Shown: positions 1 to 37,051 of the stretch, piece by piece | How positions within the stretch are numbered: the stretch's first letter is position 1 | Layout: every line of letters starts with the position of its first letter | Origin: a virus | Reading direction: 5' to 3' (one strand) | DNA: 37,051 nucleotides | Virus record (IMG/VR): IMGVR_UViG_3300036985_001525 | Span: 1-37,051 of that record | The notes under the pieces: generated by a model | Databases searched by the model: none | The model's input: the letters and a program-made list of their open reading frames with translations, nothing else | Told to the model about the DNA's origin: nothing | Position numbers and translations under genes: made by a program

Positions 1-290
1 GCTGGGTAGCCGTGCTTGGTTGCTTTTAATTGCTTGAGCATAGGCAGTATTATTGTCCCCAGCGTGTAGTCCATCGACCACGTATCCCATCTGTCTATCT
101 TTACGTAATCGATACTAGGGTGCAACGTGTCTAAAATTCTTCTAATCATCGACATGACTGGTTCTGTTATTGCATGGAACCGCTTAACCCACGGCTCATC
201 GTAGTCAATCTCTCGCCAAAAGCACAGCTTCTCAGCTATTCTATACGGGCTAAACCAATGGTTGCGGTAGTTACTTATGTATACTTTCAT
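1..290 (-). CDS. Conserved phage protein, N-terminal part (runs off window)
   Basis: The gene starts with ATG at 290, preceded on the minus strand by AGGAAACAGT, a good ribosome binding site, and is open to the window edge (96 codons seen). The protein begins MKVYISNYRNHWFSPYRI and contains YVKIDRWDTWSMDYTLG followed by ILPMLKQLKATKHG. From memory, this W-x-TWSMD-x-TL and LKQLKATKHG pattern recurs in an uncharacterised protein of many T4-like and marine/freshwater phages. No enzymatic motif is evident and I do not assign a function. Its start overlaps the stop of the upstream 55-aa gene (ATGA), so it is translated from the same minus-strand message. The C-terminus is outside the window. Confidence 0.85.
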   Translation of the reverse strand, partial: MKVYISNYRNHWFSPYRIAEKLCFWREIDYDEPWVKRFHAITEPVMSMIRRILDTLHPSIDYVKIDRWDTWSMDYTLGTIILPMLKQLKATKHGYP

Positions 291-454
291 ACTGTTTCCT
301 TAAAGGGTGGGGTACTTGCCAAATATTCCGCATCTATTAGCTTTCCATCAGCATCAAAAGTAAACTTAATGTTACTGTACGGCATTTGTTCTGTGTGAAT
401 AGAGGACATAAACCCTACATACTCGTCGTATTTTACTTCGGTGTATACAATCAT
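287..454 (-). CDS. Small hypothetical protein (55 aa)
   Basis: The ORF runs from ATG at 454 to TGA at 287-289. It begins MIVYTEVKYDEYVGFM and ends PPFKETV. It is soluble in appearance, has no cysteines or recognisable motif, and I do not recognise the family. Support for it being real is positional: its start overlaps the stop of the 57-aa membrane protein by ATGA, and its own stop overlaps the start of the next gene in the same way. It therefore fills the space between two coupled genes exactly. Confidence 0.7.
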   Translation of the reverse strand: MIVYTEVKYDEYVGFMSSIHTEQMPYSNIKFTFDADGKLIDAEYLASTPPFKETV

Positions 455-624
455 ACACTCCGCCCGATGTACGTAGCTTTACTACCTTTGAACTGCACTT
501 CGATAGCACACGGGTAGCCAGCATCTACATGCAATAGCTTATAAACCCCGTAGCATAATGACAACATACAAATTATCATCAACACTGTTACCACTACTGT
601 AGCCCTGTCGTATTTATTGTTCAT
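451..624 (-). CDS. Small single-pass membrane protein (57 aa)
   Basis: The ORF starts at ATG 624, inside the end of the upstream oxygenase-like gene, and stops at 451 overlapping the next start. Residues about 8-29 (ATVVVTVLMIICMLSLCYGV) form one hydrophobic segment. It follows the short charged N-terminus MNNKYDR and precedes a polar C-terminal tail of about 28 residues. No signal-peptidase site is convincing, so it is probably a membrane-anchored small protein. Its role is unknown. It is not in a lysis context, so I do not call it a holin. Confidence 0.65.
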   Translation of the reverse strand: MNNKYDRATVVVTVLMIICMLSLCYGVYKLLHVDAGYPCAIEVQFKGSKATYIGRSV

Positions 625-1132
625 GTTTCCCCCAGTTTTCTTTGATGTCGTTTACTAGTTCGTCATAACTTAAGTTATCTTTATCCAGTTCAAACTCTAT
701 CGTAAACAAATAGCGAGGCTGGTCAAAGTTTAATATCATGTGCTTCTGTTGCGTGTTAAATACATAATAATCATTCGATGTGTATTGCATTGGCAGTATG
801 GGTCGCACTAGCTGCTCATCATGGGTGGTGAATAGGCACATGCTGAAGCCGTCAAACGATAAGAGCATGTTGATACCAACACCTCGACGTGAGTCTATAT
901 GCCAGTCATACACCGTGAAAGGGTCAGACTTTATCACACCTGCAATAAAATTGTATCGCTCACCTAACCATTTTAAGAACGGGTCTTTCTGTGTTACTTC
1001 TGCCGGTACGGGCTTAGCCATGAAGTTGTAGTAGGGCACCCACTGACTATCGTCTAATGCAATGCTCAGTGCTTCTTCTGCAATCGTTGATTGGCTAGGT
1101 ATCTTATGTACTACTACATCTTGAGGTTTCAT
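614..1132 (-). CDS. Probable 2OG-Fe(II) oxygenase-like protein
   Basis: This is a 172-aa protein with ATG at 1132 and AAAGGAAGAGAGT upstream. The visible pattern is YDWHIDSRRGVGINMLL (H78 and D80), then H131 in TQQKHMILNF and R140 in DQPRYLFTIEFE. An HxD pair, a distal His and an Arg about nine residues later inside a beta strand match the iron-binding triad and 2-oxoglutarate-binding arginine of the double-stranded beta-helix dioxygenases. Family members hydroxylate proteins, nucleic acids or small molecules. Phage versions are common, but their substrates are mostly unknown. The fold call rests on motif spacing only; a catalytically dead cupin-like protein is possible. Confidence 0.5.
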   Translation of the reverse strand: MKPQDVVVHKIPSQSTIAEEALSIALDDSQWVPYYNFMAKPVPAEVTQKDPFLKWLGERYNFIAGVIKSDPFTVYDWHIDSRRGVGINMLLSFDGFSMCLFTTHDEQLVRPILPMQYTSNDYYVFNTQQKHMILNFDQPRYLFTIEFELDKDNLSYDELVNDIKENWGKHEQ

Positions 1133-1143
1133 ACTCTCTTCCT

Positions 1144-1425
1144 TTAAGAAATAAAATCTTTTCTAACTTCTTCAAGTTCAGTTCTAGCTGTATCTGTATG
1201 GCCACCTGAATGAGCAAGGTATTTATCCACGACACCCTTAACGTCTATGTCCATAAGTCTATAGTCGTTCCTTTCAAACTGGCTGAAGGTCTGTTTAGTA
1301 ACTGTTAGTTTCCCTGATTTCATTGCCACAATATACAAATACTTTCTTCCTGCTCGCACTACGATGGCAGTCTTTGAGTTATGGTCTTTAATGACGCAAG
1401 GTAGTTTAAGTTTTACTTCTTCCAT
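1144..1425 (-). CDS. Hypothetical protein (93 aa)
   Basis: ATG is at 1425, four bases after the upstream gene's stop (GATTAAAATGG), with no clear ribosome binding site, so translational coupling is likely. Residues 1-55 alternate hydrophobic and charged residues (VKLKLPCVIKDHNSKTAIVVRAGRKYLYIVAMKSGKLTV), suggesting a small beta-barrel. The remainder is helical and charged. I do not recognise the family. It lies in the cluster of small proteins between the DUF3310 gene and the oxygenase-like gene. Confidence 0.75.
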   Translation of the reverse strand: MEEVKLKLPCVIKDHNSKTAIVVRAGRKYLYIVAMKSGKLTVTKQTFSQFERNDYRLMDIDVKGVVDKYLAHSGGHTDTARTELEEVRKDFIS

Positions 1426-1426
1426 T

Positions 1427-1597
1427 TTAATCTTTTGGTATTTCTAATTCGTGAATCTCAACCTCAGTATCTTTATTGTTAGGCATGCGAACCATAACAG
1501 TAGTAGGGAAATGCCCTGTTCGTAACACCTCTACTACACACTCACCTTTAGTCCACCACATCCATTTATATAAGTGATGAAGTCTACTGTCTTTCAT
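1427..1597 (-). CDS. Hypothetical small protein (56 aa)
   Basis: I chose the ATG at 1597 (MKDSRLHHLYKWMWW) rather than the longer frame, because AAAGGG lies about seven bases upstream and the start then sits just beyond the TAA of the preceding gene. The protein ends in a probable beta-rich module (GECVVEVLRTGHFPTTVMVR), perhaps SH3-like. The function is unknown. The longer reading would begin inside the upstream gene. Confidence 0.65.
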   Translation of the reverse strand: MKDSRLHHLYKWMWWTKGECVVEVLRTGHFPTTVMVRMPNNKDTEVEIHELEIPKD

Positions 1598-1598
1598 G

Positions 1599-1790
1599 TT
1601 AATGCCCTTTCTTTGGTTGTCTAAAGCCATCGGGTACTTTGCCTGAGGTCAAGTTCTCTAGTGCTAGCATCATAGTCTCAATTACTTTTTCATGGTCATC
1701 AAGTCTAGCTTGCATACTTAGTAAGCCGTGGTGCATTGCTGTTAAGGCTTTGCGTATTTCTTCCTGCGTTAAATCTTTCTGTTCGTCCAT
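1599..1790 (-). CDS. Small coiled-coil protein (63 aa)
   Basis: ATG at 1790 is preceded by GGAGATTAGTG. A GTG one codon earlier is a less likely start. The middle of the protein (LTAMHHGLLSMQARLDDHEK and on) shows heptad spacing and should form one amphipathic helix, so a small oligomer is expected. No family was recognised. The start lies just past the stop of the DUF3310 gene. Confidence 0.65.
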   Translation of the reverse strand: MDEQKDLTQEEIRKALTAMHHGLLSMQARLDDHEKVIETMMLALENLTSGKVPDGFRQPKKGH

Positions 1791-1792
1791 CA

Positions 1793-2035
1793 CTAATCTC
1801 CATACTTAGTTTGTAATAGTAACTCGCAGTAGTGTATCGCTTTCTGTATATCCTCTGCTCCGTTCTTAGCGTGGTGTCGGCATACATACTTCACTATGTT
1901 GCCCTCTAAAAAACCTAGTTCATTAGCCACTATAAACTCAACAGGCTGTATTGCCATACTCGCATAGTGATTACCGCCCACCTGCTTTTCTAGTGCGTTC
2001 TCTTCTTCCATCATGTCCGTCATTCCGTCGCTCAT
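1793..2035 (-). CDS. DUF3310 domain protein (T7 gp1.7-like family)
   Basis: This is an 80-aa protein with GGAGAGGTAA directly before the ATG. Residues 18 onward carry the DUF3310 signature: QVGGNHYASMAIQPVEFI, then FLEGNIVKYVCRHHAKNG and EDIQKAIHYCELLL. This domain is widespread in phages and is related to the T7 gp1.7 nucleotide kinase, so a role in nucleotide metabolism is plausible. The family's activity has been shown for T7 only and I infer nothing more. The length is normal for the stand-alone domain. It sits among replication-side genes. Confidence 0.85.
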   Translation of the reverse strand: MSDGMTDMMEEENALEKQVGGNHYASMAIQPVEFIVANELGFLEGNIVKYVCRHHAKNGAEDIQKAIHYCELLLQTKYGD

Positions 2036-2094
2036 TTACCTCTCCTATAATAAACATACAAACCATACCCAATCCAAACGCTTGCCAGTAGCAT
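2032..2094 (-). CDS. Possible 20-aa membrane micropeptide
   Basis: The short frame reads MLLASVWIGYGLYVYYRRGK and its AAATGA stop overlaps the start of the DUF3310 gene. That placement is typical of this operon's real small genes. It is hydrophobic with a positively charged C-terminus, as in a single-pass micropeptide. Against it are a poor ribosome binding site (TTGAG) and a very short length. It could equally be untranslated leader. Confidence 0.3.
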   Translation of the reverse strand: MLLASVWIGYGLYVYYRRGK

Positions 2095-2103
2095 TGAATA
2101 TAC

Positions 2104-2286
2104 TCAATCACTAAGTTTACCATTGGCTCTGTCCCTCGCATCTCGTTCGGCTTCTTTTTGAAAGCGTAGGTATAAGTTCTCCACTAGCTTACCTATGTAC
2201 TTGCTATCGGTTTTGGGTAGATACGTAACAAGATTGCACACTGATTCCCCAAAACTTTCGAGGTTCTTATCATCTAGCTTATCCAT
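2104..2286 (-). CDS. Hypothetical small protein (60 aa)
   Basis: ATG at 2286 overlaps the upstream stop by one base (TGATG), the usual signature of translational reinitiation. The alternative TTG two codons earlier has no advantage. The protein is acidic and helical (MDKLDDKNLESFGESVCNLV ... FQKEAERDARDRANGKLSD). I recognise no family. Confidence 0.7.
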   Translation of the reverse strand: MDKLDDKNLESFGESVCNLVTYLPKTDSKYIGKLVENLYLRFQKEAERDARDRANGKLSD

Positions 2287-2726
2287 CACCAATTCCCGTA
2301 TGATTGAAACGAACTTTGCATGTGCACTTCTACTCGCTTCTTAGTTTTTGGTTGCGGTACATGCTCGCGGTCTAGCAGTCTATACACTCTAGTCACCTGG
2401 GCTATCTTAGCCGCCGCTTCAACTTCTTCTTTCGGTATATGCACCGGAGTAGGCTTTATAAAGGGTGTCACCGCATTGTAAACATACTGACGCTTGCCGT
2501 TTATTGTTCGCTTCATACGAACTAGATGCCCGTGTAGCGATAGCCACTCTAAGTACCGCTTGCCCTTATCAAACATGTTCAGCTCTGTAACACACGTTGC
2601 ACCCACTACATCTTTACGAGCTGCGACATACTGATACACTAGCTCCTTGTTGGCGTTTACTTCGTTATCTATTTCAGCTTGCTTACGAGCTGACCTATCT
2701 CTTTCATCTATTGTTGCTTTTCTCAT
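2286..2726 (-). CDS. Hypothetical protein, possible winged-helix fold (146 aa)
   Basis: The start is well supported by GAGGAGGAAAAT before the ATG. Residues about 28-85 (ELVYQYVAARKDVVGATCVTELNMF... then HLVRMKRTINGKRQYVYNAV) follow a helix-helix-helix-beta-wing order that suggests a winged-helix DNA-binding module. This is a reading of pattern, not a family match. It lies immediately downstream of the DNA polymerase gene in the same transcript, so a replication or regulatory role would fit. Confidence 0.7.
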   Translation of the reverse strand: MRKATIDERDRSARKQAEIDNEVNANKELVYQYVAARKDVVGATCVTELNMFDKGKRYLEWLSLHGHLVRMKRTINGKRQYVYNAVTPFIKPTPVHIPKEEVEAAAKIAQVTRVYRLLDREHVPQPKTKKRVEVHMQSSFQSYGNW

Positions 2727-2737
2727 ATTTTCCTCCT

Positions 2738-4561
2738 CTAACAGTCACCGTAAGTGTTACCAAACCCTGACTCGCAATTAAGCGGTAGCTCCATACCCCA
2801 CTTGGGTCGCATCCTCATGCACATCTCAACATACTCTTGTGCTTGCTCTGCTTCAGCTTTGGGGGCAACACATGCAATCGCATCATGTACAGTCATAACC
2901 ACCTTATACTTCTTCGCAACCTGTAACATCTGTTCACCGATAACGATACGAGCGAGCGCTTGGCATACGTTCTCAACAACTTTCCCCCCATAAATTCGGT
3001 TTGGAATTGTAGCTTTACCTCTTTTTGTGTCATATACAAACTCCTCTTTGCCGTCAGTATTAGTTTGCTTTCTAAGGTTTGGATACTTAATGTATAGCCC
3101 GTTAGGTAAGCGTATCCCTTTCTTACCCTCAACTCTTAATACTCCTGCTCTACCTAGCTGAGCAGTTTGGTCAGACATCATAGCTTCTAGCGCCAGTCCT
3201 GCTTGTCGCCAAAGCACAGGTATCCATTCGTACGTACTGCGATACACATCAATGATACGTTTGGTTTCTTCTGCTGATAGCTCAACATTGTCTCGGAGAA
3301 GCTGGGCTTGGAACTTAACTGAACCCATCCCATACCCTGCGCCAAGAATTGTTGTCTTGCCCATGAACCGTTCGGGCTTCGTAATCTCACTTACTGGCTT
3401 GCCGTAGATGCTACTCGCCATTATCTTATACACATCCTCACCTGCATCAAAGGCGTCAACAAGGTCGTTCTGTTCTGCTAACCATGCTAGTGTCCGAGCC
3501 TCAATTTGCGAGGAGTCCGAATCAATTATCACGTAGCCATCAGGGGCTAAAATTGCATGCTTCAACATAGATTCACGGGGTAAGTTCTGTAAGTTCACCT
3601 TGTCATCCCCACCCCAACGCCCTGTATGGGCAGCGTAATAACGCAACGGGATTGGTAGCTTACCACGATTAGCTATGCCGATAAACCTTTCTGTCCTTGT
3701 TTCTTCTAGCGTTGATTTAATACCAAGACGAGCTGCAACTAAGTTTTGTACGAGGGTGTTAGGGTGCTCTGCTAATGCTTTAAACTCCTCGTCAGTCTTA
3801 GCAAACGCCCATGTTTCTTTACCTGTTGTTGCACTAATCTTTCTAGGGGGCACCGCACCTACCTTAACCAACGCCTCTGCAAACTTATCATTGCTCATCA
3901 ACTCTTCTCGTTCTAAGCCAACTATATCAAGCAGTTTTTCTTTCTCTCGTCTAACTGTTTCGAGATGCCCCCCAAGTATAATTCTATTCAACTCAAGGCT
4001 AGGCTCGGTAAACATCCGGATGGTTAGGTCTATTAAACGATACTCGGTTGCTGGAAAATTATTGCTGAGCCGTTTGAAAAGACCGTATGTAAGAGCCACA
4101 TCATTAATACAATACATACCATAACGGTGAAGCTCCTCTTGCGCAAAGTCTATTCTCCTTTTACCTAATGCTTGCAATACTTCTTCACCCTTAACGCCAA
4201 GCTCGTAATGTTGGGCTAATGTTTTTAAGCTACCGCCTACTTCTGTGCCATGAATAGCACGAGCCATAGATAAGGTATCCACGATTGCTTTAGGGATGAT
4301 GCCAAAATGCCAACTCAATATAGCCAAGTCAAAAACCGCATTATGAGCAACAACCATATTAACTTGTAAATCCAATCCATCTAAAAATCCTTTTGTTTGT
4401 TCTTTTGTTCCACTAAACCATACGGGTTCACCTTCATCAACTTGCACGGCTACGCCTATCACCTCAAACTCAGGCGACCTTATGTATTCTTCTGTTGTCA
4501 TCTTGGACAGCGAGAAAGTTTGAGAGTAATACGTCTCAAAATCCAATGTAATTATTTTCAT
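2738..4561 (-). CDS. DNA polymerase, family A, with 3'-5' exonuclease domain
   Basis: This 607-aa replicative polymerase has proofreading residues in three motifs: Exo I D7/E9 (DFETYY), Exo II D78 (AHNAVFDLA) and Exo III Y150/D154 (YCINDV). The polymerase domain shows TGRW at 313-316, motif A DSDSSQIEAR with catalytic D349, motif B with R398, K402 and Y410-G411 (RFMGKTTILGAGYG), and motif C VHD with D560. All catalytic residues expected for family A are present. There is no 5'-3' exonuclease domain, as in T7-type phage enzymes. The start overlaps the upstream stop (ATGA). No separate helicase or primase gene was recognised in the window, so those functions may lie outside it or come from the host. 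Confidence 0.96.
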   Translation of the reverse strand: MKIITLDFETYYSQTFSLSKMTTEEYIRSPEFEVIGVAVQVDEGEPVWFSGTKEQTKGFLDGLDLQVNMVVAHNAVFDLAILSWHFGIIPKAIVDTLSMARAIHGTEVGGSLKTLAQHYELGVKGEEVLQALGKRRIDFAQEELHRYGMYCINDVALTYGLFKRLSNNFPATEYRLIDLTIRMFTEPSLELNRIILGGHLETVRREKEKLLDIVGLEREELMSNDKFAEALVKVGAVPPRKISATTGKETWAFAKTDEEFKALAEHPNTLVQNLVAARLGIKSTLEETRTERFIGIANRGKLPIPLRYYAAHTGRWGGDDKVNLQNLPRESMLKHAILAPDGYVIIDSDSSQIEARTLAWLAEQNDLVDAFDAGEDVYKIMASSIYGKPVSEITKPERFMGKTTILGAGYGMGSVKFQAQLLRDNVELSAEETKRIIDVYRSTYEWIPVLWRQAGLALEAMMSDQTAQLGRAGVLRVEGKKGIRLPNGLYIKYPNLRKQTNTDGKEEFVYDTKRGKATIPNRIYGGKVVENVCQALARIVIGEQMLQVAKKYKVVMTVHDAIACVAPKAEAEQAQEYVEMCMRMRPKWGMELPLNCESGFGNTYGDC

Positions 4562-5076
4562 TTGCCCTTTCCAAACGTACGAGCTACGCTGTTGTTATAG
4601 TTAGCTTCCGCATTTATTTTATCCACTTTTAATTTTTCGGCTTCCATGTATAGCTTCATAGCTTGGACTTGTTCGTTTGATACGGTAAGCTTTGAAGGTG
4701 TAGTGTGAGGCGTAGACATTGCGTTAATGTGTTTAATTGCGTTCGCTAAATTAGCTTGCGTCAGCCTCCTCTCCCTTTCTAGGGAACTATCATCGGCTTC
4801 AGTTAGGAGCTTTGACATAATGTCTTTGGTGAAGTCGTCAGCACGTATAGACTTTAACTTGTTATGTAGAGCGATAACATCTTCATCTTCTAAGAAGTCT
4901 ACTTGATAACGCCAATGACGTTCAATGTCGGGGTTGTTTATGATGGCTTGAAAGCGTTGCTCTATCTTCTCTAAGATGGTGTTCCACCTACCATAGACTT
5001 GAGTGTGTGAATTATCGCCAAACTCATCGGGGTTACTGTTCATTCGCTCAAGCAGTATCTCTACGCCTTTATTCAT
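4558..5076 (-). CDS. Conserved phage hypothetical protein (172 aa)
   Basis: The start overlaps the end of the nuclease gene by eight bases and the stop overlaps the polymerase start by four, so the three genes form one translational unit. The protein is helical and charged, with a conserved-looking N-terminus (VYGRWNTILEKIEQRFQAI) and a C-terminal helix (QVQAMKLYMEAEKLKVDKIN). I recognise no domain. Its position between a nuclease and the polymerase suggests a DNA-replication accessory role, which is inference only. Confidence 0.8.
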   Translation of the reverse strand: MNKGVEILLERMNSNPDEFGDNSHTQVYGRWNTILEKIEQRFQAIINNPDIERHWRYQVDFLEDEDVIALHNKLKSIRADDFTKDIMSKLLTEADDSSLERERRLTQANLANAIKHINAMSTPHTTPSKLTVSNEQVQAMKLYMEAEKLKVDKINAEANYNNSVARTFGKGK

Positions 5077-5368
5077 TACTCATCTCCTTTAATATACTCT
5101 CTACTGCGCTAATGTTTTCTTCATTGATTACTAGCGTATTGCCACCTGCGTTACGGATGTCTTGCATCTCTTTTTCTTGCAGTGCGGTGGGCTTGTTTTT
5201 ACCTGCCTTACACTCTATACCTAAGAACTTACCATGCACACAGCAGATAATATCCGGCACACCACTACGCCCAAAGCCATGCGTATTAGGGAAGAAGTAA
5301 TAGACTGAGTTAGCCTTGAGTAGCTTAACTACTTTGTCCTTAACTTTCTTTTCGGGTGTTGAAGCCAT
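5069..5368 (-). CDS. VRR-NUC domain nuclease
   Basis: This 99-aa protein corresponds to a stand-alone VRR-NUC domain of the PD-(D/E)xK superfamily. The visible motifs are GVPD at 36-39 (metal-binding D39), IECKAGK at 51-57 (E52 and K54) and Q64 in the following helix. Phage VRR-NUC proteins are thought to process branched or flapped DNA during replication and recombination. The start ATG at 5368 lies only six bases after a -10 box (see the promoter entry). The message may therefore be leaderless or nearly so, and there is only a weak GAG ribosome binding site. It is the first gene of the unit that continues into the polymerase. Confidence 0.9.
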   Translation of the reverse strand: MASTPEKKVKDKVVKLLKANSVYYFFPNTHGFGRSGVPDIICCVHGKFLGIECKAGKNKPTALQEKEMQDIRNAGGNTLVINEENISAVESILKEMSNE

Positions 5369-5374
5369 GCACTC

Positions 5375-5402
5375 ATTCTACATGGTTGTTAGACTTTGTC
5401 AA
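5375..5402 (-). promoter_or_regulatory. Sigma70-like promoter for nuclease-polymerase unit
   Basis: On the minus strand, TTGACA (5397-5402), a 16-bp spacer and TAGAAT (5375-5380) form a near-consensus promoter. The initiation point would fall at or next to the ATG of the VRR-NUC gene at 5368. A GTAACA-N-TGTTAC palindrome lies 30 bp upstream. Confidence 0.65.
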
Positions 5403-5431
5403 TATCTAGGGAGGAATAAAAATACGAGGGT

Positions 5432-5444
5432 GTAACAATGTTAC
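5432..5444. promoter_or_regulatory. GTAACA-N-TGTTAC palindrome, site 1
   Basis: GTAACAATGTTAC, extendable to TGTAACAATGTTACA. It is intergenic, 30 bp upstream of the -35 box of the nuclease-polymerase promoter, where an operator or activator site would lie. Confidence 0.65.
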
Positions 5445-5624
5445 AGCATGAGGATAAAAAAATGGGGGGATATGCAGATTGCACGCCCCCCTCGTGATGG
5501 AAAGGATGATGGTTAACTATACTTGCAATGCTAGATAGACCTAGCTAACCATCACAACTATATTGTTCACATCTGCAAGGCTACTCCAATATGGTTGCTG
5601 TTTTATGATGGTCTATCTAGTGTT
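5445..5624 (-). other. Intergenic region with nested inverted repeats
   Basis: No gene is seen here. GATGGTTA (5508-5515) can pair with TAACCATC (5546-5553). In the loop of that hairpin, CTAGATAGACC (5531-5541) is perfectly complementary to GGTCTATCTAG (5610-5620). The two pairings interlock, so an RNA would form a pseudoknot or switch between two structures. The region follows the stop of the HTH-like gene in the direction of transcription and precedes the nuclease promoter. It may be a transcript end, an attenuator or a small RNA. Confidence 0.4.
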
Positions 5625-6008
5625 CTATGCGTCTGATAATAATGATACAGCTTCTTTAATTCGGTTGCTACTCAGTAGATGGATAGCGTATCCAACCTTA
5701 TAGCTAACTTGTTTGTTCTGCACTAGCTCGTTAATGTGTTTATCTAAGCTAAGCAGTGTAGGCTTCGCTTCGGGCTTATCCGCAAATAGCTTGATGGGTG
5801 CCTTTGGCTCAGCCTTATTTTTATTTGCTGGAATAAATCTACCCGTAGGAGTTAAAAGGCAATTTGTTTTACCCTCTAATGCTTCCTGCACTTGTTTACG
5901 ATACAAGTAAATGTCAGGTAACGACATATTATATTTAAAAGCTAATGCTTTAGGCTTAGCATTTTGGTCTTTGATAAACGCTTTCCTTACTTCGTATGAC
6001 TTAATCAT
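5625..6008 (-). CDS. Putative HTH-type DNA-binding protein (127 aa)
   Basis: ATG at 6008 overlaps the end of the ribbon-helix-helix gene and TTAAGGAGAAACAAA precedes it. The N-terminal 40 residues (YEVRKAFIKDQNAKPKALAF followed by KYNMSLPDIYLYRKQV) read like a helix-turn-helix of the transposase/regulator type. A linker rich in Lys, Ala and Pro leads to a C-terminal helical domain (ELVQNKQVSYKVGYAIHLLS). It is co-transcribed with a ribbon-helix-helix protein, so a regulatory role is reasonable. No named family was recognised. Confidence 0.6.
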   Translation of the reverse strand: MIKSYEVRKAFIKDQNAKPKALAFKYNMSLPDIYLYRKQVQEALEGKTNCLLTPTGRFIPANKNKAEPKAPIKLFADKPEAKPTLLSLDKHINELVQNKQVSYKVGYAIHLLSSNRIKEAVSLLSDA

Positions 6009-6180
6009 TTTGTTTCTCCTTAATTAAAATATACTCTCTTAATGCACCACGAATTTTAGATTGTAGGTTTGGCGTTGGTATGCTCTTAAAGTAGTCATAG
6101 ATGTCCTTGTCTAACCGCAAGCTAATTAACTTCATCGTTGGTTTTTTGTTCTTACCTCTAAAGTTTACTGGTTCACTCAT
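6001..6180 (-). CDS. Ribbon-helix-helix protein, BrnA-antitoxin-like
   Basis: This is a 59-aa protein starting at ATG 6180 with AAAGGAG upstream. After a basic N-terminus, MKLISLRLDKDIYDYFK gives the DNA-contacting beta strand and first helix of a ribbon-helix-helix fold. LQSKIRGALREYI then gives the second helix; this arrangement closely resembles the BrnA antitoxin family. Such proteins dimerise and bind short repeated operators. There is no BrnT-like toxin beside it, so it is more likely a phage regulator. It is a candidate binder for the GTAACA-N-TGTTAC sites, by inference only. Confidence 0.75.
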   Translation of the reverse strand: MSEPVNFRGKNKKPTMKLISLRLDKDIYDYFKSIPTPNLQSKIRGALREYILIKEKQND

Positions 6181-6343
6181 CTCCTTTCACTCCCTTGTTA
6201 AAGTTGTAGTCCGTTCTTACTTCGCTAGGGGGAGTCCATCCTAGCTTCTTAAAGGTTGCTACTAAATTGGTTCGCTCAGCAGTGGTATATTTAAAGTCTG
6301 GGTTTAACCACCCATACTTGGCGTTGTTATCTTTATCACTCAT
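6173..6343 (-). CDS. Hypothetical small protein (56 aa)
   Basis: The frame starts at ATG 6343 and both ends overlap neighbouring genes by eight bases (ATGAGTGA), as is usual for this operon. It reads MSDKDNNAKYGWLNPDFKYT, then a short helix TAERTNLVATFKKLGW. It is hydrophilic with no recognised motif. The coupling to the ribbon-helix-helix gene is the main support. Confidence 0.65.
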   Translation of the reverse strand: MSDKDNNAKYGWLNPDFKYTTAERTNLVATFKKLGWTPPSEVRTDYNFNKGVKGDE

Positions 6344-7241
6344 CTTTTTTCTCCTTTACTGGTAAATCATCAAATACAATAAACACATTATCGTCTGCTT
6401 TAAATCCTTTGTTAGGTAGGAACGCACCCTCAGGCATTAGCTTTAGCAACCCTAGTGCTTCTCTTACGGATGGGTGTATGTCCTCAGCCTCACGCATGAC
6501 TACGTTATTCCTGTCATCTCTACGCACAAACACATACCTAGAGTTCTCTATAAATACAAACGATGCTCGCCGTTCACTAAATTCATGTTGATAAGCGCTT
6601 AGCAAATTCTTTGCGTCAATATAGGATTGCGAGTATTCGGGTATGTTGTCTAGCCCCTGAATACCTTTCTCATTCAAGCCCATTTCAATTAGCAAAGGGC
6701 GCACCTTAGCATACACAGATGGTTCTTTTAATAAGTCCTCTACCCCGTTGCCTACCGCTTCGTAAGCCCTGCGATACTCATACCCACGAGTGCGGATTAT
6801 GTCGGATAACGCACCCTCAGCTTTGTTAAAGCTCTTAGTTAGCTTCTCAGGCAAAGTCAGCTCAGTGAAATACTTTTTCATGTTCTTAACTACTTTGTTC
6901 AAGTCCGCCGACTTCATGCCTGAGCCACGCTCACGCTTAAGGCTAATCCGTTCGTTGTCTATAACATACGGAGAATTTCCCCACTGGTTTATGAATATAC
7001 TACCTAACACGCTGTTGTTATTGCGCACCTCAAACGAACTGACTGTATGTGTTTTAATAGGGGTCCCTGTGCTATCTCTATGGTGGTCGTAGCTATAATG
7101 GTCGGATTTACCGACAAACTGCCAATCAGGGAACTCCCTTGCTACATGAGTAACCATGTCCTTTAGCTTGCCTTCTTTAAGTTCAGGCGTGGTCTTAGAA
7201 CTCTTACTGTCTACATAATCTTCTATTGATATGTTGCTCAT
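6336..7241 (-). CDS. Hypothetical protein (301 aa)
   Basis: ATG at 7241 is preceded by AAGGAG with eight bases spacing. The protein is mixed alpha/beta without membrane segments. It has a central charged helical region (NKVVKNMKKYFTELTLPEKL) and C-terminal beta strands (RASFVFIENSRYVFVRRDD, then DNVFIVFDDLPV). I recognise no domain. It lies in the same block as the AAA+ ATPase and VWA protein and may act with them, but nothing in the sequence proves it. Confidence 0.75.
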   Translation of the reverse strand: MSNISIEDYVDSKSSKTTPELKEGKLKDMVTHVAREFPDWQFVGKSDHYSYDHHRDSTGTPIKTHTVSSFEVRNNNSVLGSIFINQWGNSPYVIDNERISLKRERGSGMKSADLNKVVKNMKKYFTELTLPEKLTKSFNKAEGALSDIIRTRGYEYRRAYEAVGNGVEDLLKEPSVYAKVRPLLIEMGLNEKGIQGLDNIPEYSQSYIDAKNLLSAYQHEFSERRASFVFIENSRYVFVRRDDRNNVVMREAEDIHPSVREALGLLKLMPEGAFLPNKGFKADDNVFIVFDDLPVKEKKDE

Positions 7242-7265
7242 ACTTAATGCTCCTTTCCTAGTTGT

Positions 7266-7278
7266 GTAACATTGTTAC
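7266..7278. promoter_or_regulatory. GTAACA-N-TGTTAC palindrome, site 2
   Basis: GTAACATTGTTAC. On the minus strand the TAA stop codon of the 83-aa gene is part of the palindrome, and the next gene's ribosome binding site follows about 20 bases on. Confidence 0.6.
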
Positions 7279-7526
7279 GATTTCTTGGGCTTACCTGCTA
7301 GCTTATACTTGCTATACTCAACATCACTGATGATGTGCATCTGTATAGCGTTGTCAATATCCACACCAAAGACATGATGCGTCTTAAAGCTCTTGTCGTT
7401 AGCTTCATCTTTATGGTATGCAGTTTCGTATATCTCTGCATCACCCAGTATGTCTACCACTTGCACCGCCTTATCCAAAGGTAGCACTAGCTTTCTGTAA
7501 CCTATCTCAACGATTGCTTTACTCAT
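7275..7526 (-). CDS. Hypothetical protein (83 aa)
   Basis: I chose the ATG at 7526 (MSKAIVEIGYRKLVLPLDKA), which has AAGGAGAAATAAG upstream and begins just after the stop of the VWA gene. The upstream in-frame extension would lie inside that gene. The protein looks like a small alpha/beta domain. The function is unknown, but tight linkage to the VWA and MoxR genes makes it a candidate third member of that module. Confidence 0.7.
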   Translation of the reverse strand: MSKAIVEIGYRKLVLPLDKAVQVVDILGDAEIYETAYHKDEANDKSFKTHHVFGVDIDNAIQMHIISDVEYSKYKLAGKPKKS

Positions 7527-7527
7527 C

Positions 7528-8760
7528 TTATTTCTCCTTAATGTGCACCGCTTTACCAGTTGTAGGATTTGCATTTTTATTCCTTACAATAGTCCATAAC
7601 ACAGGGGCTTCCCACTCATCCCCCCACTGAGGCACATACCCATCCGTTAGCATGATGATTGCTTCGGGCTTAATGTTTTTCTCCTTAAGATACTCACACA
7701 CGCACACAGGGTTAGTGCCCCCACCACCCATAGGCTTAGTTGATTTAGCTATGTCGGCAAACGAATACTGGTCATACTCCTCATGCCCTGCCACCTCGCT
7801 ATCCCAATACAATAAGTCTACTTTGCTAGGATGCACCTCATCAGCGATAGCTTGCACTTCGGTTAAGAACTCGTTTAACTCATGCCCACCGATTGAGCCT
7901 GATGTGTCTATGCCGATAACCAAATGCCCTACGCTTTCACCGACTAGGCTAGGTAAATAAACCCCGCTACCTAAAAATCGCCGATTAACTTTGCGCCAGC
8001 TACTAGCATCACGAGCATTACACGTTGCTTTCACAAACTCACGTAGCACCTCACGCCAATCAACCTCAGGCTCTAGCAATTCACCTAGCTCTCGGCTTAG
8101 TCCACCTGCACCACTGCCATATACCTTGTTGTAGGTAATCAGTCCTTGACGTATAGCTTGGTCTACCTCACGTTGTAATGCTTCGGCTTCCTCTTTAGTG
8201 AGATTACCTGCACCCTCCCAATCGTGGTCATCCATACCGCCTTTGCCACCACCATAGCCACCCTCAGGTTCCTCATCTTTAAGTATGTCATACACCTGCT
8301 TCACGTTCATATTTCTGAAGCGTTCATCAAGCAGACCAATAGCCTTACCCTCAAACGTAGGCATCTTAAGTAAACTACCCGTCTTGTCCATGTCCATAAT
8401 CTGCAAGTTAATCACGTAGTCGCAAGCCATGTTCGTTAGCTGTCCATCCTGCTTGGCTAGCCTACTCCACGTAGTCAGATGTCGGTATGCTTTGTGCAAG
8501 GTTTCGTGCAACACTACAAATGTTAGCTCTTTATCATCTAAGCGTTTCACGAACTCACGACCATACATCTCATCACGACCATTGGTGCAAGCAGTTGGCA
8601 CAAAGATACTGTCCGTTATACTTGTCTTACCCACAGTCATCAAGCCCGACCATAAGGCAAACATAGGGTTACGCATAATGCCAATCTTAATCTTACTAAG
8701 TCTGCGTTCCTCTTTGTCCTTGGGCATGGCTTCCTCTGTTGTTACTGCGTTTTGTAACAT
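7528..8760 (-). CDS. VWA-like metallopeptidase-type protein (DUF2201 family)
   Basis: This 410-aa protein has two parts. The N-terminal half has HETLH (85-89), an HExxH zinc-metallopeptidase motif, in FVVLHETLHKAYRH; this is the pattern of DUF2201_N. A Gly-rich linker (about 166-180) follows. The C-terminal half begins HLVIGIDTSGS, with a MIDAS metal site at D285-T-S-G-S289, and ends in a VWA-type domain including a Gly-Gly-Gly-Gly-Thr turn and ML-T-D-G. Cellular relatives pair with MoxR ATPases as chaperone-like complexes, and the MoxR gene is directly upstream here. The start ATG lies inside a GTAACA-N-TGTTAC palindrome, seven bases after AAGGAG. Confidence 0.88.
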   Translation of the reverse strand: MLQNAVTTEEAMPKDKEERRLSKIKIGIMRNPMFALWSGLMTVGKTSITDSIFVPTACTNGRDEMYGREFVKRLDDKELTFVVLHETLHKAYRHLTTWSRLAKQDGQLTNMACDYVINLQIMDMDKTGSLLKMPTFEGKAIGLLDERFRNMNVKQVYDILKDEEPEGGYGGGKGGMDDHDWEGAGNLTKEEAEALQREVDQAIRQGLITYNKVYGSGAGGLSRELGELLEPEVDWREVLREFVKATCNARDASSWRKVNRRFLGSGVYLPSLVGESVGHLVIGIDTSGSIGGHELNEFLTEVQAIADEVHPSKVDLLYWDSEVAGHEEYDQYSFADIAKSTKPMGGGGTNPVCVCEYLKEKNIKPEAIIMLTDGYVPQWGDEWEAPVLWTIVRNKNANPTTGKAVHIKEK

Positions 8761-8766
8761 TGTTAC
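8754..8766. promoter_or_regulatory. GTAACA-N-TGTTAC palindrome, site 3 (contains a start codon)
   Basis: On the minus strand, GTAACAATGTTAC holds the ATG of the VWA gene and follows its AAGGAG ribosome binding site. A protein bound here would block initiation, or a stem in the mRNA would bury the start codon. Confidence 0.65.
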
Positions 8767-8771
8767 ACTCC

Positions 8772-9839
8772 TTATAGTAAATCTTCGTTTTTAGCTACCC
8801 ACTCAGTAAACTTAGTAGAGGCAAATGCCACCGCTTGTTTCTGTGGGTTCTTGGCTATGTTGATTGCAAAACACGCTTGCCACTCAGGATTGAAGCGTTC
8901 CAAGTATTCCATGAATGGATTGATTGCGTCTTTAGTCATCTTAGTGATTGCGCTAAAAATAACGATTGCGCTTGCACCTGCCGTGTCAGGCACAGTAGCG
9001 GTCTTAGGCGAGGAGATGATAGTTCCCCACTCAGGCAGTTGGTCTGAGTAATCTATGTATGCTTGCATATCTCTACTTGCACTCTCTCCGATTGCGCCCG
9101 TCATGGCACAAATTAAGCTGTCGCTATCAATACTCTTACGCTGTTTCACAATGTTACTTACTCGTTCAAGACTGCGAGGCGATACAAAGGCGGTCTGCAT
9201 CTTGCGAGGGTTGTATATGTATGGGTTCTCATCTTGATTGCCCTCAGTATAGCTAGCCAACGCATGAGGGAATTGTCTAACCCATGCAATAACCTCAGGT
9301 GCAATATCATTGTTCAATGCCCACTCAATCCACTCATCAGCATCAGGCTTCCTGACGTTCAACGGGATAATACGATTGCGACTATGTGCTTTCAGGTTAT
9401 CACCTACACCATCACTGGATAGGTTGCCTGTTAGAAAGATAACGCTGTCAGGGTTAATCGGTATATCACCTAAGCGTGGGTTATGCACCTCTAGGGATGG
9501 GTGTAGCATATTCATTACAGGCTGTGCACCCTTAGTGTATTCGTCATACATCATAATGACAGGCTTACCCGTATGTATTTTGAACTGTGCGTTTGGGTAA
9601 TACGCAGTTGTTTTTGTTTCGTGATTGATGACAGGCATAGCGATATCACCCAAGTCCATGTTAGGCACATCAATGTATGCCACCTCATGTGTAGGTAGTT
9701 TGCTACTTATCATTTTCATTAGAGAACTTTTACCAATTCCCGGCTCACCTTGTAATAAGTATCGGTTCATTGGAGTTGCGAGTATGATGTCGCACGCTTG
9801 CTTTAGAGTTACTGATTTACCAAAATTTAATTCAGCCAT
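8772..9839 (-). CDS. MoxR-type AAA+ ATPase
   Basis: This 355-aa AAA+ ATPase has Walker A GEPGIGKS at 31-38, Walker B VIMMYDE at 94-100 and a sensor-1 asparagine in FLTGN (N139). AHSRNR (151-156) is a probable arginine-finger region. MoxR ATPases act as chaperones that activate or assemble partner complexes, usually with a VWA-domain protein encoded next door. The VWA gene here begins 11 bases downstream. AAAGGAAATATC precedes the ATG, and a promoter and a palindrome lie in the 158-bp gap upstream. It may remodel a host or virion complex; the target is unknown. Confidence 0.92.
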   Translation of the reverse strand: MAELNFGKSVTLKQACDIILATPMNRYLLQGEPGIGKSSLMKMISSKLPTHEVAYIDVPNMDLGDIAMPVINHETKTTAYYPNAQFKIHTGKPVIMMYDEYTKGAQPVMNMLHPSLEVHNPRLGDIPINPDSVIFLTGNLSSDGVGDNLKAHSRNRIIPLNVRKPDADEWIEWALNNDIAPEVIAWVRQFPHALASYTEGNQDENPYIYNPRKMQTAFVSPRSLERVSNIVKQRKSIDSDSLICAMTGAIGESASRDMQAYIDYSDQLPEWGTIISSPKTATVPDTAGASAIVIFSAITKMTKDAINPFMEYLERFNPEWQACFAINIAKNPQKQAVAFASTKFTEWVAKNEDLL

Positions 9840-9892
9840 GATATTTCCTTTCCAAGTTAAGATTAACTACACTATTTACTACTCTCATTTGC

Positions 9893-9905
9893 GTAACATT
9901 GTTAC
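9893..9905. promoter_or_regulatory. GTAACA-N-TGTTAC palindrome, site 4
   Basis: GTAACATTGTTAC, extended to a 17-bp palindrome with GC on the left and GC on the right (9891-9907). It lies between the MoxR promoter and the MoxR start, about 35 bp past the -10 box, a position suited to blocking early elongation. Confidence 0.65.
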
Positions 9906-9940
9906 GCCTTACTACTACTTCTTTTTATTATTTATATCTA

Positions 9941-9969
9941 ATTGTATCACAATTTGCTAGGCTTGTCCA
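9941..9969 (-). promoter_or_regulatory. Sigma70-like promoter for MoxR-VWA genes
   Basis: On the minus strand, TGGACA (9964-9969), a 17-bp spacer and TACAAT (9941-9946) form a promoter with five of six matches in each box. It lies upstream of the MoxR gene and just after the 343-aa gene ends. Confidence 0.65.
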
Positions 9970-9997
9970 GTAATCCTGTCCTAAGTCCTTGATTTCA

Positions 9998-11029
9998 TTA
10001 CACAATATATCTGCCCTTGTGGTATGCGCCCCAACCTCTGCGCCATAAGTGCCCATACCTATCCCTGCGTTGCCCTGTTTCGTCAGGCTTCGCAACCATT
10101 ACCTTGTCCCTATGCAAGCCCATTATCAGTTTGTCTAGCGTAGGCGGTAGCTTAGTAGCATCATCAAGCGCAAACACCTGTCTGTTCCAATCAAATGACG
10201 CACATGAGGGCACTAGCGCAGTGAGCACCTTGTAATAAGACTCAAACCTCTCATCAGATTTGTCGTTTAAGCACTTGTTTACCAGTTTCGCCGACTTAGC
10301 AAAGTCATCCCTTGCCGACCACCACCCACCATCCAGACGGAACGCACCTAAGTTAGTATCATCCTCCTGTAACGCCGCCCTGTTTACCCTAATCTCACCT
10401 ATCAGCTTGGTATAGTTACGGAAATACTCATATATCTCAGCGTATTTAGCTCTCAGTTCACCCAACACCTTGCGATTTAGTGTATGCGTTACCACAGGTT
10501 TGCAATCTGTTATCTCCCACCTAGCCTTGTCATATATACTTGACGCACCCTTAACACGTTTCATCCGCATTGTGTCAGTTGGTAGTAGCTTCGCATACTT
10601 GCTTTGGTCATTCACATCTTTAGCCGCAACCATCAACCCGTAGTCATGTATCCACGCACCAACCCCGTTATACCTACCGAATATGTCCGATACAAAGTTA
10701 GCTGTGCTCGTAGTGTTATAAGAGTAGTTCCTTACCTCAATCTCACCATTCTTATAGAACGTAACGACAGGCTCATTGTGCATGATGCACACTATTGCTT
10801 CATTGGGCTTACCCTCGTTTATCCTATCTATTTGAAACCATGTGTTGCGCCTCAAGCCTAGCGGTCTTTTACCTGCATTGTGGTTGATTGTTGGTAGTTC
10901 GTTCTTTGACGCATCTGCCTTGTAGTTTATAGTCCGTATCGGCTCAACCTCCTCATACCTAGCTAACGCTTCATCATAAGACAGCAATCTCGGTATCCCT
11001 GAGTTGCGACTGTATCCGTAAAAGCTCAT
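9998..11029 (-). CDS. Conserved phage hypothetical protein (343 aa)
   Basis: The start overlaps the stop of the 56-aa gene (ATGA) and AGGAGGTGTG lies upstream. The protein begins MSFYGYSRNSGIPRLLSYDE. Its middle part is rich in aromatic and basic residues (GLRRNTWFQIDRINEGKPNE and FRLDGGWWSARDDFAKSAK). There are no membrane segments and no catalytic motif I can name. It lies just upstream of the MoxR-VWA pair, which may reflect a shared role. Confidence 0.78.
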   Translation of the reverse strand: MSFYGYSRNSGIPRLLSYDEALARYEEVEPIRTINYKADASKNELPTINHNAGKRPLGLRRNTWFQIDRINEGKPNEAIVCIMHNEPVVTFYKNGEIEVRNYSYNTTSTANFVSDIFGRYNGVGAWIHDYGLMVAAKDVNDQSKYAKLLPTDTMRMKRVKGASSIYDKARWEITDCKPVVTHTLNRKVLGELRAKYAEIYEYFRNYTKLIGEIRVNRAALQEDDTNLGAFRLDGGWWSARDDFAKSAKLVNKCLNDKSDERFESYYKVLTALVPSCASFDWNRQVFALDDATKLPPTLDKLIMGLHRDKVMVAKPDETGQRRDRYGHLWRRGWGAYHKGRYIV

Positions 11030-11196
11030 ACCACACCTCCTATCTCGTAGCTTTCATACACTTCAACATCTACATCCACTAACACATCCTCATTTAGCGT
11101 TTCAACTGCTATATCCTCAGCTTCCTCTAGGCTATCCGCCACAGTTAAAACCTCATACATCTCAGTTCGCCTAACAAACACTTTATACATACTCAT
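11026..11196 (-). CDS. Hypothetical small acidic protein (56 aa)
   Basis: I chose ATG 11196 (MSMYKVFVRRTEMYEVLTVA) because AGGAGGTGTGAT precedes it. The longer frame would swallow the upstream micropeptide gene. The C-terminal half is strongly acidic (EEAEDIAVETLNEDVLVDVD). The beta-alpha-beta order suggests a tiny ferredoxin-like fold. The function is unknown; acidity of this type is seen in DNA-mimic and inhibitor proteins, but that is speculation. Confidence 0.65.
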   Translation of the reverse strand: MSMYKVFVRRTEMYEVLTVADSLEEAEDIAVETLNEDVLVDVDVEVYESYEIGGVV

Positions 11197-11273
11197 ATCA
11201 CACCTCCTATTATTAACGCCATGATAAATACACACACCCAAAACACTACCTTGTCCATCAAGTCTGCACTCAT
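11193..11273 (-). CDS. 26-aa single-pass membrane micropeptide
   Basis: The frame reads MSADLMDKVVFWVCVFIMAL followed by IIGGVI, one hydrophobic helix after a short acidic N-terminus. AGGAGGAAACAAT before the ATG is one of the best ribosome binding sites in this block, and the stop overlaps the next start (ATGA). These two facts make translation likely despite its size. The role is unknown. Confidence 0.6.
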   Translation of the reverse strand: MSADLMDKVVFWVCVFIMALIIGGVI

Positions 11274-11287
11274 ATTGTTTCCTCCTC

Positions 11288-11500
11288 TCATTTATAATCA
11301 ACCCAAAAGTCTGCATCACCCTCAATGTCGGTATGCCCCAACACATCAAGCACTAGCTCTCTCACTTGGCTGTCCTCTCGGATAGCTTTAACTGCGTTGT
11401 TCCTGTTGTCCTTCTCTAGCCCGTATGCCTCGGCTAGCTCTCTCGTATTAAATACTCTGTTTGTTTTGCGTAACACTGTTACGGGTTTCGGTTTACTCAT
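11288..11500 (-). CDS. Hypothetical protein, possible HTH (70 aa)
   Basis: ATG 11500 overlaps the upstream stop (ATGA) and GGGAGGGGACAAA provides the ribosome binding site. The stretch NTRELAEAYGLEKDNRNNAV resembles a helix-turn-helix start, but the remainder does not clearly support it. A GTAACA-N-TGTTAC palindrome is embedded in codons 7-10 and is read as V-T-V-L. Confidence 0.65.
   Translation of the reverse strand: MSKPKPVTVLRKTNRVFNTRELAEAYGLEKDNRNNAVKAIREDSQVRELVLDVLGHTDIEGDADFWVDYK
11470..11482. promoter_or_regulatory. GTAACA-N-TGTTAC palindrome, site 5 (within coding start)
   Basis: GTAACACTGTTAC within codons 7-10 of the 70-aa gene. The palindrome is intact although it lies in coding sequence. 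Confidence 0.55.
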
Positions 11501-11673
11501 TTTGTCCCCTCCCTTGATAACATAGCTTGCACATAGCCAATACACCAAAAATGCCTTTGTTCATCACTACAACCACTACCCCATTCACCATACCCACCCC
11601 ACTCTACCGCACATTTATCCTCCCATGCGTAGAACGCTTCTTTGGCTTGTTCGTATAGTTCTGCTTCACTCAT
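11497..11673 (-). CDS. Hypothetical small protein (58 aa)
   Basis: I chose ATG 11673 (MSEAELYEQAKEAFYAWEDK), which overlaps the end of the upstream gene and has AAAAGGAGAACACAG before it. It is rich in Trp and Gly in the middle (VEWGGYGEWGSG). I do not recognise the family. Confidence 0.65.
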   Translation of the reverse strand: MSEAELYEQAKEAFYAWEDKCAVEWGGYGEWGSGCSDEQRHFWCIGYVQAMLSREGTK

Positions 11674-11875
11674 CTGTGTTCTCCTTTTTATCGTCTTCCC
11701 ACCCAGTTTCGTATGCCATGTCCCACCCATTATTATGGTAGTCCTCTAAGTCTTTTATATGGGTTTCAATCTCTTCGGTAACGCAGTCGGGTAAATGAAA
11801 GGCATGTAGTTGCTCAGTCGTTCCATCTTCCCACTCCACTTGCACATACCACTGCTTTAATTTCTTTTCACTCAT
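11666..11875 (-). CDS. Hypothetical acidic protein (69 aa)
   Basis: ATG 11875 overlaps the stop of the zinc-ribbon gene. The protein starts MSEKKLKQWYVQVEWEDGTT with a likely beta hairpin and ends in an acidic tail (GWEDDKKENTDE). No family was recognised. It is part of the run of small coupled genes upstream of the 343-aa gene. Confidence 0.65.
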   Translation of the reverse strand: MSEKKLKQWYVQVEWEDGTTEQLHAFHLPDCVTEEIETHIKDLEDYHNNGWDMAYETGWEDDKKENTDE

Positions 11876-12084
11876 CTCACTAACCCTCCCTTGTTGTTCA
11901 GACCTGTCAGGTCATCTTTGTTTGTTATCAGTATGTAGTTGCTCTTGTGCATGGGTGCCACGCACCAACCGAGCCTAGCCTTAACTGCTTCGGCTTCACC
12001 ACACGCCATGCAGGTGCGCTTACCTATCTCCCAACGTCTTGCATCTACCGATGCCCCACATCCCCAACACTCGTAGTTACTCAT
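11872..12084 (-). CDS. Zinc-ribbon phage protein (70 aa)
   Basis: Two CxxC pairs, C6/C9 (CWGC) and C25/C28 (CMAC), make a probable zinc ribbon. The C-terminal half ends KSNYILITNKDDLTGLNNKG, a pattern I recall from uncharacterised proteins in many T4-like and related phages. ATG 12084 overlaps the upstream stop, and a GTG one codon earlier is less likely. The zinc ribbon suggests nucleic-acid or protein binding. The actual role is unknown. Confidence 0.75.
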   Translation of the reverse strand: MSNYECWGCGASVDARRWEIGKRTCMACGEAEAVKARLGWCVAPMHKSNYILITNKDDLTGLNNKGGLVR

Positions 12085-12310
12085 CACTCTCTCCCATAAA
12101 CTTATCTATCCACCTCGTTGCCTTGACGTATGCTTCCATCTCATCCCTTGCGAATATCCTAAGCCAGTTAGTTTCTTTTCTAACAAAGCCATTCCACACA
12201 TCACCGCTAAGCTCTACGTTGAACGGCACGTTGTCCTCATCACTGCCATCAAACCAAAACTTATCCTTCTTCACCTCGGCTACTACCTCTAGCACTCGCA
12301 CCTTGCCCAT
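12077..12310 (-). CDS. Hypothetical protein (77 aa)
   Basis: I chose ATG 12310 (MGKVRVLEVVAEVKKDKFWF), preceded by GCGAGGTAATC. The longer frame needs a TTG start and reads through a repeat-rich, palindrome-containing leader (NNQEQP), so it is rejected. The product is a soluble alpha/beta protein (WLRIFARDEMEAYVKATRWI) of unknown function. Confidence 0.65.
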   Translation of the reverse strand: MGKVRVLEVVAEVKKDKFWFDGSDEDNVPFNVELSGDVWNGFVRKETNWLRIFARDEMEAYVKATRWIDKFMGESDE

Positions 12311-12386
12311 GATTACCTCGCTTGTTCTTGGTTGTTCTTGGTTGTTCTCAGTTGTTGCCGTAACACTGTTACGGGTTTGGTTTGTT
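12311..12386 (-). promoter_or_regulatory. Leader with palindrome site 6 and short repeats
   Basis: This 76-bp gap holds GTAACACTGTTAC at 12360-12372. On the minus strand it also holds tandem copies of AACCAAGAAC, seen as TTGTTCTTGG repeats at about 12322-12348. It leads into the ribosome binding site of the 77-aa gene. Confidence 0.5.
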
Positions 12387-12782
12387 CTATGCGGCAAGCG
12401 GTTCGCCTCGCATTATTAAGTATCGTGTATAGCCACCTGCTGTAAACACCTCACGCATCTGTTCTGTTGTTAGATATTTCATTGGGTTGTTCATTGGGTT
12501 GTTCATTGTGCTTGTGTTTGGTCTGCACTTGTTTTGGTGTCGTGTAGTTGTTACGCTGTATTTATCGCTATTGCCAAGCCACACACCTTTACCCGTTACG
12601 TTACCTAACTCATCAACAACACTCGCCTCTGCGTCAAAGATATACATAGGGAAATGATACCCATACGAATACACACTATATAAACTGCAATATGTATCGT
12701 TCCTCCACTCGGCAAACACGCTGTTGCCCTTAAACGGCATACGGAAATTAACCAAACTGCTCATCTCATTCAAAGTAACCAT
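12387..12782 (-). CDS. Hypothetical phage protein (131 aa)
   Basis: ATG 12782 follows the leader TAAGGAGTTTTTGATATG, which is shared with the 59-aa gene upstream. The protein is Tyr-rich and probably beta (YCSLYSVYSYGYHFPMYIFD). The central stretch NSDKYSVTTTRHQNKCRPN looks like a conserved motif that I recall from uncharacterised phage proteins. A tandem NNPM repeat follows (MNNPMNNPM), encoded by ATTGGGTTGTTC repeats. No function can be assigned. Confidence 0.7.
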   Translation of the reverse strand: MVTLNEMSSLVNFRMPFKGNSVFAEWRNDTYCSLYSVYSYGYHFPMYIFDAEASVVDELGNVTGKGVWLGNSDKYSVTTTRHQNKCRPNTSTMNNPMNNPMKYLTTEQMREVFTAGGYTRYLIMRGEPLAA

Positions 12783-12794
12783 ATCAAAAACTCC

Positions 12795-12974
12795 TTATAT
12801 GTTAGCGGTGCTATGCACGACTGGCTCATTGTCTTTTTCTACTAGCACGACTGTTATTTCATACGATTTTTTAGCACCCATCATTCGTGCGCCTTTTTGC
12901 TGTGCTTCGTAAGAACTGTTAGCCTCAACAAAACCTCTGCGGTTATACTTATCAATCACCATATATCTACACAT
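12795..12974 (-). CDS. Hypothetical small protein (59 aa)
   Basis: The frame begins MCRYMVIDKYNRRGFVEANS at ATG 12974 and ends VVHSTANI. TAAGGAGTTTTTGATATG precedes it, identical to the leader of the next gene. The pattern is beta-alpha-beta: a first strand, a helix SSYEAQQKGARMMGA and a last strand SYEITVVLVEKD. I do not recognise the family. It is the first gene after the large repeat region. Confidence 0.7.
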   Translation of the reverse strand: MCRYMVIDKYNRRGFVEANSSYEAQQKGARMMGAKKSYEITVVLVEKDNEPVVHSTANI

Positions 12975-13015
12975 ATCAAAAACTCCTTATAAAAATCTAA
13001 CAATACAAAACTGCT

Positions 13016-13028
13016 GTAACAATGTTAC
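13016..13028. promoter_or_regulatory. GTAACA-N-TGTTAC palindrome, site 7
   Basis: GTAACAATGTTAC, 42 bp upstream of the 59-aa gene. On the minus strand it overlaps a weak -35-like TTGTTA that is spaced 17 bp from TAGATT, so it could cover a promoter. Confidence 0.55.
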
Positions 13029-13418
13029 GCAGGGCAAAACCTGAAATTAAAATCTAACAATGTAATACAATGTTATAAAACTACCCTACAACTCCCAATG
13101 TTTCTAACATTGTATTCTATTTAGCCCTGTTTGTCAAGAAATCCGTATTCCGTTTTGTAATGTTAGAAAAATTCGGGGTAATGTTAGAGAATAATGTTAT
13201 AAAGTTAGAAAAGTGAAAAACAAAATCTAACAATAGGAATGGCGTAAAATAAGGTGTTAGAGCTATATTGTTATAAAGTTATAATGTTAGAAAAAATATA
13301 TATACCTTTAGAGAATTATTTTGTGTAATACGTTTTGCCCTTCGTTCTCTTGCAAATTCTCTAGCGCATTTTAATTTTCTAACTTTTCTAACAATATGCC
13401 CTCAAACCCATTGAAAAT

Positions 13419-13517
13419 TTTGTAAGTCCTTGATTTTACAGCGTTAGATTTTCAAAAACACTTTTCTAACAATAGCCCTACTTTTCTAACAATGTAGTAA
13501 AATCAAAGACTTACAAA
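13419..13517. repeat. 21-bp inverted repeat with one mismatch
   Basis: The arm at 13419-13439 (starts TTTGTAAGTCC) is complementary to the arm at 13497-13517 (ends GACTTACAAA) with one mismatch. The loop is 57 bp and itself holds two TCTAACAAT copies. The 13-base core TAAGTCCTTGATT of the first arm recurs at 9982-9994, next to the MoxR promoter. Confidence 0.65.
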
Positions 13518-13611
13518 TTCACTTTTCTAACAATACGCAAAACTTTTCTAACATTACGTTTTTACCCTCTCCCTCACCCTCCCTCTCACTCTCTAGGGAA
13601 CTATCACAACA

Positions 13612-13649
13612 AAATCGCAAAAAATAAAGGGCAGGATTTCCCTGCCCTT
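13612..13649 (-). terminator. Rho-independent terminator
   Basis: On the minus strand AAGGGCAGG (13641-13649) pairs with CCTGCCCTT (13627-13635) around a five-base loop, followed by a T-rich run (TTTATTTTTT). It closes the 171-aa gene, so most transcription from the divergent promoter would stop before the repeat array. Confidence 0.8.
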
Positions 13650-13653
13650 CGGT

Positions 13654-13666
13654 GTAACATTGTTAC
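13654..13666. promoter_or_regulatory. GTAACA-N-TGTTAC palindrome, site 8
   Basis: GTAACATTGTTAC lies between the stop codon of the 171-aa gene and its terminator hairpin. Confidence 0.6.
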
Positions 13667-13668
13667 GC

Positions 13669-14184
13669 TTAGCTTGCCTTCGTTGCCTCGGCAAATACCT
13701 TAGCCAATACCTTGTTAGCTAAACTCTTATCCCAATCACAAGCGCCAGCTAGTAACTGCGCAAACTCAAAGGCTTCGGCGGGTAATTCTACTGCTTCGGC
13801 TTTATCGGCTTCGCCTTGCGCCTTTGCTTGCTCTTTCGCTTTCGCTTCGGCTTCGGCTTCGTTTGGGTAAGCTAGTTTCCAAGCCCAATCACGTATTCGT
13901 TTCCAAACCACACGCCCATTGGTGTGCCCCTTCTCGGCAAGCGTATCAACCACAAGCGCACGCTGTATGCGCACCTCATCTGATAGCGGTGTCTTTTCTT
14001 TGCTATCTACCTCAAACCAATTCTTTTCACCGAATGTAAGCATAAAGTATTCATTAAGCAAGCCCGCTTGCTTCTCAGTTGCGCCATAAGCACTGGCTGT
14101 GGCTTCGGCTAATACGTTGGCATTGTTGCGAAGCTCACCTTGTAACATTGTTACAGCCTTGTTTGTTTTAGTAGTGTTTGTCAT
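13669..14184 (-). CDS. Hypothetical early protein (171 aa), first gene of the left block
   Basis: ATG 14184 follows AAAGGATTTTTGAT, a variant of the leader seen before the 59- and 131-aa genes. It is the first gene after the leftward promoter and is followed by its own terminator, so it should be expressed early and strongly. The protein has an N-terminal helical part, a middle WKRIRDWAWKLAY segment, and an Ala/Glu/Lys-rich helix (EAEAEAKAKEQAKAQGEADK) leading to a C-terminal helical domain. No family was recognised. A palindrome (site 9) is embedded in codons 11-14, read as V-T-M-L. Confidence 0.75.
   Translation of the reverse strand: MTNTTKTNKAVTMLQGELRNNANVLAEATASAYGATEKQAGLLNEYFMLTFGEKNWFEVDSKEKTPLSDEVRIQRALVVDTLAEKGHTNGRVVWKRIRDWAWKLAYPNEAEAEAKAKEQAKAQGEADKAEAVELPAEAFEFAQLLAGACDWDKSLANKVLAKVFAEATKAS
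14142..14154. promoter_or_regulatory. GTAACA-N-TGTTAC palindrome, site 9 (within coding start)
   Basis: GTAACATTGTTAC sits in the first codons of the 171-aa gene, about 100 bp downstream of the leftward promoter. As at site 5, the palindrome is maintained within coding sequence. Confidence 0.55.
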
Positions 14185-14255
14185 ATCAAAAATCCTTTAT
14201 ATATAAGTAAGTAAGTAATGTTGTCTGCACCTCGTTGCCTCAGTGCATGGTTGAA

Positions 14256-14284
14256 ACTATAGCAAATCGGAATACAAATGTCAA
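14256..14284 (-). promoter_or_regulatory. Leftward sigma70-like promoter
   Basis: On the minus strand, TTGACA (14279-14284), a 17-bp spacer and TATAGT (14256-14261) form a promoter. It should drive the 171-aa gene and perhaps the rest of the minus-strand block by read-through. Confidence 0.75.
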
Positions 14285-14493
14285 GCATCCAGTCGTGGCG
14301 CGGGTTTCAGAGGTGGGGGCGACGGGGGCACCCCCCAAATGAGGGATTAGGAGTCCCACTCCTACCTATACAGTGTATTTTGCACATTAGATATCCATTT
14401 TTTAGAAAGACCCCCCCTATGCTAATTGGAATACAAGACCCCCCACCCCCTATATTTTTAGAAACACCCCCCATAAGGGGACCCAAAAGAAAC
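14285..14493. repeat. C-tract repeats in divergent control region
   Basis: No gene is supported here. Runs of six to seven C, preceded by purine-A (ACCCCCC-type), occur at about 14331, 14410, 14442 and 14466, all on the plus strand. GGAATACAA occurs twice, at 14269 (inside the leftward promoter spacer) and at about 14427. The region separates two divergent promoters and lies just before the small terminase gene, where packaging or regulatory sites are often found. Confidence 0.5.
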
Positions 14494-14522
14494 TTGACAA
14501 CCCAGGTAATATATTCTATAAA
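14494..14522 (+). promoter_or_regulatory. Rightward sigma70-like promoter
   Basis: TTGACA (14494-14499), a 17-bp spacer and TATAAA (14517-14522). It points into the packaging and head genes, leaving an untranslated leader of about 140 bases before the small terminase ATG at 14668. Confidence 0.75.
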
Positions 14523-14667
14523 GACACAAGTGCAGGGTGGTCCCCCTCTATGTGGACGTTCTTGGGTAAGAAGCTAATTTATACTCATTGTGTATGCTGA
14601 CCCCATAGACTCCAACTCCCAACTACCCTGCACACCCTATTTTTGAACTGCGAACACAAGAAACGCG

Positions 14668-15273
14668 ATGAAAATTAAACCAGAATTAACTTCTGACGTG
14701 CCGTTACCGTACGACAATGATGAAGAGGTCCCCAAAACTTTTGAAGACGAGCTCTTTGTTGCAGCAAACACATCAAAACTACTAGAAGAATTGGGAGCAG
14801 TGCCTCAATTCGACGACGAAACAGCCCGGCAAACCACCTCCTTACTAGAAAAAGCGCTAAAAAATAAAGACAAGAAGGCTCTAGTCAAGCCTGAGGTAGC
14901 GTATGGTGCGCGACAGTTCGTTGAGCTATACGGTAAACGACTGGCATTAGAGACTACAGAGATAAGAACTGCAGTTACAAACAAGCTTTTGGAGCTAGCG
15001 AACTGCGGAGACACAAGATACGAGCTAAAAGCCCTGGAGTTACTAGGTAAACACTCCGACATTGCCCTATTTACTGAGCGAAGCGAAGTTACAATCAACT
15101 ATAAGTCCTCGAGCGACCTAGAAGAAGCTATCAAGGAGCGAGTCAAGCGCCTACTGAACGCCAAAGTGGTAGAGTCAGTGCCAATTTCCATTGAAGACTT
15201 GGATGATGAGCTAGGTATAGCCGGAAATTCCATAATAGAACACGAGCCTGACGAAGAAAGTGCAGAAAACTAA
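14668..15273 (+). CDS. Terminase small subunit
   Basis: This 201-aa protein lies immediately upstream of the large terminase. The stretch YELKALELLGKHSDIALFTE, followed by RSEVTINY, is characteristic of the C-terminal part of small terminases in this phage group. A helical oligomerisation region precedes it (EVAYGARQFVELYGKRLALE). The small subunit recognises the packaging site on the DNA and stimulates the large subunit. The ribosome binding site is weak (AAGAAACGCG). The N-terminus is acidic and no clear HTH can be read. Confidence 0.85.
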   Translation: MKIKPELTSDVPLPYDNDEEVPKTFEDELFVAANTSKLLEELGAVPQFDDETARQTTSLLEKALKNKDKKALVKPEVAYGARQFVELYGKRLALETTEIRTAVTNKLLELANCGDTRYELKALELLGKHSDIALFTERSEVTINYKSSSDLEEAIKERVKRLLNAKVVESVPISIEDLDDELGIAGNSIIEHEPDEESAEN

Positions 15274-15308
15274 ACTAATAGTTTAGTTCTAAGGATAAAA
15301 GTAAACCG

Positions 15309-16838
15309 ATGGCACAAAAACAAGGGCTCCAAAGCATAAACCTCAAAGATATACCCAAGATCCTGCCTTTGCTCGATGAAGCGGAGCAGGCGAAGCTGTT
15401 AGAAGACTTAGAGCAGCTAGAACTTCTTAAGGGTAAGGAGATGGCACAGCACAAGTTCATGGAGTTTGTGCGCAGAGTGTGGCCGACGTTCATATCAGGG
15501 AGACATCATGCCAAAATGGCCGATGCGTTTGAGAGAGTGGCTAGTGGAGAGATTAAACGGCTTATTATTAATATGCCACCTCGTCATACTAAGTCTGAAT
15601 TTGCTTCTTATCTACTGCCTGCTTGGTTTTTGGGTAAGTTTCCTGGAAAGAAGGTTATACAAACTTCTCACACGGCTGAATTGGCTGTGGGCTTTGGCCG
15701 TAAAGTACGAAACTTGGTTGACTCAGATGTATATAAGAATATATTTCCTGGGGTTGGCTTACAATCGGACTCCAAGGCAGCTGGGCGTTGGGCTACAAAC
15801 CACGGGGGCGACTACTTCGCTATCGGTGTCGGAGGTGCTGTTACTGGTAAGGGCGCTGATATACTCATTATTGACGACCCGCACTCAGAACAAGAGGCAG
15901 CCCTAAGCGAGACTAACCCAGAGGTCTACGACAAGACATACGAGTGGTATACATCAGGTCCTCGGCAACGGTTACAACCAGGTGGTGCCATCATAATGGT
16001 GATGACGCGGTGGTCAAAGAAAGACTTAACCGGTCAAGTAGTAAAAGCAGCGGCGCAGCGCAGCGGAGAAGATTGGACAGTTATTGAGTTCCCTGCCTTG
16101 TTTGAGGGAGACAGACCGCTGTGGCCTGAGTTCTGGAGTGTAGAAGAGCTGGTAGCCCTGAGAGAAGAGTTACCCACATCCAAGTGGATGGCACAGTACA
16201 TGCAGAACCCGACATCAGAAGTGTCGGCCATTATTAAGCGCGAGTGGTGGAGGGAGTGGGAAGAAGATACTCCCCCTTATTGTGAATTTATAATACAATC
16301 ATGGGATACGGCATTCCTCAAATCAGAACGGGCTGACTATAGCGCGTGTACGACGTGGGGGGTGTTTTACAAAGAAGATGACACGGGACTCTTACAAGCT
16401 AATATAATACTGCTAAATTCGTTTAAAAAGCGAATGGAGTTTCCTGAGTTAAAGAAAAAAGCTTTTGCAGACTACAATGAGTGGAATCCGGATGCACTTA
16501 TAGTAGAAGCAAAGGCCACTGGTGCACCGCTCATATTTGAGTTGCGGGCGATGGGTATTCCAGTACAAGAGTTTACGCCATCTAGGGGTAATGACAAGAT
16601 TGCACGTCTAAATGCGGTAGCCGATATATTCGCCTCAGGGCACGTATGGGTTCCTCAAACCAGATGGGCAGAAGAGTTAGTAGAAGAAGTAGCATCGTTT
16701 CCGTCAGGCGAGCATGATGACTTGGTTGACTCGATGTCGCAGGCACTGCTGCGCTTTAGACGAGGTGGATTTATTAAGTTGGCGTCTGATGAACCTGACG
16801 AGGTTCGAGAGTTCAGACGTAAAAAAGTATACTATTAA
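15309..16838 (+). CDS. Terminase large subunit (ATPase and nuclease)
   Basis: This is a 509-aa packaging motor. The ATPase motifs are a Walker A variant PPRHTKS at 90-96 and Walker B ILIIDD at 185-190. The RNase H-like nuclease has its acidic residues at D333 (QSWDTAF), E400 (LIVEAKATG) and D470-D471/D474 (GEHDDLVDS). The length and motif order match the PPRHTKS-type (gp17-like) terminases. Codons from about 15,550 to 15,720, which encode the Walker A region, end in T much more often than those around them. Confidence 0.96.
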   Translation: MAQKQGLQSINLKDIPKILPLLDEAEQAKLLEDLEQLELLKGKEMAQHKFMEFVRRVWPTFISGRHHAKMADAFERVASGEIKRLIINMPPRHTKSEFASYLLPAWFLGKFPGKKVIQTSHTAELAVGFGRKVRNLVDSDVYKNIFPGVGLQSDSKAAGRWATNHGGDYFAIGVGGAVTGKGADILIIDDPHSEQEAALSETNPEVYDKTYEWYTSGPRQRLQPGGAIIMVMTRWSKKDLTGQVVKAAAQRSGEDWTVIEFPALFEGDRPLWPEFWSVEELVALREELPTSKWMAQYMQNPTSEVSAIIKREWWREWEEDTPPYCEFIIQSWDTAFLKSERADYSACTTWGVFYKEDDTGLLQANIILLNSFKKRMEFPELKKKAFADYNEWNPDALIVEAKATGAPLIFELRAMGIPVQEFTPSRGNDKIARLNAVADIFASGHVWVPQTRWAEELVEEVASFPSGEHDDLVDSMSQALLRFRRGGFIKLASDEPDEVREFRRKKVYY

Positions 16839-16848
16839 GGAATAGATC

Positions 16849-19401
16849 ATGGCAATAGAAAAATCACTGTATGAGGCCCCTCAGGGGATAGAAGCTTTAG
16901 ACCAAATGAATCAGGACATACCCGAGATTGAAATTGAAATCGAGGACCCTGAGTCTGTATCTATTGGGGTTGATGGCGAAGAGATTCTTTCGATGGAGAA
17001 AGGCGAGGATGAAGACGAGTTCAACATGAACTTGGCAGAAGAGATGTCCGAGTCTGAACTTCAGATGCTAGCGTCTGACCTATTAGGTGATTTTGATGAT
17101 GACATATCTAGCCGCAAAGACTGGATGCAGACTTATGTAGACGGCCTAGAGTTATTAGGCATGAAGATAGAAGAGCGTTCGGAACCTTGGGAAGGCGCCT
17201 GTGGTGTGTACCACCCGCTAATGAGCGAAGCGCTAGTTAAGTTCCAAGCCGAGACCATGATGTCTACGTTCCCTGCAAGTGGTCCGGTTAAAACCCAGAT
17301 TATAGGTAAAGAAACGCCAGAGAAGAAAGCGGCAGCTGTTCGTGTGCAGGACGACATGAACTACCAACTAACAGATGTGATGAAAGAATACCGCCCTGAG
17401 CATGAACGCATGTTGTGGGGCCTAGGCTTAAGCGGTAACGCCTTCAAGAAAATCTACTTTGACCCATCATTAAACCGTCAAGTATCCCTGTTTGTACCAG
17501 CTGAAGACATGGTTGTGCCATACGGCGCGTCTAACCTAGAGTCATCAGAGCGTGTAACCCACGTAATGCGTAAGACAGAGAACGAGTTAAAACGCCTACA
17601 GAACGCTGGGTTCTACCGTGATGTGGACTTAGGTGAGCCAACAACAGCCCTTGATGAGATTGAGAAGAAGATTGCTGAGAAGATGGGCTTCCGAGCTACA
17701 TCTGACGACCGCTTCAAAGTCCTTGAGATGCATGTACACTTAGACCTACCAGGCTTTGAGCATGAAGAAGACGGTGAACAAACAGGCATTGCTCTACCAT
17801 ACGTGGTGACTATAGAGAAGGGCACACAAAACGTATTAGCAATCCGCCGTAACTGGGAGCCTGATGATGAAACCTACAAGCCACGCCAACACTTCGTACA
17901 CTATGGATATGTTCCTGGGTTTGGTTTCTATTATTTTGGCCTTATCCATCTTATTGGTGCTTTTGCTAAGTCTGGTACTAGCCTTATTCGCCAACTTGTG
18001 GACGCGGGTACTCTATCCAATCTACCAGGCGGCTTTAAAGCTCGTGGACTACGTATTAAAGGTGATGACACCCCGATAGCCCCAGGCGAGTTCCGTGACG
18101 TGGATGTACCAAGTGGCTCAATCCGCGATAACCTAATGGCATTGCCATACAAGGAACCAAGCCAAACATTGATGGCCTTGTTGAACCAGATTGTAGAAGA
18201 TGGCCGTCGTTTTGCTAATACCGCAGACTTGCAAATCAGTGATATGTCGGCGAACAGCCCAGTAGGTACCACACTAGCTATATTAGAGCGCACACTTAAA
18301 GTGATGTCAGCAGTACAAGCCCGCATCCACTACTCTCTAAAACAAGAGTTAGGCTTGCTTAAAGGCATCATTGCAGCTTACACACCAGAAGACTACGACT
18401 ACGAGCCAACAGAGGGCTCACGCCTAGCTAAACGCTCAGACTACGACAATGTGGACGTGATCCCAGTATCTGATCCTAATGCCTCAACTATGGCACAGAA
18501 GATTGTGCAGTATCAAGCGGTAATGCAGTTAGCCCAACAATCTCCACAGCTATACAACATGCCGCTACTACACCGTCAGATGCTAGAAGTCATGGGCATT
18601 AAGAACGCGCAGAAGCTAGTACCGATGGAAGAAGACCATAAACCACAAGACCCAGTGTCAGAGAACCAAGCTATATTGGCTCAAAAACCGGTCAAAGCGT
18701 TTATTGCCCAAGACCATCAGGCACACATTACTGTCCATATGTCAGCAATGCAAGACCCAAAAATCATGGAGTTGCTACAAAACAACCCAGGCGCACCGGC
18801 CTTACAAGCTGCAATGCAAGCGCATATTAACGAACACTTGGGCTTCGAGTATCGCAAACAGATAGAGTTACAATTAGGCTTTAACTTGCCTCCACAACAC
18901 GACGAGTCTGGTGAAGAAACACCGATGGATCCAGAAGTAGAAGCACGTTTAGCTCCGATGTTGGCTCAAGCTGCACAGCAACTATTGCAGAAAAACCAAG
19001 GCGAAGCGGCTCAACAGCAAGCTCAACAGCAAGCTCAAGACCCTGTTATCCAGATGCAACAGCAAGAGCTACAACTTAAAGGTCAAGAGCAACAACGCAA
19101 AGCTGCTAAAGACCAGACAGACGCTCAGCTTAAAGCTTCACAACAACAGATTGAGCGGGAGCGCATTGCGGCACAAGAACGTACGGCTGCAGAACAACGC
19201 AAGGCTGACCTGTTAAAAGAAGCTGCTAGGTTAGAAGCTGATAGAAGTCGAGATGAGGTAAACAAAGGGGTTGATGTCCTTAAACACTTGTCAACACAAC
19301 ACTCACAAGAGCAACAACAAGCCAAGAACATACAGCATCAGACTCGCCAAAACGAGATGAATCGCACTAATCAGAAACCTAAAGAAGGGGGCAATAGATA
19401 A
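16849..19401 (+). CDS. Portal protein
   Basis: This 850-aa protein directly follows the large terminase. After an acidic N-terminus come the typical portal features: RKDWMQTYVDGLELLGMKIE, then a conserved core with YGYVPGFGFYYFGLIHLIGA and LPYKEPSQTLMALLNQIVED. The long helical C-terminus (about residue 700 on) is Gln-rich coiled coil (QQLLQKNQGEAAQQQAQQQA) that would form the barrel inside the head. The portal dodecamer is the DNA entry channel and nucleates head assembly. The core around 17,902-18,000 has an abrupt shift to T-ending codons. Confidence 0.93.
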   Translation: MAIEKSLYEAPQGIEALDQMNQDIPEIEIEIEDPESVSIGVDGEEILSMEKGEDEDEFNMNLAEEMSESELQMLASDLLGDFDDDISSRKDWMQTYVDGLELLGMKIEERSEPWEGACGVYHPLMSEALVKFQAETMMSTFPASGPVKTQIIGKETPEKKAAAVRVQDDMNYQLTDVMKEYRPEHERMLWGLGLSGNAFKKIYFDPSLNRQVSLFVPAEDMVVPYGASNLESSERVTHVMRKTENELKRLQNAGFYRDVDLGEPTTALDEIEKKIAEKMGFRATSDDRFKVLEMHVHLDLPGFEHEEDGEQTGIALPYVVTIEKGTQNVLAIRRNWEPDDETYKPRQHFVHYGYVPGFGFYYFGLIHLIGAFAKSGTSLIRQLVDAGTLSNLPGGFKARGLRIKGDDTPIAPGEFRDVDVPSGSIRDNLMALPYKEPSQTLMALLNQIVEDGRRFANTADLQISDMSANSPVGTTLAILERTLKVMSAVQARIHYSLKQELGLLKGIIAAYTPEDYDYEPTEGSRLAKRSDYDNVDVIPVSDPNASTMAQKIVQYQAVMQLAQQSPQLYNMPLLHRQMLEVMGIKNAQKLVPMEEDHKPQDPVSENQAILAQKPVKAFIAQDHQAHITVHMSAMQDPKIMELLQNNPGAPALQAAMQAHINEHLGFEYRKQIELQLGFNLPPQHDESGEETPMDPEVEARLAPMLAQAAQQLLQKNQGEAAQQQAQQQAQDPVIQMQQQELQLKGQEQQRKAAKDQTDAQLKASQQQIERERIAAQERTAAEQRKADLLKEAARLEADRSRDEVNKGVDVLKHLSTQHSQEQQQAKNIQHQTRQNEMNRTNQKPKEGGNR

Positions 19402-19589
19402 TGGATGCATTAGATGTACTTATCGAACAAGCCGATGAAAAAGTACAACAGCTACAAGAGGCTGTGAGTTCTGGAAGGGCCGAAACCTTTGAGGAATATA
19501 AAAGAATTTGCGGTGAGATTAAGGGTCTTCTCATTGCAAGGGGGTACGCACTAGACCTGAAACAAAGACTGGAGAAGTCCGATGAGTAG
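19401..19589 (+). CDS. Small helical protein after portal (62 aa)
   Basis: The ATG overlaps the portal stop (TAATG) and its stop overlaps the next start, so it is coupled on both sides. It is a single helical hairpin (MDALDVLIEQADEKVQQLQE, later KGLLIARGYALDLKQRLEK). The context suggests a minor head component or assembly factor. There is no functional evidence in the sequence. Confidence 0.75.
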   Translation: MDALDVLIEQADEKVQQLQEAVSSGRAETFEEYKRICGEIKGLLIARGYALDLKQRLEKSDE

Positions 19590-20037
19590 TATAAATTTAG
19601 CTCAAGCACTAGATTTATCTAAGATGGCAGAAGATGCCAAAAAAGAAGCTAAAGAAGAAGCGGAGATACGAGCAATCGTAGGCGATGCAACTGAAGTAGA
19701 AAAAGCAGCACAGTTACCTAAGCCATCAGGCTACCATATATTATGCGCAATCCCAGAAATGGAGAAAGAGTATGAGAGTGGTCTTATAAAGGCTGATGAA
19801 ACAATCCGTATGGAGGAGACATTAACTACAGTTCTATTTGTGGTTGACCTTGGTCCGGACTGTTACAAGGACGAGAAGAAGTTCCCAAATGGTCCTTGGT
19901 GCAACAAAGGTGATTTTATCCTAGTACGACCAAACTCAGGCAGTCGCCTAGTTATCCACGGTCGTGAGTTCCGTTTAATAAATGATGATACGGTGGAAGC
20001 TACAGTTGCTGACCCACGCGGTATCAAGCGCAAATAA
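19582..20037 (+). CDS. GroES-like co-chaperonin
   Basis: This is a 151-aa protein with a Cpn10-type domain from about residue 48: PSGYHILCAIPEMEKEYESG begins the barrel, a mobile-loop-like segment follows (IKADETIRMEET), and FPNGPWCNKGDFILVRPNSG then REFRLINDDTVEATV complete the fold. The N-terminal 47 residues are an extra helical stretch. Phage GroES homologues replace host GroES so that GroEL can enclose the large capsid protein. Its place between portal and scaffold supports a head-assembly role. No GroEL is encoded in the window. Confidence 0.8.
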   Translation: MSSINLAQALDLSKMAEDAKKEAKEEAEIRAIVGDATEVEKAAQLPKPSGYHILCAIPEMEKEYESGLIKADETIRMEETLTTVLFVVDLGPDCYKDEKKFPNGPWCNKGDFILVRPNSGSRLVIHGREFRLINDDTVEATVADPRGIKRK

Positions 20038-20048
20038 AGGAGTACAAG

Positions 20049-21005
20049 ATGCCTGAATTTGAAAAAGATGAGTTTAAGTTCCCAGACGAAGCAAAGGCTA
20101 AGCCAGAAGCTGAGGACAGTTATGAAATAGAGGTAGAAGACGATACCCCCGCAGAAGACCGTGGTCGGGCGCCTATGCCAAAACCAATCGTAGATGAACT
20201 AGATCGAGATGAACTAGACCAATACGATGAAAAGGCTAAAGAAAGACTTAAGCAAATGCGTAAGGTGTGGCACGATGAGCGACGTGAAAAAGAGTCAGCT
20301 CATAGAGAACGCCAAGAAGCTATCAACTTTGCACAAAAGCTGATGAATGAAAACAAACGTATCAAGGAAATTTTAAGCACTGGCGAAAAAGAGTACGTAT
20401 CAACAGTACAAAATGCAGCCAATATGGAGCTTGAAATGGCTAAGAAAGCATACAAAGAAGCCTATGATTCTGGCGACTCCGATGCTTTAATTGATGCCCA
20501 ACAAGCAATGCAAGAAGCAAATATTAAAATTGTTCAAGCACAAAATTTTAAATTACCCTCTTTACAAGAGGAAGATTATAGTGTACAACAGCAATATCAA
20601 GAAAGACCCCAGGCGCCTCAAGCCCAACCAGATGCCAAGTTAAACGCGTGGCAAGAACGCAACTCTTGGTTTGGTCAAGATGAGGAGATGACTGCAGCGG
20701 CATTAGGCTTACATGAAAAGCTTAAACGCACAGGCGTAGCTATTGGGTCCGACGAGTATTACAGCACATTGGACAAAACGATGCGCAAACGGTTTACTGA
20801 ATATTTTGGTGAGCCAGAAGACCCGCAACAGAAGACTGAATCCCCTCGTTCAAAACCGAGCACGGTAGTTGCACCTGCATCTAGAAGTACATCTTCTAAT
20901 AAGATCAGATTAAAAGCCAGTCAAGTCCAGTTGGCAAAGAGACTTGGATTAACGCCGGAGCAATATGCTCAAGCGGCACTTAAATTGGAGGCCCAAAATG
21001 GCTGA
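20049..21005 (+). CDS. Putative scaffolding protein
   Basis: This is a 318-aa, highly charged, mostly helical protein. It has an acidic N-terminus (EDSYEIEVEDDTPAED), a central coiled-coil region (about 75-165), a Gln/Pro-rich linker (QQQYQERPQAPQAQPDAK) and a C-terminal basic helix-turn-helix-like tail (KASQVQLAKRLGLTPEQYAQ). This composition and the location between portal and capsid genes match phage scaffolding proteins. The C-terminal basic helices usually bind the coat protein. AAAGGAGTACAAG precedes the ATG. Confidence 0.82.
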   Translation: MPEFEKDEFKFPDEAKAKPEAEDSYEIEVEDDTPAEDRGRAPMPKPIVDELDRDELDQYDEKAKERLKQMRKVWHDERREKESAHRERQEAINFAQKLMNENKRIKEILSTGEKEYVSTVQNAANMELEMAKKAYKEAYDSGDSDALIDAQQAMQEANIKIVQAQNFKLPSLQEEDYSVQQQYQERPQAPQAQPDAKLNAWQERNSWFGQDEEMTAAALGLHEKLKRTGVAIGSDEYYSTLDKTMRKRFTEYFGEPEDPQQKTESPRSKPSTVVAPASRSTSSNKIRLKASQVQLAKRLGLTPEQYAQAALKLEAQNG

Positions 21006-21447
21006 GAATAGATTAACACGCGAGTTAGAAACCAGAGCAGTAGAAGAACGTCCTAAACAGTGGGCGCCACCAGAGCTGCTTCCAGAGCCAGACAAACAGG
21101 CTGGGTATGCATACCGCTGGGTTCGTGTATCCTTAAATAACCAGGCAGACCCTCGTAACGTATCTGCGCAGATGCGTCAAGGTTGGGAACCTGTTAAATT
21201 AGAAGAGCAACCTAAATTTCAACTGTTAGTTGATCCCAATAGTCGATTTAAAGACAACATTGAGATTGGCGGATTGTTATTATGTAAGGCCCCTGCTGAG
21301 ATGGTAGCACAACGTAGTAATTACTACGCTAAACAAACCCACGCTCAATCAGAAGCCGTTGATAACAATTTAATGCGCCAAAGCGACGCACGTATGCCTT
21401 TATTTAAAGAAGGTAAATCGTCCTCAAGCTTCGGCAAAGGAAATTAA
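20998..21447 (+). CDS. Conserved phage head-region protein (149 aa)
   Basis: I chose ATG 20998 (MAENRLTRELETRAVEERPK), which overlaps the scaffold stop and has GGAGGCCCAAA before it. The middle reads YAYRWVRVSLNNQADPRNVS and later GWEPVKLEEQPKFQLL, a pattern I recall from uncharacterised proteins near capsid genes in many phages. It probably belongs to head assembly. No enzymatic motif is visible. Confidence 0.78.
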   Translation: MAENRLTRELETRAVEERPKQWAPPELLPEPDKQAGYAYRWVRVSLNNQADPRNVSAQMRQGWEPVKLEEQPKFQLLVDPNSRFKDNIEIGGLLLCKAPAEMVAQRSNYYAKQTHAQSEAVDNNLMRQSDARMPLFKEGKSSSSFGKGN

Positions 21448-21471
21448 TTTAAATTATATTAGGAGTTTATT

Positions 21472-22059
21472 ATGGCATATCCATCAGTAAGTGCTCCATA
21501 TGGCTTTAAACCACTAAACCGTTTAGACGGCTTACCATACGCAGGTGCTACTCGTCAGTACCCTGTTACATCAGGTCAAGCAATCTACAATGGTCAACCA
21601 GTAGTTTTAGTCAATGGCGGCACAGTATCAGGTGATTCAAACTTAACAGCAGGTGTAATTCTTGGCGTTGCAGTAGGTGTTCAATACACAAACTCATCTG
21701 GTCAAACAGTGCAAGCGCAATACGCACCGGCTTCAGGCGTAACTAACGTTATTGCTTATGTAGTTGATGATCCATTTGCAGTGTACAAAGTTGCAATCAC
21801 AGGTAACAACTCAACAATTACTGGCGCTGCCGCTACTATTGTTGGTACTAACGTTACAGGTATTGTAGGCACACCAAGCGCAACAACAGGCAATGCTACA
21901 TCATCTATCTATGGTGGTTCAGCAGCAGCCGACGCTACTTTCCCATTCCGCGTTATTTCTGTAGTTCCTGAAACTGTAGACGTAAACGGTTTGTACACAG
22001 AAGCAGTTGTTAAGCTAAACTTGTCACAACTATTGTCAACAACTGGCACAACAACTTAA
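21472..22059 (+). CDS. Probable capsid decoration protein (195 aa)
   Basis: It starts MAYPSVSAPYGFKPLNRLDG, with APYGFKP and the G-ATRQYP-I/V-SG pattern I recall from a conserved protein found just before the major capsid gene in related phages. It is rich in Gly, Thr, Ser and Val and predicted all beta. A role as head-decoration or stabilising protein is the best guess. The strong ribosome binding site AGGAGTTTATT suggests high expression. Confidence 0.7.
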   Translation: MAYPSVSAPYGFKPLNRLDGLPYAGATRQYPVTSGQAIYNGQPVVLVNGGTVSGDSNLTAGVILGVAVGVQYTNSSGQTVQAQYAPASGVTNVIAYVVDDPFAVYKVAITGNNSTITGAAATIVGTNVTGIVGTPSATTGNATSSIYGGSAAADATFPFRVISVVPETVDVNGLYTEAVVKLNLSQLLSTTGTTT

Positions 22060-22070
22060 GGAGATAAAAC

Positions 22071-22976
22071 ATGGCTATTTCACGCGCACAGCTCCTTAAA
22101 GAGCTATTACCAGGTCTTAACGCATTATTCGGTTTAGAATATGCCCGTTACGGCGAAGAGCACCAAGAGATCTACGAAACTGAAACTTCAGAGCGTAGCT
22201 TCGAAGAAGAAACCAAATTGTCTGGCTTCTCTGCTGCACCAGTTAAAAACGAGGGTTCTGCCATCGCTTATGACAATGCACAAGAAGCATGGACTGCTCG
22301 ATACAACCACGAAACTATTGCTTTGGGCTTCAGCTTAACTGAAGAAGCTATCGAAGATAACTTGTATGACTCATTGTCTGCACGTTATACAAAAGCATTA
22401 GCTCGTGCTATGGCTTACACGAAACAAGTGAAAGCTGCAAGTGTATTGAACAACGGTTTTGACACAGACTACGCAGGTGGCGACGGCGCTGCATTGTTCT
22501 CAGCTACCCACACGTTAGTAGGTGGCGGTTCAAACAGCAACATCCCGACAACTCCAACAGACTTGAACGAAACTTCATTGGAAAATGCTGTTATTCAAAT
22601 CGCTGCTTGGACTGACGAGCGTGGCCTATTGATCGCTGCTAAACCTAAGAAATTGATTGTTCCACCAGCATTGCAATTTACCGCAACTCGCTTGTTGGAA
22701 ACTGAACTTCGTGTATCTACTGCTGATAACGATATCAACGCGATCAAAAACAATGGTTCTATCCCAGAAGGTTATACAATTAACCACTTCTTGACCGATA
22801 CGAATGCATGGTTCTTGACAACTGATGTTCCTAACGGCATGAAACACTTTGTTCGTACTCCATTGAGTCAATCTATGGACGGTGACTTTGACACCGGTAA
22901 CGTTCGCTATAAAGCCCGTGAGCGTTATTCATTCGGCTGGTCAGATCCATTAGGTATGTATGGTTCACAAGGCTAA
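22071..22976 (+). CDS. Major capsid protein (Mu gpT-like)
   Basis: This 301-aa protein begins MAISRAQLLKELLPGLNALF and continues with ETSERSFEEETKLSGFSAAP and IALGFSLTEEAIEDNLYD, the pattern of the Mu gpT-like major head subunit family within the HK97 fold. The C-terminus NVRYKARERYSFGWSDPLG is the usual ending of this family. AAGGAGATAAAAC precedes the ATG and a strong terminator follows the stop, consistent with the most abundant virion protein. Confidence 0.92.
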   Translation: MAISRAQLLKELLPGLNALFGLEYARYGEEHQEIYETETSERSFEEETKLSGFSAAPVKNEGSAIAYDNAQEAWTARYNHETIALGFSLTEEAIEDNLYDSLSARYTKALARAMAYTKQVKAASVLNNGFDTDYAGGDGAALFSATHTLVGGGSNSNIPTTPTDLNETSLENAVIQIAAWTDERGLLIAAKPKKLIVPPALQFTATRLLETELRVSTADNDINAIKNNGSIPEGYTINHFLTDTNAWFLTTDVPNGMKHFVRTPLSQSMDGDFDTGNVRYKARERYSFGWSDPLGMYGSQG

Positions 22977-22993
22977 GTTTTAGCTACGTGAGA

Positions 22994-23019
22994 TTAAGGG
23001 GACTTCGGTCCCCTTTTTT
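22994..23019 (+). terminator. Rho-independent terminator after capsid gene
   Basis: AAGGGGAC (22996-23003), a TTCG loop, GTCCCCTT (23008-23015) and a T run. It separates head-gene transcription from the pqqA island. Confidence 0.9.
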
Positions 23020-23069
23020 AATGGTTTTCTGTATTGTAACGTGTACAAAAAAGAGCAGAATGTAAACAC

Positions 23070-23086
23070 ATACACACGGTGTGTAT
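23070..23086 (+). promoter_or_regulatory. Palindrome overlapping a -10-like box upstream of pqqA
   Basis: ATACACAC-G-GTGTGTAT is a 17-bp palindrome whose right arm runs into TATAAA (23084-23089). The best -35 at 17 bp (TGTAAA, 23061-23066) matches only three of six. A regulated promoter or a leader hairpin is possible. AGGAG follows at 23094-23098. Confidence 0.4.
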
Positions 23087-23107
23087 AAAAAACAGGAGAA
23101 TTTGAAC

Positions 23108-23179
23108 ATGTGGACTACACCAGCAGCAACAGAAATGCGTTTTGGTTTTGAAGTAACTATGTACGTAATGAACAAATAA
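23108..23179 (+). CDS. pqqA: PqqA: PQQ precursor peptide (phage-encoded)
   Basis: This 23-residue peptide begins MWTTPAATEM, continues RFGFEVTMY and ends VMNK. PqqA is the substrate from which PQQ is built: the radical SAM enzyme PqqE, with chaperone PqqD, cross-links the Glu and Tyr of the E-x-x-x-Y motif, and later Pqq enzymes finish the cofactor. Here the residues are E15 and Y19, within the R-x-G-F-E-V-T-M-Y core, and the N-terminal W-T-x-P and total length match classical PqqA. ACAGGAGAATTTGAAC provides the ribosome binding site. The gene is flanked by terminators on both sides and has no other pqq gene near it, so it would rely on host PqqB-E. It is on the plus strand between the capsid gene and an HNH gene. 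Confidence 0.93.
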   Translation: MWTTPAATEMRFGFEVTMYVMNK

Positions 23180-23190
23180 GTTATAATACC

Positions 23191-23283
23191 TATGGGTCTG
23201 ACCCAAGAGTTACCCGTAGGGTAGCGAACCCCCCTAATGATTTCGATTATTAGGTGCAAACCCCTTCGGGGGTTTTGCTTTTT
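23191..23283 (+). ncRNA. Four-hairpin structured RNA downstream of pqqA
   Basis: In 93 bases four hairpins follow one another: GGGTC-T-GACCC (23194-23204), TACCC-GTA-GGGTA (23211-23223), a 9-bp stem with a TTCG loop (23233-23254, one G-U pair), and the terminator stem. GGGT of the first and ACCC of the second can also pair, as can the C run at 23229-23234 with the G run at 23268-23272, so alternative folds exist. A TATAAT box lies just upstream (23182-23187) but its -35 is poor. It may be the 3' untranslated end of the pqqA message or a separate small RNA. I do not recognise an RNA family. Confidence 0.45.
23256..23283 (+). terminator. Rho-independent terminator of pqqA transcript
   Basis: GCAAACCCC (23256-23264), TTCG loop, GGGGTTTTGC (23269-23278, one extra T) and five T. 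It ends the pqqA message before the convergent HNH gene. Confidence 0.85.
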
Positions 23284-23370
23284 CAGGCGGTTAAGCCGAC
23301 ACTAGAGGATGTAGTAAGTAACGAGTTTTTCGGCTTTCTGCGTTACATGTAACAACTACCAAATCTACGC
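23284..23370. other. Convergent gap between pqqA terminator and HNH gene
   Basis: No gene. It contains AAGCCGA (23293-23299) complementary to TCGGCTT (23330-23336) and the 12-bp palindrome GTTACATGTAAC (23342-23353). The palindrome has a different base order from the GTAACA-N-TGTTAC sites and I do not count it with them. Confidence 0.4.
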
Positions 23371-23742
23371 CTACTTCTCTGTAATTTGACCCGCCTTTAA
23401 TTGGCGTTCTTCGTGGTGGTGCTTGCGGTGGCAGTTGGCGCATAGTACTATGCACTTTGATTCTATTTCTTCCCTTGCTACCTTATAAGCTCCATTCTGA
23501 GCTAGTTCGCTTATTTTTCTATTAGCTGGGTCTTTTACTAAGTGGTGAAAATCTAATGCAGCTGGGTGGTTCTCACCACAGTTAACGCAGGCTAATGTAG
23601 CTTTGTAAGCTTCCCATTGGGCACGTTTCTTTATCTTACCTAGTCTAACACGCTCTATTTGGGCTGGCTTATTATTATCATAATGCTTCTTTGAATATAT
23701 CTTTGCTTTGGCTTTTCTAACCGCCGGATCTTTAAATGGCAT
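23371..23742 (-). CDS. HNH endonuclease, opposite strand
   Basis: This 123-aa protein begins with a basic helical region (MPFKDPAVRKAKAKIYSKKH). The nuclease has CVNCG (C52, C55), FHHLV (H66, H67) and CANCHRKHH (C101, C104, H105), a zinc-stabilised HNH motif. It is a free-standing gene of homing-endonuclease type. It is the only gene on the minus strand within the late block, lies next to pqqA, and has a poor ribosome binding site. Its N-terminus resembles that of the HNH protein at 28,539 (MP-x-KDP), so the two may share an origin. Confidence 0.88.
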   Translation of the reverse strand: MPFKDPAVRKAKAKIYSKKHYDNNKPAQIERVRLGKIKKRAQWEAYKATLACVNCGENHPAALDFHHLVKDPANRKISELAQNGAYKVAREEIESKCIVLCANCHRKHHHEERQLKAGQITEK

Positions 23743-23760
23743 AAATATCTCAACAAATAG

Positions 23761-23789
23761 TTGACGAACCTCTAATATAATAGTATAAA
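23761..23789 (+). promoter_or_regulatory. Sigma70-like promoter for the second late unit
   Basis: TTGACG (23761-23766), a 17-bp spacer and TATAAA (23784-23789). The leader then has CATACAG (23816-23822) complementary to CTGTATG (23848-23854) before the ribosome binding site CAAGGAATTC of the gene at 23,884. It restarts late transcription after the pqqA/HNH island. Confidence 0.7.
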
Positions 23790-23883
23790 GACAATACGTC
23801 TAGGAATATTTTACTCATACAGACAGACCTAGCTGACGTTATAGAGACTGTATGAGGATGTGCTATAACACAAGGAATTCATC

Positions 23884-24486
23884 ATGGCAAAAACCACGTT
23901 CAGCGGCCCAGTCGCGTCTTTAAATGGCTTTATCGGCGGTACAGCAACAGATCCAATCGTTGTAACCACTGCTCAAAACATCAACTCTTCATACGCTACT
24001 ACAACAGCTACATCTGGTGATACACGCTTAGCTTATGACAAATTAACATTCGCAGGTGCTGGTGCTGGTGAAACACTACGTGCATTCTCAGTAGTAACAG
24101 GCGACCAAGGTGCTGGCCAAACAACAAACGGTGCACACATCTCTACAGAAGTTAACTCAGGTGGTTCAATCTCAGGCGCAGCAAACGCTGTACGTGCAAC
24201 CCTAGGCGGTACTGAGGCTTCTCCAGGCGGTACTTTAGCAGTATTGCAACTAGACACTAACTACACAGTTAACGTAGGTCTTCCAGCTACATCTTCATTT
24301 ATTCGTGTAACTGATTCAGGTTCAGCTACTGGCGAAGTTAATACATTAATCAACATCGAAGCTGGTCCAGCGGCTACAGTTGCTCCAACAGCTAGTGCAG
24401 TGGCAGCGTCCCCATCAAAAGTACTTAAAGTGATGATTGGTGGTACAGCCTACTACATCCCAGCATACGCTTCATTTACTGGCTAA
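23884..24486 (+). CDS. Virion structural protein, probable decoration (200 aa)
   Basis: It begins MAKTTFSGPVASLNGFIGGT and is rich in Gly, Ala, Thr and Ser with a predicted all-beta fold. The C-terminus ends VLKVMIGGTAYYIPAYASFTG, a pattern typical of phage structural or decoration proteins in which a short beta strand exits at the end. It is the first gene after a strong promoter, followed by a GC-rich hairpin, which implies high expression. No catalytic motif. Confidence 0.72.
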   Translation: MAKTTFSGPVASLNGFIGGTATDPIVVTTAQNINSSYATTTATSGDTRLAYDKLTFAGAGAGETLRAFSVVTGDQGAGQTTNGAHISTEVNSGGSISGAANAVRATLGGTEASPGGTLAVLQLDTNYTVNVGLPATSSFIRVTDSGSATGEVNTLINIEAGPAATVAPTASAVAASPSKVLKVMIGGTAYYIPAYASFTG

Positions 24487-24494
24487 TTAATCTT

Positions 24495-24512
24495 GGGGCT
24501 TCGGCCCCTCTT
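24495..24512 (+). terminator. Weak terminator-like hairpin
   Basis: GGGGC, TTCG loop, GCCCC (24495-24508) followed by only TCTTATA. The T run is poor, so it may be an attenuator or mRNA stabiliser that reduces read-through into the next gene. Confidence 0.5.
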
Positions 24513-24532
24513 ATAATCTAAGGAGATTAATT

Positions 24533-25048
24533 ATGGCAATGCAATATGATGTAAAGCAGGCGCACCTAAACTCTAGCGGCTATTTTGTAAACTACCCAGT
24601 ACGGGTTAAAGGTGTATCTTATTTAGGCAGCAATACCGCAGGGTATGTTGTTTTATTTGATACTTCTGCAGTTCCTGTAACGGCTAGTGTAACTTACGCT
24701 CAAAGTGGTAATACTGTAACAGTAACCAAAACAGCTCACGGGCTTAGTACTGGGGATACTGTAGGTATTCATTTTGAAGCTAACGGTTCAGGCATTTCTG
24801 CAACTGACGGTACTTACACCATCACAAGAACAGGCGCAGATACATTTACACTTACTGATATCAACTCACGCACAATTACAAGCACTGCGGCAATCTATGC
24901 TGTAGGTAGATGGCTAATGACATACGAAACGGCTGCTGGCGATTTGTACAACAACGTTCCGTTTGTTCCAGGTGAGGGAGTACGCGCAGTAAATGGCGTA
25001 TATGCACAAATATCTAATGTAGCAGCAGCACAAATCTATTATGGCTAA
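24533..25048 (+). CDS. Virion protein with repeat-type beta domain (171 aa)
   Basis: The middle (VTYAQSGNTVTVTKTAHGLS, then GDTVGIHFEANG and GTYTITRTGADTFTLTDINS) matches the small beta domain found repeatedly in phage tail and capsid proteins, sometimes annotated as ubiquitin-activating-enzyme E1 FCCH-like. It is flanked by conserved N- and C-terminal strands. It is likely a surface structural protein. AAGGAGATTAATT precedes the ATG. Confidence 0.7.
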   Translation: MAMQYDVKQAHLNSSGYFVNYPVRVKGVSYLGSNTAGYVVLFDTSAVPVTASVTYAQSGNTVTVTKTAHGLSTGDTVGIHFEANGSGISATDGTYTITRTGADTFTLTDINSRTITSTAAIYAVGRWLMTYETAAGDLYNNVPFVPGEGVRAVNGVYAQISNVAAAQIYYG

Positions 25049-25295
25049 GAAGAACCCATCATTAGCAGTCGGTCGTGGTGAGAAATTACCAGTCTCGAAA
25101 GGGGCTGGGCTCACTGCTAAAGGTCGTGCCAAGTACAACAAAGCAACGGGGTCTAACCTAAAAGCCCCACAACCAGAAGGTGGTCCACGCAAGAAATCAT
25201 TCTGTGCACGTATGTCAGGAATGCCGGGCCCTATGAAAGATGAAAAAGGCCGCCCTACAAGGAAAGCCGCCTCACTAAAAAGGTGGAAATGTTAA
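25041..25295 (+). CDS. Basic small phage protein, DUF6321-like (84 aa)
   Basis: It starts MAKKNPSLAVGRGEKLPVSK and includes GLTAKGRAKYNKATGSNLKA followed by PQPEGGPRKKSFCARMSG, a pattern I recall from a conserved small protein in many phages (DUF6321-type). It is very basic, so it may bind DNA or RNA. It overlaps the preceding gene by eight bases. The function is not established. Confidence 0.8.
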   Translation: MAKKNPSLAVGRGEKLPVSKGAGLTAKGRAKYNKATGSNLKAPQPEGGPRKKSFCARMSGMPGPMKDEKGRPTRKAASLKRWKC

Positions 25296-25513
25296 TGTTT
25301 AAACACGTAAATGATATTAATGAGCACACGAAGCACATAATGGATTGGACTTCTATAGGTTTGGTAGTAGGGTCACTCTATCAACTTCTTCCTTCAATTG
25401 CTGCGTTATTCTCAATTGGTTGGTATTCAATCCGTATCTGGGAATCTAAAACAGTACAAGGTTGGGTTAAGGCAATCAAAGCTAAATTTAAAAAGCAAGC
25501 AGATGCCAAGTAG
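25295..25513 (+). CDS. Putative holin-like membrane protein (72 aa)
   Basis: I chose the ATG at 25295 that overlaps the upstream stop (TAATG); in-frame ATGs at 25283 and 25289 would add two to four residues. Residues about 18-48 (DWTSIGLVVGSLYQLLPSIA then ALFSIGWYSIRIW) form two short membrane segments around a proline, followed by a basic tail (KAIKAKFKKQADAK). This is class II holin-like topology, but no endolysin is adjacent, so the lysis role is tentative. Confidence 0.55.
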   Translation: MFKHVNDINEHTKHIMDWTSIGLVVGSLYQLLPSIAALFSIGWYSIRIWESKTVQGWVKAIKAKFKKQADAK

Positions 25514-25841
25514 TTCTAAAAAACAACGTAACTTCATGGCGGCAGCTGCGCATAACCCAGCCTTCGCTAAAAAAGTAGGCATACCTACCAAGGTTGCTAA
25601 AGAGTTTAATCAAGCCGATAAAGGCAAAAAATTTGTAGGAGGCGGTATGGCTAAAGAAAACAGTAAAATGGATATGGCGCAAGACAAAAAAATGGCTAAA
25701 AAGGCTATTGGTATGCACGATAAACAATTACATGGTGGCAAAAAAACTGACCTAACTAAGCTTAAAGGTGGCGGCTGCACTAAAATGGCTAAAGGCGGCG
25801 GTATTGAGAAAAAAGGTAAAACCAAAGGACGGATAATCTAA
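25503..25841 (+). CDS. Basic phage protein with C-terminal tag (112 aa)
   Basis: I chose ATG 25503 (MPSSSKKQRNFMAAAAHNPA), which overlaps the holin-like gene; the longer frame extends through that gene. The N-terminal SKKQRNFM-x(n)-FAKK segment is a familiar phage motif. The C-terminus is Gly/Lys-rich and ends GGGIEKKGKTKGRII, the first of a series of similar tails. It is probably a virion-associated DNA- or membrane-binding protein; the function is unknown. Confidence 0.72.
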   Translation: MPSSSKKQRNFMAAAAHNPAFAKKVGIPTKVAKEFNQADKGKKFVGGGMAKENSKMDMAQDKKMAKKAIGMHDKQLHGGKKTDLTKLKGGGCTKMAKGGGIEKKGKTKGRII

Positions 25842-26260
25842 TGGCTAAGAAATTTGGAGAACCTGGGGATAACCTAGTACAGGGCGCTGGTAGGTTTGGG
25901 GGTAGTACCGGTGCAGGTAGGTCTATGGGTAGTGGCTCTGACTCACGTGCGGATATAGCTAAACTGAATCAAGAATACAAAGATTACATGTCGGGGTTAC
26001 GAAAAGAACGAGGGATGAAAGGGACTAACCCAATAGAACCTAAAAAAGCTGAACCCCTTACTAAAGAACAAATGCGGGCACGTGATAGGGCTAATGCAGA
26101 GGTACAGAAACAACTTCCTAGAACCCCACGTAGTCGCGGTGCATTAATTGATGACGTTGCAGAAGAGCTACCGTTTAAAAAAGGCGGTAAAGTATCATCA
26201 GCATCTAAACGTGCAGACGGCTGCGCTACTAAAGGTAAAACCAAAGGACGAATAGTATAA
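25841..26260 (+). CDS. Tagged small virion-type protein (139 aa)
   Basis: The ATG overlaps the preceding stop. The N-terminus is Gly-rich (MAKKFGEPGDNLVQGAGRFG) and the middle charged and helical. The C-terminal tag is FKKGGKVSSASKRADGCATK followed by GKTKGRIV and is shared with its neighbours. No known domain was recognised. Confidence 0.65.
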   Translation: MAKKFGEPGDNLVQGAGRFGGSTGAGRSMGSGSDSRADIAKLNQEYKDYMSGLRKERGMKGTNPIEPKKAEPLTKEQMRARDRANAEVQKQLPRTPRSRGALIDDVAEELPFKKGGKVSSASKRADGCATKGKTKGRIV

Positions 26261-26262
26261 TT

Positions 26263-26847
26263 ATGAAAGACTACGACGTATGGGATAAGTATCAAGCTGA
26301 CAAAGCCGCTGATAAAAAAGCTAAAGAACAAGCTAAGTACGAGGCGGGTAAACGTGCGCTAGATTCTAAGTACGACCAACAAAAGAAATCCGAAGAGATT
26401 GCTAAAGCTGCTAAAATAAAAATGGCTAAGGATGCAGTCGAATCACATCGTCGTGCGGGCAATCTTGCTGGGGGTACGCCACAATATGTTAAAGATAACG
26501 AGGCTCGTATCAAAGCTTATGAAGCTAAGGAAAAGGATAAAAAACCCAAGGCTAAGGCAGAATACAAAATGCCTAAGTCAACTACTCCTGATATGGATAC
26601 GTCACAAGGTACGTACGGTTCAGCTAGTGGCGAGTCAGGTCCTTCTATGGGTCGTGTAATAAAAGCTGAAAAGGCCGAAACAGCGCCAATCGAAGAAAGA
26701 AGTTGGTCAAGCGAAGAAGTAAGTACGCCTAAAGAAGAATCAAGGTTTAGTTCTAGCAATCCTATGGGCATGAAAAAAGGCGGTAAAGTTTCTTCAGCAT
26801 CTAGACGCGCAGATGGTTGCGCAATACGTGGCAAAACGAGGGCATAA
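26263..26847 (+). CDS. Tagged helical protein (194 aa)
   Basis: A long, Lys/Ala/Glu-rich helical N-terminal half (MKDYDVWDKYQADKAADKKA and on) is followed by a Ser-rich stretch and the tag MKKGGKVSSASRRADGCAIR-GKTRA. The tag stops at RGKTRA, five or so residues shorter than in the neighbours, where GRIV/GKVV would follow. The rest is low-complexity and I do not recognise it. Confidence 0.62.
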   Translation: MKDYDVWDKYQADKAADKKAKEQAKYEAGKRALDSKYDQQKKSEEIAKAAKIKMAKDAVESHRRAGNLAGGTPQYVKDNEARIKAYEAKEKDKKPKAKAEYKMPKSTTPDMDTSQGTYGSASGESGPSMGRVIKAEKAETAPIEERSWSSEEVSTPKEESRFSSSNPMGMKKGGKVSSASRRADGCAIRGKTRA

Positions 26848-26849
26848 TT

Positions 26850-27110
26850 ATGGCAAATAAGAAAATAGAAGCGTGGGAAGCTGAAGTAGACAATGGGTCT
26901 GCAACACCTACACCAAAAGTAAAGAAACCTACCTCTAAACTTCCACCGGAAGCAGAATACGATGGCCCTCCAAAAGATTCGAAGGGTAGAGATATAAACC
27001 CACGCCCATACAAAAAAGGTGGCTGTGTAAAAATGGCTAAAGGCGGTTCAGCTTCATCTCGTGCAGACGGCTGTGCTCAGCGCGGTAAAACACGCGGTAA
27101 AGTGGTTTAG
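26850..27110 (+). CDS. Tagged small protein (86 aa)
   Basis: I chose ATG 26850 (MANKKIEAWEAEVDNGSATP), two bases after the previous stop. The middle is Pro/Lys-rich. The C-terminus holds YKKGGCVKMAKGGSASSRAD then GCAQRGKTRGKVV, the fullest version of the shared tag. The function is unknown. Confidence 0.65.
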   Translation: MANKKIEAWEAEVDNGSATPTPKVKKPTSKLPPEAEYDGPPKDSKGRDINPRPYKKGGCVKMAKGGSASSRADGCAQRGKTRGKVV

Positions 27111-27119
27111 GGGAACAAT

Positions 27120-27428
27120 ATGAGAGCTTCTCGCGGAATGGGCGCAATAGCCCCAAGTAAAATGCCTAAGGCTAAAACCATTGTGCGTAAGGATAAGCCT
27201 CAGTTTGTTAAAGAGTATAAAAAAGGTGGCCAGATAAAAATGCTTGCCGAAGGCGGTGAGTCTAAGGTCAATCAGGCTGGTAACTATACTAAACCTAGCA
27301 AACGCAAAGCGTTATTTAACAGCATTAAAGCTTCTGCCACACACGGCACCGGTGCAGGCCAATGGTCTGCAAGGAAAGCACAACTACTAGCTAAGAAGTA
27401 TAAAGAGTCAGGTGGCGGCTACAAGTGA
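27120..27428 (+). CDS. Conserved small phage protein (102 aa)
   Basis: RGMGAIAPSKMPKAK near the N-terminus, KKGGQIKMLAEGGESKVNQA in the middle and GAGQWSARKAQLLAKKYKES at the end follow a pattern I recall from a conserved small protein in many phages. GTHGTGAGQWSARKAQ-type ends point to a fixed domain of unknown function. It is basic. GGGGAACAAT before the ATG gives a fair ribosome binding site. Probably virion-associated. Confidence 0.75.
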   Translation: MRASRGMGAIAPSKMPKAKTIVRKDKPQFVKEYKKGGQIKMLAEGGESKVNQAGNYTKPSKRKALFNSIKASATHGTGAGQWSARKAQLLAKKYKESGGGYK

Positions 27429-27676
27429 GTGCATTAGCTAAAAGTCAGAGGTCTTTAAAAGCTTGGGGCGACCAGAAATGGACTACTAAGTCAGGCAAGA
27501 AATCATCTGAGACAGGCGAACGCTACCTGCCAGAAAAGGCAATAAAAGCATTGACCCCTGCAGAATATGCAGCGACAACCAAAGCAAAACGAGAAGGCAA
27601 GGCAAGCGGCAAACAGTTCGTAGCCCAGCCTGCTAAGATTAAAAGCAAGGTTAAGCCCTATAGAAAGGTAAAATGA
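27425..27676 (+). CDS. DUF5872-like basic protein (83 aa)
   Basis: A GTG start overlapping the previous stop (GTGA) is chosen because the conserved part begins immediately: SLKAWGDQKWTTKSGKKSSE then TGERYLPEKAIKALTPAEYA. This sequence type occurs in phages and some bacteria (DUF5872-like). It is very basic, so nucleic-acid binding is plausible. No function is established. Confidence 0.75.
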   Translation: MSALAKSQRSLKAWGDQKWTTKSGKKSSETGERYLPEKAIKALTPAEYAATTKAKREGKASGKQFVAQPAKIKSKVKPYRKVK

Positions 27677-27798
27677 TGCATTTATTTAGCGTTGGATTGA
27701 TATGTGGTTTTGCAGTAGGGATTCAATTCGAGCAAGTAGAGAGCAACAATTACGTTATAATAAGCGTAGGCATATTTGACGTAGTAATTATTTGGTAA
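27673..27798 (+). CDS. Small membrane-type protein (41 aa)
   Basis: The frame starts at ATG 27673, overlapping the previous stop (ATGA), with AAAGGTAAA upstream. It reads MMHLFSVGLICGFAVGIQFE, then a polar linker and a second hydrophobic stretch NYVIISVGIFDVVIIW. Both halves are hydrophobic, so it may span the membrane twice or lie in it. I do not recognise the family. Confidence 0.6.
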   Translation: MMHLFSVGLICGFAVGIQFEQVESNNYVIISVGIFDVVIIW

Positions 27799-27804
27799 AA
27801 ACAT

Positions 27805-28533
27805 ATGACAACTACGGGTACCGCAGTATTTAATTTAGAAGTTAATGACCTCATTGAAGAGGCGTTTGAGCGTTGTGGCAAAGAGCTGCGTACTGGCTAT
27901 GACTTCCGTACTGCTCGTCGTTCCATGAACTTACTTACTATTGAGTGGGCAAACCGTGGTATTAACCTATGGACAATCGAAGAAGGCTTTATCCCGCTAG
28001 TGCAGGGTCAGATTGTTTACGACCTACCAGTAGATACCATTGACTTATTAGACCAAGTAACCCGTACAGGTACAGGCCAAAACCAACAAGACTTAAATAT
28101 AAATAGAATCAGTGAATCAACCTATTCTACAATACCGAACAAAAACACAACAGGTCGCCCTATTCAGGTATGGATTAATCGTCAGTCAGGTGCTACAACG
28201 CCCGATGGAATTAACTACCCAACCATTAACGTATGGCCTGCACCAGACCAAGGTACACTAGAACAACCGTACTACAGATTCGTTTATTGGCGCATGCGTC
28301 GTATTCAAGATGCAGGTACAGGTATTACAACCCAAGACATTCCATTCCGCTTCTTAACATGCATGGTTGCAGGTCTAGCTTATTATTTGAGCATGAAGTT
28401 ACCTGATGTGCCTATGGACCGAGTAGTTGGGTTGAAACAAGAATACGAACAGCAGTTCCAGTTAGCCGCTGAAGAGGACCGTGAAAAAGCTAATGTGCGC
28501 TTTGTGCCTCGTAGCATGAACTACTATAGGTAA
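27805..28533 (+). CDS. Head-tail connector/adaptor-type protein (242 aa)
   Basis: After MTTTGTAVFNLEVNDLIEEA the protein reads FERCGKELRTGYDFRTARRS and MNLLTIEWANRGINLWTIEE, a pattern I recall from a conserved podovirus-type structural protein. The C-terminus PFRFLTCMVAGLAYYLSMKL followed by a long helix (EYEQQFQLAAEEDREK) is typical of head-tail adaptors. A gp4-like connector is the most likely role. Confidence 0.72.
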   Translation: MTTTGTAVFNLEVNDLIEEAFERCGKELRTGYDFRTARRSMNLLTIEWANRGINLWTIEEGFIPLVQGQIVYDLPVDTIDLLDQVTRTGTGQNQQDLNINRISESTYSTIPNKNTTGRPIQVWINRQSGATTPDGINYPTINVWPAPDQGTLEQPYYRFVYWRMRRIQDAGTGITTQDIPFRFLTCMVAGLAYYLSMKLPDVPMDRVVGLKQEYEQQFQLAAEEDREKANVRFVPRSMNYYR

Positions 28534-28538
28534 GTACA

Positions 28539-29042
28539 ATGCCTAGAAAAGACCCAGAAGCTAGAAAGCAATACCAAAAAGAGTATGCGCAAAAAAACAA
28601 AGAGACTGCGTATGCTAGGATAAAAGAATGGCGGGAAAATAACCCGGATAAGGTAGCTGCGCAGAACAAAAGGTACGCAGAAAAACACAAAGATGTAATA
28701 AATGCTAAATCTAAACGGTGGGTTGCAAACAACCCTGAACGCTCCGCAGAGCTATCTAGAAAAAGTAGATTAAAGCATATGGGTAGGGTATTAGCTAATA
28801 AAGCTAAATATATAGCAGCAAAAAAGAACAGAACTCCAAATTGGCTAATGCCAATAGATATATTTGAAATGCAGTGTATATATACGTACCGCGCAAGTTT
28901 ACAAAGAACTGGGTTAGAATACGAAGTAGATCATATTATACCGATGCAAGGTGAAACAGTATCTGGGCTACACGTACCTGAAAATTTGCAGGTTATACCT
29001 AAAGAAGAAAATAGACTAAAGAGCAACAGATATGGGTACTAA
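28539..29042 (+). CDS. HNH endonuclease
   Basis: This 167-aa protein has an N-terminal basic region with repeated N-x(3)-K/R units (MPRKDPEARKQYQKEYAQKN and WRENNPDKVAAQNKRYAEKH). The nuclease motif is YEVDHIIPMQGETVSGLHVP (D131, H132, H145), followed by ENLQVIPKEENRLKSNRY. It lies in the same direction between the connector and a conserved Cys-rich gene and overlaps the latter by 11 bases, as expected for an inserted free-standing homing-type endonuclease. Confidence 0.88.
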   Translation: MPRKDPEARKQYQKEYAQKNKETAYARIKEWRENNPDKVAAQNKRYAEKHKDVINAKSKRWVANNPERSAELSRKSRLKHMGRVLANKAKYIAAKKNRTPNWLMPIDIFEMQCIYTYRASLQRTGLEYEVDHIIPMQGETVSGLHVPENLQVIPKEENRLKSNRYGY

Positions 29043-29445
29043 ATACGCTGCAGGGAAACACTCTATCGCCGAGTGCGATATTTGTGGACAACGGTACAAG
29101 TTAACTGAGCTACGTAAGTTGGTTATTAAGACTAAACAGGTTAGTATTAAAGCTTGCCCAGAATGCTGGAATCCAGACCATCCGCAATTGCAACTTGGTA
29201 TGTACCCGGTCTATGACGCTCAAGCAGTGCGTGAGCCTCGTCCTGATATCAGTTATTATCAATCAGGGCTAAATGGGTTGCAAACTACTAACACCGGTGA
29301 TTTTGGTACGCCAGAAGGTGGTAGCCGTGAGTTCCAGTGGGGTTGGGCTCCGGTAGGTGGTGCTAGGTTCTTTGATGCAGTATTAACACCAAACTACTTG
29401 GCTTCAGTAACATATGTAGGTACAGTAACAATATCAATTTCTTAA
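29032..29445 (+). CDS. Conserved zinc-binding phage protein (137 aa)
   Basis: CDICG near the N-terminus (residues 15-19) and CPEC at about 42-45 make a zinc knuckle. The rest (QLQLGMYPVYDAQAVREPRP, later FQWGWAPVGGARFFDAVLTP) is beta-rich and looks structural. Similar proteins are common in related phages. I infer a virion or neck role. Its ATG lies inside the end of the HNH gene, which suggests the HNH gene was inserted immediately upstream of it. Confidence 0.75.
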   Translation: MGTKYAAGKHSIAECDICGQRYKLTELRKLVIKTKQVSIKACPECWNPDHPQLQLGMYPVYDAQAVREPRPDISYYQSGLNGLQTTNTGDFGTPEGGSREFQWGWAPVGGARFFDAVLTPNYLASVTYVGTVTISIS

Positions 29446-29456
29446 GGAGTAACATT

Positions 29457-29651
29457 ATGGCTTATAAATCAGGTGCAGATGGCATCACTAAAAAGGGCAA
29501 GACAGTAGGTAAAAACTTAGGCGACTCCGGCCCTACAGCTGGTATCGAAAAAGGCCCTAAAGCTACAGGTAGCAAAGGTGGCAAAACTAATGCTGATATG
29601 AAAAAGATGGGTCGTGGTTTAGCTAAAATCGCAGCTCAAAAGAAAGGTTAA
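29457..29651 (+). CDS. Small basic tagged protein (64 aa)
   Basis: MAYKSGADGITKKGKTVGKN at the N-terminus resembles the tag that ends the proteins at 25.5-27.1 kb (DG-x-x-KKGKT-x-GK). The rest is Gly/Lys-rich and probably unstructured. AAGGAGTAACATT gives a good ribosome binding site. Unknown function, likely virion-associated. Confidence 0.7.
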   Translation: MAYKSGADGITKKGKTVGKNLGDSGPTAGIEKGPKATGSKGGKTNADMKKMGRGLAKIAAQKKG

Positions 29652-29653
29652 TC

Positions 29654-29998
29654 ATGGCTAAAAATGACTTCCCAAAAACAACAGGACCTGATGCTTACCC
29701 ATTAGGTCACGCTACAGAGAATAAAGACGCAAGTTCTTATTCAGGGTTTAAGTTCCCAGCTGGTGGTGGTAACGATATTGGCGTATATAAACAGCCGATG
29801 AATAGCCCTAACAGTGCAGATATTAGCTACAGAAAAGACCCTAACCGCATGAAGGCTCAAGAGCTAGAGAAAAATACTCCGGCCATGCGCGTAAGTGCAA
29901 GTGATCCAGGTGCTAACCGAGTTAAGACTGACGGTATTACTATCCGTGGTACAGGCGCAGCAACTAAAGGCACTAAAGCTCGTGGACCTATGGCCTAA
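29654..29998 (+). CDS. Tagged small phage protein (114 aa)
   Basis: It begins MAKNDFPKTTGPDAYPLGHA and ends VKTDGITIRGTGAATKGTKA-RGPMA. The end is a variant of the DGCA/DGI-(x)-RGKT-RG tag seen in the neighbours. No domain was recognised. It is coupled to the next gene by ten bases. Confidence 0.7.
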   Translation: MAKNDFPKTTGPDAYPLGHATENKDASSYSGFKFPAGGGNDIGVYKQPMNSPNSADISYRKDPNRMKAQELEKNTPAMRVSASDPGANRVKTDGITIRGTGAATKGTKARGPMA

Positions 29999-30007
29999 GG
30001 AAAGTAG

Positions 30008-30670
30008 ATGAACTACTCAGAGTTAACCGCAGCAATACAGGACTACACAGAAAATACGTTCACGTCAACGGAGTTAGCCACATTCGTACAAAATGCAGAA
30101 CAACGCATATACAATACGGTGCAGCTTCCGGCGCTACGCAAAAACGTAACAGGGGCATTAACCTCAGGTAATAAATACTTGGCGGCTCCTAGTGACTTTC
30201 TATCTGTGTTTTCTTTAGCGGTTATTACAGGTTACGGCACTGCAAATGAGACTTATGAGTACTTGCTAAACAAGGATGTCAACTATATTCGTGAGGCATA
30301 CCCAACTCCTGCAGATACAGGCGTTCCGAAGTACTACGCTATATTTGGTCCTCAATCTAATAATATGGATGAGCTTACCTTTATCCTTGGCCCTACTCCA
30401 AGCACTGCTTTAACTGCTGAACTGCACTACTTCTATTACCCAGAATCTATAGTTATTTCTGGTACTTCATGGTTAGGTGATAACTTTGATTCTGCTCTTT
30501 TATACGGCTCAATCTTAGAGGCTTACACATTTATGAAGGGTGAACCAGACTTAATGGCTAACTATAGACAACGTTACGACGAAGCTATGTTCTTACTCAA
30601 ACAATTGGGTGATGGCAAAGATAGACAAGATGCATACCGTAGCGGTCAAGTTAGAATGAAAGTGATGTAA
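30008..30670 (+). CDS. Tail/neck adaptor-type protein (220 aa)
   Basis: NYSELTAAIQDYTENTFTST and ATFVQNAEQRIYNTVQLPAL at the N-terminus, then YLAAPSDFLSVFSLAV and ELHYFYYPESIVISGTSWLG follow a pattern I recall from phage adaptor proteins that sit between portal and tail (tail tubular A-like). A C-terminal helix (MANYRQRYDEAMFLLKQLGD) fits. Its stop overlaps the next start. Confidence 0.75.
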   Translation: MNYSELTAAIQDYTENTFTSTELATFVQNAEQRIYNTVQLPALRKNVTGALTSGNKYLAAPSDFLSVFSLAVITGYGTANETYEYLLNKDVNYIREAYPTPADTGVPKYYAIFGPQSNNMDELTFILGPTPSTALTAELHYFYYPESIVISGTSWLGDNFDSALLYGSILEAYTFMKGEPDLMANYRQRYDEAMFLLKQLGDGKDRQDAYRSGQVRMKVM

Positions 30671-31086
30671 TGATAAACCAAGGCCAAACAACAAGTTTTA
30701 AACAAGAACTGTACGAAGGTATTCACGACTTTCTAACGGACAGCATCTATATTGCTTTGTACGACGGTAATGCAATGCTTACACAGGCTACCACAGTTTA
30801 TTCCACAGCTAATCAGGTTGTAGGTACGGGGTATACTGCAGGTGGGAAAGAGCTACAAAATGCAACCGTAAACGCGGCTGATGACACGGCATACATAAGT
30901 TTTGATAATATTGCCTGGACTAATGCGTCATTTACTGCTAGGTGTGCTTTGATATATAATGCAACAAAAGGTAATAAGTCTATTGCGGTTCTTGACTTCG
31001 GGTCAGATAAAACTGTAGTAAACCAAACATTAACTATAACGTTTCCAGCTAACCTACCGGATAGCGCAATTATAAGGTCTTCTTAA
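30670..31086 (+). CDS. Beta-rich virion protein, paralogue A (138 aa)
   Basis: FKQELYEGIHDFLTDSIYIA at the start and ISFDNIAWTNASFTARCALI in the middle are repeated in altered form in the 153-aa protein at 31,376 (FKVEILKAVHNF, CDFDNYTWTNATFTTSGGII). Both end in a PA-x-II-R pattern. The two are probably diverged copies, a minor tail or fibre-base protein pair. The function is unknown. Confidence 0.7.
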   Translation: MINQGQTTSFKQELYEGIHDFLTDSIYIALYDGNAMLTQATTVYSTANQVVGTGYTAGGKELQNATVNAADDTAYISFDNIAWTNASFTARCALIYNATKGNKSIAVLDFGSDKTVVNQTLTITFPANLPDSAIIRSS

Positions 31087-31374
31087 ATGGTATCTACAGT
31101 AGGCGGAGTACTTTTAGGGCAAATAACAGCTACATCAGTATCTGGTCGAGGATTTACTCCAGAAGAACTTGCAGAGCAAACACTAAATAAAATTGTATAT
31201 ATTGGGTCAAATTCGCATCCAGTAATACGAGATCAAGCGGAAGCTTTCCGCGACCAAATTCGTGGGGTTATAGTTCGTTCTATGAAACAAGCAATAGCGT
31301 CTAATAATACTACGTTGGCAAACCGTTTCCGTGATGCGGGACACCCTGAATTAATTAAATTATTGGAGAACTAA
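31087..31374 (+). CDS. Conserved small protein (95 aa)
   Basis: MVSTVGGVLLGQITATSVSG is followed by a helical domain (FTPEELAEQTLNKIVYIGSN then HPVIRDQAEAFRDQIRGVIV). The end reads RFRDAGHPELIKLLEN. This pattern is known to me from phage genomes, always near tail genes, but without a function. It lies between the two paralogous virion proteins. Confidence 0.7.
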   Translation: MVSTVGGVLLGQITATSVSGRGFTPEELAEQTLNKIVYIGSNSHPVIRDQAEAFRDQIRGVIVRSMKQAIASNNTTLANRFRDAGHPELIKLLEN

Positions 31375-31375
31375 C

Positions 31376-31837
31376 ATGGCTGGATTTACAACCGCAATGC
31401 CTACCTCATTTAAGGTAGAAATTTTAAAAGCAGTACATAACTTTAGCAACCCAGGCGGTAACACGTTCAAACTAGCATTGGGTAAAGCCGCTGCGTCATT
31501 AACTGGCACATACAATGCTACAACTACAAGCTACGATACACTAACAGGTAACAGTGACGAACTACCAGCTTCAGGCAACTACTCTACTGGTGGTGGTACT
31601 TTAGTTTCCGTTACTCCCGTTGCTGACAGCACGACTGCTGTTTGTGATTTTGATAACTACACATGGACAAACGCTACATTTACTACTTCCGGTGGCATTA
31701 TTTATAACGATACTGCTTCGGGTAATCCTGCTTGTGCAGTTTTGAGCTTTGGCGGCGATCAATCAGTTAGTTCTGGTGACTTCCAAATTCAATTCCCTGC
31801 AGCGGCGGCGGCTACAGCTATTATTCGTATTGCCTAA
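31376..31837 (+). CDS. Beta-rich virion protein, paralogue B (153 aa)
   Basis: See paralogue A. FKVEILKAVHNFSNPGGNTF, then VSVTPVADSTTAVCDFDNYT and a C-terminus FQIQFPAAAAATAIIRIA. It is Thr/Ser/Gly-rich and all-beta in appearance. The length difference from A is mostly an insertion of a Thr-rich loop (TGTYNATTTSYDTLTG). Confidence 0.7.
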   Translation: MAGFTTAMPTSFKVEILKAVHNFSNPGGNTFKLALGKAAASLTGTYNATTTSYDTLTGNSDELPASGNYSTGGGTLVSVTPVADSTTAVCDFDNYTWTNATFTTSGGIIYNDTASGNPACAVLSFGGDQSVSSGDFQIQFPAAAAATAIIRIA

Positions 31838-31850
31838 TTAAGGTAAAAAT

Positions 31851-32903
31851 GTGGCGACATACTACAGAGGGTGGGGCGAGAGTCCGTGGGGCTATAACGG
31901 ATGGGGAGGTGTAGCCTCTGCCTATGAAGTAACGGGTGTAAGCGCATCTGGTGCAGTAGGCTCTGTAGTAATAGGTATAGCACCTCAGATAATTGGGGTT
32001 GAAGCCACAGGTGAAGTAAGTAATGTCGTAGTATCAATTAGTGAGCTTGAAGACGTTACAGGTGTTGAAGGTACGGGATTTGTTGGCGGTATAACGCCCA
32101 CTGTTATAAGAACACTTACAGGGGTTGAAGGTACCGGTGCGGTTAACAATGTAGTCATTAGCTACGGGCATGTAGAAATCCCTGTGGGCGTATCAGGAAC
32201 TGCTGAAATTGGCGGGTTCCAAGTTTTAGTAGACGATATAGTTATACCCGAAGGTGTTGAAGGTACTGGGGCAGTAAATAATGTAGTTACCTTAGCAGCT
32301 AAAATTGTGTCTGTTACTGGGGTTGAAGGTACTGGCGAAGTAGACGGGTTTATAACCTATATAGTAACTAAGACTTTGACCGGGGTTTCAGGTACAGGTG
32401 CAGTAGATAACGTTGCCATATCAGTTAGCGAGCTAGAAGATGTTACAGGCGTAGAAGCAACCGGATACATAGGAAACGTAGTTCCGTTAATTAGGCGAGA
32501 ACTTACAGGAGTCGAAGGTACAGGTGCAGTAGGGACTGTAAGTGAGACTACAAGTGAGACAATAATTCCAGACGGAGTTCAAGGCACAGGAGCTATTGGG
32601 GTTGTTGAGCTTGTATACGATAGTAACATAAGTGTTACAGGAGTAAGCGGTACTGGGGATGTAGGAAACGTAGTTCCGTTAATTAGGCGAGAACTTACTG
32701 GGGTTTCAGGTATAGGTGCAGTAGGGACTGTAAGTGAGACTACAAGCGATACAATAATTCCAGTAGGGGTGCAGGGTACAGGTGCAGTAGGGGTAGTTAA
32801 GATTGGCGGGTGGACTATGATAGACGATACACAGAACCCTAATTGGGGTACAATAAATACAGTACAAAGTCCTAATTGGACATTAATAGACGTAGCAGCA
32901 TAA
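31851..32903 (+). CDS. Repetitive tail/fibre protein with VTGV-GTG repeats (350 aa)
   Basis: A GTG start is required by the frame; AAGGTAAAAAT precedes it. After MATYYRGWGESPWGYNGWGG come at least ten repeats of about 22-30 residues built on V-T-G-V-(E/S)-(G/A)-T-G-x-V-(G/N)-x-V, giving a regular beta-strand pattern. The C-terminus has two NPNW/SPNW units. It is likely a beta-solenoid or beta-helix tail protein. The repeats at 32,471 onward are also repeated at DNA level. Confidence 0.75.
   Translation: MATYYRGWGESPWGYNGWGGVASAYEVTGVSASGAVGSVVIGIAPQIIGVEATGEVSNVVVSISELEDVTGVEGTGFVGGITPTVIRTLTGVEGTGAVNNVVISYGHVEIPVGVSGTAEIGGFQVLVDDIVIPEGVEGTGAVNNVVTLAAKIVSVTGVEGTGEVDGFITYIVTKTLTGVSGTGAVDNVAISVSELEDVTGVEATGYIGNVVPLIRRELTGVEGTGAVGTVSETTSETIIPDGVQGTGAIGVVELVYDSNISVTGVSGTGDVGNVVPLIRRELTGVSGIGAVGTVSETTSDTIIPVGVQGTGAVGVVKIGGWTMIDDTQNPNWGTINTVQSPNWTLIDVAA
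32471..32761 (+). repeat. 192-bp tandem direct duplication
   Basis: The stretch starting AGGAAACGTAGTTCCGTTAA at 32471 recurs at 32663, exactly 192 bases later, and the later part (AGGTGCAGTAGGGACTGTAA) recurs at 32522 and 32714 with the same offset. It encodes a 64-residue unit of the fibre protein duplicated in tandem, with only a few base changes, so the duplication is recent. Confidence 0.75.
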
Positions 32904-32912
32904 GGAATAAAT

Positions 32913-33731
32913 ATGACGACACAATATTCACCACTACTAGGACTAGCCCTACCGGTAACTGGAGAACTTTCAGGGACATGGGGTGATGTTGTCAACGATA
33001 GCATTACAAGTCTTGTTGAAGATTCAGTAGCAAACTTTGCAACAGCTGACGTTACTTCAGGAAACTGGACCCTAACTACAACAGGGTCTGGCGCTACAAA
33101 TCAAGCTCGTATGGCGGTTTTAATCCCTACGGGTTCACCAGGGGTTTCTAGAAACATTGTGGCTCCAAGTCATAGTAAGACCTATATAGTTATTAATCAA
33201 TCAGATGATGTGGTTGTACTTAAAGGCTCCGCTACTACTGGCGTTGAAATTCAGTCGTTTGTTGCTGCCGTATGTGCATGGAATGGTACAGATTTTGAGG
33301 TAATAAGTGATGTGACTGGGCCAGCTCTTTCTACTGATACTGCTGTTGCAACATTTGACGGTACTACTGGTAAGATAATTAAGAATAATTCAGGGGTTAC
33401 TATTTCTAGTAACGTAGTTACTGCCTCTGGATTTAGCGGTCCTTTGAATGGCTCTGTAGGGGCTACAACTCCTAGTACAGTAGTCGCAACACAGGTTGAT
33501 ATTACAGCTCAGGGTGATTTAAGGCTTCAAGATACTACAGGCGGTCAGTATGTGGGTTTTCAAGCACCAGGTACAGTGGCATCTAACGTACTATGGACTC
33601 TTCCTAATGCAGACGGCACAAGCAGTCAGGTTTTAACTACAAACGGTTCAGGTACCTTGTCATGGACTACCCCAACCGGCGGAATCACAACAGGTAAATC
33701 CATTGCTATGGCAATGATTTTTGGCTTCTAA
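32913..33731 (+). CDS. Tail fibre protein (272 aa)
   Basis: PLLGLALPVTGELSGTWGDV and NDSITSLVEDSVANFATADV at the start are the typical opening of a phage fibre family in which LG-LP-x-TG-x-x-G-TWG is conserved. Later DGTTGKIIKNNSGVTISSNV, LRLQDTTGGQYVGFQAPG and a final WTLPNADGTSSQVLTTNGSG are fibre-shaft modules. It ends with a short hydrophobic AMAMIFGF. Host recognition is the likely role. Confidence 0.82.
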   Translation: MTTQYSPLLGLALPVTGELSGTWGDVVNDSITSLVEDSVANFATADVTSGNWTLTTTGSGATNQARMAVLIPTGSPGVSRNIVAPSHSKTYIVINQSDDVVVLKGSATTGVEIQSFVAAVCAWNGTDFEVISDVTGPALSTDTAVATFDGTTGKIIKNNSGVTISSNVVTASGFSGPLNGSVGATTPSTVVATQVDITAQGDLRLQDTTGGQYVGFQAPGTVASNVLWTLPNADGTSSQVLTTNGSGTLSWTTPTGGITTGKSIAMAMIFGF

Positions 33732-33741
33732 GGAGTAATAA

Positions 33742-34140
33742 ATGGCAAATCCAAACATCGTCGCCGTAACGAGTATATACGGCAAAACAACATACCTTAC
33801 ACCTAGTGGCACGACTGCTGTGGTGCTTTTACCTAACGCCGCGGCTTCTGGTACAGTCATGAAGATTAATCAGATTGTGGCTGCTAACGTGAATGGCTCA
33901 TCAGCAGTAAACGCAACGGTGTCTATCTACACTAACGGCGCGGTAGCTCAAGGCTCTGCACCTAGTGGTGGTACAGCATACCCAGTCACAAGTACAATTT
34001 CCGTGCCTGCTAATGCCTCATTAATTGTTGCAGATAAAACAACAGCGATATACCTAGAAGAAGGTACATCAATCACGGTGACTTCAGGTACAGCTAGCGG
34101 CATTACATACTCAGTGAGTTATGAATTAATCGCGGCGTAG
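33742..34140 (+). CDS. Small virion beta protein (132 aa)
   Basis: It reads MANPNIVAVTSIYGKTTYLT, then a Thr/Ala/Val-rich beta fold with MKINQIVAANVNGSSAVNAT and YLEEGTSITVTSGTASGITY. I recall this type from phage structural modules between fibre genes. It probably forms a small trimeric or sheath component. Function not established. Confidence 0.7.
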   Translation: MANPNIVAVTSIYGKTTYLTPSGTTAVVLLPNAAASGTVMKINQIVAANVNGSSAVNATVSIYTNGAVAQGSAPSGGTAYPVTSTISVPANASLIVADKTTAIYLEEGTSITVTSGTASGITYSVSYELIAA

Positions 34141-34149
34141 GATAATTTT

Positions 34150-35538
34150 ATGTCAATGCGCTATTTAGGTGGGTTCATCTCAGCCTCGTATAACCCTTTG
34201 AAGGTGCCTAATGCGCCAACGATAGGAACCGTTACGGCTGGTAACGCACAAGTCTCTGTTGCCTTCACTGCCCCATCTAATGTTGGCGGTGGTGCTATCA
34301 CATCCTACCAAGTGCTTGTCCGTGATTCTTCTACTGGCGCTACCTTTACAGGTACAGGTTCCGCATCCCCTGTTGTAGTGACGGGCTTAACTAACGGTAA
34401 CACCTACACAGCACAAGTAGCGGCAATAAACTCTTACGGCCCTAGTGCATTTAGCGCAACGAGTGGAGCGGTAATCCCTGCCATAACATATAATTTATAC
34501 ACGTGGGGTCAAAATACTTTTGGTCAATTAGGTCACAACAATACAATTTCTCGTTCATCTCCAGTACAAGTAGGGAGTGGGTCAATATGGCTTAATGTTG
34601 GAACTGGTTATAATGGTACAGTTGCAACTAAACCAGACGGCACGTTATGGGCTTGGGGAACTAACAACAACGGGCAATTAGGCCAAAATAATTTAGTTTA
34701 TCGCTCATCTCCAGTACAAATAGGTGCACTCACCACATGGTTGAATGTGAGTTCTGGTTCATATGCAAATCTAGCAACTAGAACCGACGGCACTTTATGG
34801 TCTTGGGGTAATAATGATCAAGGTCAATTAGGTCAAGGTGATTTAGTTAACCGTTCATCCCCAGTGCAAGTTGGTGCATTAACCACATGGCTTAATATAG
34901 CAGCTGGGTTTACTCACACTATCGCCACTAAAACAGACGGTACGCTTTGGACTTGGGGTCGGAACAGTAGTGGACAATTGGGTAAAAATGATACCATAGA
35001 GCGTTCATCTCCTGTACAAGTTGGCGCTCTTACAGATTGGGCTCAAGTAGCTGCTGGAACGTATTTCTGTGTAGCTATTAAAACTAATGGTACGTTATGG
35101 GCATGGGGTAATAATAATTCTGGTCAATTAGGTATAGGAAGTTTAGTTTATAAATCATCTCCAGTGCAAGTAGGTAGTTTAACTACATGGAATATTATTG
35201 CAGCAGGGGGAAGAACTACGAATGCAATCAAAACAGACGGCACTTTATGGTCGTGGGGTAGAAATGCAGAGGGTCAACTAGGACAAAATAATACAACTAA
35301 TCAATCATCTCCAATTCAAGTTGGCGCAGGAAATACATGGCTGAATGTAAAATGTAGTTTCCTATCAACTATCGCAACTAAAACAGGCGGCACTTTATGG
35401 TCCTGGGGCGCAAACAACTTTGGTCAATTAGGTCAAAATGATGTAGTGTACCGTTCTTCCCCAGTCCAAGTGGGCTCAGGAAATACATGGTTAAAAATAT
35501 CGTGTGGGTATAAACACACTATAGCTACCTCGTCTTAA
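34150..35538 (+). CDS. Fibronectin III + RCC1-type beta-propeller fibre protein (462 aa)
   Basis: After a short N-terminus, residues about 17-113 form a fibronectin type III domain (PNAPTIGTVTAGNAQVSVAF, then ITSYQVLVRD and TYTAQVAAINSYGPS). Residues about 116-460 contain seven RCC1-type repeats of roughly 50 residues. Each has a WxWG-x-N-x-x-GQLG core (YTWGQNTFGQLG, WAWGTNNNGQLG, WSWGNNDQGQLG, WTWGRNSSGQLG, WAWGNNNSGQLG, WSWGRNAEGQLG, WSWGANNFGQLG) and SSPVQVG. Seven repeats make one complete propeller. Such propellers bind proteins or glycans, so receptor binding is inferred. Confidence 0.88.
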   Translation: MSMRYLGGFISASYNPLKVPNAPTIGTVTAGNAQVSVAFTAPSNVGGGAITSYQVLVRDSSTGATFTGTGSASPVVVTGLTNGNTYTAQVAAINSYGPSAFSATSGAVIPAITYNLYTWGQNTFGQLGHNNTISRSSPVQVGSGSIWLNVGTGYNGTVATKPDGTLWAWGTNNNGQLGQNNLVYRSSPVQIGALTTWLNVSSGSYANLATRTDGTLWSWGNNDQGQLGQGDLVNRSSPVQVGALTTWLNIAAGFTHTIATKTDGTLWTWGRNSSGQLGKNDTIERSSPVQVGALTDWAQVAAGTYFCVAIKTNGTLWAWGNNNSGQLGIGSLVYKSSPVQVGSLTTWNIIAAGGRTTNAIKTDGTLWSWGRNAEGQLGQNNTTNQSSPIQVGAGNTWLNVKCSFLSTIATKTGGTLWSWGANNFGQLGQNDVVYRSSPVQVGSGNTWLKISCGYKHTIATSS

Positions 35539-35550
35539 GGAAACAAAAGA

Positions 35551-36693
35551 ATGCCAAATTTTAGCGGAATATGGACACTACAAGCGCAGATGCAAGCGCA
35601 AGGCGCAAATAACTGGCAATTGCCACCAAGTAATTTGTATGCTTGGGGGCAAAATAATGTGGGTCAAGTTGGGGATTTGACTACAGTTAATAGGTCTAGT
35701 CCAGTCAATATTGGCTCTGGTTCTAATTGGTCTAGCGTTGCAGGAACAAAAGGCACCATGGCTTTTGCTTTAAAATCAAATGGCACTCTATGGAGTTGGG
35801 GGTATAATCCAAATGGGCAACTGGGTCAAAACGATAGAGTTGATCGATCATCTCCAGTACAAGTAGGGGCGGATACTAATTGGTCAACTGCGGCAGGGGG
35901 AGATTATCATGCTACATTTATTAAGACTACTGGGACTTTATGGTTATGCGGACGTAATAATTACGGGCAGCTAGGTCAAAATGATTTAGTTTATCGCTCA
36001 TCACCTACGCAAGTAGGGTCTTTGACTACTTGGTCTAAATCAACGGCAGGTCAAAATAATACTGTAGCAATTAAAACAGACGGCACTCTATGGAGTTGGG
36101 GATACAATGGTTATGGTGAATTAGGCCAAAATAATAGAATATATCGTTCCTCTCCCGTGCAAGTAGGGGCTTTAACTACATGGTCTCAAGTGGCCGCAGG
36201 GGGGTTGCATGTAATTGCTACTCAAACAGACGGATCATTATGGTCATGGGGATTAAACAATAGCGGACAGTTAGGCCAAAATATTGCGTATACTGTTAAT
36301 CGCTCATCTCCTGTACAGATTGGTGCTTTGACTACGTGGTTGAATGTGTCTTGTGGATATTATCATTCTATCGCTACAAAAACAGACGGCACTTTGTGGG
36401 CATGGGGTTATAATAATTATGGTCAATTAGGTGATGGCACTGTGATTAGTCGCTCATCTCCTGTTCAAATTGGTGCCTTGACTACTTGGTCTAAATTTTC
36501 AGGTGGATATAATTTTACTAGCACAATTAAAACAGACGGAACCCTTTGGTCATGGGGTAGAAATAATAATGGTCAATTAGGTCAAAACATAGCAACTACA
36601 GTTAGTCGTTCATCGCCAGTACAAGTAGGGTCTAATACTAATTGGGTTAACACATCTTCAAATAGCAATACTGTCTTAGCAACCACTTCTTAA
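35551..36693 (+). CDS. RCC1-type beta-propeller protein (380 aa)
   Basis: A second seven-repeat propeller, directly downstream of the first. Its cores are YAWGQNNVGQVG, WSWGYNPNGQLG, WLCGRNNYGQLG, WSWGYNGYGELG, WSWGLNNSGQLG, WAWGYNNYGQLG and WSWGRNNNGQLG. It lacks the fibronectin domain and instead has a short N-terminus (MPNFSGIWTLQAQMQAQGAN), which resembles tips of phage fibres. The third blade (WLCG) has lost the second Trp. It is a paralogue of the preceding gene by tandem duplication. A role in the adhesion apparatus is inferred. Confidence 0.88.
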   Translation: MPNFSGIWTLQAQMQAQGANNWQLPPSNLYAWGQNNVGQVGDLTTVNRSSPVNIGSGSNWSSVAGTKGTMAFALKSNGTLWSWGYNPNGQLGQNDRVDRSSPVQVGADTNWSTAAGGDYHATFIKTTGTLWLCGRNNYGQLGQNDLVYRSSPTQVGSLTTWSKSTAGQNNTVAIKTDGTLWSWGYNGYGELGQNNRIYRSSPVQVGALTTWSQVAAGGLHVIATQTDGSLWSWGLNNSGQLGQNIAYTVNRSSPVQIGALTTWLNVSCGYYHSIATKTDGTLWAWGYNNYGQLGDGTVISRSSPVQIGALTTWSKFSGGYNFTSTIKTDGTLWSWGRNNNGQLGQNIATTVSRSSPVQVGSNTNWVNTSSNSNTVLATTS

Positions 36694-36701
36694 AAGACAA
36701 A

Positions 36702-37051
36702 ATGAAAAACATATACTTCTTATCAGGACTTCCTCGCTCTGGCTCAACAGTCTTAGCTGCAATCTTGAGTCAAAATCCAGAAGTGCATACCACCGCTACC
36801 TCTGGCCTACTAGATATGCTTGTCGGTACATTAAGAGCATGGGCTGACTCAATGTCAGTTCAAGCGACGCCAGACAAAGCTAAGTCAGAAGCAGAGATAC
36901 AGCGTATATTAAGAAACATCTGCGAATCTAAGTACGAGGACGTAAGCAAGTCTATCATCCTAGATAAAGCTCGTGGCTGGGCGTCTGACGTCAACATCCC
37001 AACGATGGCTAAGGTCTTAGGACACAAGCCAAAGATTATAGCGACTGTTCG
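36702..37051 (+). CDS. Sulfotransferase family protein, N-terminal part (runs off window)
   Basis: The ATG at 36702 opens a frame that is unbroken to the window end (116 codons). It begins MKNIYFLSGLPRSGSTVLAA, and the LSGLPRSGSTVL loop is the 5'-phosphosulfate-binding (PAPS) motif of sulfotransferases. The following TATSGLLDMLVGTLRAWADS and the ending KIIATVR, a typical strand before the 3'-phosphate site, agree. These enzymes move sulfate from PAPS to hydroxyl groups of glycans, lipids or proteins. Phage examples are known, but their targets mostly are not. The weak ribosome binding site and downstream location after the propellers suggest it modifies a surface structure or competes in host sulfur metabolism. 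Confidence 0.85.
   Translation, partial: MKNIYFLSGLPRSGSTVLAAILSQNPEVHTTATSGLLDMLVGTLRAWADSMSVQATPDKAKSEAEIQRILRNICESKYEDVSKSIILDKARGWASDVNIPTMAKVLGHKPKIIATV

What the first reader, a model, noticed from the sequence alone, without database searches (positions are those of the whole stretch)
23108..23179. A phage-encoded PqqA, the PQQ precursor peptide
The 23-residue ORF has the full PqqA layout: N-terminal W-T-x-P, the R-x-G-F-E-V-T-M-Y core with cross-linked Glu15 and Tyr19, and a short tail. It has its own ribosome binding site, is isolated by terminators on both sides and is a single gene with no other pqq genes nearby. PqqA is consumed stoichiometrically to make PQQ, so a phage copy could raise precursor supply for host methanol or other quinoprotein dehydrogenases during infection. 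It is too short for standard gene callers, so it could be overlooked in related genomes. I am not aware of how widely it has been described in phages.
Basis: partly seen in the sequence, partly recalled or inferred. Interest (0 to 1): 0.92.

Follow-up and report, generated by a model that had tools for sequence, protein, structure and literature searches.

The report
PQQ precursor peptide gene in methylophages
A virus of methanol-eating bacteria carries a tiny intact gene for the peptide from which the redox cofactor PQQ is made; the same gene is in every cultured virus of these bacteria that I could check, almost always unannotated, and is often followed by an undescribed folded RNA.

Summary
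Window 23108-23179 encodes MWTTPAATEMRFGFEVTMYVMNK, which scores far above the PqqA cut-offs of Pfam (40.3 vs 21.1 bits) and NCBIfam (38.8 vs 20). The window is a tailed-phage genome with no PqqE. All nine Methylophilales/Methylophilaceae phage isolate records found in the phage collection (P19250A, Venkman, MEP301, MEP401, MEP402, four Melnitz) carry a PqqA ORF, none annotated as PqqA. Every one has a ribosome binding site, and pN/pS is 0.18. In a second scan that left residues 15 and 19 free, Glu15 and Tyr19 were kept in 120 of 120. The peptide is identical to the commonest Methylophilaceae host form; hosts carry 1-12 copies.

Best reading: an auxiliary metabolic gene that feeds precursor into the host PQQ pathway during infection. 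Activity is untested. A phage PqqA was reported once (Lake Baikal, 2020), so the idea is not new; its near-universality, and its having been missed, appear to be.

Next to it (23284-23373) I found a strongly covarying pseudoknotted RNA absent from Rfam. About 125 copies were found, and 69 begin -3 to +197 nt from a phage pqqA stop codon.

The parts
23108..23179 (+). pqqA: 23-residue PQQ precursor peptide MWTTPAATEMRFGFEVTMYVMNK, with stop codon
   Evidence: conserved E15/Y19; pN/pS 0.18
23094..23099 (+). ribosome binding site AGGAGA of pqqA
   Evidence: sequence; RBS-like 4-mer in 127 of 127 phage copies vs 5.7% background
22996..23019 (+). intrinsic terminator between the major head gene and pqqA
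23019..23107 (+). 5' region of pqqA, conserved in other phage contigs with different upstream genes; presumed promoter/operator region
   Evidence: alignment A4; function inferred, no sigma-70-like promoter found by the scan
23070..23086 (.). perfect dyad ATACACACGGTGTGTAT upstream of the RBS; possible operator
   Evidence: arms partly co-vary in A4; function inferred
23190..23280 (+). structured stretch ending in the pqqA terminator (hairpin 23258-23275); an insertion relative to phages in which the RNA element follows pqqA directly
   Evidence: (z -3.6)
23284..23373 (+). 90-nt pseudoknotted RNA element of an undescribed family; in 69 of 125 known copies it lies directly 3' of a phage pqqA
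   Evidence: no Rfam match
22071..22976 (+). major head protein gene just upstream of pqqA
   Evidence: phrog_371 E 1.8e-22
23371..23742 (-). HNH-like small protein gene, convergent, directly after the RNA element
   Evidence: ORF with NCHRKHHHE motif seen by eye; no Pfam match

Best explanation
This is a genuine pqqA gene carried by a lytic-type tailed phage of Methylophilaceae (obligate or near-obligate methylotrophs). The phage makes the 23-residue peptide during infection. Host PqqD and PqqE bind it and cross-link Glu15 to Tyr19, and the host pathway finishes PQQ. That keeps the methanol dehydrogenases (XoxF/MxaF), and so energy and formaldehyde supply, running while phage particles are made. 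Shown: gene identity, phage location, wide occurrence, purifying selection, intact cross-link residues, absence of PqqE in the phages searched. Inferred: expression, processing by the host, and benefit to the phage.
For: Family models well above cut-offs. Present in all nine Methylophilales/Methylophilaceae phage isolate records found in the phage collection, from unrelated phage groups (P19250A- and Venkman-type, MEP301, MEP401/402 Zobellviridae, T4-like Melnitz). 120 of 120 viral-contig pattern matches are PqqA ORFs of 23-25 aa, in dozens of different neighbour contexts, not sharing flanking genes with host pqqA loci. RBS in 127 of 127. pN/pS 0.18 with pS 0.58. With residues 15, 18 and 19 unconstrained in the search, E15 and Y19 are 120/120 while residue 18 varies (M 113, L 7). 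The peptide equals the commonest Methylophilaceae host peptide (63 of 130 host copies). Hosts carry 1-12 pqqA copies (3-12 in PMC4109929). No PqqE in the window or in 50 pqqA-bearing phage records. One such record also encodes a PQQ-dependent alcohol dehydrogenase (G036, 608 bits). Within the window's major-head lineage, pqqA carriers average 40% GC and non-carriers 49%, as expected if the gene tracks the host.
Against: No expression, peptide, PQQ or fitness data. Hosts already have up to a dozen copies, so the gain from one more is not obvious without knowing expression levels. The first scan forced W, P, G, E, V, T and Y, so its own conservation counts at those sites are circular; only the second scan frees sites 15, 18 and 19. 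Host assignment of the window is by peptide type and base composition, not by CRISPR or culture.
Confidence: 0.78

Rival explanations
1. The peptide is a decoy or brake: it binds PqqD/PqqE without yielding PQQ, or floods the pathway, to change host redox metabolism in the phage's favour.
For: A lone precursor without the other pathway genes is compatible with competition for PqqD/PqqE.
Against: Glu15 and Tyr19 are kept in 120 of 120 and the peptide is identical to the host's own commonest form; a decoy would be free to lose the cross-link residues.
Confidence: 0.07
2. The gene has a non-PQQ role: the transcript, with its conserved 5' dyad and 3' pseudoknot RNA, or the peptide itself, regulates phage or host genes.
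For: Conserved 5' region and a covarying RNA directly after pqqA in 69 copies.
Against: Selection acts on the amino acids (pN/pS 0.18); most phage pqqA loci lack the RNA element; the element also occurs without pqqA.
Confidence: 0.09
3. A neutral passenger recently picked up from the host.
For: Same peptide as hosts and about 92-94% DNA identity to host copies.
Against: 106 distinct DNA sequences with saturated synonymous change but conserved protein; present in unrelated phage groups and all isolates seen.
Confidence: 0.03
4. Bacterial contamination or misbinned contigs.
For: One 'phage' record with pqqABCDE (Acinetobacter phage MD-2021a) is plainly bacterial.
Against: Window has terminase, portal and head genes around pqqA; isolates grown as pure phages carry it; viral loci do not share flanking genes with host pqqA loci.
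Confidence: 0.01

Closest known systems
Bacterial PqqA (PF08042 / TIGR02107), Methylophilaceae type
   Same: Same length, sequence and Glu15/Tyr19; window peptide identical to the commonest host form; host multi-copy pqqA is known (PMC4109929).
   Different: Lies alone in a phage genome between head and tail genes, with its own 5' region and terminators, without pqqBCDE.
PqqA of Lake Baikal methylophage contig VP_266 (PMC7678222, 2020)
   Same: Phage-encoded PqqA proposed to support methanol oxidation in Methylophilaceae; methanol dehydrogenase reported in the same phage populations.
   Different: That was a T4-like contig of one population, and the paper states that P19250A has none of these genes; here P19250A carries an identical, unannotated PqqA and the gene is found in every methylophage isolate record seen.
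Virus-encoded pqqA, pqqD, pqqE in reservoir sediments (PMC13188868, 2026)
   Same: Lists pqqA among viral auxiliary genes.
   Different: Framed as phosphate solubilisation; no peptide-level or comparative analysis in the passages I read.
Photosystem genes (psbA) of cyanophages (from general knowledge)
   Same: A phage copy of a rapidly consumed host component that keeps host energy metabolism going.
   Different: PqqA is a 23-residue cofactor precursor, not an enzyme subunit; too short for usual gene calling.

Membership tests
PqqA (PF08042 / TIGR02107) | Score above curated family cut-off over the full model | tested here: met
   40.3 vs 21.1 bits, positions 1-19/19; 38.8 vs 20 bits, 1-21/21
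PqqA (PF08042 / TIGR02107) | Cross-linked Glu15 and Tyr19 in ExxxY spacing | tested here: met
   Present in window; invariant in 120/120 viral copies with these sites unconstrained; one divergent copy keeps E and Y in EITCY
PqqA (PF08042 / TIGR02107) | Is cross-linked by PqqE with PqqD and consumed to make PQQ | not testable with these tools
   needs enzyme assay
PqqA (PF08042 / TIGR02107) | Usual but not defining: encoded with or near pqqBCDE | tested here: not met
   No PqqE in the window or in 50 pqqA phage records. Not a strict criterion: stand-alone host copies are common in Methylophilaceae (PMC4109929)
Phage auxiliary metabolic gene | Host-type metabolic gene inside a bona fide phage genome | tested here: met
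   Phage hallmark genes, isolates, host homologues
Phage auxiliary metabolic gene | Maintained by selection on the protein | tested here: met
   pN/pS 0.18 over 106 distinct sequences
Phage auxiliary metabolic gene | Expressed in infection and changes host metabolism | not testable with these tools
   needs infected-cell RNA and PQQ measurement
Any Rfam family (for the downstream RNA element) | Match to a described RNA family | tested here: not met
   No match at E<=1 in the window or at these elements in divergent copies

The most novel reading that the evidence does not exclude
Methylophages carry pqqA as a mobile expression cassette: own conserved 5' region, pqqA, and in one large group a new class of pseudoknotted RNA placed at or soon after the stop codon, followed in one clade by an intrinsic terminator. 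The RNA would control pqqA mRNA lifetime or sense PQQ (or a related ligand), so that precursor supply is tuned during infection.
Probability: 0.4. Interest if true: 0.85.

Novelty: new variant of a known kind. Interest (0 to 1): 0.7.

Why it matters
It points to PQQ precursor supply as a common target of phages that kill methanol-oxidising bacteria in lakes and seas, and shows that a near-universal auxiliary gene was missed because it is 72 bp long: published genome papers on these phages do not report it, and one states that P19250A lacks such genes. Because cultured phage-host pairs already carry it (Venkman on H5P1, MEP301 and MEP401/402 on FZCC strains, P19250A on IMCC19250), the idea can be tested directly. 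The linked RNA element adds a new structured RNA family with strong covariation support.

Tried and rejected
PHROGs has no PqqA family; no solved-structure sequence match. The Acinetobacter 'phage' MD-2021a hits were rejected as bacterial, with pqqABCDE. The idea that pqqA always follows the capsid gene in this lineage was rejected: only 3 of 70 close head-protein relatives with enough downstream DNA have it, and elsewhere it sits in many contexts. The 23190-23280 structured stretch was considered as a separate small RNA; its terminator hairpin explains much of the fold and it is not conserved next to pqqA in other phages. The RNA element was looked for in host pqqA loci, 18 host genomes and six phage records, head-protein relatives and phage records by blastn, with no convincing match; itself warns that an empty answer proves little. 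RNA models with looser thresholds found no intermediate members. No structure prediction was run: a 23-residue peptide alone would be uninformative.

Full report
WHAT IS THERE. The window holds an ORF at 23108-23179 (+) that translates to MWTTPAATEMRFGFEVTMYVMNK. It matches Pfam PqqA at 40.3 bits (cut-off 21.1, E 3e-10) and the NCBIfam equivalog TIGR02107 at 38.8 bits (cut-off 20), and is the only PqqA in the record. An AGGAGA ribosome binding site lies at 23094-23099. An intrinsic terminator closes the preceding major head gene (22996-23015) and another lies after pqqA (23258-23275). The window is a 37,051-base IMG/VR viral record with terminase, portal, head and DNA polymerase genes and no PqqE.

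HOW WIDESPREAD. A translated search of 50,697 phage records found PqqA ORFs in nine methylophage isolate records: P19250A (100% identical), Venkman, MEP301, MEP401, MEP402 and four Melnitz. The regions I opened show either no feature there (P19250A, MEP301, Venkman, MEP402) or a 'hypothetical protein' on the other strand (Melnitz-1, and the Manatee Spring phage ctXG6705). These phages belong to unrelated groups and the gene sits in different places. Methylophage isolates known from the taxonomy but not seen in the collection (MEP431-434, HIM624-A, Venkman EXVC038S) were not checked.

SELECTION. All 127 phage copies examined have an RBS-like 4-mer at the right distance, against 5.7% at control positions; 106 distinct DNA sequences give mean pS 0.58 and pN 0.10, ratio 0.18. 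Because the first scan fixed several residues, I repeated it with residues 15, 18 and 19 free: Glu15 and Tyr19 were found in 120 of 120, while residue 18 varied. A copy missed by both patterns (L407, MAWTKPSATEHRIGFEITCYAMCR) also keeps both. These are the residues PqqE joins (established biochemistry, e.g. Barr et al. 2016, cited in PMC7678222).

HOST. The peptide is identical to 63 of 130 Methylophilaceae copies recovered with a Methylophilaceae-type pattern. Eighteen host genomes carry 1-12 copies each, matching published counts of 3-12 pqqA copies beside single pqqBCDE sets (PMC4109929). In the window's head-protein lineage, carriers have about 40% GC and non-carriers 49%, and only 3 of 70 close relatives carry pqqA behind the head gene: the gene follows the host rather than the phage lineage.

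MECHANISM. Of 50 pqqA-bearing records none has a PqqE over the cut-off; one (G036, 72 kb) also has a PQQ-dependent alcohol dehydrogenase, echoing the Baikal report. Expression, processing and benefit are inferred. A decoy role is disfavoured by the intact cross-link residues; a neutral passenger by selection; contamination by the isolates.

THE RNA NEXT DOOR. A comparison of the pqqA surroundings showed that window 23284-23373 is up to 99% identical in phages whose pqqA is only 80-89% identical. Sixteen representatives support a five-helix structure with a pseudoknot: 99.3% of cells pair, 16 of 27 pairs change on both sides, and slid controls pair at 32-48%. In an alignment that includes two divergent copies (L083, L104), 19 of 27 pairs co-vary, including four of seven pseudoknot pairs; that alignment was fitted to the nested model but not to the pseudoknot. 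In the 16 representatives there are eight G-U and no A-C cells, placing the RNA on the pqqA strand. It has no Rfam match. Of 125 copies found by patterns blind to pqqA, 69 begin between -3 and +197 nt from a pqqA stop codon on the same strand, in at least four unrelated gene contexts for the first 51. In one divergent clade the element starts at the stop codon and is usually followed by an intrinsic terminator, so there it is the 3' UTR of pqqA. Other copies follow different genes, and most phage pqqA loci lack it. In the window itself a terminator lies between pqqA and the element, so co-transcription there needs read-through. I read it as a phage 3'-end element, perhaps for mRNA protection or ligand sensing; that function is a guess.

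The 5' side is also conserved across contexts for about 85 nt, with a dyad at 23070-23086, so pqqA seems to travel with its own control region.

NOVELTY. Phage PqqA was reported once for a Baikal T4-like contig (PMC7678222) and listed in a 2026 sediment survey (PMC13188868). The text searches of the papers on Venkman, MEP301, MEP401/402 and Melnitz found no mention of a phage PqqA, and the Baikal paper says P19250A encodes none of its putative AMGs, which the DNA contradicts. The papers library is open-access only, so other reports may exist. I rate this a new variant of a known kind.

Noticed in passing
window 23284-23373 (+): 90-nt pseudoknotted RNA with strong covariation, absent from Rfam, about 125 copies in viral contigs, 69 directly 3' of phage pqqA; strand agrees with pqqA.
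   Followed up: yes
L476, L483, L487, L489: Same RNA element without pqqA in the DNA held; in L476 it lies just behind a major head gene of the window's type and its terminator.
   Followed up: partly
L062, L118, L382, L386 and about 20 relatives: RNA element 40-44 nt after a conserved 60-aa gene (MAISAQQICDHLVGKTVVSAELDYGDNI...) of unknown function, with pqqA 1.4-2.2 kb further on in many.
   Followed up: partly
window 23070-23086: Perfect dyad ATACACACGGTGTGTAT in the conserved 5' region of pqqA; possible operator.
   Followed up: partly
L053 / G036 (72,356 bases): Phage contig with both pqqA and a PQQ-dependent methanol/ethanol dehydrogenase family gene (34049-35731).
   Followed up: partly
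KX815270.1 28085-28153: P19250A encodes a PqqA identical to the window's, unannotated, although PMC7678222 says it has none of the proposed auxiliary genes.
   Followed up: yes
L008 (CAKLQF020000010.1): Record named Acinetobacter phage MD-2021a is bacterial DNA with pqqABCDE; mislabelled in the phage collection.
   Followed up: yes
L242 (CAKZOO010000028.1): Contig binned as Flavobacteriaceae carries MEP301-like phage genes and a Methylophilaceae-type pqqA; likely a misbinned methylophage contig.
   Followed up: partly
window 7528-8760 and 8772-9839 (-): Protein labelled HNH endonuclease by PHROGs reads like a VWA protein (DTSGS motif) beside an ATPase; the label looks wrong.
   Followed up: no
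window 34150-36693 (+): Two adjacent proteins rich in RCC1-like WSWGxNxxGQLG repeats at the tail end of the genome, followed by a sulfotransferase-like ORF at 36702; identified by eye only.
   Followed up: no
viral contigs L011, L021, L026, L032, L033, L036: Phage PqqA variants unlike the Methylophilaceae form (e.g. [23 protein letters not shown]), suggesting phages of other PQQ-making hosts also carry it.
   Followed up: no
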